NCBI GenBank assembly: GCA_003645645.1
Contig: QNBH01000005.1
Span: forward strand, 1 to 44,901
Length of the DNA stretch: 44,901 nucleotides
Reading direction: 5' to 3'
Source of the DNA: Spirochaetota bacterium
Lineage (GTDB): Bacteria; Spirochaetota; Spirochaetia; SPDA01; B32-G16
Both the position numbers and the translations under genes were made by a program. The notes below the pieces were generated by a model, which saw only the letters and a program-made list of their open reading frames with translations, made no database searches and was not told the DNA's origin. Numbering within the stretch: position 1 is the stretch's first letter; every line of letters begins with the position of its first letter. This document shows, one piece after another, positions 1 to 44,901 of the stretch.

Positions 1-1170
1 ACCTTAAGGCTTATTTTTCCCGAATGTTATCTGGAAGATACCGATAAGGAGGAACGAATAAAAAATATACAGTCTTCCATGAGAAAATATATAGAAAAAG
101 AAATACTTAAAGAACAGGAGAGGGGATTTATCCTTGTTAAGAGGGACACCGCCCATTCGAGGACACGTTACGGTTTACTGGTTGCCCTCGATCTGGAACA
201 CTACGATTTTACAAAAGGGGCTAAAACTCTCATAAGAGCAACAGAGAGAACTATACTGGAGAGAATACCTCCCAGAAAGGCGATCAGGGAAGGAGCACCC
301 GTGGAGCTACCCCACATAATGGTACTTATAGATGACCCCGATAAAACAGTAATAGAGCCACTTGTCGGTAAAAAAGAAGAGTTAAAAAAGGTTTACGATT
401 TCGATCTTATGATGGGAAGCGGACACGTTACCGGTTATATGATAACAGAGCCCTCTTTACTGGAAAATATAGCCGGCGCTCTTGAGAAGCTGGCAGATAA
501 GAGACGTTTTAAAGAAAGATACGGTACGGAGGATGTATTTCTCTATGCTATAGGTGATGGGAATCATTCCCTGGCCACGGCAAAGGTTGTATGGGAAGAT
601 TTAAAGAAGGAGCATTCACAAGATCCGGGCATCATGGAACATCCTGCCCGTTGGGCACTTGTGGAACTGGTCAATCTTTATGATACCGGATTGAATTTCG
701 AACCTATACACAGGGTAGTCTTTAATATCGATTATGCAGACTTTTTCCATCAACTCGAAGCGGGAAGAGATTTCGATAAAATCGAGTATTTTGATAATCC
801 TCGGGATATGTTTAAAGAAATTGAGAGAAAGGATGATACCCATAGTATCGGATTTATGGCAGAAGACAAGTATGGAGTTCTAATATCAGAAAACCCCTCT
901 TCACCTCTGCCTACTCCCACTATACAAAACTTTCTGGATTCATATAAAAGCAGTCACACCAATATCTCCATCGACTATATCCACGGCGAAGAGGCTACCA
1001 TGAAGCTTGCTTCAAAACCCGGCAACATGGGGTTTTTTCTGCCTGCCCTGGATAAATCCAAACTGTTTAAAACCGTAATGGTTGATGGTGCCCTTCCCAG
1101 AAAAACCTTTTCCATGGGAGAGGCAGATGAGAAGCGCTTCTACGTCGAAGCAAGAAAAATAGTACCTTAA
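1..1170 (+). CDS. DUF1015 family protein, 5' end outside window
   Basis: The frame of the ORF-track entry stays open upstream of its first ATG to base 1 (residues TLRLIFPECYLED...), so the gene starts before the window and the ATG at 79 is internal. The protein resembles the DUF1015 family: an early segment like the family's RLI-P stretch, a tyrosine-glycine core (SRTRYGLLV), and a GDGNHSLATA motif near residue 180 that matches the family's conserved D-G-H/N-H-x-x-A-T-A signature. The biochemical function of the family is not established. It ends 83 bases before the convergent CPBP gene. Family call fairly sure; function unknown. Confidence 0.8.
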   Translation, partial: TLRLIFPECYLEDTDKEERIKNIQSSMRKYIEKEILKEQERGFILVKRDTAHSRTRYGLLVALDLEHYDFTKGAKTLIRATERTILERIPPRKAIREGAPVELPHIMVLIDDPDKTVIEPLVGKKEELKKVYDFDLMMGSGHVTGYMITEPSLLENIAGALEKLADKRRFKERYGTEDVFLYAIGDGNHSLATAKVVWEDLKKEHSQDPGIMEHPARWALVELVNLYDTGLNFEPIHRVVFNIDYADFFHQLEAGRDFDKIEYFDNPRDMFKEIERKDDTHSIGFMAEDKYGVLISENPSSPLPTPTIQNFLDSYKSSHTNISIDYIHGEEATMKLASKPGNMGFFLPALDKSKLFKTVMVDGALPRKTFSMGEADEKRFYVEARKIVP

Positions 1171-1252
1171 GGGAGGCTTTAATTAGAATTATCTCTTAGT
1201 GCAGTCCCAATGCCTTCTATAACAGAAGTGCGAGGTCAGGTATTACTCACCC

Positions 1253-2311
1253 TTAAAAAGAGAACCTGTACCCAACGGTAAAACTTCTCTGTCTATCCGG
1301 TTCCAGCATGTAATCCAGGGTTAATGCAAGCACATTGTTCCAGAAATGAAGCGCTATTGCCCTGTCCAGCATATATCCGCCTCTTTTCACCTGGTGAGAG
1401 GTATAAAAACCAAATGCCATCGCTGTAAGTGTCTGCAGGATTGTATCTTCGACTGAAAAATCGGGGTGAAGCATGTTCGGCAGGTGGGCTGCTCCGAAAC
1501 TCACGGAAGAGAAGAAAACTCCTCCCCTCTCCAGAGAAAGGCCCCTGAAGGCGATCTCTTCCCAGGTTGCATTAGCCAGAACGAGGAAGAGAGCCGTAGA
1601 AAGCCTTAAACCAAGAGCGCCAATGGGAGCAAGATTCATACCCATGAAGTTGACATAATCTCTCCTGAAAAAGTCTCCGATTTTGCCGAGATCCTCTCCA
1701 GCGAGAGAGCCGATTGTAGTTAAAGCAAGTACGGGAATTACCTCAAAATTGAAAACATTGCGAGGTAGAAAGGGAGAGGCAATAAGATATGCTAAAGATT
1801 CTCTACCCTCTCTCACACTACCTATTCCGAGCCTCTGGCCGTAAGTATCGATAAAATCCCTGTGGGCTGCATACTGACTGTAAGAAGAGAGCAGTTTGCC
1901 GTAAAGGGTGAGCGCCGTTCCTGTAAAAAGAAGCAGGCTGTCGGTAGAATCGAGGGTTTTCTTTCCGTATTCGGTTAAAAAAGTTTTATCATCTTTCAGG
2001 CGTATATTAAAGATTATTTCAAGTCTTGCAAAAAGTGTATAGAGAAGGATCCCCTCGCCTGCAAGCGTTAGAGGAACGGAGGTAAGGTATATTAAACCCT
2101 CTTCCCTCTTCCCAAGTTTCATCTGGGCTGTACCGTGGATAATCGAGTTTAAGAACATCATTTTGCCATAATCCGGAATTGCCTCTTCCTCATTTAAACC
2201 ATTATCAACCGAATCATCTTCAAGCTTGCTCTCTTCTGCAAACAATGCAAGTGAGGCAATAAAGAAGATAGTTAATAAAATAAGAAAGGGTTTTCTCATA
2301 CAATGAGGCAT
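1253..2311 (-). CDS. CPBP-family intramembrane metalloprotease (Abi/CAAX-protease-like)
   Basis: 352 residues, with an N-terminal signal or membrane segment (ILLTIFFIASLALFA) and several further hydrophobic segments. The three CPBP motifs are present in order in the C-terminal part: WEEIAFRG (EExxxR), SFGAAHL (FxxxH) and HFWNN (HxxxN). These supply the metal ligands and catalytic glutamate in the family, so an active membrane protease is likely; the substrate is unknown. It lies just downstream of the broken tsaC-like gene on the same strand. No convincing Shine-Dalgarno precedes the first ATG, and a second ATG four codons later is an equally good start. Confidence 0.8.
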   Translation of the reverse strand: MPHCMRKPFLILLTIFFIASLALFAEESKLEDDSVDNGLNEEEAIPDYGKMMFLNSIIHGTAQMKLGKREEGLIYLTSVPLTLAGEGILLYTLFARLEIIFNIRLKDDKTFLTEYGKKTLDSTDSLLLFTGTALTLYGKLLSSYSQYAAHRDFIDTYGQRLGIGSVREGRESLAYLIASPFLPRNVFNFEVIPVLALTTIGSLAGEDLGKIGDFFRRDYVNFMGMNLAPIGALGLRLSTALFLVLANATWEEIAFRGLSLERGGVFFSSVSFGAAHLPNMLHPDFSVEDTILQTLTAMAFGFYTSHQVKRGGYMLDRAIALHFWNNVLALTLDYMLEPDRQRSFTVGYRFSF

Positions 2312-2318
2312 AGTGTCT

Positions 2319-2777
2319 TTATAAAACTTCGGAGGGAATATTGCAAGCGCCCTGTCTTAAGATTTTATAAGGTTTGGAGGTAACATCCAGAATTGGTGAA
2401 GGTTTCCTTCCCGGGAGATCTCCCGTATCTGCAATCAGATCTACATCTTTTTCAAATTCCTTTATAATTTTCTCAATCTGCCAAAGGGGCGCTCCCCCGC
2501 TTCTGTTGACACTTGTTGATACGATGGGGCTTTCACAGAGGAAAGTACCTTTAATTTTTTTAATTCTTTCTTCCGGTTTACTACGAAAAAAGGCTACCAC
2601 CTATGTGGTGGTCTACCGGTCGAAAGCTCGGTGGAGAGACGGGCTTAAGCCCGTCTACCTTCTTTCGGAGCATACAACCAGACCGTAAATTGTATCACAG
2701 GGAATAATTGCCACTCCGCCGGATTCAAGGACATAAATCAAAATCTTTTTAGTCAGCGTGTTTTTTTTCAGTACCAA
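2319..2777 (-). pseudogene. Disrupted TsaC/YrdC/YciO-family gene
   Basis: The minus strand encodes two halves of a Sua5/YciO/YrdC protein. The N-terminal piece (from about 2777, possible TTG start) reads ESGGVAIIPCDTIYGLV, the family's threonine/ATP-binding start, then reaches a TAG codon. A roughly 80-base palindrome-rich block follows, then the frame resumes with KPEERIKKIKG and jumps directly to SPIVSTSVNRSGG, the conserved (S/T)T-S-x-N motif, and on to the end. About 70 residues expected between these motifs, including the PGPxT region, are absent. Insertion plus internal deletion make this a real pseudogene rather than a sequencing slip. A functional tsaC for tRNA t6A synthesis would have to be elsewhere. 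The 5' end overlaps the FtsB-like gene by about 29 bases. Confidence 0.8.
2583..2665. repeat. Palindromic element inserted in the tsaC-like gene
   Basis: This block interrupts the YrdC-family reading frame. It holds a perfect 20-base palindrome (AGACGGGCTTAAGCCCGTCT, 2637-2656) and a second hairpin, ACCACC-tatgt-GGTGGT (2596-2612). It carries stop codons in the disrupted frame and no ORF of its own, resembling a small non-autonomous palindromic unit. The borders are estimated from where the protein similarity stops and resumes. Confidence 0.6.
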
Positions 2778-3228
2778 TTTTTCTTCTTCCCCCTCCTGAA
2801 GTAAGAAGATAGAAGATTATACCCATACTTACCGATATCGCCCTGAAAAGGGGTCTTAAATCGATTCCCGATTTCCTGAACGTTATCATCTTTCCTATTG
2901 TATAGTAACCGGCGTCTGGTTTAAAACCCCGCAATTTAATTACCCTCTCTTCCTCCTCGAAATAACCCAACCTTCTTGCATGAAGTCGTATTAGATTAGG
3001 ATCGCTCTGCAATGCATCCAGCTCAACGGATAACTGTCTGTTTATCTTTTCCAATTCTCTATTGTTCTCATATAATTTATCTCTGTATTCCTCAAGCTCC
3101 TTCATTGCCAGAATGCCCGTATTTCCAAAAAAAAATGTAAGTACCGAATATACCGCAAAACCTGTATAAAGAGCAAGAAAAAGACGTGTTCCCTTCTTCA
3201 TACTTGTTAATACGGATAATTTACGCAA
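2749..3228 (-). CDS. FtsB/DivIC-like septum formation initiator protein
   Basis: 159 residues with a short cytoplasmic start, one membrane segment near residues 15-36 (LFLALYTGFAVYSVLTFFFG), then a coiled coil (ELEEYRDKLYENNRELEKIN) and the family-typical DPNLIRLHARRLGY motif. That layout matches FtsB/DivIC bitopic division proteins, which join FtsL and FtsQ at the septum. A second hydrophobic stretch near residues 128-143 is unusual for the family. The track start is TTG with GGGG eight bases upstream; an ATG nine codons later lacks a good ribosome site. It overlaps the start of the broken tsaC-like gene. Confidence 0.72.
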   Translation of the reverse strand: MRKLSVLTSMKKGTRLFLALYTGFAVYSVLTFFFGNTGILAMKELEEYRDKLYENNRELEKINRQLSVELDALQSDPNLIRLHARRLGYFEEEERVIKLRGFKPDAGYYTIGKMITFRKSGIDLRPLFRAISVSMGIIFYLLTSGGGRRKIGTEKKHAD

Positions 3229-3249
3229 TATCTTAACCCCATGTTTATA

Positions 3250-3279
3250 TTGACAAATTGAAACAGCATGAATTACATT
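3250..3279 (+). promoter_or_regulatory. Candidate sigma-70 promoter for the Glu-rich/Maf operon
   Basis: TTGACA (3250-3255), an 18-base gap, then TACATT (3274-3279), about 75 bases upstream of the ATG at 3355. A second, weaker pair (TTGCCG at 3307, TACAGT at 3329) lies closer. Confidence 0.4.
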
Positions 3280-3354
3280 ATAAAGAAGTCAATACATAAG
3301 AATATTTTGCCGATAAATAAATGATCTATACAGTATTGACTTGAGGAGCAAGTG

Positions 3355-5811
3355 ATGACCAGTGATGAATTGAAAGATTTTGGTCAGGAACAGCCGACAG
3401 AGCCTCAGGAAGGAACATTTTTCTCCTCGTCAAATGAAGATTCAGAACTTGAAAAATATGGTGTATGGGTAAAGACCAAACCGGAAGATGTAGGTGAGGA
3501 TTACGGAGAGGAAGGGGAATATCCTCTTAAAGATTTAGAAACCGAAGAAACTCCCGAAATAACTTCCCTCACAGAGGAGGAGGAGGAGCTTCTCGGTGCT
3601 CTGGAAGAAGAAATGCCGGATGAGGAGCTTTTTTTCGAGGAGGAGCAAGCAGAAACTCCGGAAACGAGTCGGAAAGAGTCACCTTCCGAAGAAAATGAGC
3701 TGGAGGAATTGGCTGAGATGGATTTTGATTTCGATGAGGGCGAAGAGCAGATTCCGGAAGAGGAACCTTTAACAGATGAAGATCTTGCATCCCTTGAAGA
3801 TGAAAAAAAGGAAGAGGAAGAGCTTATAGAGATTCCCCTGGAAGATATTGAAGAAGAAAAAGAAGAGCCTTTTTTAGAGGAAGAAGCCACAAGCATGCCT
3901 ACTGCCGAGGAAGATCTTGAAGAAATCGACCTCAAGGATCTGGAACAGTCAGACTATGGAGAAGAGCTTCCGGAACTGGAGGTCGAGGAAATTCCGGAAG
4001 CCCCTCGAGAGGAACTTGTAGCGGAAGAAGAATATGCAAAAGAAACAGAAGAAGAACCGGTAAAGACAGAAGCGGAAAAGCCTTCAACTGCAGAAGAGTC
4101 AAAAAGGGACGATACAACTACAATACTCACGAAAATCGAACATGAGCTTTCCTCGATAAAAGAGGAGCTTGCATCTCTTAAAAGAGAGCTTACCTCCCTA
4201 CATATCCCTGCAGCCGAAAGAGAGGCTTCAGAAGAAGAGAAAAAAACAGCAGGTGGTGGTTTTTTTGAAGAGGAAGAGGATGAAACCATTGCACTTACCG
4301 GAGATGAGCTGGATAACATACTTAACACTGCCGAAATAACCGAAGAGGCAGGTACGGAAACGGAAGTTCCTGAAGAAGACGAGACTCTTACTGGAGATGA
4401 GCTAGACAATATAATGAGTACTGCAGATTTTACAGAAGAGACAGGAGTGGAAACAGAACTACCAGAAGAAATTGAAGAAGAGTTAGAAAAGGAAGAAACT
4501 CCAGAAGAGGCGGAAATCCCTTCCGAACAGCTATCTGAAAGAGAAGATATTATAGAACTCGAAGAAGAAGCTCCTGCAGAAGAAGGCGAAGAGCAACCAG
4601 AAGAGCCAAGGATGAGAGAAGAAGAGATAACTCCCCTGGAAGAAAATCAACTTATCGACGAAATAGAAATCGATATTCCTCCAAAATCGTCCGAAGAAGA
4701 ATACGAAGAAGAAGCCTCTGCGGAAAGTGCAGAATCTCTTGAGGAAGAACCTTCCCTTGAAGAGGAAGGAGAGATCACCGAGCTCGAGCTTCCAGAAGAA
4801 GAGGAAACATCGACAGAGCCACCCGTTCTCGAAGCAGGTACAGAAGAAGAACTTGAGATTCCCGAGATAATAGAAGAGGATAAAGAGTTTTCACTGGAGA
4901 AACCTCATGAAGAAGCACCTGTTGGAGAAGAGGAGGAGTTCGAAGAGTTAGAGCTTCCAGAAGAAGAACCTGCTGCCCATGAAGAGGAAAGTGAAGTCCC
5001 CGAAATAATCGAAGAAGCAGAACCACCGGAAGAAGAACCTCTATCTGAAGAAGAGGAGATGGAGCTAGAAGAGGCGGAAGAAGAGCAATTTATACCGGAA
5101 GAACCCGAGCTCGAAATTGAACATGAAGAAGAAGTACAAACTCCCGAGGAGTTTGACCTCTCCGGGGAAGGAATATCCCCGCAACCAACCGTGGAGACAG
5201 AACCTGCCGAGCCGGCCGAAGAGCAGATGCCGGAAGTTGAAGGTCCCGAAGAAGGCGAAGAAGAGGCCGTTGAGTTCGAGATGGAAGTTCCCGAAGAAGC
5301 TCAGGAGGAAGAAATCGGGGAGATCGAAACCGAAGCGGAGCCTCCCGAAGAAGAAGAGTTTGAGCTTGAGCTTATCGAAGAGCCCGTAGAAGAAGAGCTC
5401 CCCGTGGAGGAACCCGACCTGATTGCAGAACACGAAGAAGGTCTCTCAGAGGAAGTCGAGCCGGCTGAAGGCGAAGTTCAACCCCAGGAACTTGAATCTG
5501 AAGAAACTGAGTCTCTAGAAACAGGGCCAGAACCGGAAAGGCTTGAACCTGAAGAAGAGCTTTCGGAAGCTCCACTTGAAGAGGCCGAAGAGATAGCAGT
5601 GGAGGAACCTGCCGAAGAGGTTCATGCTGCAAAAAAAGAGGCATCCTTTGCAGACATGCCGGAGGAGTTAAAAACAGAAATAAAATCCGTATTGGGTTAT
5701 ATGGATCAACTACTTGAATCACTACCGGAGAATAAGATTCAGGAGTTCGCCAGATCCGAACACTTTGCAGTCTATAAGAAACTCTTCGACGAACTGGGGC
5801 TTAGTCAGTAA
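3355..5811 (+). CDS. Giant Glu-rich acidic protein with a conserved C-terminal domain
   Basis: The start is set at the ATG at 3355 because GAGGAG lies six bases upstream; the track starts one codon earlier at GTG. Most of the 818 residues are a low-complexity run of Glu with Pro, Leu and Ile. Landmarks are a short coiled coil near residues 255-285 (IEHELSSIKEELASLKREL), two tandem copies of a TGDELDNI-x-x-TA unit near residues 312 and 346, and repeated PEIIEE and ELELPEEE segments. The last 60 residues (FADMPEELKTEIKSVLGY onward) are non-repetitive and helical, with the look of a conserved domain. No signal peptide or membrane segment. It heads an overlapping operon with Maf-type genes. Function unknown; perhaps a cytoplasmic scaffold or linker. 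Confidence 0.8.
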   Translation: MTSDELKDFGQEQPTEPQEGTFFSSSNEDSELEKYGVWVKTKPEDVGEDYGEEGEYPLKDLETEETPEITSLTEEEEELLGALEEEMPDEELFFEEEQAETPETSRKESPSEENELEELAEMDFDFDEGEEQIPEEEPLTDEDLASLEDEKKEEEELIEIPLEDIEEEKEEPFLEEEATSMPTAEEDLEEIDLKDLEQSDYGEELPELEVEEIPEAPREELVAEEEYAKETEEEPVKTEAEKPSTAEESKRDDTTTILTKIEHELSSIKEELASLKRELTSLHIPAAEREASEEEKKTAGGGFFEEEEDETIALTGDELDNILNTAEITEEAGTETEVPEEDETLTGDELDNIMSTADFTEETGVETELPEEIEEELEKEETPEEAEIPSEQLSEREDIIELEEEAPAEEGEEQPEEPRMREEEITPLEENQLIDEIEIDIPPKSSEEEYEEEASAESAESLEEEPSLEEEGEITELELPEEEETSTEPPVLEAGTEEELEIPEIIEEDKEFSLEKPHEEAPVGEEEEFEELELPEEEPAAHEEESEVPEIIEEAEPPEEEPLSEEEEMELEEAEEEQFIPEEPELEIEHEEEVQTPEEFDLSGEGISPQPTVETEPAEPAEEQMPEVEGPEEGEEEAVEFEMEVPEEAQEEEIGEIETEAEPPEEEEFELELIEEPVEEELPVEEPDLIAEHEEGLSEEVEPAEGEVQPQELESEETESLETGPEPERLEPEEELSEAPLEEAEEIAVEEPAEEVHAAKKEASFADMPEELKTEIKSVLGYMDQLLESLPENKIQEFARSEHFAVYKKLFDELGLSQ

Positions 5812-6916
5812 TGGGACTTCTGGAAAGAGCATTAAGAGAAAATAAAGGTAAACCATTCTCCGAAGATACAGATGGGGAGATAAAAAAAAAACTATTGAAT
5901 CCGACCTGAAAGAAGAGGACGATTGGCTCGATTACGATGATTTAAAACGGTTCGGCGAATCTGACGAAGAATCTACAGAAACTCCAAACCAAATAGATGT
6001 AGATTCTATCACAACGGAAGTGTTATCTCTTGAAAGAAGTGTCGAAACTCCTGCATTAATTTTTCCCATCTTGAAAAAGCATCTTAGCGTTAAAAAGGGG
6101 GCAATTCTCCTTCTCGATAGAAATGAAGATACCTTTTATCCGTGGGCTCATACAGGCTACGATAAAACTACCTCTCACAGACTAAGAATACCCGGAGAGA
6201 TTGTAAGGAAGTATCCTGAGTTATTGGAGGGAGACCCGGTGTTGATGGGAAAAGAAGAGCTTAATATACTTAAGCCCTTTTTTTCTATAAGGGAGTTCGA
6301 CCTTATATCTGCATCCTGGATTTGCCCGTTTGTATTTAACGGAGAGGTAATTGCACTGTTTATGATTAACGAATCTCCCCTGTGCACGGAAAAATCAAAC
6401 CTCATAGAGGTATTCAAACAAATTGCCTTTAAAGTATCACCTATTCTTCACTCCTCAAGGGAAGAAAAGTTTGATGGACTCGATCAGGAAGAACCTCTTC
6501 CCGAGAAAGAAGAGATTTATGAGGAAGTCTCAAAAATGATCGAAGCGGCATCATCTTCAAATAAAAAAATCCTGCTGATTGTTTTTTCTGTAGACAGCAT
6601 GATAGAGGAAATACTAAGAGAAGCTCCGGATGCGGATCCCTTCAGAATATGGCGGGATATAGTGCGAATTATCTCTAACATGACTCCCGATAACGGTAAG
6701 CTTTTGGTTATTGATAAGAATAATCTTCTTTTAATGATAGCGGGTAAATCGGTCCTTAACGAAAAACTTCTCCTTCATCAGATCAATACTGCGATGAAGG
6801 ACTATTTTCACCTGAAAGGAACTCTACCGGTGGTGCAACCTGCTGTTAGAATGTACCCGGATGATGGAGAGGATTCGACAGAATTACTGGAAGGAATCAT
6901 TCCAGAATCAAAATGA
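5811..6916 (+). CDS. GAF plus degenerate GGDEF-like protein, out of frame at an A10 tract
   Basis: The track lists only 6020-6916, but an ATG at 5811 overlaps the previous stop (TAATG) and opens a frame starting MGLLERALRENKGKPF. That frame ends in TGA after a run of ten A (5882-5891). One extra A would join it to the long downstream frame through TIESDLKEEDDWLDYDD and give about 368 residues. The downstream part holds a GAF-like domain (about KKGAILLLDRNEDTFYPWA to KSNLIEVF) and then a fold resembling GGDEF without the signature (KLLVIDKNNLLLMIAG ... AVRMYPDDGEDS). The stop overlaps the next start (ATGA). The break may be sequencing error, slippage-based switching or recoding. Confidence 0.7.
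5882..5891 (+). other. A10 homopolymer at the frame break
   Basis: Ten consecutive A bases at codon 24-27 of the gene starting at 5811. The zero frame reads ATA AAA AAA AAA CTA and soon stops; the -1 frame is the one that stays open. GGGGAG lies directly upstream (5874-5879) and could act as an internal Shine-Dalgarno stimulating -1 slippage. Confidence 0.75.
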
Positions 6917-8538
6917 TAAAAATTCTTACCTCTCGCTCGGGAAGAATCTACTCTGTACTCGGTAACAGACAACTTAATTCCGCCTATGACCCTGAGAAAG
7001 AGGCAATTCGATTTCTGGACAGACAGATGGGCACGAAAAACCCGTCAACGGTGATCCTTCTTGGGCCTGCTCTGGGTTATCTTAACAGGGAAATAAAAAA
7101 ACGTCTTCCGGAAGTTAAACTTATTTCTGTTTTTTACTCAAAACTGTTTTACCGGTATTCCGGTTTCTATGATGATTACTACTGGTACCCCGGAATCGGA
7201 GAAAATCTTTCTTCTTTCTTCTTTCGTACAATTGAAGAAACAGATCTTAGTGATCTTATGGTTATTGAGTGGCCTCCTTCTGCTGCAGCTTTGCCCGAAA
7301 TCTCGCATAAAGCAAATCAAACCTTGCAAGGGGTGCTTGAAGAATATAACGGTAACCTTCTCACCACCTCTGTCTTCGGTAAAAAATGGATAAAGAATAC
7401 ATTTTTTAACTTTCTTTTTACAGGCTCCTTTTTAGCCCCGGAACACGTTTCCTTCTCAAAACACAATTTCTCCGTTCCTATTCTTGTTGCTGCATCGGGG
7501 GTCAGTCTTTTAAAAACTTTAAAATTGATAGAATCATTAAAGGATAACCTTTTCCTGATTGCTCTTCCCTCATCTCTCAGGGCTCTCATTTCCGAAGGGC
7601 TTCAACCAGATCTTGTAATCACCACGGATGCCGGATATTACGCCTCTTACCACTTACAGGTTCTCAAAGGCAAGGCCAATATTCCTGTAGCAATGCCCTT
7701 TTCTGCGGCGCGGGGTATATGGCGAACGGAAAATCCAGTTTTCTTGCTGTCCCAATCCACCTTCTTCGAAGAGACCATTATTAAAACATCCGGCCTGGAA
7801 GCCTTAAGATTACCGGCTAATGGAACCGTGTCCGGCACTGCACTGGAGTTTTCCCTTGCAATATCGGAAAATCCCATTATCCTGGCAGGACTCGATCTCT
7901 GCTGGGATGACATAGTCTCGCACATAAGCCCAAACTCTTTTGAACTTCTCCTAAGGGAGCGTGAATACAAAACAGCTCCTGCTTACACCAAAATGTTCGA
8001 GAGAGCCCTATCCTTTGCGCCTTACAGAGAAAACCTCAATTCCCTGGATAGCGGTAAAATAATCAGGCTTTCCAGAACTCTGCGAACCTATGCAGAGTGG
8101 TTTTGTAGAAAATCCCTTACCCTTCCTGCGGGAAGAGTTTTCAGGCTCGAACCATCGGCGGTTCAACTGGAAGGAATAAAAAATATTACCGGAGACGAGC
8201 TTTTTTCGATGTGCAGGAGAAACGGAGGCTTTAAGAAACCAGAACTGCACAATGATATCCGGCAAAACTCACCTCCCCTGTCGGTTAGAAGAGATGTTTC
8301 CTTAAAGATTCTATCTTTCTGGCTGGATCGGTTAGAAGCTGTATCAGGGAAGATTGAAAGAGATAATAGTCTCGATACATTTACTTCAGACCCTCTTGTT
8401 ATGAGCATACTCTATTATATAGAACTTTCCATGTTTCTTAAGCTCAAAAAATCTTTTACAATTGATCTTGCCCGGAACCTCATAGAGAGAGCAAGAAGCT
8501 TTCTGGAAACACTTCTTACAAAAATAGAAACGATATGA
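6913..8538 (+). CDS. Maf/DUF115 (MptE-like) protein, divergent paralogue
   Basis: 541 residues with the layout of DUF115 (6-hydroxymethylpterin pyrophosphokinase MptE-like), called motility-associated factor glycosyltransferase when near flagellar genes. The central domain runs from about residue 185: VAASGVSLLKTLKLI, LQPDLVITTDAGYYA, then LPANGTVSGTALEFSLAISENPIILAGLDLCW. Compared with its neighbour, the glycine-rich GAGPSL motif is eroded to AASGVSL and the GGNVTHSA motif to NGTVSGTA. Starts at an ATGA overlap with the preceding gene and ends at an ATGA overlap with the next. Likely cytoplasmic; the enzymatic role is uncertain and it may be a partner subunit. Confidence 0.75.
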   Translation: MIKILTSRSGRIYSVLGNRQLNSAYDPEKEAIRFLDRQMGTKNPSTVILLGPALGYLNREIKKRLPEVKLISVFYSKLFYRYSGFYDDYYWYPGIGENLSSFFFRTIEETDLSDLMVIEWPPSAAALPEISHKANQTLQGVLEEYNGNLLTTSVFGKKWIKNTFFNFLFTGSFLAPEHVSFSKHNFSVPILVAASGVSLLKTLKLIESLKDNLFLIALPSSLRALISEGLQPDLVITTDAGYYASYHLQVLKGKANIPVAMPFSAARGIWRTENPVFLLSQSTFFEETIIKTSGLEALRLPANGTVSGTALEFSLAISENPIILAGLDLCWDDIVSHISPNSFELLLREREYKTAPAYTKMFERALSFAPYRENLNSLDSGKIIRLSRTLRTYAEWFCRKSLTLPAGRVFRLEPSAVQLEGIKNITGDELFSMCRRNGGFKKPELHNDIRQNSPPLSVRRDVSLKILSFWLDRLEAVSGKIERDNSLDTFTSDPLVMSILYYIELSMFLKLKKSFTIDLARNLIERARSFLETLLTKIETI

Positions 8539-10208
8539 GCGATAATACAATTCTCGAAAGAAATCTTCTTGCTCTCTCCTCCAGAAATGCTTCTCTCTCC
8601 AGAAAGATCGGAGAAGCACATTCCTCGGATATTCTAAAGTTTGTAAAATCACAAACCGGCTTGCCGGTTCCGATCATTTTAAAAGACGGCAAGGAGTATT
8701 TTCTCCATTCGCGATTCGATCCAGGAAAGGAAGGAGAAAGGTTTTTTCAGGTTCACTCATCGGGAGGGTATCTCGTATTTCTTGGATTTGGTGCCGGCTA
8801 TCATATCTTTCCCTTTCTTAAAAGGAAGGATGTTTCAAATATTCTTATAATAGACAGAGATGTTTCCCTTTTTAAAACCCTCTTCTCAGTAAAAGATCTT
8901 CGCGAAATCCTGCTGGATCCCAGGGTCCATCTTATGGTTGATGCAGAACCGGAGCAGATAACCGAGTATTTCCTCTCAAGTTATTTTCCGGCTATTACGG
9001 GTGATCTTAAAACCCTTCCACTACAATCCAGACTAAAAACAGAGAAACTCTATTTTACAAGGGTAATAGCTCTTATAAAGGAGCTTATAAGCACTCTGGC
9101 AGACGACTATACGGTACAGTCCCATTTTGGCAAGAAATGGTACAGAAATACCCTGTTCAATCTTAAGGCAGCAGGAAGTTCCACATCCACCCTTAAACCT
9201 GTTCGCAAAGCACTGATTGCAGGGGCCGGCCCTTCTCTGGAAGTGCAAATTGACGAGTTAAGGAACCTTCGAAAAGGGGGAACACTCATCTCAACAGATA
9301 CTGCCTTACCTGCCCTCTCCGCCTTCGGAATAATCCCGGATATGGTTATATCGATAGATTGTCAACATATTACCTACCATCATTTTATGGGAGATTATCC
9401 TCCGGATGTACCTCTGATACTCGATCTTGCTTCTCCGGCAAATCTTACCCGGATTAGCTCCAAGCTTATTTTTTTCTCAAGCGGACACCCGCTGTCACAA
9501 TATGTATCAAACAATTGGAGGAGGTTTCCCTACATAGATACCTCCGGTGGAAATGTGACACATTCGGCCGTATCCCTTGCCAATTTACTCGGAGCGGAAG
9601 AGATTTATCTTTTCGGTACGGACTTCTCCTACCCCGAAGGCAAATCCTACGCTCGTAGTACATACATATATCCTCTCTTTAGTTCCAGGGAGGTTAGAAC
9701 AACTCCTCTGGAGAGTCAATTCTTCTCCTTTCTTCTGAGGAACAACAATATCGAAAAGGAGTTTACAGAAGATTTTATAAGGTACACCACAAAACCCATG
9801 ATAAGCTACAAAAGAAGGCTGGAGAAGGCCTTTGAAAACTCTCCATGTAAAATAATATCGGTTCCCGGTAAAGGGTTACCCGTCTCTGCCATCTACAGGA
9901 AAGTTTATAATAAAAAGGAGCGGAAGATCTATACCATGATAGCGGCAGGTAAACCGCTTACAGACTGGAGAGACTTTCTTAATTCCTACGAAAAAGAGTT
10001 AACTTCTCTGCCCAAGCCTACCGAACCTTTCGTAAAGTACTTCTCTCAACTCGAGCCACACCGGAAAGATGTATGGTTGACTCTCCTGCCTGCGGCTGCA
10101 GCATTCAGAAGAGAGATCGGATCCGTCAAACCCGGAGTAGAGCTCCTTAAAATGGTACACTCCTGGAGCAGAGAAACGCTTCGCTGTTGCAGAGAAGCTT
10201 GGCTTTAA
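8535..10208 (+). CDS. Maf/DUF115 (MptE-like) motility-associated glycosyltransferase-type protein
   Basis: 557 residues. The DUF115 core starts near residue 220 with ALIAGAGPSLEVQIDEL, followed by STDTALPALSAFGIIPDMV, a conserved SIDCQH strand, and the hallmark GGNVTHSAVSLANLLGAEEIYLFGTDFSYP. All core motifs look intact. In flagellated bacteria Maf proteins transfer nonulosonic acids to flagellin; in spirochaetes the substrate is not something the sequence tells. Translationally coupled (ATGA) to the first DUF115 gene and last in the operon, ending 7 bases from the convergent DUF4914-like gene. Confidence 0.82.
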   Translation: MSDNTILERNLLALSSRNASLSRKIGEAHSSDILKFVKSQTGLPVPIILKDGKEYFLHSRFDPGKEGERFFQVHSSGGYLVFLGFGAGYHIFPFLKRKDVSNILIIDRDVSLFKTLFSVKDLREILLDPRVHLMVDAEPEQITEYFLSSYFPAITGDLKTLPLQSRLKTEKLYFTRVIALIKELISTLADDYTVQSHFGKKWYRNTLFNLKAAGSSTSTLKPVRKALIAGAGPSLEVQIDELRNLRKGGTLISTDTALPALSAFGIIPDMVISIDCQHITYHHFMGDYPPDVPLILDLASPANLTRISSKLIFFSSGHPLSQYVSNNWRRFPYIDTSGGNVTHSAVSLANLLGAEEIYLFGTDFSYPEGKSYARSTYIYPLFSSREVRTTPLESQFFSFLLRNNNIEKEFTEDFIRYTTKPMISYKRRLEKAFENSPCKIISVPGKGLPVSAIYRKVYNKKERKIYTMIAAGKPLTDWRDFLNSYEKELTSLPKPTEPFVKYFSQLEPHRKDVWLTLLPAAAAFRREIGSVKPGVELLKMVHSWSRETLRCCREAWL

Positions 10209-10215
10209 AACAAAA

Positions 10216-12114
10216 CTATTTCTCCACTACGATTGACTGACTATCGATAAGAATTTCGAAATCGCTCAATGTACCGTTGTCAAGGAAACACTGGATGATT
10301 CTCCGTCCCTCCGGTATAAGAGATTCACTCATATATTGATCAAGCTGCCTTTTAAAGAAATCATGTATAATACCAACACTCTTTTCATAAGTTTTATCGT
10401 CAATTTCCGGTTGTTTGGCTGGTTGAAGCAGTTCTTCATGGATCTCCACACCCTCTACCACAACACGTTTTAAAGAATAACCGAGGAGGGGAGTAGGAGC
10501 CGGCTCGATCTGCTCTCTTGTAAACCAAGCTCCGCCTCTGCGCGATAGATATTCCCGCATTATCCATTGGGGCATGAACCCCACTTTCCAGGCGCCGATG
10601 AACTGATTCGGGCAGAGAATGTAGCGTACCCCTGGTGTGTCCATTATTTGCTTAAGAAGTAAGTTTGCCTGGTTTATCTTCTTTCCGGTAGCAAAGGGCC
10701 AGTATGAACCTACCCCTTCCGAGGCCATCGTCTCTTCTCCAACAATACTTGGGTTGGCATGTCCTCTGGGGGAGACCAATCTCCACAACCATGCAAGTGC
10801 CGGAGGGAGAACCTGAACGAGACCGATTATCCCATAACTGGGATGTTCTTTCGTGCAGGGCGGCGTGCGAACACCAAAACTCCTTATATCAACTGCCACC
10901 GGCTTGCAGACAACTTGGGGAAAGCTCTTTCTCTGGAAGATGAAACGAGGATTGGGACAGGGCTTTCCAGGAGCATCTTCTATATGATCCCACAGCAAAG
11001 CCGTTGCACCAGGTTTGGTATCGATATTTAGAAAAAGAAGAGGATCTTTGGGATGGATGGAGCGTGCTTCTACATCCGGGTCTGTGCCATAATTGGTAAT
11101 ATGATTTACACGTATAAACCAGGAATCTTCTGCATCAATTATGTATAGCTTACCGTCCCCGCGCTGAATCGAGGGATGACACAACGCCATATCATCGGAA
11201 ACAGGATGGAGTGAGCATGTGCGGGGTAAAACGATATGGTGTTTTTCTCCGCTTATTATATTTTTGCCCAGAAGCAGTTCTCCCCCTTCCTCCCTGTGTA
11301 CATGTTCAAGCATCTCACTCTTTCCCCCGCCGCTTGCTCCTTCGTGCATGATTGTTACCTTATTATCATAGGGAGTGACTACCTGAACTGAAGAAGCGTG
11401 GGCTGTTATCCAGCCTTCTTTCTCGCCGTAGTGAATCAATGCCCCATAAATACCTTTTTTTGCACTGGGCCCCGGATAGAGATTGTAACTGAAGATCTCG
11501 TAGAGTTCTTCCGATCTGTTGTGTATCACCACCTGTTTCCCATGAAAATGGGTATGACGAAACGTTGGAGCAACATAAAGAATACAGGAAGGGGTGATGA
11601 CTTCCCCGGCGGTATTGATATTTTTTATTCCCTGAAGAAGAGCAAGGGCGTATGCAAAAAACCCCACATTCCATGGAGCAACGACAAAAGCATCCTTTCC
11701 TACAACTTCATGTCCTACAGCAAAGGTGAAGCAGGCCAATTTTTGAGTTCTCAGCCATTGAAGTGTTTCATTACGTAACTGTGAGAAAGGTGTGCCATAT
11801 CGATCTCTGTAGCGAGGTTTATCTGTAGGTAAATCATCACCGATTAACATACATTCAGGATCCCGCCTTCGCATATACGGCTCGGTATAATTTATAGCTA
11901 TGCCGTTTTTCACCCTGCAAACCTGTGCTTCTTTAACATCTCCCTTCCATTCTATCGAAAAGGTTACATCAAACCACTCCTCTCTTTCGGTAGGAACAGC
12001 GGCTTCAATCAGCTCTTCCAGTGTCGCAAAGAACCTGAAACCGGGACACGTCTCAAGTACTTCTGCCAATTCCCTCGGTAAGCTAACCTTTCCTATTGTC
12101 TTACGATCCATCAT
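10216..12114 (-). CDS. DUF4914-like P-loop protein, distantly PEP carboxykinase-like
   Basis: 632 residues, matching my recollection of the DUF4914 family in length and motifs. A Walker-A-like loop, EGASGGGKSEM, lies near residues 253-262. Further segments recall the PEP carboxykinase/HPr kinase fold: LLFLNIDTKPGATALLWDHIED, VGEETMASEGVGSYWPFATGKK, and YILCPNQFIGAWKVGFMPQW. This suggests nucleotide binding and phosphoryl transfer, but no reaction is established. The start is supported by AAGGA about eight bases upstream; a second ATG follows immediately. It stands alone on its strand: convergent with the Maf operon and 120 bases downstream of the PanE-like gene. Family call fair, function unknown. 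Confidence 0.65.
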   Translation of the reverse strand: MMDRKTIGKVSLPRELAEVLETCPGFRFFATLEELIEAAVPTEREEWFDVTFSIEWKGDVKEAQVCRVKNGIAINYTEPYMRRRDPECMLIGDDLPTDKPRYRDRYGTPFSQLRNETLQWLRTQKLACFTFAVGHEVVGKDAFVVAPWNVGFFAYALALLQGIKNINTAGEVITPSCILYVAPTFRHTHFHGKQVVIHNRSEELYEIFSYNLYPGPSAKKGIYGALIHYGEKEGWITAHASSVQVVTPYDNKVTIMHEGASGGGKSEMLEHVHREEGGELLLGKNIISGEKHHIVLPRTCSLHPVSDDMALCHPSIQRGDGKLYIIDAEDSWFIRVNHITNYGTDPDVEARSIHPKDPLLFLNIDTKPGATALLWDHIEDAPGKPCPNPRFIFQRKSFPQVVCKPVAVDIRSFGVRTPPCTKEHPSYGIIGLVQVLPPALAWLWRLVSPRGHANPSIVGEETMASEGVGSYWPFATGKKINQANLLLKQIMDTPGVRYILCPNQFIGAWKVGFMPQWIMREYLSRRGGAWFTREQIEPAPTPLLGYSLKRVVVEGVEIHEELLQPAKQPEIDDKTYEKSVGIIHDFFKRQLDQYMSESLIPEGRRIIQCFLDNGTLSDFEILIDSQSIVVEK

Positions 12115-12234
12115 AATTTAATCCTTTTTTTTGAACAGGTAGACTAATAAAAAAGCCAAAATAATGCAAGCCGACTTATTTGTACAGCTTATTCCGGAAC
12201 TTTATGCGGAGTTAAGTAATTTCGTGGTTTTTTA

Positions 12235-13200
12235 TTACAACCGGTTAAAATACTCTTCGGTTACAGGGGTATCAATACCAAGCTCTCTGCCGATCCGAAT
12301 CACGGTTCCGCCAAAGATATCCCGCTCGTCCTTCGGTTTACCGGCCTCAACATCCCTCTGGAAGGATGTCTTTGTCTCCGGAGGAAAGGATTTCAACTTT
12401 TGCATTGTCGATTCCACCGCATCCGGGGGAAGCTTCACCCCCCTGGCCCTTGCAACCCCTTCAACCTCCTCCATCATACTTCGTACATCGCTTTTAAGCG
12501 TGGCATCTGCCAGCAGTTCCCCAAAGGTTTTCCCTGTTACAGCGGTTACAATAGAGAGCGGTGCAATAAAGAGAAATTTAGTCCAGATTGCAGGGAATGG
12601 ATCCTCGTGCCATTCGCAGGGGATGCCCGCCTTTTCAAAGACCACAAGCAATGAATCGGGCTTTACCGCATCCTGACCACGACCCTTGCCCAGAATCACC
12701 AGTCCAGATCCTCCTTTGTGGTGAACCTGTCCGGGTCCCGTTATTTCAGCACTGATGTATATGGCTCCGGGAAGCACGATTCCTCCGGTTCCGTTTTTAT
12801 CTGGCTCCGGTAGTCTCTTTTCAAGCCCGTTCCGTACACGTTCGTAGATATCCGCACCGTTTAACAGAGGTATGACAAAGGTATTACCCCCAATACAGGA
12901 TTTAATCGCCCCGACTGCTTCATCCAGGTCATACCCTTTTACACAGAGAAAAACCACGTCCACAGGGGATGCACGTGCAACCGTCTTAAAATCATCGGAA
13001 ACTGCTGCAGGATCTATCCGATTTTCCCTACCCTCGGTATCGACAAAAATGAAACCATGCTCTCTTATTGTCTTAAGATGAACCCCGCGGGTGATCAGAG
13101 AAAGGTTATTTACTCGAGATCCGGGCTTTTGCAGAAGAATACCCAGTTTACCTGCCAGATATCCGCCTATCCCTCCAACACCGAATATGGCAAAATGCAT
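12235..13200 (-). CDS. panE: 2-dehydropantoate 2-reductase family (ketopantoate reductase)
   Basis: 321 residues, the usual length for the family. An N-terminal NAD(P) fold carries FGVGGIGGYLAGKLG; VFLCVKGYD and IPLLNGADI follow, matching the family's K and N-G catalytic region, and the helical C-terminal domain has WTKFLFIAPLSIVTAVTG and GRELGIDTP. The reaction would reduce ketopantoate to pantoate in pantothenate and CoA synthesis, but paralogues with other 2-oxoacid substrates are common and no panB or panC is nearby. AGGAGGG seven bases before the ATG confirms the start. The upstream spacer is a cluster of hairpins. Confidence 0.8.
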   Translation of the reverse strand: MHFAIFGVGGIGGYLAGKLGILLQKPGSRVNNLSLITRGVHLKTIREHGFIFVDTEGRENRIDPAAVSDDFKTVARASPVDVVFLCVKGYDLDEAVGAIKSCIGGNTFVIPLLNGADIYERVRNGLEKRLPEPDKNGTGGIVLPGAIYISAEITGPGQVHHKGGSGLVILGKGRGQDAVKPDSLLVVFEKAGIPCEWHEDPFPAIWTKFLFIAPLSIVTAVTGKTFGELLADATLKSDVRSMMEEVEGVARARGVKLPPDAVESTMQKLKSFPPETKTSFQRDVEAGKPKDERDIFGGTVIRIGRELGIDTPVTEEYFNRL

Positions 13201-13223
13201 TTTCTATCCCTCCTTTTTAGAGC

Positions 13224-13359
13224 CCGGTAAACAACCACCGGCAAAGCCTAAGGCTTTACAAGCCCTGTGGAATAAGCTTTAGCTTAATCGCAGGAGGCGA
13301 TTATTCCACAGGGCAAGCCCTGCAAGGGCTAAGTAATTTCCGCTTTGCAGAAATTACTT
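13224..13359. repeat. Cluster of nested hairpins (palindromic island)
   Basis: Five inverted repeats lie side by side: CCGGT/ACCGG (13224-13241); AAAGCC-taa-GGCTTT (13243-13257); a perfect 14-base arm pair GCCCTGTGGAATAA/TTATTCCACAGGGC (13262-13275 and 13301-13314) whose loop holds two further hairpins, TAAGCT-tt-AGCTTA and ATCGC/GCGAT; AGCCCT-gca-AGGGCT (13316-13330); and AAGTAATTTC/GAAATTACTT (13331-13359). No ORF is present. It looks like an array of short palindromic units or a structured RNA in the panE-memo gap. Confidence 0.8.
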
Positions 13360-13424
13360 AAGTGGCTGTATGCTCCGAACCTCTGAGCCTGCACAAGTAT
13401 TAGTTCTCGGCCGGCTTCATAGCC

Positions 13425-14261
13425 TTACTCATATGCAATTCCGGCATAGCCTACAAAAGATTCTGCCGGGTGAATCTCAAGACTTGTGTAATATCCAAGG
13501 AGTTGCCCCTCACCTGCACCCTTCAATTTTGCATAGTTAGCTGCTGCTACAGCCCCTCCTGCCGAACAGGCGGCCTTCTCCTTCACACCCAGCCTGATAG
13601 CTTCTTCCAGCCTGAACATTAGAAGAGCATCTATTATTCTGCGATCATTAACCTCTTTTACCCACTTTTCTGCTTCTTTACCGTAACCCTTTGGAGTAAA
13701 ACCGAAAGATATCCCATAATGAGTGAGGTCTGTAGAGCCGATAACCACCATTTTTTTATTGAGTTCCTCCGATGCTCTATGAAGTAATTCGCCAAGCTCA
13801 ATCGCCTCTTCGGAAGGTGATGCCCTTAAAGCGAGTGCCTTTGTAGAGGGGAAAGAGTATTTAATAAAGGGTAATTGTGTTTCTACCGTATTATCTGAGT
13901 AAATATCTTCTCTGAGTGAAATATTTTTACGGAGAAAATCCAGTAATTCCAAATCTGCATCTATCAATCCCAGTGGAGTTTCGTATCCTCCTTCCGGAGC
14001 AGCAAAAATACCACCACCGGTTGGTAAATGCCCCCCAACCACAATCACAGAGTCTGCATCTTTTCTTAAAGCTCTAAATACACTAAAGGCAAGTTTCCCC
14101 GAAAACTCCCATCCTGCATGAGGAACTATACCGGCAATTGCATTTAAAGATTCAAGGGCAAGCTCTTCCTGCCATTTTTCAAGCATATTCCGAACGGCTC
14201 TCTCACTATCGGGATACCAGCCTGGGGGGAGAGAGCGTCTACGTATTTTCTTTTTCATCAT
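13425..14261 (-). CDS. Memo-like protein (AmmeMemoRadiSam system protein B family)
   Basis: The start is moved from the track's 14330 to the ATG at 14261 (with another ATG at 14258), because GGGAGG lies just upstream and the extra 23 residues are an unlikely hydrophobic leader. The protein shows the Memo motifs: IVPHAGWEFSG, VVVGGHLPTGG, DNTVETQLPFIKY, VIGSTDLTHYG and CSAGGAVAAANYAKL. The two histidines (PHAG, GGH) and the cysteine correspond to metal ligands proposed for human MEMO1. Memo relatives often sit beside AMMECR1 and radical-SAM genes, but neither is here. Function in bacteria is unsettled; a metal-dependent oxidation is the best guess. Confidence 0.82.
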   Translation of the reverse strand: MMKKKIRRRSLPPGWYPDSERAVRNMLEKWQEELALESLNAIAGIVPHAGWEFSGKLAFSVFRALRKDADSVIVVGGHLPTGGGIFAAPEGGYETPLGLIDADLELLDFLRKNISLREDIYSDNTVETQLPFIKYSFPSTKALALRASPSEEAIELGELLHRASEELNKKMVVIGSTDLTHYGISFGFTPKGYGKEAEKWVKEVNDRRIIDALLMFRLEEAIRLGVKEKAACSAGGAVAAANYAKLKGAGEGQLLGYYTSLEIHPAESFVGYAGIAYE

Positions 14262-14325
14262 ATACCTCCCATTTATAATTTTAATAAAGAAATGTGTTAT
14301 AGTGTAGATAAAAGAAAAAAATATA

Positions 14326-14353
14326 TTCACAAAATCCGGTTTTACTTTATAAT
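14326..14353 (+). promoter_or_regulatory. Candidate promoter giving a leaderless transcript
   Basis: TTCACA (14326-14331), 16-base spacer, perfect TATAAT (14348-14353). Only six bases separate the -10 box from the ATG at 14360, so transcription would start at or next to the start codon; no Shine-Dalgarno is present. Confidence 0.5.
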
Positions 14354-14359
14354 AGTAAC

Positions 14360-15556
14360 ATGAATAAAAAATTTATTAACTATTTTTCGTTTTTATGTAT
14401 CCTCCTGGCTCTTGTTATAATCGGATATGCCGCTCTTACCTTTTACCGTATAAGAACAACAAATCTCTCAAGAGTTAGTACTCAATTCGAATCTCTTAAA
14501 GATTCCATTGCCACATCATACCTGGCAAAGGGGAGCTTTAATTCCGATTTTTTCAAGACCAATATTCACAGGGCTTTTCAGAGTGATCCTTCTCTTAGAG
14601 CACTTGTAGTACTGAGAGATAATTCTGATGTAGAATACCTTTATGCAAGAAACTCGGAATATCTTTTGCAAAGGCCTGAAACATTTTCTTCTACAGAAGA
14701 ATCGAACCTTTTTAAGATCGAACCGGTATTTGAAGAGAAACTGAGCTCTTCTATTATACTGCCATCCACAGAAAAGCTCAGACTTGATTGTGTTTACGGA
14801 GTAATTGAAAAAGCCGATATATTCATGATTCTTCGTAATGCACTTATTCCGATATCTATTCTTGCAGCCTGTCTTACTCTTTTAATCATTCTTTATCCTC
14901 GTATTTTAAGAAAACCGGCTGAGGAGGAAACAATCGCAGAGGAAAAAGGAGAAATCAAGACAGGGGAAAGTAGAAGGGCAGAAGAGCCTGAGCTTTCAAC
15001 TCCGGAAGAAGAAAGGGTAACTTCCTCCACTCTTTCAGATTCCGAGATCGATTCGGGAGGACTTTTCTCCCCTCAAAGCGGATTGGGCTGGGAAGAATAT
15101 CTCGAGAAGAGGCTTGACTTTGAACTGAGAAGAGCTGCCTCTTTTGATCAGGATCTCTCTCTTGCTCTTCTTAAAGTTCAGCCGCTAAAAAGAGAAGAGT
15201 CTCTTTATGCAGAAATAGCAAAGCTATTGATAGAGCAATTTCCCTTCCAGGATATGGCCTTTGAATACGGTTCGGGTGGATACGCAATAATTCTTCCCAA
15301 TACCGAGTTGGAAAGGGGAATAAGCGAAATGGAAGCCTTCCGTAAAAGGATACGTGAGCATTTTAGCTTAAAAAAACTTTCTATTGCCATAGGATTAAGC
15401 TCACGAAGTGGAAGACTGCTTACGGGAAAAAGGATTATCACCGAGGCACACCGAGCACTCCTTAAATCAGAGGAAGACCCGGCGAGATCTATTATTGCAT
15501 TTCGGTCGGATCCGGAGAAGTATCGCCAATACATTGCCTCAACCATACAAAAATGA
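14360..15556 (+). CDS. Membrane sensor with a degenerate GGDEF domain
   Basis: 398 residues: membrane segment 1 at about 8-29, a periplasmic sensor region of about 120 residues, membrane segment 2 at about 155-178 (ALIPISILAACLTLLIILYP), an acidic linker, and a C-terminal GGDEF-like domain from about 245. Where the GG[D/E]EF signature should be (about residue 302) it reads YGSGGYAIILPN, and the surrounding pattern (LALLKVQPL, AFRKRIREHF, LSIAIGLSSR) keeps the fold. Loss of the acidic catalytic residues argues against diguanylate cyclase activity; it may bind nucleotide or signal by protein contact. Convergent with the DUF4340 gene one base away and divergent from memo. Confidence 0.75.
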   Translation: MNKKFINYFSFLCILLALVIIGYAALTFYRIRTTNLSRVSTQFESLKDSIATSYLAKGSFNSDFFKTNIHRAFQSDPSLRALVVLRDNSDVEYLYARNSEYLLQRPETFSSTEESNLFKIEPVFEEKLSSSIILPSTEKLRLDCVYGVIEKADIFMILRNALIPISILAACLTLLIILYPRILRKPAEEETIAEEKGEIKTGESRRAEEPELSTPEEERVTSSTLSDSEIDSGGLFSPQSGLGWEEYLEKRLDFELRRAASFDQDLSLALLKVQPLKREESLYAEIAKLLIEQFPFQDMAFEYGSGGYAIILPNTELERGISEMEAFRKRIREHFSLKKLSIAIGLSSRSGRLLTGKRIITEAHRALLKSEEDPARSIIAFRSDPEKYRQYIASTIQK

Positions 15557-15557
15557 G

Positions 15558-16532
15558 CTATTTTAAAAGATCTTCCAGTTTTTTATTTATCCTTTTTAAA
15601 CTCCATTCTTCAAGTTCGTAAACGAAGGGTATATCCGCTCTTTTTAAAAAATAGCTCTTCTCCTCTCCATCGCCCACTCTGCCTACTGAAAGCTCATACC
15701 TGTTGCCGCCACCTGTAGTAACCACGAGAATCAACATAGGAGAATCCAATCCGGTATCAGTGTTATCCGGATCGGGGATAAACTTCGCCCCCCTGAGGGT
15801 TGCAATACTGTTTGCAAGAGAATCCACCTTTGTCTGGTCGAGCTCCTTCTCTTCTTTTCCTTCAATCACCCATTTGTCCATCTGCTCTCCCTCTCTCCTT
15901 ACAAGAAGATACCTTCCCCATTGCCCCTCATCCCGCCACTCTAAATGTATACTGTCGATCTCCTCTCCGGTAAGTTCCTCGGGCATCACAGAGAGATGTG
16001 ACCAGTAAGCAGTACCCTGATTCAGATAAAAGGCAACTGTGCTGTCGGTCATATAAACTGTGTCATCGCCTTCGACTCTTACGTAATCCCCCTCACCGTG
16101 GATCGCTCTTTTTCCCACCATAAATTCTGTGACTTTCTCTCCTTCTTCATTCTTTAATATGAGTTTTTTAGCACTTTCCGGAGAAAGATCAAAGTCTTTC
16201 CAGTTTTCGCGATTTCTGGTTATTTCCCTGAATTTCTTCAGGTTCAGCACATTCGAGAGAAAGTTCTCTATTCTTGTACTCTCTGCAGGAAATGCCCGAC
16301 CCTCAATTATAACCGACCATGAGCCGTCTGTATTTCGGTTAACGGATACAGACTCTTTTCCGGCCTTTATCTCAAATGAGAAGACATCTGTTAATTTAAT
16401 TCCCGGGAGAAGTGGTTGTTCTTCCTGTCTTTTCTGAATGCTTTGATAGGAGAAAACCGTCCCGATTACATATACAGCAATCAGTAAGGCTAGTAGAGAA
16501 GAGAGTGTCCATATTTTAATTTTAAACTCCAT
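15558..16532 (-). CDS. DUF4340 domain protein, partner of the GldG-type ABC system
   Basis: 324 residues with one N-terminal membrane anchor (LSSLLALLIAVYVIGTVFSY) and a long extracytoplasmic part with DUF4340-like repeats: a beta-rich unit with FSFEIKAGKESVSVNRN, GSWSVIIEGRAFPA, KLILKNEEGEKVTEFMVGKR, YVRVEGDDTVYMTD, then a second half with IDSIHLEWRDEGQW. DUF4340 genes typically follow gldG-like genes, as here (one-base gap), which suggests joint action with the ABC transporter at the membrane surface. GGAGG eight bases before the ATG supports the start. Last gene of the minus-strand unit starting with rnz. Confidence 0.8.
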   Translation of the reverse strand: MEFKIKIWTLSSLLALLIAVYVIGTVFSYQSIQKRQEEQPLLPGIKLTDVFSFEIKAGKESVSVNRNTDGSWSVIIEGRAFPAESTRIENFLSNVLNLKKFREITRNRENWKDFDLSPESAKKLILKNEEGEKVTEFMVGKRAIHGEGDYVRVEGDDTVYMTDSTVAFYLNQGTAYWSHLSVMPEELTGEEIDSIHLEWRDEGQWGRYLLVRREGEQMDKWVIEGKEEKELDQTKVDSLANSIATLRGAKFIPDPDNTDTGLDSPMLILVVTTGGGNRYELSVGRVGDGEEKSYFLKRADIPFVYELEEWSLKRINKKLEDLLK

Positions 16533-16533
16533 T

Positions 16534-18117
16534 TTAAGCTCCTCCCCATTCGAGATAGCGTCTCTTTCTTCTTCTTAGAAACCTGTTTATACCATATAAA
16601 ATTACTAGAAGCGGAATGAGTACGACATTAACAATCTGAGAGAAAAAGTAAACGGCTTTTTCGGTATCCGGGTCCTGAATGGTGTTGAGTCTAATGTCCC
16701 TGGCTACCCTCGTCTTTATACGCAGAAGATCATCTTCACTTGCAAGCCACTCTGCTATATTTTCAAGAAATGTCAAATTATACCTGCTTGCCGAGAACTG
16801 TATTAAATTGGAAGCAAAATCAGAATCACCTATTACAAGCATCCTGGTTTCCGGGCTCTTTCGGTCGATCTCCTCTTCCTGGTTTGAATCCCCATTTTCA
16901 CCGAAATATGCGGGGAACATCCCGGTAAGAGCATAGGCCAGAACATACTGACCTTCTGTTTCGCTCCTGGTAGCCTGGAATACATGTGCATTATACGGAT
17001 TCGTGTCGAAGTTTTTTTCCATGGTCCATGCTCTAGGGGAAGTTTTTAAAAGTTCCTCTGCCTTTACCCCCTCTACATCAAGTTTTTTAAGAGGACTAGG
17101 CCATAGAAGATCGAGCCCGGAGAAACGGGCTGTAAGGGGATTATCCCTTAAGACATTCTGTCTTATTACTGCAACCCAGTGCGGGTATTTTCCGATTACC
17201 TGCCAGGCTATGCTCCCGAAAAATTGCTGGGGGATTCGGAAATCCCTGGCATATTCATCCAGAACCAGCTTTTGCTCCACCTCTACGCCGTAATTTCTAA
17301 GCATATCGTAAAGAGGTGAATCTTCGATTTTTCTGGCTTCCAGATTTCTCATCATATCTACATATACTCCCTCTACACAGAAAAGCACCCGGCCTCCGTT
17401 CATAATATAGCGGTCGATGGGTAGCAAATCTTCTTTGCTGAAATCCTTGTTTCCCAGAACAAAAAGCACTGATATATCGTCGGGAATACCCTCTCCTCTT
17501 TTAATCTCTCTTACCGTATAATCCCCGCTTAAATTATCCTGCAGAAGAGCGTAGTCCTGGGAGAGTGTCCTTCCGGCATCACCTACGAGGATTCCTATCG
17601 ATTTTTCCTCATTTTTAACTACTTTCCTGATCTTTGAGGTGAGCTCATATTCGAGGGTTTCCGTCTGCAGCACAAACGGAAGTGTTTCGAACCTGTCGAG
17701 ATACTGGATAACAATCCCCGAATATACCACAGCTACGGATTTCTCTGACTGTTCTACCACTTCCATCTGTTGCGGAATAACTCCAAGCCTCTCAGCCTGA
17801 GAAGCCGACCCTTCCTTTACCGGATCAACCACAGAAACCGTTATCTTGCCCCTGGAATATACCGCATATTCATTGAGCAAATCCTCAATCTGCCCCGGTA
17901 TGGGCGATCGCTTATCGAGTTTTTCGGAAATATAGTATGTCATGTGAACCTGCTCCGGAATTTCCTTAAAGAGATTCCTGGAGACATCAGAAATTGTATA
18001 AACCCTGTTCTCCGTTACATCGAATCTCTTGAAATAGAGGTTGCTGTTCAAAGCGGTAAAGAAAAGAATGCCGACCATCAAACATAGTAATATTATCTCC
18101 TGACTTTTCTTTTTCAT
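16534..18117 (-). CDS. GldG-like ABC transporter auxiliary protein
   Basis: About 527 residues from the ATG at 18117, chosen over the track's TTG because GAGG lies seven bases upstream of the ATG. N-terminal membrane segment, then the family opening YFKRFDVTENRVYTISD, a thioredoxin-like extracytoplasmic region, a GIVIQYLDRFETLPF segment, a middle domain with SIGILVGDAGRTL and LPIDRYIMNGGRVLFCVEG, and a C-terminal membrane segment followed by RRRKRR. This matches the GldG/ABC_transp_aux family. In Bacteroidetes GldA-F-G is linked to gliding, but in other phyla the substrate is unknown. It follows the permease and precedes DUF4340, the standard order. Confidence 0.82.
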   Translation of the reverse strand: MKKKSQEIILLCLMVGILFFTALNSNLYFKRFDVTENRVYTISDVSRNLFKEIPEQVHMTYYISEKLDKRSPIPGQIEDLLNEYAVYSRGKITVSVVDPVKEGSASQAERLGVIPQQMEVVEQSEKSVAVVYSGIVIQYLDRFETLPFVLQTETLEYELTSKIRKVVKNEEKSIGILVGDAGRTLSQDYALLQDNLSGDYTVREIKRGEGIPDDISVLFVLGNKDFSKEDLLPIDRYIMNGGRVLFCVEGVYVDMMRNLEARKIEDSPLYDMLRNYGVEVEQKLVLDEYARDFRIPQQFFGSIAWQVIGKYPHWVAVIRQNVLRDNPLTARFSGLDLLWPSPLKKLDVEGVKAEELLKTSPRAWTMEKNFDTNPYNAHVFQATRSETEGQYVLAYALTGMFPAYFGENGDSNQEEEIDRKSPETRMLVIGDSDFASNLIQFSASRYNLTFLENIAEWLASEDDLLRIKTRVARDIRLNTIQDPDTEKAVYFFSQIVNVVLIPLLVILYGINRFLRRRKRRYLEWGGA

Positions 18118-18154
18118 AATCAACCTCAACCGTTATTGTGTTTATAAATAAAGT

Positions 18155-18877
18155 CTATTTCCATTTCCTTAAAACAAGAACTTTCATGTTAAAATAGAGA
18201 AAAGATACCACCAATATTAAAAAGTAGAGAATATCCCTTGTATCGATTAGCCCCTTTTTAAAACTCTCAAAATGGTAGTCCAGAGAAATATAATTTAGAA
18301 AATCTGCCAACCATGAGGGCAGAGACAGAAAAAAGTTAATTTGTCTTATCAATGTAACAACAAGGAGGGCCACAACACCGAAAATGAAACTTGATATCTG
18401 GTTTACGGAGAGAGAAGAAACAAATTGCCCCAGAGCCAGGCCTGCAGCTCCAAGAAGGAGCGTTCCGAGGTATTGCCCCACGATCTCTCCAGTTTCAAAA
18501 TCTCCTAGAGGAGTAAGAGTAAGAGGTACCGGAATTGTAAGTACAACCATTATGCACAGAAGCATTAGAGAACCGAAGAACTTGCCTGCAACCACCTCAA
18601 TCTCTTTAAATGGTAAGGTAAGCAGTATCTCCTCTGTCCCGGTTTTTCTCTCTTCTGCCCAGCTTCTCATTGTAATAGCGGGAAGAATAATTATAAAAAC
18701 AGTGGGAATAATCCCGAAGTAAATCCTTAAGGAGGCTGTATTCTGAACGAGAAACTGTTGAATAAAATAAAGCCATACAGATGTAAAAACCAGAAAGAAA
18801 AGTGCTACAATATAGGCAATGGGTGAGTTGAAGTATGTTCTTAACTCTTTTTTTACAACCGGTATAATCCCTTTCAT
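18155..18877 (-). CDS. ABC-2 type permease (GldF-like)
   Basis: 240 residues with six predicted membrane segments. The opening VVKKELRTYFNSPIAYIVALFF and the segment MRSWAEERKTGTEEILLTLPFKEIEVVAGKF are characteristic of GldF/NosY-like ABC-2 permeases. It begins immediately after the ATPase stop and has AGGGGG upstream of its ATG. Together with the ATPase it would form the transporter core in the inner membrane, with GldG and DUF4340 as extracytoplasmic partners. Substrate unknown. Confidence 0.85.
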   Translation of the reverse strand: MKGIIPVVKKELRTYFNSPIAYIVALFFLVFTSVWLYFIQQFLVQNTASLRIYFGIIPTVFIIILPAITMRSWAEERKTGTEEILLTLPFKEIEVVAGKFFGSLMLLCIMVVLTIPVPLTLTPLGDFETGEIVGQYLGTLLLGAAGLALGQFVSSLSVNQISSFIFGVVALLVVTLIRQINFFLSLPSWLADFLNYISLDYHFESFKKGLIDTRDILYFLILVVSFLYFNMKVLVLRKWK

Positions 18878-19825
18878 CTATCTAACCCCCTCTTCGGTAG
18901 TAAGCTTTACAAAAACATCTTCCAGACTGAGATGTTTGGGTGTCATTTCCAGAATCTTATACCCTTCTTTAACCGCCCAGTCAAAAAGCAATTCTCCTCC
19001 CGGCACATCGGAGGATATTGATATTCGTAGAGTTGCCTTATCGTTGTCAAAGTATCTGGCTTCTGTTATGGTTTTTATTGTAGTAAGCGAAGAAAGTGAT
19101 TTTTCCGCCTTCCTTATATCACTCCCCTTTATTGTTAAAACATAGATGGAATCGCCCTTCATTTCTCTGCCTATCTCATCTGTTGCTCCTTCTGCCACAA
19201 TTAAACCTTCGTTTAATATCAACACTCTGTTGCAAACAGCTTCCACCTCCTGGAGAATATGAGTGGAGATGATCACCGTTTTATCTTCACCAAGCTTCTT
19301 TATCAATTTTCTTATTTCCATTATCTGATTCGGGTCGAGACCTGTGGTGGGCTCATCGAGAATGAGAATCCCCGGATTGTGAAGAATTGCCTGTGCAAGA
19401 CCTACACGTTGACAGTAACCTTTTGAAAGTTTATCTATCTCCTTGTAAACTACAGAGCCTATAGCACATTCTTCCATTACCCGATCGAGATGTTCTTTTC
19501 TCGCCTCTCCTGCTAATCCTCTGGCATGAGAGATAAAATCCAAATATTCGTATACTGTAAGGTCTGCATAAAGGGGAGTGTTTTCTGGGAGATAACCTAT
19601 TGATTTTTTTACCTCCAGTGTATCGGTGTATATATTGTAATTATTGATAAATGCCTCTCCATAGCTTGGATAGTGGTAACCGGTCAATATCTTCATTATG
19701 GTGGTTTTGCCTGCGCCATTTGGCCCCAGAAGTCCTACGATCTCCCCTCTGCCAATAGTAAAGGTAACTCCCTTTACGGCTTCCAGATTACCATATTTTT
19801 TTCCTAAATTCTTTACTTCTATCAT
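18878..19825 (-). CDS. ABC transporter ATP-binding protein (GldA-like)
   Basis: The start is placed at the ATG at 19825 (MIEVKNLGKKYG), since GGAGG lies eight bases upstream; the track's start seven codons earlier lacks one. About 315 residues. Walker A GPNGAGKTT, Q-loop YLPENTPLY, signature LSKGYCQRV, Walker B LILDEPTTGLD and the switch histidine in ISTHILQEV are all intact. The extra C-terminal domain of about 90 residues is typical of DrrA/GldA-type exporter ATPases. It energises the adjacent permease. Upstream is rnz, 25 bases away. Confidence 0.88.
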   Translation of the reverse strand: MIEVKNLGKKYGNLEAVKGVTFTIGRGEIVGLLGPNGAGKTTIMKILTGYHYPSYGEAFINNYNIYTDTLEVKKSIGYLPENTPLYADLTVYEYLDFISHARGLAGEARKEHLDRVMEECAIGSVVYKEIDKLSKGYCQRVGLAQAILHNPGILILDEPTTGLDPNQIMEIRKLIKKLGEDKTVIISTHILQEVEAVCNRVLILNEGLIVAEGATDEIGREMKGDSIYVLTIKGSDIRKAEKSLSSLTTIKTITEARYFDNDKATLRISISSDVPGGELLFDWAVKEGYKILEMTPKHLSLEDVFVKLTTEEGVR

Positions 19826-19850
19826 GCAAGATACCTCCGAACTCAATGGC

Positions 19851-20780
19851 TCAATCTATATTCGGAACAGGAATAATCTGTCCATCTCTGCTTAAAAAGG
19901 TTTCCGGAAAAATCTCTCTAGCCTCCTTTAAGAGTTTCTTCAACTCTCTCTCCGAATAACGAGGACTGTAGTGGATTAAACCCAGTTTTCCTACCCCTCC
20001 CGCATCACGTGCAATCTGAGCTGCCTGTTTTGCAGTTAGATGTTTCTTCTCGTTTGCACTCTCCTGAAGTTCCTCTGTAAACATTCCTTCACAGATAAGA
20101 AGATCGGATTCTGTAACTTCACCTGCAATTTCCGGAGAGTAAGTTGTATCTGTAATGAAACTGACCTTCCTCCCCCTTCTGGGAGGTCCCATTACCATCT
20201 CAGAAGTGATACTTCTTCCATCTTCGAGTTTAACTTCAAACCCGGACTGCAGGGAGGACCACAGTGGGCCTCTGGGCACACCAAGCTGTATAGCTTTCTC
20301 TGGATAAAAAACCCCCGGTCTGGGATCTTCCTCCAGGGAATAACCTACACACGGTTTGGAGTGTTTTACAAAAAAACTTTTAATTACAAAGCCGTCACCT
20401 GAGAACACAACCCCCGGAGAGGTAATCTCCTTAACCACTATTTCATAATTGATATACATATCGAGAACTCTTCTGTTTACCTGAATATATTCCTTTATTC
20501 TGGGAGGCCCGATAATAAATAGAGGCTCTTCCCTTTCAACCTGAGAAGAGAGCATCAACATACCAGGTATTCCAGTGACGTGATCGGCATGTGTGTGGGA
20601 TATCAATATGGCCGTAATCTTCTTCCACCTCAAATTCAGCTCTTTTAGAGATACCTGAGTACCCTCACCGCAATCGAATAAAAAAATTTCTCCTTCTCTT
20701 CTCAATAAAACTGAAGTTAGATATCTCCCCGGAAGAGGCATCATCCCACCACAACCAAGAATAAATACTTCCAGATTCAT
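19851..20780 (-). CDS. rnz: Ribonuclease Z (tRNA 3' processing endonuclease)
   Basis: 309 residues, the usual length of the short form. The metallo-beta-lactamase zinc motif reads SHTHADHVTG (HxHxDH), with the further ligands visible in FVKHSKPCVGY, SFITDTTYSPE (Asp) and LIHYSPRY (His). It cleaves the 3' trailer of pre-tRNAs lacking encoded CCA. The flexible-arm region is present around residues 150-185. It follows the clpC terminator and comes first in the unit leading to the GldAFG-like transporter; the two functions look unrelated. No strong promoter was identified in the short gap. Confidence 0.9.
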   Translation of the reverse strand: MNLEVFILGCGGMMPLPGRYLTSVLLRREGEIFLFDCGEGTQVSLKELNLRWKKITAILISHTHADHVTGIPGMLMLSSQVEREEPLFIIGPPRIKEYIQVNRRVLDMYINYEIVVKEITSPGVVFSGDGFVIKSFFVKHSKPCVGYSLEEDPRPGVFYPEKAIQLGVPRGPLWSSLQSGFEVKLEDGRSITSEMVMGPPRRGRKVSFITDTTYSPEIAGEVTESDLLICEGMFTEELQESANEKKHLTAKQAAQIARDAGGVGKLGLIHYSPRYSERELKKLLKEAREIFPETFLSRDGQIIPVPNID

Positions 20781-20816
20781 GGCTATTCCAATTTGTGCTG
20801 TAGATACTCATCTAGT

Positions 20817-20856
20817 AAAAAAATGAATGCCTTCCCTTTTTAACAGGAAAGGCATC
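20817..20856 (-). terminator. Rho-independent terminator after clpC
   Basis: Read on the minus strand, ATGCCTTTCC, loop TGTTAAAAA, GGGAAGGCAT (one mismatch) is followed by TCATTTTTTT. It lies 33 bases beyond the clpC stop and 36 bases before the rnz start, so it ends the mcsA-mcsB-clpC transcript. Confidence 0.85.
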
Positions 20857-20888
20857 TAAATTCAAATATGATAAACTCTACTGCTGTT

Positions 20889-23399
20889 TTAATCTGCTGC
20901 ACCAGCAGCAACAGGTTTTTTTTGCCTATTCTTTTCTTTAAATAACAGCTTATCTTTCCGAAGTTCTACGATTATATGACTTCCTGACTGGAATCGACCT
21001 TTCAGGATCTCCTCGGAGAGGGGATCTTCAATTTCTTTTTGAATAACCCTTCTTAAGGGTCTTGCTCCGTACTTGATATCAAATCCCTTCTCGATAAGGT
21101 AATCTTTAGCTTTCTTGCCCACTTCAAGGACTATATTCATCGGTACAAGCCTTTGCATTACCTCTGAAAGCATTATCTCTAGAATCTTCCCTACCTCTTC
21201 TGTGGTTAAACCATGGAATACCACAATTTCGTCTACTCTGTTAATAAACTCCGGCCTGAAGATTCGCTTTAGCTCATTCATGGCAGAATGGCGGATCTCA
21301 CTATAGCTCATCATTCCTTCTTGAGCCTGGAATCCCAGGGTGGAGTCTCTTGATATCTCTCTTGCACCTGCATTTGATGTCATAATAACTACTGTGTTGC
21401 GAAAGGATACCTTGTGCCCCAGGTTATCCTGTAATTCACCTTCCTCCAGTATCTGTAAAAGAATGTTGAACACATCGGGATGGGCTTTTTCTATCTCATC
21501 CAGCAAGACAACACTGTAAGGTCTTCTTCTTATTCTTTCTGTGAGAAGCCCCCCTTCCTCATAACCAATATATCCTGGTGGTGAACCGACCAACCTGGAG
21601 ACGTTGTGCTTTTCCATGAAATCGGACATATCAATACGAACCAGAGCATCTTCGTTTCCAAAAAGATACTCCGCCAACGTTTTTGCCAGAAGGGTTTTGC
21701 CTACACCGGTTGGTCCCAAGAAGACGAAGGAACCCATAGGTCGTCTCGGTGAATTAAGCCCGATCCTTGAGCGGCGTATTGATGAAGCTACCGCATTGAT
21801 GGCTTCATTCTGACCGATAACTTTTTTATGTAGTTCTTCCTCGATGTGAAGAAGCTTATCGGATTCGTTCTGTTCCAATCTGGCGAGTGGGATGCCCGTC
21901 ATGTCGGATATTATTCTCCTTATATCCTGCGCATCTACCACATTTCTCTCGTTCCTGAGAGAGACCTTCCAGTCCTTCTTCATGCTTTCTACTTTTTCTT
22001 TAAGCTGACGAACGGTATCTCGCACCGCTGCCGCTTTTTCGTAGTTCTGATTGTTAACCAGAGCTATCTTCTCCGCGGTAAGATTATCAATTTCACGCTC
22101 AAGCTCCGCAAGTTCTCTGGGAGGCACACTGTTGTTGATCTTCTTTGAAGAACCCGCTTCATCTATCAGATCAATGGCTTTATCGGGGAGATGACGCTCG
22201 GGAAGATAACGATGAGAGAACTCAACAGCTACTTCCAGGGCTTCGTCTGTATAACAAACGTTGTGATGCTCCTCGTATCTGTCCTTTATGCCTTTTAATA
22301 TGGACAGGCTCTCAGCTACGCTTGGTTCATCAACATAGATACTCTGAAACCTTCTCTCCAGAGCTGCATCCTTTTCTACATACTTTTTATATTCATTCAA
22401 GGTAGTTGCACCTATACACTGCAACTCTCCTCTAGAAAGCGCCGGTTTGAGCATATTGGAAGCATCTATTGCCCCCTCTGCTCCACCCGCTCCGATAATT
22501 GTGTGAAGTTCGTCTATAAAAAGGATGATGTTTCCTGCACCTAAAATCTCTTTCATTACCCGCTTAAGGCGTTCTTCGAACTCACCCCTGTACTTTGTTC
22601 CGGCTATAAGGGATGCAAGATCCAGGGTCATCACTCTCTTGTCTATCAGGGCCTCAGGTACACTCCCTTCTACAATTTTCTCTGCCAGACCCTCTACTAT
22701 GGCCGTTTTTCCCACACCCGGTTCCCCGATGAGCACAGGGTTGTTTTTGGTCCGTCTGGCGAGAATCTGTATTACACGCTGAATCTCTTTCTCTCTCCCG
22801 ATTACCGGATCGAGCTTGTTTTCTCTTGCATAGGCTGTTAAATCTCTAGAAAACTCATCCAGAGTGGGAGTTGATTTTTTTATAGGCCCCTGAGGCTTCC
22901 GTTTCTGATGCTGTATGTTCATGTTTCTATTACCTTTTGAGGATGAATAGGGAGATTGCCCGCTTCCGCTCAATTCGATTATTACCTGCCGCAATTTCTC
23001 CACAGTTATGTTATGCCTGGAAAGGCATCTTGCAACTACTGAACCGGGTTCTTTTGCAGAAGCCAGGAGAAGATGCTCGGTCCCGATATACTCATGACCC
23101 AGATTTCTCGCTTCTTCTGCGGAACCCTCGAGTATTTTCTTACCCCTTTTGGAAGGAGGTACATCTCCTAGAATAAAACCACCACCCTTTCTGGGAATGC
23201 TCGCTTCCACCTCCATCTGCAACTCTCCGGGGTTGATGTTAAGCTTTTTAAGCACTTTATATCCCAAACCCTCCCCGTCTTTTAACATAGCAAGTATAAT
23301 ATGTTCTGGGAGCAACTGGTCGGAATGGAAGCGCTTTGCCTCTTCCTGTGCCAGTATGGTTAATATCCTTTGTGCTCTTTGAGTTAATCCCTTGAACAT
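20889..23399 (-). CDS. clpC: ClpC-type AAA+ unfoldase
   Basis: 836 residues with the full ClpC layout: double Clp-N repeat (about 1-145), AAA1 with [15 protein letters not shown] near residue 222 and [14 protein letters not shown], a middle segment with a UVR-like motif ([24 protein letters not shown]) as in MecA/McsB-dependent ClpC, AAA2 with [12 protein letters not shown] near 560, the pore loop [12 protein letters not shown] and the C-terminal D2 small domain. It would unfold substrates for ClpP, which is not in the window. GGAGG seven bases before the ATG. It follows mcsB after 12 bases, so arginine-phosphorylated proteins are the likely cargo. Confidence 0.93.
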
Positions 23400-23411
23400 A
23401 TCTATCCTCCA

Positions 23412-24488
23412 TTACACGGATAAACTTCCGATTGACTCGCGTATCATCTTCGCCCTTACGAAGTCTATATCACCTGTCTCTACCCCGGCCTCCCGGCTCT
23501 CCAGAAGATACTGGATATGTGCTTTTTGAGTTAATATGAGTAAAGAAGTGATTAACTCCAAAGGGAGGTCCAGTATCCCCAGAGCTACTCCCGCCCTCAG
23601 GGCGCCAATCAACTCTATGGCTTCAGAAGAAGAGATGGATCTGCAATTTGTAAGTATTCCATAGGCTCTAAAAACCCTGTCTTCTACCTCTACCCTTCTT
23701 TGCCTTAACATCTCTTCTCTGGCCTTTCTCTCATAATTTACTACTTGTAGGGTTATATTTTCAAGTTTTTCTATAATTTCTTTCTCACTCACCCCCATTC
23801 CTGCTGAATTTGAGATCTGGTAGATATTCCCCAGCGAGTGTTCTTTACTACCCCAGAAACCCTTTACTGAATACCCCACTCGATTCACTTCGTTAAAGAC
23901 TTTACCAATAAGAGATGTTGAAACAAGCGATGGAAGATGAAGCATTACGGAGGCTTTCATACCAGTACCGGTATTGACGACTTCCGCATTTAAATAACCC
24001 CACTCCAATGATACAGCATAATCCAATTCTTGTTCAAGCTCTGAATCCAGCCTATCAACATCCTCATAGGCGCCGAGTATATCCATACCGCCGCGAAAAC
24101 CAGCTATGCGTAAATGATCAACTTCGTTTACTACGCCACATGTGTTCCCCGTCCTGTCTATAATGATAAATTTTTCGGGTCGTGTGGAATAATCACTGCT
24201 TATCATATTTCTTTCTAACAGTATCTTACGCTCCGTTTGGTTTAATTCTTTAAGCAGGATCGCCTGGTAAGAATTATTGTTCTTAAATCCTGATAGTGCA
24301 CGAAGCACCTTTTCTTCCACTTCTTTTTTCTCATTTTCTAGCATCTTCCATGGGAAACAGTATCCTCCCAGGTTTCTCGAGAGTCTCACCCTGCTGGAAA
24401 TCACAGTATCGTACTCCGCCCCTGCGTTGTGAAACCACTTTCCCAGCGGTATATTCCATATTCTATTTATCGGGTCAAATGCTCCCAT
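23412..24488 (-). CDS. mcsB: McsB protein-arginine kinase
   Basis: 358 residues of the ATP:guanido phosphotransferase superfamily. Visible features are the N-terminal substrate/ATP region YDTVISSRVRLSRNL, the NEVDHLRI segment with acidic catalytic residues, GTGMKASVMLHLPSLV, GNIYQISNSAGMG, and a C-terminal helix domain. The last helix carries IDFVRAKMIRE, aligned with the RDxxRA phosphoarginine-sensing motif of Bacillus McsB but with the first Arg replaced by Ile. McsB marks proteins with phosphoarginine for ClpC. It overlaps mcsA by 14 bases and has GAGG six bases before its ATG. No YwlE-type phosphatase gene lies here. Confidence 0.9.
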   Translation of the reverse strand: MGAFDPINRIWNIPLGKWFHNAGAEYDTVISSRVRLSRNLGGYCFPWKMLENEKKEVEEKVLRALSGFKNNNSYQAILLKELNQTERKILLERNMISSDYSTRPEKFIIIDRTGNTCGVVNEVDHLRIAGFRGGMDILGAYEDVDRLDSELEQELDYAVSLEWGYLNAEVVNTGTGMKASVMLHLPSLVSTSLIGKVFNEVNRVGYSVKGFWGSKEHSLGNIYQISNSAGMGVSEKEIIEKLENITLQVVNYERKAREEMLRQRRVEVEDRVFRAYGILTNCRSISSSEAIELIGALRAGVALGILDLPLELITSLLILTQKAHIQYLLESREAGVETGDIDFVRAKMIRESIGSLSV

Positions 24489-24978
24489 TCTTTTCCTCGG
24501 AAATTTCCAGTTCGTTGATTCTATCTCTTAAATATGCTGCAAGCTCATAATCTTCATTCTTTACAGCTTTGGAAAGCTTCTCCTTCATGAGTTGCCTATC
24601 TATCAACAGGGTTTTATACGCTTTAAGCTTTTTAGGGTACTTCCCCATATGATTCTTACTACCGGTCATCTCTTCAAGAAAAGCTCCTATCTCGCGGTCG
24701 AAAATAACAAAGCACTCGGTACATCCCAGCCTCCCTGTCTCCCGGATTTCGAAGTACTGGGATCCGCATTTAGGACAGCTCTTTCTATCTCTCTCTGAAT
24801 CTGAGCTAATGAGTCCAGAAAGCAGGGAGGAAAGGGATGGTTCTCTCTTATCGGTTATGTTGGAAATACCCCTCTTATGTGCACAATCTTCGCACAGGTG
24901 GACATCGAAGGATTCGTACCCCACAATTTGTTTTACATGTATAACGGCTTCTCTTTCTTCGCAAAACTCACAAATCAT
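24475..24978 (-). CDS. mcsA: McsA-like zinc-binding activator of McsB
   Basis: 167 residues. Four CxxC pairs are seen: ICEFCEE, LCEDC, CPKCG and CTEC, forming two zinc-binding sites, then a linker and a C-terminal UVR motif (KAVKNEDYELAAYLRDRINEL). McsA stimulates McsB kinase activity in Firmicutes. As the first gene of mcsA-mcsB-clpC, it matches the Firmicutes ctsR operon minus ctsR. The ATG lies nine bases after a -10-like box and has no strong Shine-Dalgarno. Confidence 0.9.
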   Translation of the reverse strand: MICEFCEEREAVIHVKQIVGYESFDVHLCEDCAHKRGISNITDKREPSLSSLLSGLISSDSERDRKSCPKCGSQYFEIRETGRLGCTECFVIFDREIGAFLEEMTGSKNHMGKYPKKLKAYKTLLIDRQLMKEKLSKAVKNEDYELAAYLRDRINELEISEEKNGSI

Positions 24979-24987
24979 CTCATACTA

Positions 24988-25016
24988 ATTTTACACAATT
25001 TTTCTCAAAAAGTCGA
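24988..25016 (-). promoter_or_regulatory. Candidate promoter for mcsA-mcsB-clpC
   Basis: On the minus strand, TCGACT (25016-25011), 17 bases, TAAAAT (24993-24988), nine bases before the mcsA ATG. No CtsR heptamer repeat (GGTCAAA) and no CIRCE inverted repeat was seen, so the heat-shock control known from Firmicutes is not evident. Confidence 0.45.
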
Positions 25017-25040
25017 TAACTTAATTTCTTTTTACCTGTG

Positions 25041-26360
25041 TCAATGTTTACGAAGGATATCCAGTGGGCGAATTCTGCCTGCTCTGCGGGCAGGAAAATA
25101 GGAGGCGAAAGTGGACAGAGCGATTGTAAGAGCTGCAATACCAAAGAGCTCCCATGGGTCTATGCGTATAGGTATAGTTTGAAGATAAAAGGAGGGGTTA
25201 AGTATCTCGATTTGAGAAAACTCCTGTTCTGCCCTCGAAAAAAATATTGACCAGACAATTTTAAGAATACCGTTAATAAAGCTTTCCAGTCCACCTATCA
25301 CCTCGTTGATATTTACAGAGACAAGTAATCCTGCTCCGGTTCCCAGAACCGTACCTATAGTACCTATCAGAAAACCTGTAAACACAAAAGATAGAGATAT
25401 GGTCTCAGGGCTTGCTCCTGTGCTTTTTAGTATGGCAATTTCACGATTTTTCTCGATCACCATCATTATCAATGCCGAAGAAATGTTTACCGAGGCTACG
25501 CAAACAATCAATATCATTATAAAAATCAGGAGACTCTTGGTTGTCTGAAAGGCCCGATACATGGACTCCTCAAGCTCATACCAGGTGTATACGATCCATC
25601 CTCCAGGAAGAACTTGCCTTATCTCTCTAATCATTCCGGATAAAGAGCTGTACGGATCTTCCACTTTTATGCCTATAAACCTGCTGCCTGCCTCTCTGAA
25701 TAGTCTCTCTCCCCTCTGGTAAGGTATGTATACGGCAAGAGAGTCGAGCTCGTGGTAGCCGGTTGTAAAAACACCGCGAACGGTAAAAATATTGGGGCGT
25801 AGAATAAAGGGTCTTCCGGGGACAATCATTGCAGTTAGTATTTTAACCCTATCTCCTAACCGAACGTTTAATTTCTCTGCTATACTCCTGCTTATGAGCA
25901 AGTCCTCGGGACTTTCCAGATTAAACTCTCCTTGCAGAAACTCAACATATTCTTTAATTGCCTTATCACGGATATACAGATCGGCAGGAAGGGCGCGAAG
26001 AGCCACCCCACCAGTTCCTTTCTTTGAGTAGGCGAGTCCCAACCCCTGTATGATTGGTACAGCCTGTGTCACCCCCCGAATCCGGGAAATCTTCTCTGCC
26101 AGAGAAAAAATCTCCTCCTCCCCTACCCTACCGGAATAATTTCTGGCCTGTAAGTGGAAAGTTCCCACCTCCAGGTATCTTCTGGTTATCCCTTCTATCA
26201 TCCCGCTGGCCATCTCCAGTACTACGATAAGTGGGATGAGGCTTAAAAAGATTCCTGCAACAGCGGTTCTCAATTTCCTCCTGGACGAGTCTCCATTTTT
26301 TCTGCTTTCTTTCCCAAAAATGTTTCTAAAACAGAGGAAGAGTGCAAGTCTTATATTCAT
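25041..26360 (-). CDS. LolC/LolE-type lipoprotein-release permease (second subunit)
   Basis: 439 residues of the MacB/FtsX-like fold: N-terminal membrane segment (AVAGIFLSLIPLIVVLEMASGM), a large periplasmic domain, then three C-terminal membrane segments (LLIFIMILIVCVASVNISSALIMMV, the SFVFTGFLIGTIGTVLGTGAGLLV region, and the final helix). The cytoplasmic NREIAILKSTGASPETI coupling segment is typical of LolC/E. It starts in an ATGA overlap with lolD, so the three genes act together to extract lipoproteins from the inner membrane. Ends 62 bases before mcsA. Confidence 0.82.
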   Translation of the reverse strand: MNIRLALFLCFRNIFGKESRKNGDSSRRKLRTAVAGIFLSLIPLIVVLEMASGMIEGITRRYLEVGTFHLQARNYSGRVGEEEIFSLAEKISRIRGVTQAVPIIQGLGLAYSKKGTGGVALRALPADLYIRDKAIKEYVEFLQGEFNLESPEDLLISRSIAEKLNVRLGDRVKILTAMIVPGRPFILRPNIFTVRGVFTTGYHELDSLAVYIPYQRGERLFREAGSRFIGIKVEDPYSSLSGMIREIRQVLPGGWIVYTWYELEESMYRAFQTTKSLLIFIMILIVCVASVNISSALIMMVIEKNREIAILKSTGASPETISLSFVFTGFLIGTIGTVLGTGAGLLVSVNINEVIGGLESFINGILKIVWSIFFSRAEQEFSQIEILNPSFYLQTIPIRIDPWELFGIAALTIALSTFASYFPARRAGRIRPLDILRKH

Positions 26361-27031
26361 TCTTCTACCAACAACCCCAGTTCAAGCTGGAAATGACAAT
26401 CACCTCTTTTTGCAATTTCACTGTCATGGGTAACGAGTATAAGGGTTTTACCGAACTTCTTAACCAGTGAAAAGAGAAGTTCTTCCACGTTACGTGAGTT
26501 TCGTTCATCCAGATTTCCGGTTGGCTCATCTGCCAGTACAATAGGTGGATCATTTATAAGTGCACGGGCAACTGCCACCCTCTGTCTCTCCCCTCCGGAA
26601 AGCTCTGAAGGGTAATGATCCTTACGATTATACATATTCACCTGCGCAAGAAGTTCCTCTGCCCTTCTTTCTGCAATCTTTCTTGGCATTCCCGCCATAA
26701 ACGCCGGGATCATCACATTTTCCAGGGCATTAAAATCCTTCAACAAATAGTGAAACTGAAAAATCAACCCTATAACACGGCTCCTGTATCCGGTAAGCTC
26801 CTTTTCGCTCAACCTTTCTACTTCGTAACCTCCCGCCATTATGCTTCCACTTGTGGGTACATCCAGTCCGCCGATAAGATTTAACAGTGTGCTTTTCCCC
26901 GACCCGCTTTCTCCCGTAATAACTACCGTACTTCCCTCTTTTACCGAAAGATTAATTCCCCTGAGTACGGGCAGAAACTCTGATCCGGTTATATAAGTTT
27001 TACTCACCTCCGAGAGCTTAAGCAACTCCAT
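26357..27031 (-). CDS. lolD: LolD-like ABC ATPase of the lipoprotein-release system
   Basis: 224 residues, normal for LolD/MacB-type ATPases. Walker A GESGSGKST, Q-loop LIFQFHYLLKDFNALENV (the LLxxFxALENV stretch is typical of LolD), signature LSGGERQRV, Walker B IVLADEPTGNLD and switch LVTHDSEIAKR are intact. It lies between two LolC/E-type permeases with a one-base gap and a four-base overlap, an arrangement that fixes its role as the energy source for lipoprotein release. Confidence 0.88.
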   Translation of the reverse strand: MELLKLSEVSKTYITGSEFLPVLRGINLSVKEGSTVVITGESGSGKSTLLNLIGGLDVPTSGSIMAGGYEVERLSEKELTGYRSRVIGLIFQFHYLLKDFNALENVMIPAFMAGMPRKIAERRAEELLAQVNMYNRKDHYPSELSGGERQRVAVARALINDPPIVLADEPTGNLDERNSRNVEELLFSLVKKFGKTLILVTHDSEIAKRGDCHFQLELGLLVEE

Positions 27032-27032
27032 G

Positions 27033-28304
27033 CTATTCGTACCTCAAGACTTCGAAGGGTTTAATTTCGGCCACTTTTCTGGATGCAATAAAAGCGGCGG
27101 AAATGCTTGAGAAAAGGGCAAATAAGAATACCGAAAGCACCTCAGGAAAGAGAGTTCTGCTCGGAACGCTCGTTAAATAATAGTAGGATGGAGAGAAAAC
27201 AGCAAACTCCTCGAATATCTCTCCCAGAAAGGGTGCAATAAATCTGGCTGCAAAATATACAAGCCCGTTTATGATCAGTTCGAGCAAAGAGAATATACCA
27301 TCGATATTCTGTGAGATTGCAAGACCGAATACAACGCCTATCAAACCACCTATAAAGCCTATAAGCATGCCTTCAAGCACAAAAATAGTTTGAATGGAAG
27401 CTGGAGAAGCTCCTACAGACTTCAGAAGTCCTATTTCCTCCTTTCTCTCATAAACAGCTCTGTTCAAGGAATGATATATGTTTCCAGCCACTACAAGAAA
27501 GATAAGTGCAAGGAGGATCATCATAATCAACTTTTCCATTCGAAGCGCGCCGAAGAAAGAAGCATTATACTCCCTCCACGATACAATTTTTATATGATTT
27601 TCTTTAACAAGGCTCTTTATTCTTTCGATTATGGGAAGATCGTTGAATCTGTCTTCCAGTTTTACGCCGTATATTGTGTTTCTCTCTCCAGGTATAATCT
27701 TTTCTGTCTCCCTCAGGGGAATAAAACACATACGCCTGTCAAACTCATAGTATCCGCTCTGAAAGATTCCCGTAACAAGAAACTCCAGTTCCTGCGGTTG
27801 TAGTGTAGCAAAAGATGGACCTGCCATACCTATTAAGAAAACCGGATCCCCAACTCCCGTACCGAGCCTGTGGGCAAGCTCTGAGCCAATAACAATCGAG
27901 CCCGGTGTGTTGAGGTCAAACTCACCATCTATAATGTTGAGCTGTTCCCGTAGAGAGGGATCAAGATCTCCCGCATTGTGGGGTACCCCTCTGATTAAAG
28001 AAACTTCCAGTTCTGAAAAGTACCCCCGTATCATGCTCTGGGCTTCCTTGAAGGGAAGTAAGGCCCTTATGCCTTTAATTTTTTCTATTTCCCGGATGAT
28101 GGGGGGAGGTAGGGAGACACTTTTAGTCTCAATTCTTACATGATAGGAGCTTATCTCGAGTATGTCTTCAATGAAGCCGAGTTGGAAACCGTTCATCACC
28201 GAGATTACAGAGATGAGAGTCATTACCCCTACCACTATTCCTGTTACCGAAAGAATTGAAGGAGCAAGGCCTTTGCTTTTCCTCTTTGCACGGAAATATC
28301 GCAT
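27033..28304 (-). CDS. LolC/LolE-type lipoprotein-release permease (first subunit)
   Basis: 423 residues from the ATG at 28304. Membrane segment near residues 15-38, periplasmic domain, and three C-terminal membrane segments with ERKEEIGLLKSVGASPASI between the first two. Relatives usually begin a few residues earlier with a hydrophobic FIAxRYLRA segment; here an open upstream frame reads LYWILFIAMRYFRAKRK but offers only CTG as a possible start, so the true start is unsure. It precedes lolD by one base and follows the exported repeat protein by 68 bases. Confidence 0.82.
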   Translation of the reverse strand: MRYFRAKRKSKGLAPSILSVTGIVVGVMTLISVISVMNGFQLGFIEDILEISSYHVRIETKSVSLPPPIIREIEKIKGIRALLPFKEAQSMIRGYFSELEVSLIRGVPHNAGDLDPSLREQLNIIDGEFDLNTPGSIVIGSELAHRLGTGVGDPVFLIGMAGPSFATLQPQELEFLVTGIFQSGYYEFDRRMCFIPLRETEKIIPGERNTIYGVKLEDRFNDLPIIERIKSLVKENHIKIVSWREYNASFFGALRMEKLIMMILLALIFLVVAGNIYHSLNRAVYERKEEIGLLKSVGASPASIQTIFVLEGMLIGFIGGLIGVVFGLAISQNIDGIFSLLELIINGLVYFAARFIAPFLGEIFEEFAVFSPSYYYLTSVPSRTLFPEVLSVFLFALFSSISAAFIASRKVAEIKPFEVLRYE

Positions 28305-28372
28305 TGCAATAAATAGAATCCAGTACAGTTGTGTTGTGGTGTAATAGCGGTCCGAATTAGACCCAGATTGTT

Positions 28373-29413
28373 TTATTCTTCTAATAAAAACTCCTCCTTA
28401 ACTTTTTGTTCATCTTTATAATAGATACGAAGAAAGGCGCTCCCCCCTCTGTAAAGCTCTTCGTAGTAAGAGTTTTCGCCGGTGTAAACTATGACCTTTC
28501 TTAAAGTATTATCAGCCCAATACTCCTCTATAGCGAGCTCATCATCCTGATCATATTCGTATCTCCAGGTCTCTCTCATGCCGGGTACCCTGCGCCTTTT
28601 TTCTTTCAGAAGGCCATTTCTATAGATAAACTCAACCTCCTCAATAAGCCTCCCCTTTTCCGTGGTGATTAAACCGGTCATATCACCATCCGGTGTAAAA
28701 GTGGTCACCGTTTTTCTACCGGTTTTATAATTATCTTTTACGGTTCGAATCGGTTTATCGTCTCTTAAGAAAAACTCTTCGCGCTCCTGTAATTCACCTT
28801 CCACCCATCTCTCTTTTGCAATCACATCCCCCCTTTCGTTGAAACGGAAGAGGAGCCCCGAATTGTTGCTCCCGTGCCACTCTTCCAATATATTGCCTTC
28901 CCAGAAGGAATAGGCTGATACCTGCCTCTCCTGCTCAACGCCCTTGCGAACAATACGCATTAATCTCCCATCCCTATCTCTGTAATAGATATCTCTATAG
29001 AGAATATGTCCTTCTCCGTCATATACCCTGGCCTCAGAAAGAAGGTTACCAGAATAGGAGAACTCTTTTTTTTCTATGAGATTCCCTTCCCGATATGTCC
29101 GTTCCTCCTCAACCCGTCCTGCATAATTGTAGAGAGTAACCGTATCCTCATCACTTTCCACGACCCTTTTGCGTAACGGTCTTCCTCGATCTGTCTCTAA
29201 CTCCCATCTCTTGTACTCAACTCCATCTTTTGTAAGCACCCTGGTTTCTCTCTCTCCTTCTTTAATCACTAATAGAACATAGGGAAACTCATCTATTCTA
29301 TATTCTTCTATCGTTTCAAGGGTCATACCCAATTCATTAGAACGATAGTATATCTCTTGTGAGCAAACAAACAGAGAGAGGTTAAACAGAATAACTAATA
29401 AGAGAGATTTCAT
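28373..29413 (-). CDS. Exported protein with MORN/YD-like repeats
   Basis: 346 residues with an N-terminal signal peptide (LLLVILFNLSLFVCSQE; the Cys near residue 17 could be a lipobox, though the FVC context is weak). The mature part is a series of short beta-hairpin repeats with paired aromatic and charged residues, such as YNYAGRVEEERTYREGNLIEKKEFSYSG, and repeated GEGHILYRD and NERGDVIAKE units, like MORN-variant or YD-type repeats. No enzyme motif seen. It overlaps the ftsY stop by four bases (ATGA) and sits upstream of lolC, hinting at a lipoprotein or periplasmic role. Function unknown. Confidence 0.65.
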   Translation of the reverse strand: MKSLLLVILFNLSLFVCSQEIYYRSNELGMTLETIEEYRIDEFPYVLLVIKEGERETRVLTKDGVEYKRWELETDRGRPLRKRVVESDEDTVTLYNYAGRVEEERTYREGNLIEKKEFSYSGNLLSEARVYDGEGHILYRDIYYRDRDGRLMRIVRKGVEQERQVSAYSFWEGNILEEWHGSNNSGLLFRFNERGDVIAKERWVEGELQEREEFFLRDDKPIRTVKDNYKTGRKTVTTFTPDGDMTGLITTEKGRLIEEVEFIYRNGLLKEKRRRVPGMRETWRYEYDQDDELAIEEYWADNTLRKVIVYTGENSYYEELYRGGSAFLRIYYKDEQKVKEEFLLEE

Positions 29414-30285
29414 TCCTCGCCAATTAAAGAATCGAGATAGGTATCGATCCTGAACTCCTCAAGATCTGTGTATTTCTCCCCTGTACCGAGAAAGGAGAAG
29501 GGAATACCTAAATTTCTGGATATGGATACAGCTATACCTCCCTTGGAAGTTGCATCATATTTTGCAAGAATTATCGAATCGATCCCAACAGCCTGATGGA
29601 ATATCTCCGCCTGGCGAAACCCATTCTGTCCGGTAGTTGCATCTATAATCAGTATATTCTTGGAGACTATTCCAGGTACTTTCGTATCGACAATTTTTTT
29701 TATTTTTTGAAGTTCTCTTATCAGATTTGCCCTGTTATGCATCCTCCCTGCCGTATCTGCAAGCACTACCTCGCATCCCCTCGCTCTTGCGCTCTGTATG
29801 GAATCGAAAATGACTGCTCCAGGATCGGCTCCTGGATTCTGGCTTATTACAGGTATCCCAAGTCTTTCTCCGTGAAGTTTCAACTGATCTATTGCTGCTG
29901 CTCTGAATGTATCTGCAGCACTCAGGAGTATCTTCTCTTTTCCAAGCTCCCGGGAGAAGTAATAGGCCAATTTTGCTATGGTAGTGGTCTTCCCAGTACC
30001 ATTAACTCCCAGTATGAGGAAGAAGTTTATTTTCCCCTTCTCCGGAACAAGAGGGGCTTCCTTTAAATACTCTATTAGAAGCTCTTTCAATGTATTTTGA
30101 AGTTCTTCCCTGGTAGACAGGTGTACTTCTGCGCAATTATCCAGTTCATCTATTATTTCCATGGCGGTTTTTGCTCCTATATCCCCCTCTATCAGTGAAT
30201 CTTCCAGTTCTTCAAGAATCTCTTTCCCACCTTTCCCGGGGGAGAAAAGAGCTCTTATCCTCTCTGCCAGACTCTTTTTTCTCAA
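29410..30285 (-). CDS. ftsY: FtsY, signal recognition particle receptor
   Basis: The start is moved to a TTG at 30285 because AGGAG lies seven bases upstream; the track's ATG lies inside the preceding gene. This gives 291 residues, with a short N domain (EILEELEDSLIEGDIG) and the SRP GTPase G domain: GVNGTGKTTTIAKLA, DTFRAAAIDQL, LADTAGRM, and AKYDATSKGG in place of the usual TKLDGTAKGG, followed by PFSFLGTGE. It docks SRP-ribosome complexes at the inner membrane. There is no acidic A domain, as in several other phyla. Follows the PEGA gene and overlaps the exported repeat-protein gene. Confidence 0.92.
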   Translation of the reverse strand: MRKKSLAERIRALFSPGKGGKEILEELEDSLIEGDIGAKTAMEIIDELDNCAEVHLSTREELQNTLKELLIEYLKEAPLVPEKGKINFFLILGVNGTGKTTTIAKLAYYFSRELGKEKILLSAADTFRAAAIDQLKLHGERLGIPVISQNPGADPGAVIFDSIQSARARGCEVVLADTAGRMHNRANLIRELQKIKKIVDTKVPGIVSKNILIIDATTGQNGFRQAEIFHQAVGIDSIILAKYDATSKGGIAVSISRNLGIPFSFLGTGEKYTDLEEFRIDTYLDSLIGEE

Positions 30286-30298
30286 ATTACTGCTCCTG

Positions 30299-31756
30299 CT
30301 ATCTTGTGGTTCTGCTCGTTTTATCACTTAATGCTATGTAATCTATCAGGTGTATTAAAGTATTTACAAAGAGAGAAGTACAAACCACCATGCTGCCTAT
30401 ATAGGAGTTATAGAAGAAAGTGGTTCTATCCCATAGCCTTACAAGCTCATCTTTATCGCCTTTTACATAAGCTACATAACCGCCTATGCCATTATCGAGT
30501 GCAAGACCATAGAAAATGATTGGGAGAGGGACAGAAGCTACAAACAAACCTGCTGCAGAATAAAACTTGTTTCGTTTTTCCCGAATAAGCTCATTCCGTT
30601 TAATTATATCCGGTGGAAGAGTTATTTTAATATCTTTTGGGGTTTTTTCTGAAATAATGAATGAATAATTTAAGTAAGAGTCTTTTCCTACCCTTACTTC
30701 CTCCATCCTATCCGTCTTTTCCAACTGAATCGGTGTTCTGCCCTGCCATCTCGAAGATACATATACCTCGGCATCCAAAGGATAGGTTGTTACGGAAACC
30801 CATTCCTTCTCTTTCTCTTCCAGTTTTATATTAAGATCCTTCTCTTCTAAAGGGAATAGATCAATTTTCACCGATCTTTTCCTGTAACCGGGGGCTGTAA
30901 CCTCCACCAGGTGTTCGCCCCTTTCTATCAGATCGACATCAACCTCACCGATCCCGTAAAACCGGCCATCGATTCGGATTTCTGCCTCTTCCGGTTCCGC
31001 ACTTATATTCAGGTTAGCCCAATCCCTCCCCAGAATATGGGTTATGATTTTTTTTGCCGCTTCCTCTGCGAGCGAGTTTATCTCACTCTCCGAGGCGGCA
31101 TTACGGTAGATAAACACCTCTCTGTCCATAGCAGCCTGGTAGCACCTCAGTTCCAGGTAGAAATAACCCTCTATCTCCTCTATTACCCCCCATATTAAAA
31201 AATCCAGCTCCATCCTCTCTGAAGTTTCTTTAGCAGATACGAGGGGAGGGGGGAGAAGCGTTCTTTCCTCTCTCTCGGTTTTTTTAAAAAATTGTACCGG
31301 CTTTACCTCAGGTATTTCTATCTTTCCGAAAGAAACCTTACTGAGAAAATCCAGCCTGCTTTTCATCTCCTCTATTCCTTTTGATAATCTTAAACGCTCT
31401 TCCTGCTTTTTCGCAGACACATTGAATAACAATTTATCGAAGGCGTTGTAAAGGAGTGAGAGTTCCTTTTTTACCTTTTCCTTTTCTTTAACCATTAGAC
31501 TTTGTCTATACCCTTCCTTCTCTTCTTCCGAGAAAAAGTGTTGTTCACAGCGGGACAGTTTCTCCAGCATCAAAAGGGGAAGACTTCTTAATAGATAGCT
31601 GTTTTCGGGTGATATGCCCACCCCTTTCAAAGAAGAGATGCCTACCGTCCATACCTTTTTATGATCCCGGGGAACCCAGAGAGATTCATTATAGGGAAAA
31701 GCCGGGAATAGAGCCGTGCTAAAAAATAGAATAAAAAATAATGTCTTTTTTTTCAA
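30299..31756 (-). CDS. Exported PEGA-domain protein
   Basis: Start moved to a TTG at 31756 with AAGGAG seven bases upstream; the resulting protein opens KKKTLFFILFFSTALFPAFPYN, a clean signal peptide, unlike the longer track version. About 485 residues. A helical region (about 70-150), then two PEGA-type domains (about SAEPEEAEIRIDGRFYGIGE and VTTYPLDAEVYVSSRWQGRTP), and two C-terminal membrane segments (FYSAAGLFVASVPLPIIFYG, SMVVCTSLFVNTLIHLI). PEGA domains are surface or periplasmic beta modules. Lies between the CheY-like gene and ftsY. Function unknown; resembles other spirochaetal PEGA proteins. Confidence 0.72.
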   Translation of the reverse strand: MKKKTLFFILFFSTALFPAFPYNESLWVPRDHKKVWTVGISSLKGVGISPENSYLLRSLPLLMLEKLSRCEQHFFSEEEKEGYRQSLMVKEKEKVKKELSLLYNAFDKLLFNVSAKKQEERLRLSKGIEEMKSRLDFLSKVSFGKIEIPEVKPVQFFKKTEREERTLLPPPLVSAKETSERMELDFLIWGVIEEIEGYFYLELRCYQAAMDREVFIYRNAASESEINSLAEEAAKKIITHILGRDWANLNISAEPEEAEIRIDGRFYGIGEVDVDLIERGEHLVEVTAPGYRKRSVKIDLFPLEEKDLNIKLEEKEKEWVSVTTYPLDAEVYVSSRWQGRTPIQLEKTDRMEEVRVGKDSYLNYSFIISEKTPKDIKITLPPDIIKRNELIREKRNKFYSAAGLFVASVPLPIIFYGLALDNGIGGYVAYVKGDKDELVRLWDRTTFFYNSYIGSMVVCTSLFVNTLIHLIDYIALSDKTSRTTR

Positions 31757-31811
31757 CTGTATACTCCTTACCCCCTGTCGAGTAAGAATCTTCTTAATAT
31801 AGCCTTCGTGT

Positions 31812-32174
31812 TTAAGCACATGCTCTGGTTACCGCCGATACAATACGTTCGGGTTTAAAGGGTTTTACGATAAAATCTCTGGCTCCAAGCTGAATTGAGC
31901 GAATTATATATTCTTGCTGACCAAGGGCGGAACACATTATCACTTTAGCATGGGGATCCAGTCTCTTTATCTTTTCCAGCGCCTTAAGTCCGTCCATTAC
32001 CGGCATGGTAATATCCAGGATCACTATATCGGGTCTCTCTTTAAGGTATATCCTAACAGCCTCATATCCGTTCTCAGCTTCTCCTGCCACCAAGAATCCT
32101 GCATTTTCCAGTATCTCCCTGACAGCATCTCTTACAAATTTAAGGTCGTCTGCGATCAATACACGAAAGGGCAT
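31812..32174 (-). CDS. CheY-like single-domain response regulator
   Basis: 120 residues, a receiver domain only. The acidic pair IADD near residues 8-10, the phospho-acceptor Asp in VILDITMPVMDG near 54, the Thr/Ser position in IMCSAL and the Lys in FIVKPF near 104 are all present. No output domain and no adjacent kinase. Six bases downstream of prfB and 55 bases upstream of the PEGA gene. It could act in chemotaxis or another phosphorelay; the partner cannot be told from here. Confidence 0.88.
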   Translation of the reverse strand: MPFRVLIADDLKFVRDAVREILENAGFLVAGEAENGYEAVRIYLKERPDIVILDITMPVMDGLKALEKIKRLDPHAKVIMCSALGQQEYIIRSIQLGARDFIVKPFKPERIVSAVTRACA

Positions 32175-32180
32175 GGGAAA

Positions 32181-33282
32181 CTATTTATCCAGATTAAATT
32201 TATTAAGGTATTCCTGGATGAAAGAATCTATCTCTCCATCCATTACGGCCTGAATGTTTCCTGTTTCGAGTTTCGTGCGATGATCCTTAACCATGGTATA
32301 TGGATGAAAAACGTAGGAACGAATCTGATTACCCCAGGAAATATCCTTTTTCTCTTTGTTTAACTTCTCCTTTTCCCTTTCCCTCTCCTCTCTGTAGTAT
32401 TCGTACAACCTGGAGCGAAGGATTTTCATCGCAGTAGCCTTGTTCTTATGCTGACTTCTCTCGTTTTGACATTGAACCACTATTCCTGTCTCGAAGTGTG
32501 TAATCCTAACTGCAGAGTCGGTCTTATTTACATGTTGACCTCCGGCTCCCTGCGCTCTAAAAGTATCAATTCGTATATCTTCGGGTTTTATCTCCACCTC
32601 TAAGTCATCCTCAATTACAGGCGATACAAAAACAGAGGCGAAGGATGTGTGCCTTCTCCTGCTGGAATCGAAGGGTGAGATACGCACAAGGCGGTGTATT
32701 CCGCTTTCACCCTTTAAATAACCGTAAGCATAACTGCCGCTTATCTGCATGGTGACAGACTTGATACCCCCTTCGGCTTCCAGAAAATCGAGAATCTCGT
32801 AAGAATAGTCATTGTTCTCCGCCCATCTTGTATACATACGATAGAGCATGCTAACCCAGTCACAGGCTTCGGTCCCACCTGCTCCCGAATGGATTGTGAG
32901 AAAGGCATCTTTTTCATCATTTTCACCACTTAAGAGTTCCAGGTTTCGTAAACTATTGAAACGTTTATTATGCTCCCTTATGTTATGCTTTAGCTCTTCC
33001 TCAAGAGACTCATCATCTTCTTCCTGTGCAAGGTAATATAGATCCTTTAATTCTTTTAACTCTTTTTCAAGCTTTTTCCAGGGCTCGAAGCGCTTTTTCA
33101 AACGGTTTAACTCGGTCAACACGCTTGCTGCTTTCTCTCTATCGTTCCAGAAATCGGCCTGCTGAGTTTTCGCTTCCAGCTCTTTTATTTTTTTATCGGT
33201 CTTTTCGGGTTCAAAGATACCTCCAGGTTTCCTGGAATTTAGAATCCAGCTCTTCTATCTGTTGTTCAAGCTCGGTTAACAT
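32181..33282 (-). CDS. prfB: Peptide chain release factor 2, with programmed +1 frameshift
   Basis: The track shows only the second frame from an internal position (33122). The real gene starts at the ATG at 33282, preceded by GGAGGG five bases upstream. Codons 1-23 (MLTELEQQIEEL...WRYL) end in CTT TGA; a +1 shift at the UGA continues as EPEKTDKKIKELEAKTQQADFW and on through the full RF2 to give 366 residues, the normal length. RAQGAGGQHVNKTDSAVRI carries the GGQ peptidyl-release motif. RF2 ends translation at UGA and UAA and so controls its own synthesis. Followed six bases later by the CheY-like gene. Confidence 0.95.
33211..33224 (-). promoter_or_regulatory. prfB +1 recoding site
   Basis: On the minus strand GGAGG (33224-33220), TAT, then CTT TGA (33216-33211): an internal Shine-Dalgarno three bases before the slip codon and the in-frame UGA, the same geometry as the classical prfB site. 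Confidence 0.93.
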
Positions 33283-33304
33283 ATTTTCCCTCCATCTGAT
33301 TTAT

Positions 33305-33577
33305 TTAAGGCTTTACCACGGTTTTTCTCCATTTTTTCTCCGAAAGAAACGAGATTGCAAAGGCATCTTCCAGGGGATACTGGTAAAAGCGTACCTTGTC
33401 GTAGTAATCCGTTGCACGATCGATATCCCGTTTGAGCCTTAACAGCGTATTTTCTCCAATTCTAACGGATTCAAATACATCTTTCATAATGGATTTGAAT
33501 CCATATCGAAGCAAAAGAGTATGAACCTCCTTCCTGTGATCTTCATTTGCAATATCACAAACTACAGATACAAACAT
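33305..33577 (-). CDS. Solitary Cas2/VapD-like protein
   Basis: 90 residues with a ferredoxin-like pattern typical of Cas2: first strand MFVSVVCDIANE with an Asp at position 8, where Cas2 nucleases keep their metal ligand, a helix RKEVHTLLLRYGF, second strand KDVFES (Cas2: xxSVFE), a helix TLLRLKRDIDRATDYY and a strand KVRFYQYP. No cas1, no other cas gene and no repeat array are visible, so it is not part of a local CRISPR system. It leads the prfB transcription unit, 22 bases upstream of it. Could be an RNase-like toxin or regulator; the role is open. Confidence 0.7.
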   Translation of the reverse strand: MFVSVVCDIANEDHRKEVHTLLLRYGFKSIMKDVFESVRIGENTLLRLKRDIDRATDYYDKVRFYQYPLEDAFAISFLSEKKWRKTVVKP

Positions 33578-33584
33578 TCGTTAC

Positions 33585-33613
33585 AGTGTAGAATCATCTT
33601 TTTTTTCTGTCAA
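33585..33613 (-). promoter_or_regulatory. Promoter for the Cas2-like/prfB unit
   Basis: On the minus strand a consensus TTGACA (33613-33608), 17 bases, TACACT (33590-33585), then seven bases to the ATG at 33577. The transcript would be leaderless or nearly so; no Shine-Dalgarno is seen. Confidence 0.6.
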
Positions 33614-33666
33614 ACCCTATTTTTTCTATGGACTATCTAACTTCTAACCGAATATTATAAAAAGGT

Positions 33667-34917
33667 ATGAAAAAAATTTTATTAATCACATTCTTACTAT
33701 TTAATATAACGCTTTTACTCTATTCCAGTCCACAGGAGGTGTTTGCACCATTCGTATCCCGACTTAAAGTTACGGTAGAAGATTCGAGCATCAAATTAAC
33801 GTGGAAAGATTCCGAGGATGTGGAAGGAGAAAAATACCTTATATATCGACATACCGAAGAGATAACCGAAGAGAATTTCGAAACTGCAGTACTAATGGCC
33901 CAGGTTGAACCTGGTGTAGAGTATTATGTGGATCATCCTCTGGAAAGAGTAAACTACTTTTACGCCGTACTAATACAGAACAGCGCAGGCAAAATATATA
34001 AACTCTTTATCCCCTTCCGTAATAAAACCATTAAAGGGGTTGCTGTTAAGACATTGGCAACGGAGGAGCAGCTTGCCGCTGTAATAACAGATATTAGCAC
34101 ACAGGTGGTTGACGATTCGGTTCTTGTTAGTTTTATATCTTCTAAACAGAACCGGAACCTGATAGTATACCGCAGTACATCTCAATTGAGATCAAAGGAA
34201 GACCTGGTTAATGCATACCCTATTCGTACACTCGATAGTACGAAGAACAGTTTCAGAGATTTTCCCGTGCCGGGAATCCCCTGCCATTACGGAATAATCG
34301 ACGCAGGACTTGTGAGGATTGGTAAGATTAGTTTTACACCCGGGGAAAACACCACCGAAAAACCCGTAGAATTGCCTCTGGGGCTCAGAGTCGGACTGCC
34401 CGAGAGAACTATTTCTACCCGATCGATTCCCCTTCCCCTTCTGCCCATTTCCATTGCAGTGGGAAGCGGCAGGGCCATTGTCCCTTCTCCGATTTTACAT
34501 TCCGATGAGAAAAAACAATTAAGCCCTGCCACAACAAAAGCAGTTAACAGCATTCTCAGCTCTATTTCGATTGATAAACCTCCCGAGCAGGAGCCTCAAC
34601 TTCTTGAGGCGGATAAGGCAGTGGAGGAAAGCGGAGGAGAGGAGTATACGCTTAAAACAATCCTTACACATGAGTTTGCGGAAAAAAGATGGAAGGATGC
34701 GGAGAGACTTCTAAAAAACTTTTTAAGCGTACATCATTCCGAGGATGTGGAGCTTAGAGCAAGATACTATCTCGGGCAGGTCTACTATTTCCTTGAGGAA
34801 TACCGAAAGGCTTTCATGGAGTTTCTTCTCGTAAGAGATAGGTATTACACACAGACTAAACCATGGATGGATGCTATTTTTCGTAAATTATGGGAAGAAG
34901 AAGATGGGAAAGGCTAA
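33667..34917 (+). CDS. Exported protein with FN3-like domains and a C-terminal TPR
   Basis: 416 residues. Signal peptide ILLITFLLFNITLLLYSSPQ, then an FN3-like module (RLKVTVEDSSIKLTWKDSED ... YLIYRHTEEI ... YYVDHPLERVNYFYAVLIQN), a second similar module (DDSVLVSFISSKQNRNLIVYR), a Pro-rich linker, and a helical TPR-like tail (FAEKRWKDAERLLKNFLSVH, ARYYLGQVYYFLEEYRKAF). Likely periplasmic or outer-membrane associated; no enzyme motif. It stands alone, divergent from the Cas2-like gene. TATTAT (33653-33658) and AAAGG lie just before the ATG. Confidence 0.7.
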   Translation: MKKILLITFLLFNITLLLYSSPQEVFAPFVSRLKVTVEDSSIKLTWKDSEDVEGEKYLIYRHTEEITEENFETAVLMAQVEPGVEYYVDHPLERVNYFYAVLIQNSAGKIYKLFIPFRNKTIKGVAVKTLATEEQLAAVITDISTQVVDDSVLVSFISSKQNRNLIVYRSTSQLRSKEDLVNAYPIRTLDSTKNSFRDFPVPGIPCHYGIIDAGLVRIGKISFTPGENTTEKPVELPLGLRVGLPERTISTRSIPLPLLPISIAVGSGRAIVPSPILHSDEKKQLSPATTKAVNSILSSISIDKPPEQEPQLLEADKAVEESGGEEYTLKTILTHEFAEKRWKDAERLLKNFLSVHHSEDVELRARYYLGQVYYFLEEYRKAFMEFLLVRDRYYTQTKPWMDAIFRKLWEEEDGKG

Positions 34918-34960
34918 AAGGTCATCGTCTTACCCGAATGGTGCAACTCCACTCTCTTTA

Positions 34961-35346
34961 TTAATCGGGAAGTCTTGCAATACAGGTGATTTCGACTTTA
35001 CTGTCTCCGTAAAGCCTCGGTGATTCGGTCGTCGTTCTGGCCGGGTAATGTGATTCTTTAAAAAACAAAGAGTAGGCGTAATCCATGGAGTCGAAATCAT
35101 CGAAGTTTGACAGATGATATCAACCCTTACTATACTGCTTATGTCGGCACCGATTTCTTTCAAAATATTGCCGATTGTATTCAACACAACCCGGGTCTCC
35201 TTCTCCACATCACCGAGTACTTCCCTACCCTCCGGAACATCAGCAGCTACAATCCCGGACAAATAGGCATATCTATCGTCAACAACAACCCAGTTGAATG
35301 GCGATTCCGGCGATGGCATGGATTTAGGAACAATAGGACGAATCAT
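34961..35346 (-). pseudogene. ridA: RidA-family deaminase gene with a one-base frameshift
   Basis: The first 83 codons read as RidA (WVVVDDRYAYLSGIVAAD, LNTIGNILKEIGADISSIVRVDIICQTS). At about 35098 the similarity moves to another frame, which continues FDSMDYAYSLFFKESHYPARTT and ends GDSKVEITCIARLPD at a stop at 34961. The track ORF misses this tail. One missing base in the Ser codon after CQT explains it; restored, the protein has 128 residues, the usual length, and keeps the family Arg in YPART. RidA hydrolyses reactive enamines and imines. The Shine-Dalgarno is excellent (AGGAGG, seven bases). Either a recent mutation or a sequence error; no homopolymer is at the break. Confidence 0.82.
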
Positions 35347-35391
35347 CTCATCACCTCCTTCATTCTTTGATCAGTGACCTTAACAGCTCTC

Positions 35392-35421
35392 ATTATAAGG
35401 TTTACTTAATGCTGTTGACAA
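35392..35421 (-). promoter_or_regulatory. Promoter for ridA
   Basis: On the minus strand TTGTCA (35421-35416), 18 bases, TATAAT (35397-35392), about 45 bases before the ridA ATG. Confidence 0.55.
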
Positions 35422-35510
35422 CCGACATGCAACAATAATTTTGAATTACTTACCCATGAGGCAACCAACCTTAAAAACCAAGTGCCTGGATCGGAAAACA
35501 AACAGAATTA

Positions 35511-35540
35511 TTGCACAATCCGACTATACTCTGATATAAT
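35511..35540 (+). promoter_or_regulatory. Promoter for the activase gene
   Basis: TTGCAC (35511-35516), 18 bases, TATAAT (35535-35540), then a leader of about 28-33 bases with GGAGG upstream of the ATG at 35574. It is back to back with the ridA promoter. Confidence 0.55.
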
Positions 35541-35573
35541 TTGCTCTAAATCGTGCGGAGGGTGGTTCTCCCT

Positions 35574-38500
35574 ATGAGTCTTCACTATTACTGGATCGGT
35601 GTGGATGTAGGCTCTACAACGGTAAAGATTGCGGTAGTAGACCCTGAAACAAAAAATCTTCTCTTTTCACTGTATAGACGACATTATGCAGAACCGGCAA
35701 AAACCCTGTTATCCATGCTAACAGAAGCACACGAAAGGTTTCCCGATATACCGTTTAAGGTGGCGGTTTGCGGAAGCGGGGGGATACCGATTGCAGAAAA
35801 GCTTGGCGCCTTTTTTATTCAGGAGGTGGTAGCCAACTCCATAGCGGTTAGAACTTTTTATAAGAATGCCGGCACTGCCATTGAGATAGGAGGTCAGGAT
35901 GCAAAGATAATTTTTTTCGGCTACAACCCTTCCACCGGTCAATTGATTGCAGAGGATATGCGGATGAACGGCAGTTGTGCGGGCGGGACGGGAGCATTCA
36001 TCGATCAGATAGCCGAGCTTCTAAACATAAAACCGGAAGACTTCGGAAGACTTGCAGAAAAAGGCAAATATGTCCATGAAATATCGGGCAGATGCGGAGT
36101 CTTTGCAAAGACAGACATACAACCCCTCCTGAATAAGGGTGTTAGAATCGAAGATATTGCCCTTTCAACTTTTCACGCCATTGCGAAGCAGACCATCGGC
36201 GGACTCGCTCAGGGGAAAAAAATATCTCCTCCCGTAATTTTCGAAGGAGGGCCTTTTAATTTCTATCCTTCTCTGAGGAGGGTATTCTCCGGCCGCCTCT
36301 GTTTAAAAGAAGAAGAAATTATAATCCCCGAAGAACCGGAAGTTTTTATAGCTCAGGGTGCAGCACTTTCTATCGGAGTAATGTTTGCCGATCATACCTC
36401 CGGCTATAAGCAGGAGAGTTCTCTAAAAGCCTTAAAAGATTCTCTAAAGTTTAAGGATTTTTCCAAAGACAGTGTTAAGTTAAGATTTTTTGATTCCCCC
36501 GAAGAAGAGAAAGAGTTTCTTAAAAGGCACAATCAATCTACACCTGCCGAGCGGGAAATATCTTCCTGCTCGGAACTGAAAGTTTTTTTAGGCATAGATG
36601 CCGGCTCCACAACCACCAAGCTCGTGCTTCTCGATGAAGAGGGATGTGTGGTAGATTCCTTTTATTCCGGCAACTTCGGCGAGCCCATTAAGATTATCAG
36701 GGATGCACTCCTTGAAATAGAAGAAAAATATAGAAACAGAGGGATAAAACTTAATATACTCGGTGCAGGTACCACCGGATACGGAGAACTCCTCTTTGCC
36801 AGAGCATTCAACGCCGATTACCACAATGTGGAAACAATTGCTCACGCAGAGGCAGCCCGTAAGTATTCTCCCGATGTTAACTTTATTCTCGACATCGGGG
36901 GGCAAGACATGAAAGCCATAACTCTAAAACAAGGGATTGTTACGGGTATTGTACTTAACGAAGCCTGCTCTGCAGGTTGCGGCTCTTTTATCGAAACCTA
37001 TGCAAAATCTCTGGGAATTAAAGCCGACCAGATTTCGGAGCTTGCCTTCAGGGCAGAGAACCCTTCCCGCCTTGGATCCAGATGTACTGTGTTTATGAAC
37101 AGCTCTATTGTAACCGAACAGAAAAACGGTAAAACCGTAGAGGATATCCTTGCAGGTATAAGCAGATCGATTATAGAAAATGTTTTTACAAAAGTTATAA
37201 GGTTAACAAATCCCGATCTTCTCGGGGACAAAATAGTCGTACAGGGAGGTACTTTTAAAAACAACGCAGTCTTAAGAGCCTTCGAACAGTACATCGGCAG
37301 AGAGGTAATTCGCCCACCTTATCCCGAGTTAATGGGAGCAATAGGAATAGCTCTCCTCACCATGCAATACATGCAACAAAACTGCAATGGTAACAACAAA
37401 AGCAGGTTCATCGGTTTTGAAGAGCTTAAAAATCTGGATTACGAGAAGAAACCCGAGCTTATCTGTCCCTTTTGCTCGAACAGCTGTAAACGTACTCTGA
37501 TTTTATTCTCAAACGGGACTCGCTATATTACTGGCAACAGGTGCGAAAGGGGAGAGATTATGGGTGAGCCTTCCGACCCTGAGGTAAAAGAGAAGATTCG
37601 CCGAAAAGAGCTCAGCCGTAGAGAAGTTGCGGACCTGGTGAAGATTCAGAACAGGTTGATCCTATCCGATTACAACAGAAGGGGAAACGTCTCCCGCCCC
37701 CATAGAGGCACCATCGGTATCCCCAGGGTTCTCGAGCTGTGGGCAAGTTTACCCTTCTGGAAAACTCTGTTTAGTGCTGCAGGATTTAGGGTGATAGTAT
37801 CTCCTCGAAGCACCTACGAAATCTTTGAAAACAGTCTTCCCTCGATTACATCCGATACAATATGTTTCCCCGCAAAGATAGTCCACGGACATGTAAAGGA
37901 GCTCGTAAAAAAAAGGGTAGACAGGATTTTCATGCCCATGATGATTCGAATCCCAAAAGAGAACAGGACTGCAGGAGGTACCCATACATGCTCTATCGTA
38001 CAGGGCTATCCCCTGGTGGTAGCCAAAACGGATGCACCGGATAATATAAACGGTATCACTCTGGATACCCCCTGTTTCCACTGGTACAACAGTAAGCTTA
38101 AAAAAAGACAAACAATAGATTTTCTGGTAAATACCTTAGGAGTATCTCATAAGGAAGCGCAAAGAGCTTTCAGTGAAGCCGATAGGGCACTCTCTTTATA
38201 CAGAAAAACCGTTGTCTTTGAAGGGAAGAAAGTGATAGATTCGCTTAAAGGCAAAGAGGATTTTGCCGTTGTGTTTGCCTGCAGACCCTATCATCTGGAT
38301 GAGCTGGTTAATCACAATCTATCAACCTATTTTACAGCTCTTGGCATTCCTGTACTTACTCTTGAGTCTTTACCCGGGATTCACAGGCAGGATTTAAGCA
38401 AAGTTCGTCTTGAGACCACCATACCCTACCATGTTAGGATGTTAGGCGGTGCCCTCTACACTGCAAAACAACCCAACCTCGAAATGGTGCAAATTGTAAG

Positions 38501-39992
38501 TTTCGGGTGTGGACACGATGCTGTATTGACCGATGAAATAGCCCGCATATTGAGAGAGACTGCGGGTAAGGAGTTACTTGTACTCAAACTCGATGAAAGC
38601 GAGATATCCGGTCCTCTTAATATCCGGATAAAATCTTTCATCGAAACCGTGAAAAGGAAACGGCAACTGAGGTTAAAAGCCGGGGAAAAATCCTCCTACA
38701 GAGAGCTGGGAGAGACGTTCTCTACTAAATTCAGTAAAAAAGACAGAGAAAGAAAAACGATTCTTGCACCCAATCTATCTCCGTCGTTCTCCAAAATAAG
38801 TGCAGCGGTAACAAGGAAATTGGGATACAAGGTTTTACAGATTCCCATAGCCGATCAAATGGCAATAGAACTGGGTAAGAAGTACGTCCATAACGATATA
38901 TGCTATCCAGCTCAGATCAATATTGGAGAGGCACTGGCAGCCCTGGAAAGGGGTCTTGTACATCCCGATTCCGTCGCTCTGGGTCTTGCAAAGAATTGCG
39001 AAGACTGCCGGGCGGGACAGTATGCAGCTCTTGCTCGAAAAGCTCTGGATGATGCAGGCTATACGCAGATTCCAATTGTTACTACAGGAACAGATACAAA
39101 GAACATGCATCCGGGCTTTAAGCTTGGTCTTAAGTTTCAGTTGAACATGGTCTGGGGATTATGTTTTATAGACGGATTGGAGACAATGCGAAGAACACTT
39201 CGCCCATACGAATTAAACCAGGGAGATGTGGATAGAACTTTCAATTGTGTGCTCGATGATGTATGCGAAGCTCTAACCGTGAGTACAAAGGAGGCTATGC
39301 AAGCCTTCAGGGGGGGAGTGCATGAGTTTAACAGGATCCCTGTAGATAGGAGGATTAAAAAGCCAAAAATAGGTATTGTAGGAGAAATACTTCTTAACTA
39401 CCACCCCTCATCCAATCTCTTTCTGGAAAGGTATCTTGAAAGCCATGGGATGGAGGTGGTAATACCGCCCATGCTGGATTTTTTCCGACGCTCTTACCTG
39501 ATAGAAATGGACAAAGCCAGGAGAAAGCTTGTTCCGAATCCCTTTTTAACGGGAATAACGGCTTCGCTGGCGAATCGAATCATCGGAATGATAAAAACGA
39601 AGGTTGATAGGGCTCTGCAGGAGTTCAGGTTAGATATAAGAAGGGCTTCCATAGATAAATTGATCGAAAATATCAGGGGTTTTATAGATATTTCTTACAT
39701 CGTAGGAGAAGGATGGCTGTTACCTGCAGAGATTATTCAGATGATAAAGGAAGGAATAAATCATTTTATAATAGTTCAGCCCTTCGGTTGTCTGCCCAAT
39801 CACATCACGGGAAGGGGAGTGCTAAAGGCCATAAAAGATATGTATCCCCATGTACAGATTCTATGCCTGGATTACGACCCCGATACAAGCCTCGCAAATA
39901 TAGAAAACAGGTTGCAGATGTTGATCATAAATGCGAGAGAGTACTACAGGACCACAGACACCAGGAGACAACTGCTAAATAAATCGGCATGA
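35574..39992 (+). CDS. Large acyl-CoA dehydratase activase-related protein (two BcrAD/BadFG ASKHA domains plus DUF2229)
   Basis: The ATG at 35574 is preferred over the track's GTG at 35553, because GGAGG lies between them. About 1472 residues. ASKHA domain 1 (GVDVGSTTVK, GGQDAKII, NGSCAGGTGAFID, GRCGVFAKTD) is followed by ASKHA domain 2 from about 338 (GIDAGSTTTK, GGQDMKAI, NEACSAGCGSFIE, SRCTVFMNSS); cysteines in both match the [4Fe-4S] ligands of HgdC-type activators. Then CPFCSNSC near 630, a DUF2229-like region from about 712 (IGIPRVLELWASLPFWKTLF), and an HgdB-like C-terminal part. Such proteins use ATP to inject electrons into a partner; the substrate is unknown and no dehydratase gene is adjacent. 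Confidence 0.85.
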   Translation: MSLHYYWIGVDVGSTTVKIAVVDPETKNLLFSLYRRHYAEPAKTLLSMLTEAHERFPDIPFKVAVCGSGGIPIAEKLGAFFIQEVVANSIAVRTFYKNAGTAIEIGGQDAKIIFFGYNPSTGQLIAEDMRMNGSCAGGTGAFIDQIAELLNIKPEDFGRLAEKGKYVHEISGRCGVFAKTDIQPLLNKGVRIEDIALSTFHAIAKQTIGGLAQGKKISPPVIFEGGPFNFYPSLRRVFSGRLCLKEEEIIIPEEPEVFIAQGAALSIGVMFADHTSGYKQESSLKALKDSLKFKDFSKDSVKLRFFDSPEEEKEFLKRHNQSTPAEREISSCSELKVFLGIDAGSTTTKLVLLDEEGCVVDSFYSGNFGEPIKIIRDALLEIEEKYRNRGIKLNILGAGTTGYGELLFARAFNADYHNVETIAHAEAARKYSPDVNFILDIGGQDMKAITLKQGIVTGIVLNEACSAGCGSFIETYAKSLGIKADQISELAFRAENPSRLGSRCTVFMNSSIVTEQKNGKTVEDILAGISRSIIENVFTKVIRLTNPDLLGDKIVVQGGTFKNNAVLRAFEQYIGREVIRPPYPELMGAIGIALLTMQYMQQNCNGNNKSRFIGFEELKNLDYEKKPELICPFCSNSCKRTLILFSNGTRYITGNRCERGEIMGEPSDPEVKEKIRRKELSRREVADLVKIQNRLILSDYNRRGNVSRPHRGTIGIPRVLELWASLPFWKTLFSAAGFRVIVSPRSTYEIFENSLPSITSDTICFPAKIVHGHVKELVKKRVDRIFMPMMIRIPKENRTAGGTHTCSIVQGYPLVVAKTDAPDNINGITLDTPCFHWYNSKLKKRQTIDFLVNTLGVSHKEAQRAFSEADRALSLYRKTVVFEGKKVIDSLKGKEDFAVVFACRPYHLDELVNHNLSTYFTALGIPVLTLESLPGIHRQDLSKVRLETTIPYHVRMLGGALYTAKQPNLEMVQIVSFGCGHDAVLTDEIARILRETAGKELLVLKLDESEISGPLNIRIKSFIETVKRKRQLRLKAGEKSSYRELGETFSTKFSKKDRERKTILAPNLSPSFSKISAAVTRKLGYKVLQIPIADQMAIELGKKYVHNDICYPAQINIGEALAALERGLVHPDSVALGLAKNCEDCRAGQYAALARKALDDAGYTQIPIVTTGTDTKNMHPGFKLGLKFQLNMVWGLCFIDGLETMRRTLRPYELNQGDVDRTFNCVLDDVCEALTVSTKEAMQAFRGGVHEFNRIPVDRRIKKPKIGIVGEILLNYHPSSNLFLERYLESHGMEVVIPPMLDFFRRSYLIEMDKARRKLVPNPFLTGITASLANRIIGMIKTKVDRALQEFRLDIRRASIDKLIENIRGFIDISYIVGEGWLLPAEIIQMIKEGINHFIIVQPFGCLPNHITGRGVLKAIKDMYPHVQILCLDYDPDTSLANIENRLQMLIINAREYYRTTDTRRQLLNKSA

Positions 39993-40008
39993 AAAAGAGG
40001 ATAACCGA

Positions 40009-41169
40009 ATGCACAAAGAGAGAATCCTGTTTCTCTTTCTTAAGACAGGAGGGGGGCACATTTCGGCCGCAAGGGCACTTTCGAGGCGAATAGAAGAGCT
40101 ATACGGGAATAATGCAGAGACCTTCCTTCTGGATCCGATTCCTCCGGGACAAGCCTGGGCAAGGACAGTGCTGGAAGATGGTTACAGGTTCGCCTCCAAT
40201 ATATTTTCCCCCTCCTGGATTCTTCTGTTTGAAATATCCCGGTCTAAATGGATAAGGTTACTCGAAAACACGGCAATGACCCTTCTTTCAGGGAATACAA
40301 TCGCCCGTGAAATAAAAAAACACAGTATAACAAAAGTGGTCATTCTTCACTTTCTGCTGATATATCCCGCACATCACGCAATAAAGAAGCTTGATAAAAA
40401 GATCCCTGCACTTATAGTAATAACAGATCCATTCTCCGTTCACAGCCTTTGGTTCGGGAAACCACAAATTCCAAGAATTGTTTTCTCCGATCAGGCAATT
40501 AGAGAGGGTGTTGAGAATTACAATATTTCCCCAAAAAAAATATACAAGTTTCCCCTTATTCTACGCAGACAGTTCGAAACACCCCTTTCTGACAATGAGA
40601 GGATTGAGAAAAGAAGGGAGTTGGGATTCTCAACGGAGAAACCTCTGCTCCTCTTCGCGGGTGGCGGCGAGGGACTACCAAAGGGAGAGAAATATGTAAA
40701 AGCCTTCCTTCGATCTTCCATCGATGCAGAAATTGCCGTTGTATGTGGTAACAATATCTCACAGAAGAAGAGGATTCAGCAGTTGTGCTCCCGTTTCCCC
40801 CATAAAAAAGTAACGGTTTACGGTTATATAGATTTCATGTTTGAACTCATGAATATGGCAGACATTATAATAGCCAAAGGTGGTCCTGCAACGGTAATGG
40901 AAGTTCTAATATTAAAAAAACCTCTCATAGTAACTCAGTATGTGTACGGTCAGGAGAGGGGAAATGTGGATTTTCTCCTTAAAAACGGCGTAGGATACTA
41001 CATTGATAACCCGAAGGGAATGGTAAAGAAGACGGAATATCTTTTAAAAAATCCTTCCCGTTACAACAGGATGATGAGAAGAATCGAAGCATTGAATATC
41101 CGGAACGGAACCGATCCAGTAGCCCGTTTTATTATAAGCTTCTCTGAAGATCCTCTACATGCTTTTTAA
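40009..41169 (+). CDS. MurG/MGDG-synthase-like glycosyltransferase (GT28 type)
   Basis: 386 residues. N-terminal half opens LFLFLKTGGGHISAARALS, the GGGH loop of monogalactosyldiacylglycerol synthase-like enzymes; the C-terminal half holds LLFAGGGEGLPKGEKYV and the nucleotide-sugar site ADIIIAKGGPATVMEVLILKKPLIV with KGGPAT in place of GG-T-E. Likely transfers a hexose from a UDP-sugar to diacylglycerol in the inner membrane, making a membrane glycolipid. GAGGA seven bases before the ATG; 16 bases downstream of the activase gene. Its 3' end overlaps valS by 38 bases on the other strand. Confidence 0.82.
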   Translation: MHKERILFLFLKTGGGHISAARALSRRIEELYGNNAETFLLDPIPPGQAWARTVLEDGYRFASNIFSPSWILLFEISRSKWIRLLENTAMTLLSGNTIAREIKKHSITKVVILHFLLIYPAHHAIKKLDKKIPALIVITDPFSVHSLWFGKPQIPRIVFSDQAIREGVENYNISPKKIYKFPLILRRQFETPLSDNERIEKRRELGFSTEKPLLLFAGGGEGLPKGEKYVKAFLRSSIDAEIAVVCGNNISQKKRIQQLCSRFPHKKVTVYGYIDFMFELMNMADIIIAKGGPATVMEVLILKKPLIVTQYVYGQERGNVDFLLKNGVGYYIDNPKGMVKKTEYLLKNPSRYNRMMRRIEALNIRNGTDPVARFIISFSEDPLHAF

Positions 41170-43783
41170 GCTTTTCTTTTTTATCGAGAAACTCCGATAG
41201 AATCCTTCTCTGCCTCTCTACCACTTCTGCGGGAGCTTTTTCACTGAAACTTGGGCTTAAGAGCTTTTTTTGTATTCTTGCTATCTCCTTTTCCGAATTT
41301 GATATCTCCCTTTTTAGCTTCTCTACCTCTCTGGGAACGTCGATGAGCTCTTTTATATGGACATAAGCCTCGAACCCCCTGCCGACCACCGGAATACACC
41401 CATCGGTCAGTTTCTCCTCATCGGAGATTATGAGCTCCGAAGCGTTTATGAGCAGTCTGATAAGATCGGTGTGTCGTTTTATAAACTCCTTTGCCTCGAA
41501 ATCCTTCTCCGTCTTTACCCTGACCTTAATTTTCTTTGACGGAGGAATTGTAAACTCGCTTCTTAAGGTTCTTACGGCGACGGTTAACTCCTGTAAAGAT
41601 GCAAATTGATCCGCTATCTCTCCGTGTTCCCTATCCTCCCTCGGCTCCGGGAAAGGTGCGGTTACGATAGTCTCTTCATGCAGGGGTAACTTCTGGTAAA
41701 TCTCTTCGGTTATAAAGGATAGAAAGGGATGCAGGAGCCTTAAGGATTCTTCGAGCAAATACATAAGAAGGGTTACCGCCCTGTTTTTTCGATTTTCGTC
41801 TTCCGAGTAAAGCTCAAGCTTTGACGCTTCTATGTACCAATCACAGAAATCGTTCCAGAAATACTCATAAACCGCCTGTGCCGCATCGTTGAACCTGTAA
41901 GACTCCACTCCCCGGCGGACTCTCTTTACCGCCTCGTTCAACCTGTGAAAAATCCATCTGTCTATCTCTTCCGGCTCAATCTCCTCGAGAGAGAGTAAGG
42001 TTCTTCCTTCAAGGTTCATCAAAAGATAACGCGATGCATTCCATATCTTATTTGCAAACTTTGAACCGAAACGAAAATCCTCCTTATCGAGCAAAATATC
42101 CTGCCCCTGGGCGGCAAGAAAAACCAGGGTAAACTTAAGCGCATCTGCACCAAACTCATCCACTATTTCCAGAGGATCTATTCCGTTACCCAGAGACTTG
42201 GACATTTTTCTCCCCAGTTTATCCCTCACTATGCCGTGGATATAAATATCTCTGAATGGTGCTTTCCCCATAAACTCCATACCGGCCATTATCATCCGGG
42301 CAACCCAGAAAAATATGATCTCGTATCCCGTAACCAGAGCGGAAGTGGGAAAATATTTTTTAAGATCCTCGGTCTCATCCGGCCATCCAAGGGTTGAAAA
42401 TGGCCACAACCACGAGGAGAACCACGTATCCAGCACATCCTCGTCCTGCCGGATATTGTTACCTCCGCAGTGAGAACAGGCTGAGGGGTCTTCCCGGGCT
42501 ACAGTCATTTTGCCACAGTTTTCGCAGTACCAGACGGGAATCCTGTGACCCCACCAGAGCTGTCTGGATATGCACCAGTCTTTTATGTTTACAAGCCAGT
42601 GAGTATAGGTGTTTTCCCATTTTCTGGGGTAAAAAACTATCTCGCCATCCCGCAGGACTTTAAGGGCCTTTTCAGCAAGGGGTTTCATCCGTACAAACCA
42701 CTGCGTGGAGAGGTACGGTTCTATCAATGTGTTGCATCGATAGCAGTGTCCTACCTGATGGGGATGGTCCTCTTCTTTGATAAACAATCCATCGCTCTTT
42801 AAATCCTCTACTACTCTTCTTCTAGCTGTAATAACATCCAGACCCCTGTACTTCTCGGGCACATTCTCGTTTAAAGTTCCGTCGGGATTTAGTATGTTAA
42901 TTTTGGGCAGTCCATGCCGTTCTGCTATCTCCCAGTCATTCTGATCGTGGGCGGGAGTAACTTTGACCGCTCCTGTGCCAAACTCCATATTTACGTAGGA
43001 ATCCTCTACTATGGGAATGGCTCTACCGGTCAGTGGAAGATTTACCATCCTGCCTGCCAGATTTTTGTACCTTCTGTCGTCGGGATGCACTGCAACCGCC
43101 GTATCGCCCAGCATTGTTTCCGGCCTGGTTGTGGCAATCTCGATCTTCCCGCTTCCATCAGCCATGGGATAGTAGTAATGATAGAGTTTCCCCGGTATTT
43201 CGTAGTGTTCCACTTCGTCATCGGAAATTGCAGTACCACAGTTTGAGCACCAGTTTATAAGATAGTTATCCCGATAGATAAGACCCCGTTCGTAAAGGCT
43301 TACAAATACCTCTCTTACCGCCCGGGATAAGCCTTCATCCAGGGTAAACCTCTCTCTTGACCAATCACAGGAGGCACCGATCTTTTTAAGTTGTTCAATG
43401 ATTGTTTTGTGATGTTTCTCTTTTACCTTCCAGGTCTCTTCGAGAAACTTCTCCCTTCCAAGCTCTCTTCTGGAGGTACCCTTCTGCTTGAGCATTTTCT
43501 CCACTACGTTCTGAGTAGCAATACCCGCATGGTCTGTACCCGGTACCCACAGTGTGGGTCTTCCCAGCATTCGGTAATACCTTATAAGTACATCTTGAAG
43601 CACATTATTGAGCCCGTGCCCGAGATGAAGTATTCCGGTAACGTTCGGTGGCGGAATAACTATTACAAAGGGTTCCCTTCCGTTATCTACAGGGATAAAT
43701 AGATTTTTATTCATCCAGAAATCGTAAATGGACTTCTCGAAATCCGCAGGATTGAATGACTTTGGTAACTCCACTGCTTTCAT
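41132..43783 (-). CDS. valS: Valyl-tRNA synthetase
   Basis: 883 residues, full length. Class I signatures PPPNVTGILHLGHG near 47-60 (HIGH) and GRKMSKSLGNGIDP near 527 (KMSKS); the connective editing domain has TTRPETMLGDTAVAVHP; a zinc-type YCENCGKM...CSHCGG insert lies before DVLDTWFSS. The tRNA anticodon-binding region and the C-terminal coiled-coil arm (EVEKLKREISNSEKEIARIQKKLL) are complete. Charges tRNA-Val. The ATG is eight bases after a -10 box with no Shine-Dalgarno. Convergent with the glycosyltransferase gene. Confidence 0.95.
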   Translation of the reverse strand: MKAVELPKSFNPADFEKSIYDFWMNKNLFIPVDNGREPFVIVIPPPNVTGILHLGHGLNNVLQDVLIRYYRMLGRPTLWVPGTDHAGIATQNVVEKMLKQKGTSRRELGREKFLEETWKVKEKHHKTIIEQLKKIGASCDWSRERFTLDEGLSRAVREVFVSLYERGLIYRDNYLINWCSNCGTAISDDEVEHYEIPGKLYHYYYPMADGSGKIEIATTRPETMLGDTAVAVHPDDRRYKNLAGRMVNLPLTGRAIPIVEDSYVNMEFGTGAVKVTPAHDQNDWEIAERHGLPKINILNPDGTLNENVPEKYRGLDVITARRRVVEDLKSDGLFIKEEDHPHQVGHCYRCNTLIEPYLSTQWFVRMKPLAEKALKVLRDGEIVFYPRKWENTYTHWLVNIKDWCISRQLWWGHRIPVWYCENCGKMTVAREDPSACSHCGGNNIRQDEDVLDTWFSSWLWPFSTLGWPDETEDLKKYFPTSALVTGYEIIFFWVARMIMAGMEFMGKAPFRDIYIHGIVRDKLGRKMSKSLGNGIDPLEIVDEFGADALKFTLVFLAAQGQDILLDKEDFRFGSKFANKIWNASRYLLMNLEGRTLLSLEEIEPEEIDRWIFHRLNEAVKRVRRGVESYRFNDAAQAVYEYFWNDFCDWYIEASKLELYSEDENRKNRAVTLLMYLLEESLRLLHPFLSFITEEIYQKLPLHEETIVTAPFPEPREDREHGEIADQFASLQELTVAVRTLRSEFTIPPSKKIKVRVKTEKDFEAKEFIKRHTDLIRLLINASELIISDEEKLTDGCIPVVGRGFEAYVHIKELIDVPREVEKLKREISNSEKEIARIQKKLLSPSFSEKAPAEVVERQRRILSEFLDKKEKLKKHVEDLQRSL

Positions 43784-43791
43784 AGGATGGA

Positions 43792-43820
43792 ATAATAGCA
43801 GATTGCATAAGAACCTTCAA
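43792..43820 (-). promoter_or_regulatory. Candidate promoter giving leaderless valS mRNA
   Basis: On the minus strand TTGAAG (43820-43815), 17 bases, TATTAT (43797-43792), then TCCATCCT and the ATG at 43783. The intervening eight bases contain no purine-rich ribosome site. Confidence 0.55.
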
Positions 43821-43858
43821 GAAAGAGTATCTATGCCCAGCACGATGACAGGAGAGAC

Positions 43859-43888
43859 TTGTTCGTGATATATTTAAAAAGGTAACAT
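43859..43888 (+). promoter_or_regulatory. Possible promoter for the PIMT-like gene
   Basis: TTGTTC (43859-43864), 18 bases, TAACAT (43883-43888), five bases before the ATG at 43894. AAAAAGG further upstream is a weak alternative ribosome site, so this is uncertain. Confidence 0.3.
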
Positions 43889-43893
43889 AGAAG

Positions 43894-44610
43894 ATGAAGC
43901 TGTCTTTAATCCTGGTTTTTTCTCTGTTAGTTATAATTTACCCGGGTTTCTCCCAACAGAACAAAACCGACGGAAATAACACAGTCCGCACGGAATTGAG
44001 GGAAAGACTCGCCGAAGAGATCGCTGCAAAATACGGGATTAATAATCGTAATATCATCGAAGCCTTTAAACGTGTACCCAGAGATATTTTTTTACCGAAT
44101 TATGTTGAAAACCTGGCTTATAAAGACACTGCCATCCCCTTAGGCAGGGGAGAGATCCTTCCCTCTCCCGGTAATGTTGCAGTAATTCTAAAAAACCTTT
44201 CTCCCGAACGCGGGTCCAGGGTTTTAATTGTTGGAGTAAATACGGGCTATACTGCAGCCCTCTTCGCAAGAATTACCTCCGAAGTTTATGTGATCGAAGC
44301 AAATAAAGATAGAAGTGATCGCAATAGAGAGATATTCGCAGCACTGGGTTACCAGAATATAAATCTGAAAACAGGAGATGCTTTTAGTTTGTGGGAAGAA
44401 GCATCTCCTTTCGATATTATTTTGATTCACGGCGCTGTAACTTCTGTTCCTGCAGATCTCACCATGCAGTTAGCAGTGGGGGGAAAACTGGTAACTCCTA
44501 TTTCGGATGAATCGGGTTTTCAACTACTCATACTTATAGAAAGAGGGGTTCCTTCTTTTTCTGTAAAAAGTCTTGGTACCGGTTTTTTTTCTTCGCTTGG
44601 TGGATTTTAA
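43894..44610 (+). CDS. Exported PIMT-like (protein-L-isoaspartate O-methyltransferase) protein
   Basis: 238 residues. Signal peptide MKLSLILVFSLLVIIYPGFSQ, then a PIMT fold: AFKRVPRDIFLPNYVENLAYKDTAIPL, ILPSPGNVAVIL where active enzymes read TISQP..VA, the SAM loop RVLIVGVNTGYTAALFA where the usual ExGxGSGY is altered, VYVIEANKD, and FDIILIHGAVTSVPADL. The order matches the family, but motif I and the ISQP substrate motif are changed and an export signal is unusual for an enzyme needing cytoplasmic SAM. It may be a repurposed, possibly inactive, periplasmic protein. No downstream partner seen. Confidence 0.75.
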   Translation: MKLSLILVFSLLVIIYPGFSQQNKTDGNNTVRTELRERLAEEIAAKYGINNRNIIEAFKRVPRDIFLPNYVENLAYKDTAIPLGRGEILPSPGNVAVILKNLSPERGSRVLIVGVNTGYTAALFARITSEVYVIEANKDRSDRNREIFAALGYQNINLKTGDAFSLWEEASPFDIILIHGAVTSVPADLTMQLAVGGKLVTPISDESGFQLLILIERGVPSFSVKSLGTGFFSSLGGF

Positions 44611-44635
44611 TTCAGTCTCTTATCAAAGGCTAGCG

Positions 44636-44713
44636 CTTGAACGTCGGCGCTTGTAGCGTGTCCGCTGCAACCCGTTGTTCAAGTAAGCCGCTTCGCGGCC
44701 GGCTTATGCGAAG
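44636..44713. repeat. Hairpin patch between PIMT-like and toxin genes
   Basis: CTTGAAC (44636-44642) pairs with GTTCAAG (44677-44683); TAAGCCG (44684-44690) pairs with CGGCTTA (44700-44706); CTTCGC (44691-44696) pairs with GCGAAG (44708-44713), competing with the second stem. The patch is GC-richer than its surroundings and has no ORF. No poly-T tract follows, so it is not a standard terminator. Confidence 0.55.
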
Positions 44714-44755
44714 ATGAACGGCTTCCTCCTGATAAGTCTTCGTATTGATTATTTT

Positions 44756-44901
44756 TTACTCGAAATACGTCCACATCTGAATTATCTTTACCACTTTTTC
44801 TTCTTCGTATACTTGATATATTATGCGGTGTTGTATAAAGCGTACTATTAGTTTACTCTTCTTTTTACTGGCGGTCTTTTGTTTCATGCCGTTACCCACT
44901 C
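44756..44901 (-). CDS. RelE/ParE-type toxin, C-terminal part, 5' end outside window
   Basis: Not in the ORF track. The minus strand reads in from the window edge: VGNGMKQKTASKKKSKL, then HRIIYQVYEEEKVVKIIQMW and TYFE, ending at TAA (44758-44756). The R-I-I-Y-x-V...V-x-I-I pattern is the end of RelE/ParE/YoeB-fold mRNA interferase or gyrase toxins, and GNGMK is typical of the segment before it. An antitoxin would lie outside the window. Only about 48 codons are visible, so the subfamily and intactness cannot be judged. Confidence 0.6.
   Translation of the reverse strand, partial: VGNGMKQKTASKKKSKLIVRFIQHRIIYQVYEEEKVVKIIQMWTYFE

Follow-up and report, generated by a model that had tools for sequence, protein, structure and literature searches.

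A conserved A10 tract as a predicted slippage site near the start of a GAF/GGDEF-like gene in Spirochaetia

The closest described relatives of the site analyzed here are genes in which a run of A or T residues is read in more than one frame. In Thermus thermophilus dnaX, transcriptional slippage on an A9 tract generates two products in a set ratio, and an A10 form of dnaX is known in Chlorobi and others (PMC3711429). The gene described here, which encodes a GAF/GGDEF-like protein, resembles dnaX in having a conserved A9 to A10 coding run and, by prediction, two products of set ratio; the two differ in that the unslipped dnaX mRNA encodes the long form, whereas slipped mRNA would be needed for the long form of the GAF gene, in which the tract is close to the 5′ end. 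In tssM1 of Citrobacter rodentium (A11, poly-A) and in mxiE (poly-U) and spa13 of Shigella, the run places the gene out of frame and RNA polymerase slippage provides a rescue of approximately 15 to 55%, with 20 to 25% transcriptional slippage at the A11 tract of tssM1; both products of frameshifting of the tssM1/mxiE type can matter (PMC4256274). These examples were each described from a single species or a few relatives, whereas the site studied here is in a gene for a GAF regulator and extends over at least 15 families. The −1 frameshift of chlD/Mg-chelatase-type genes shares with the GAF gene a poly-A run (A7 to A11), a body in the −1 frame and the existence of fused homologs elsewhere (PMC3711429, PMC9227772), but involves a different protein and is usually described as translational with a downstream structure, which was not detected in the GAF gene. 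Cassettes of the chlD type shifted to the −1 frame in E. coli at levels of 63% for A11, 40% for A9 and 10% for A7 (PMC3711429). A literature search detected no paper describing the GAF gene as recoded, and it may be present as an unnamed cluster in the GeneTack supplement.

Structure of the locus and of the encoded protein

The window, i.e., the whole stretch of DNA that was analyzed (44.9 kb), is one contig (C5) of a draft genome that comprises 380 contigs and 3.98 Mb. Direct reading of the sequence confirmed that the TAA of the upstream ORF (5809 to 5811) shares a base with an ATG at 5811 to 5813 (TAATG), the start codon on which the original prediction was based. The zero frame from this ATG reads MGLLERALRENKGKPFSEDTDGEIKKKLLNPT* and is closed by a TGA at 5907 to 5909, soon after a run of exactly 10 A residues that is flanked by a T and a C. 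The frame encoding the body of the protein is −1 relative to the ATG and is open from 5852 to a TGA at 6914 to 6916, a distance of 354 codons from stop to stop. The later junctions of the operon also overlap, with an ATGA at 6913 and another at 8535. An early stop after the tract, a long ORF in the −1 frame and overlapping downstream junctions had all been predicted and were all found. The tract is the sole A run of 10 or more residues in the window and one of five exact A10 runs in the source genome. Coordinates of the features are listed in Table 1.

Table 1. Positions of the recoded gene, its tract and its neighbors in the window
Feature	Position	Strand	Remarks
Upstream Glu-rich protein gene	3352..5811	+	TAA overlaps ATG of recoded gene; C-terminus conserved
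Zero-frame ORF of recoded gene	5811..5909	+	MGLL start; ATG-GGN beside upstream stop conserved; 32-aa product if no slip
Frame-change interval, last body-frame stop to first zero-frame stop	5852..5909	+	Spans tract
A10 slippage tract (predicted)	5882..5891	+	Exact length; A9 to A12 in 43 out-of-frame orthologs; rare in genomes
−1 frame body: acidic linker, GAF and degenerate GGDEF-like domain	5892..6916	+	Conserved part 6029-6898
Maf-like gene 1, MptE-like domain	6913..8538	+	PF01973, E = 9.5e-19; start overlaps body stop (ATGA)
Maf-like gene 2, MptE-like and Maf N-terminal domain	8535..10208	+	PF01973, E = 3.1e-31; PF20157, E = 2.1e-5

The protein encoded upstream has a conserved C-terminus (consensus EIKSVLxYMDQLLESLPEEKIxEFAxSEHFxVYKRLFEEL) with 70 to 88% identity to 26 orthologs and 20 invariant columns out of 40, and this region was used to locate related loci. 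The presence of two Maf-type enzymes downstream was borne out by matches to PF01973 in both proteins and to PF20157 in the second, which also exhibited a match to the NF050051 domain below the cutoff for that model. The order Glu-rich protein, GAF protein and Maf-like protein is widely conserved, and a Maf homolog adjoins the gene in related loci.

The original description of the body as GAF/GGDEF-like was upheld by fold but not by Pfam, which gave no convincing match to the body; the GAF profile (PF01590) matched none of 21 members, and no GG(D/E)EF signature was detected in an alignment of the same 21 members. A Foldseek search with an AlphaFold2 model of the body (pLDDT of 86) identified the Lcd1 GAF domain, PelD and the GAF-GGDEF protein Dcsbis, with E values of 1e-6 to 3e-8. 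The modeled body has the fold of PelD and Dcsbis (a GAF domain with a degenerate or active GGDEF domain), its GGDEF-like domain coming after the GAF domain, but differs from these proteins in that neither a transmembrane part nor a GGDEF signature or Pfam match was detected, and in an identity of less than 20%. As the signature is missing, the best description of the model is a PelD-like degenerate GGDEF domain following a GAF domain. The protein is predicted to be a cytoplasmic regulator.

Tract and reading frame across the class

Of 60 relatives, none of which shared the genus or family of the source genome, 29 had an ortholog of the body. A profile search across 395 genomes of the class detected it in 139; nearly all of the genomes are draft metagenome-assembled genomes. 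A total of 110 loci were read; omission of 11 without a resolvable start left 99 resolved loci. These exhibited a recurrent layout, in which a conserved MGLL-type start adjoins the stop codon of the upstream gene described above and is followed by a segment that varies, then by the A run and the body. In 43 of the 99 loci, a tract of A9 to A12, and never of fewer than nine residues, was combined with a body in the −1 frame relative to the start; the body was in the +1 frame in none. The A count in other genomes of the class bore out the tract of the source genome, being exactly 10 in 39 of the 43 out-of-frame orthologs, while the flanking linkers varied widely in length. The interval within which the frame must change was as short as 13 to 22 nt in several species and contained the tract in all 43. 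Nearly all of these orthologs (42/43) carried the first N-terminal motif, of the MGLL type. A second motif, GLLxRA, was considered as a general feature and was dropped, as the strict pattern was present in only 17 of the 43 recoded and 4 of the 46 tract-free orthologs. In the tract-free orthologs, the body was in frame with the same start in 46 of 47 cases, the other being out of frame in an assembly with ambiguous bases near the start.

The association of tract with frame was strong (Fisher P value of approximately 6e-18) when orthologs were counted as independent of kinship. The out-of-frame tract was found in at least 15 families scattered over the gene tree, with at least 13 changes in tract presence on this tree and body proteins often more than one substitution per site apart; many families have lost the tract and carry a simple fusion. 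A tree-based independent-pairs test found two well-supported pairs, too few for significance, and hence the association rests on the counts and on the scatter over families. Within seven sets of near relatives (G199/G130, G259/G157, G271/G235, G295/G151, G292/G229, G193/G211/G278 and G029/G102/G065), both tract length and frame were unchanged.

The tract was retained with continuous frames in the remaining 9 of the 99 loci, with A10, A11, A12 and A13 states in families f8, f13 and f24. These nine tracts indicate either that the tract is kept not solely in order to join the frames or that they are background in AT-rich lineages; the tracts of the AT-rich families f13 and f24 may be such background. 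In loci of Treponema-like and other Spirochaetales (L161, L165, L167, L171, L181 and L189), an in-frame tract of A10 to A12 separates MGL from GLL close to the beginning of the gene. In the complete genome of Brucepastera parasyntrophica (L160), the ortholog has an A9 tract and a −1 body, and the frame changes a second time beyond these; this ortholog may be decaying.

The rarity of A10 was determined by a pattern search on both strands of 40 genomes. These genomes had been selected because they carry the tract, and the informative part of the count is therefore the scarcity of A10 elsewhere: there were 122 exact A10 runs in 134.7 Mb, and the tract of the recoded gene was the sole one in 13 assemblies. 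Only one other A/T run of nine or more was present in 113.6 kb of neighboring DNA. The GC content was at least 50% for 29 and at least 60% for 13 of the 43 recoded genes. Runs of this length are slippage prone and are avoided in many bacteria (PMC1088944). By sequence, the GAF gene thus has a run of at least nine residues, in the overlap of two ORFs for one conserved protein, that is conserved against an avoiding background.

Proposed slippage and alternative explanations

We consider it likely that the A10 tract is a programmed slippage site acting mainly through RNA polymerase and keeping the full-length protein substoichiometric. RNA polymerase copying the tract would add, mainly, one A in a fraction of transcripts. 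In the resulting A11 mRNA, the MGLL N-terminus would be continuous with the −1 frame, and translation would yield a GAF/degenerate-GGDEF protein of approximately 368 aa, in which zero-frame N-terminal residues are joined to TIESDLKEEDDW with a spanning peptide of ..EIKKKTIESDLK.., while the unslipped A10 mRNA would encode only the 32-aa peptide. Additional yield may come from −1 slipping by ribosomes on A_AAA_AAA in the same run. The site would fix the amount of full-length protein below stoichiometry, and coupled translation of the Maf-like genes would also fall, as the start of the first of these overlaps the stop of the body. Slippage itself, the leading part of RNA polymerase in it, the ratio of the two products and the consequence for the Maf-like genes are inferred from the sequences. 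By analogy with known sites, a yield in the tens of percent would be plausible at an A10 tract. In E. coli and Buchnera, insertions of a single base make up most of the indels that arise during transcription of A/T runs (PMC5574713), which predicts a −1 arrangement and not a +1 arrangement.

The original prediction offered slippage or recoding, phase variation and an assembly error as options, of which the first is backed by the class-wide A10/−1 pattern and by the fused tract-free relatives. Programmed −1 ribosomal frameshifting on A_AAA_AAA or A_AAA_AAG in an ordinary A10 mRNA could also produce this pattern, as the direction was −1 in all 43 orthologs and an in-phase A_AAA_AAR heptamer occurs in every phase of the tract; 26 of the 43 had the phase in which the last codon is AAN, the next base being mostly G, and chlD-type genes with A7 to A11 do shift −1 in E. 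coli (PMC3711429). Tract length, however, is held at 10 and is never less than nine, while the ribosomal heptamer requires only seven residues, and transcriptional slippage is favored for this reason. Neither a downstream structure (mean z of −0.34 versus −0.32 upstream) nor a Shine-Dalgarno signal was conserved at the 43 tracts. The GGGGAG that had been noted as a possible stimulator is present just 5′ of the tract, at 5874 to 5879, but such a role was not borne out, the Shine-Dalgarno-like motif being weakly enriched (9/43 versus 4.8 expected) and not conserved. Some known −1 ribosomal frameshift sites lack stimulators; hence, their absence only lowers the standing of ribosomal frameshifting, which we regard as an unlikely main mechanism.

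Phase variation, in which replication slippage would alter the tract length and switch the gene on and off within a population, might be expected of an A10 homopolymer, as these can be hypermutable, and the A10 to A13 states of the few in-frame lineages (f8, f13 and f24) are in keeping with changes in length. This option is strongly opposed by the fixed A10 length of the out-of-frame orthologs (39/43), by a frame that is always −1 and never +1 and by the invariance of the seven sets of near relatives; moreover, the predicted product is a cytoplasmic regulator rather than a surface structure. We therefore regard phase variation as very improbable. Also very improbable is synthesis of the body as a separate protein from an internal start, with the 32-aa ORF acting as a leader peptide. 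A GTG is present in the body frame of the source genome at 6020, and gene finders would call an ORF at 6020 to 6916. An ATG, GTG or TTG in the body frame ahead of the conserved body was, however, absent from 23 of the 43 recoded orthologs, for which internal initiation cannot account; the 46 tract-free orthologs fuse the same MGLL start in frame to the body, and an internal start would leave the invariant A10 without a reason. An error in the consensus or assembly, or a decayed pseudogene in the source genome alone, has in its favor the draft state of this 380-contig genome, the error-prone nature of homopolymers and the decay apparent in places, as in Brucepastera (L160). The body, however, has an intact, conserved ORF, and 42 further assemblies, representing at least 15 families, have the same tract and offset; with the A10/−1 state repeated in 43 assemblies, a consensus error is not tenable. 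The class-wide comparison ruled out the assembly-error option, and we give error or pseudogene decay almost no credence.

Other A10 sites and implications

Other genes of the class carry comparable tracts. In family f8, dnaX has an in-frame A10 (MRKKKLTL..; loci L146 of G007 and L279 of G067), similar to the slippage-type dnaX of Thermus. In f40 (L270 to L273) and part of f43 (L275 to L277), a chlD/cobaltochelatase-like gene has an exact A10 after approximately 390 codons and then continues in the −1 frame into the VWA part; this is an A10 form, in spirochetes, of a family already known for programmed frameshifting. The dnaX and chlD-type A10 tracts are internal controls for the tract of the GAF gene. 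An A9 or A10 tract splits a LytR-CpsA-Psr (LCP) gene in the source genome (C7:23304-23315; loci L140 and L245) and in seven others (L240, L241, L242, L255, L256, L259 and L266), and in all eight the −1 frame encodes the LCP domain. Elsewhere, this gene has an A10 with continuous frames in five genomes and is a plain fusion in the rest. A search for papers combining LytR-CpsA-Psr, frameshift and spirochete found none, and from its sequence the LCP gene looks like a second, undescribed recoded family with the same pattern as the GAF gene. Additional observations were made in the source genome. A macro-domain gene (C101:9038-9048; L141) has an A10 near the 3′ end with the expected C-terminus in the +1 frame, which could be due to slippage or to a frameshift in this single genome. 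In the window, prfB (RF2) has a classical CTT TGA +1 frameshift site preceded by an AGG-rich stretch (33122-33290, minus strand, 5′ of the listed ORF), and an A9 on the plus strand (T9 in the coding strand) is present in frame at 3127-3135 inside a small FtsB-like ORF (2749-3228).

Annotation pipelines presumably treat the GAF gene as broken or assign it a wrong start, and the gene is, hence, likely to be underannotated across the spirochetes. To our knowledge, only a handful of families of cellular bacterial genes, as opposed to IS or phage genes, are known to have conserved, programmed slippage. The site in the GAF gene extends over at least 15 families, adjoins homologs of Maf-type flagellin glycosylation proteins and comes with natural fused controls, and it opens to direct test the question of why slippage would fix an isoform ratio. 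Lineages with continuous frames have nonetheless kept the tract, and the trait under selection might hence be the ratio and perhaps also the short MGLL peptide. We tentatively suggest, as a possibility short of an even chance, that Spirochaetia keep a small set of A10 genes (GAF, LCP, chlD type and dnaX) with the same −1, one-insertion geometry as a shared system for setting isoform ratios through RNA polymerase slippage.
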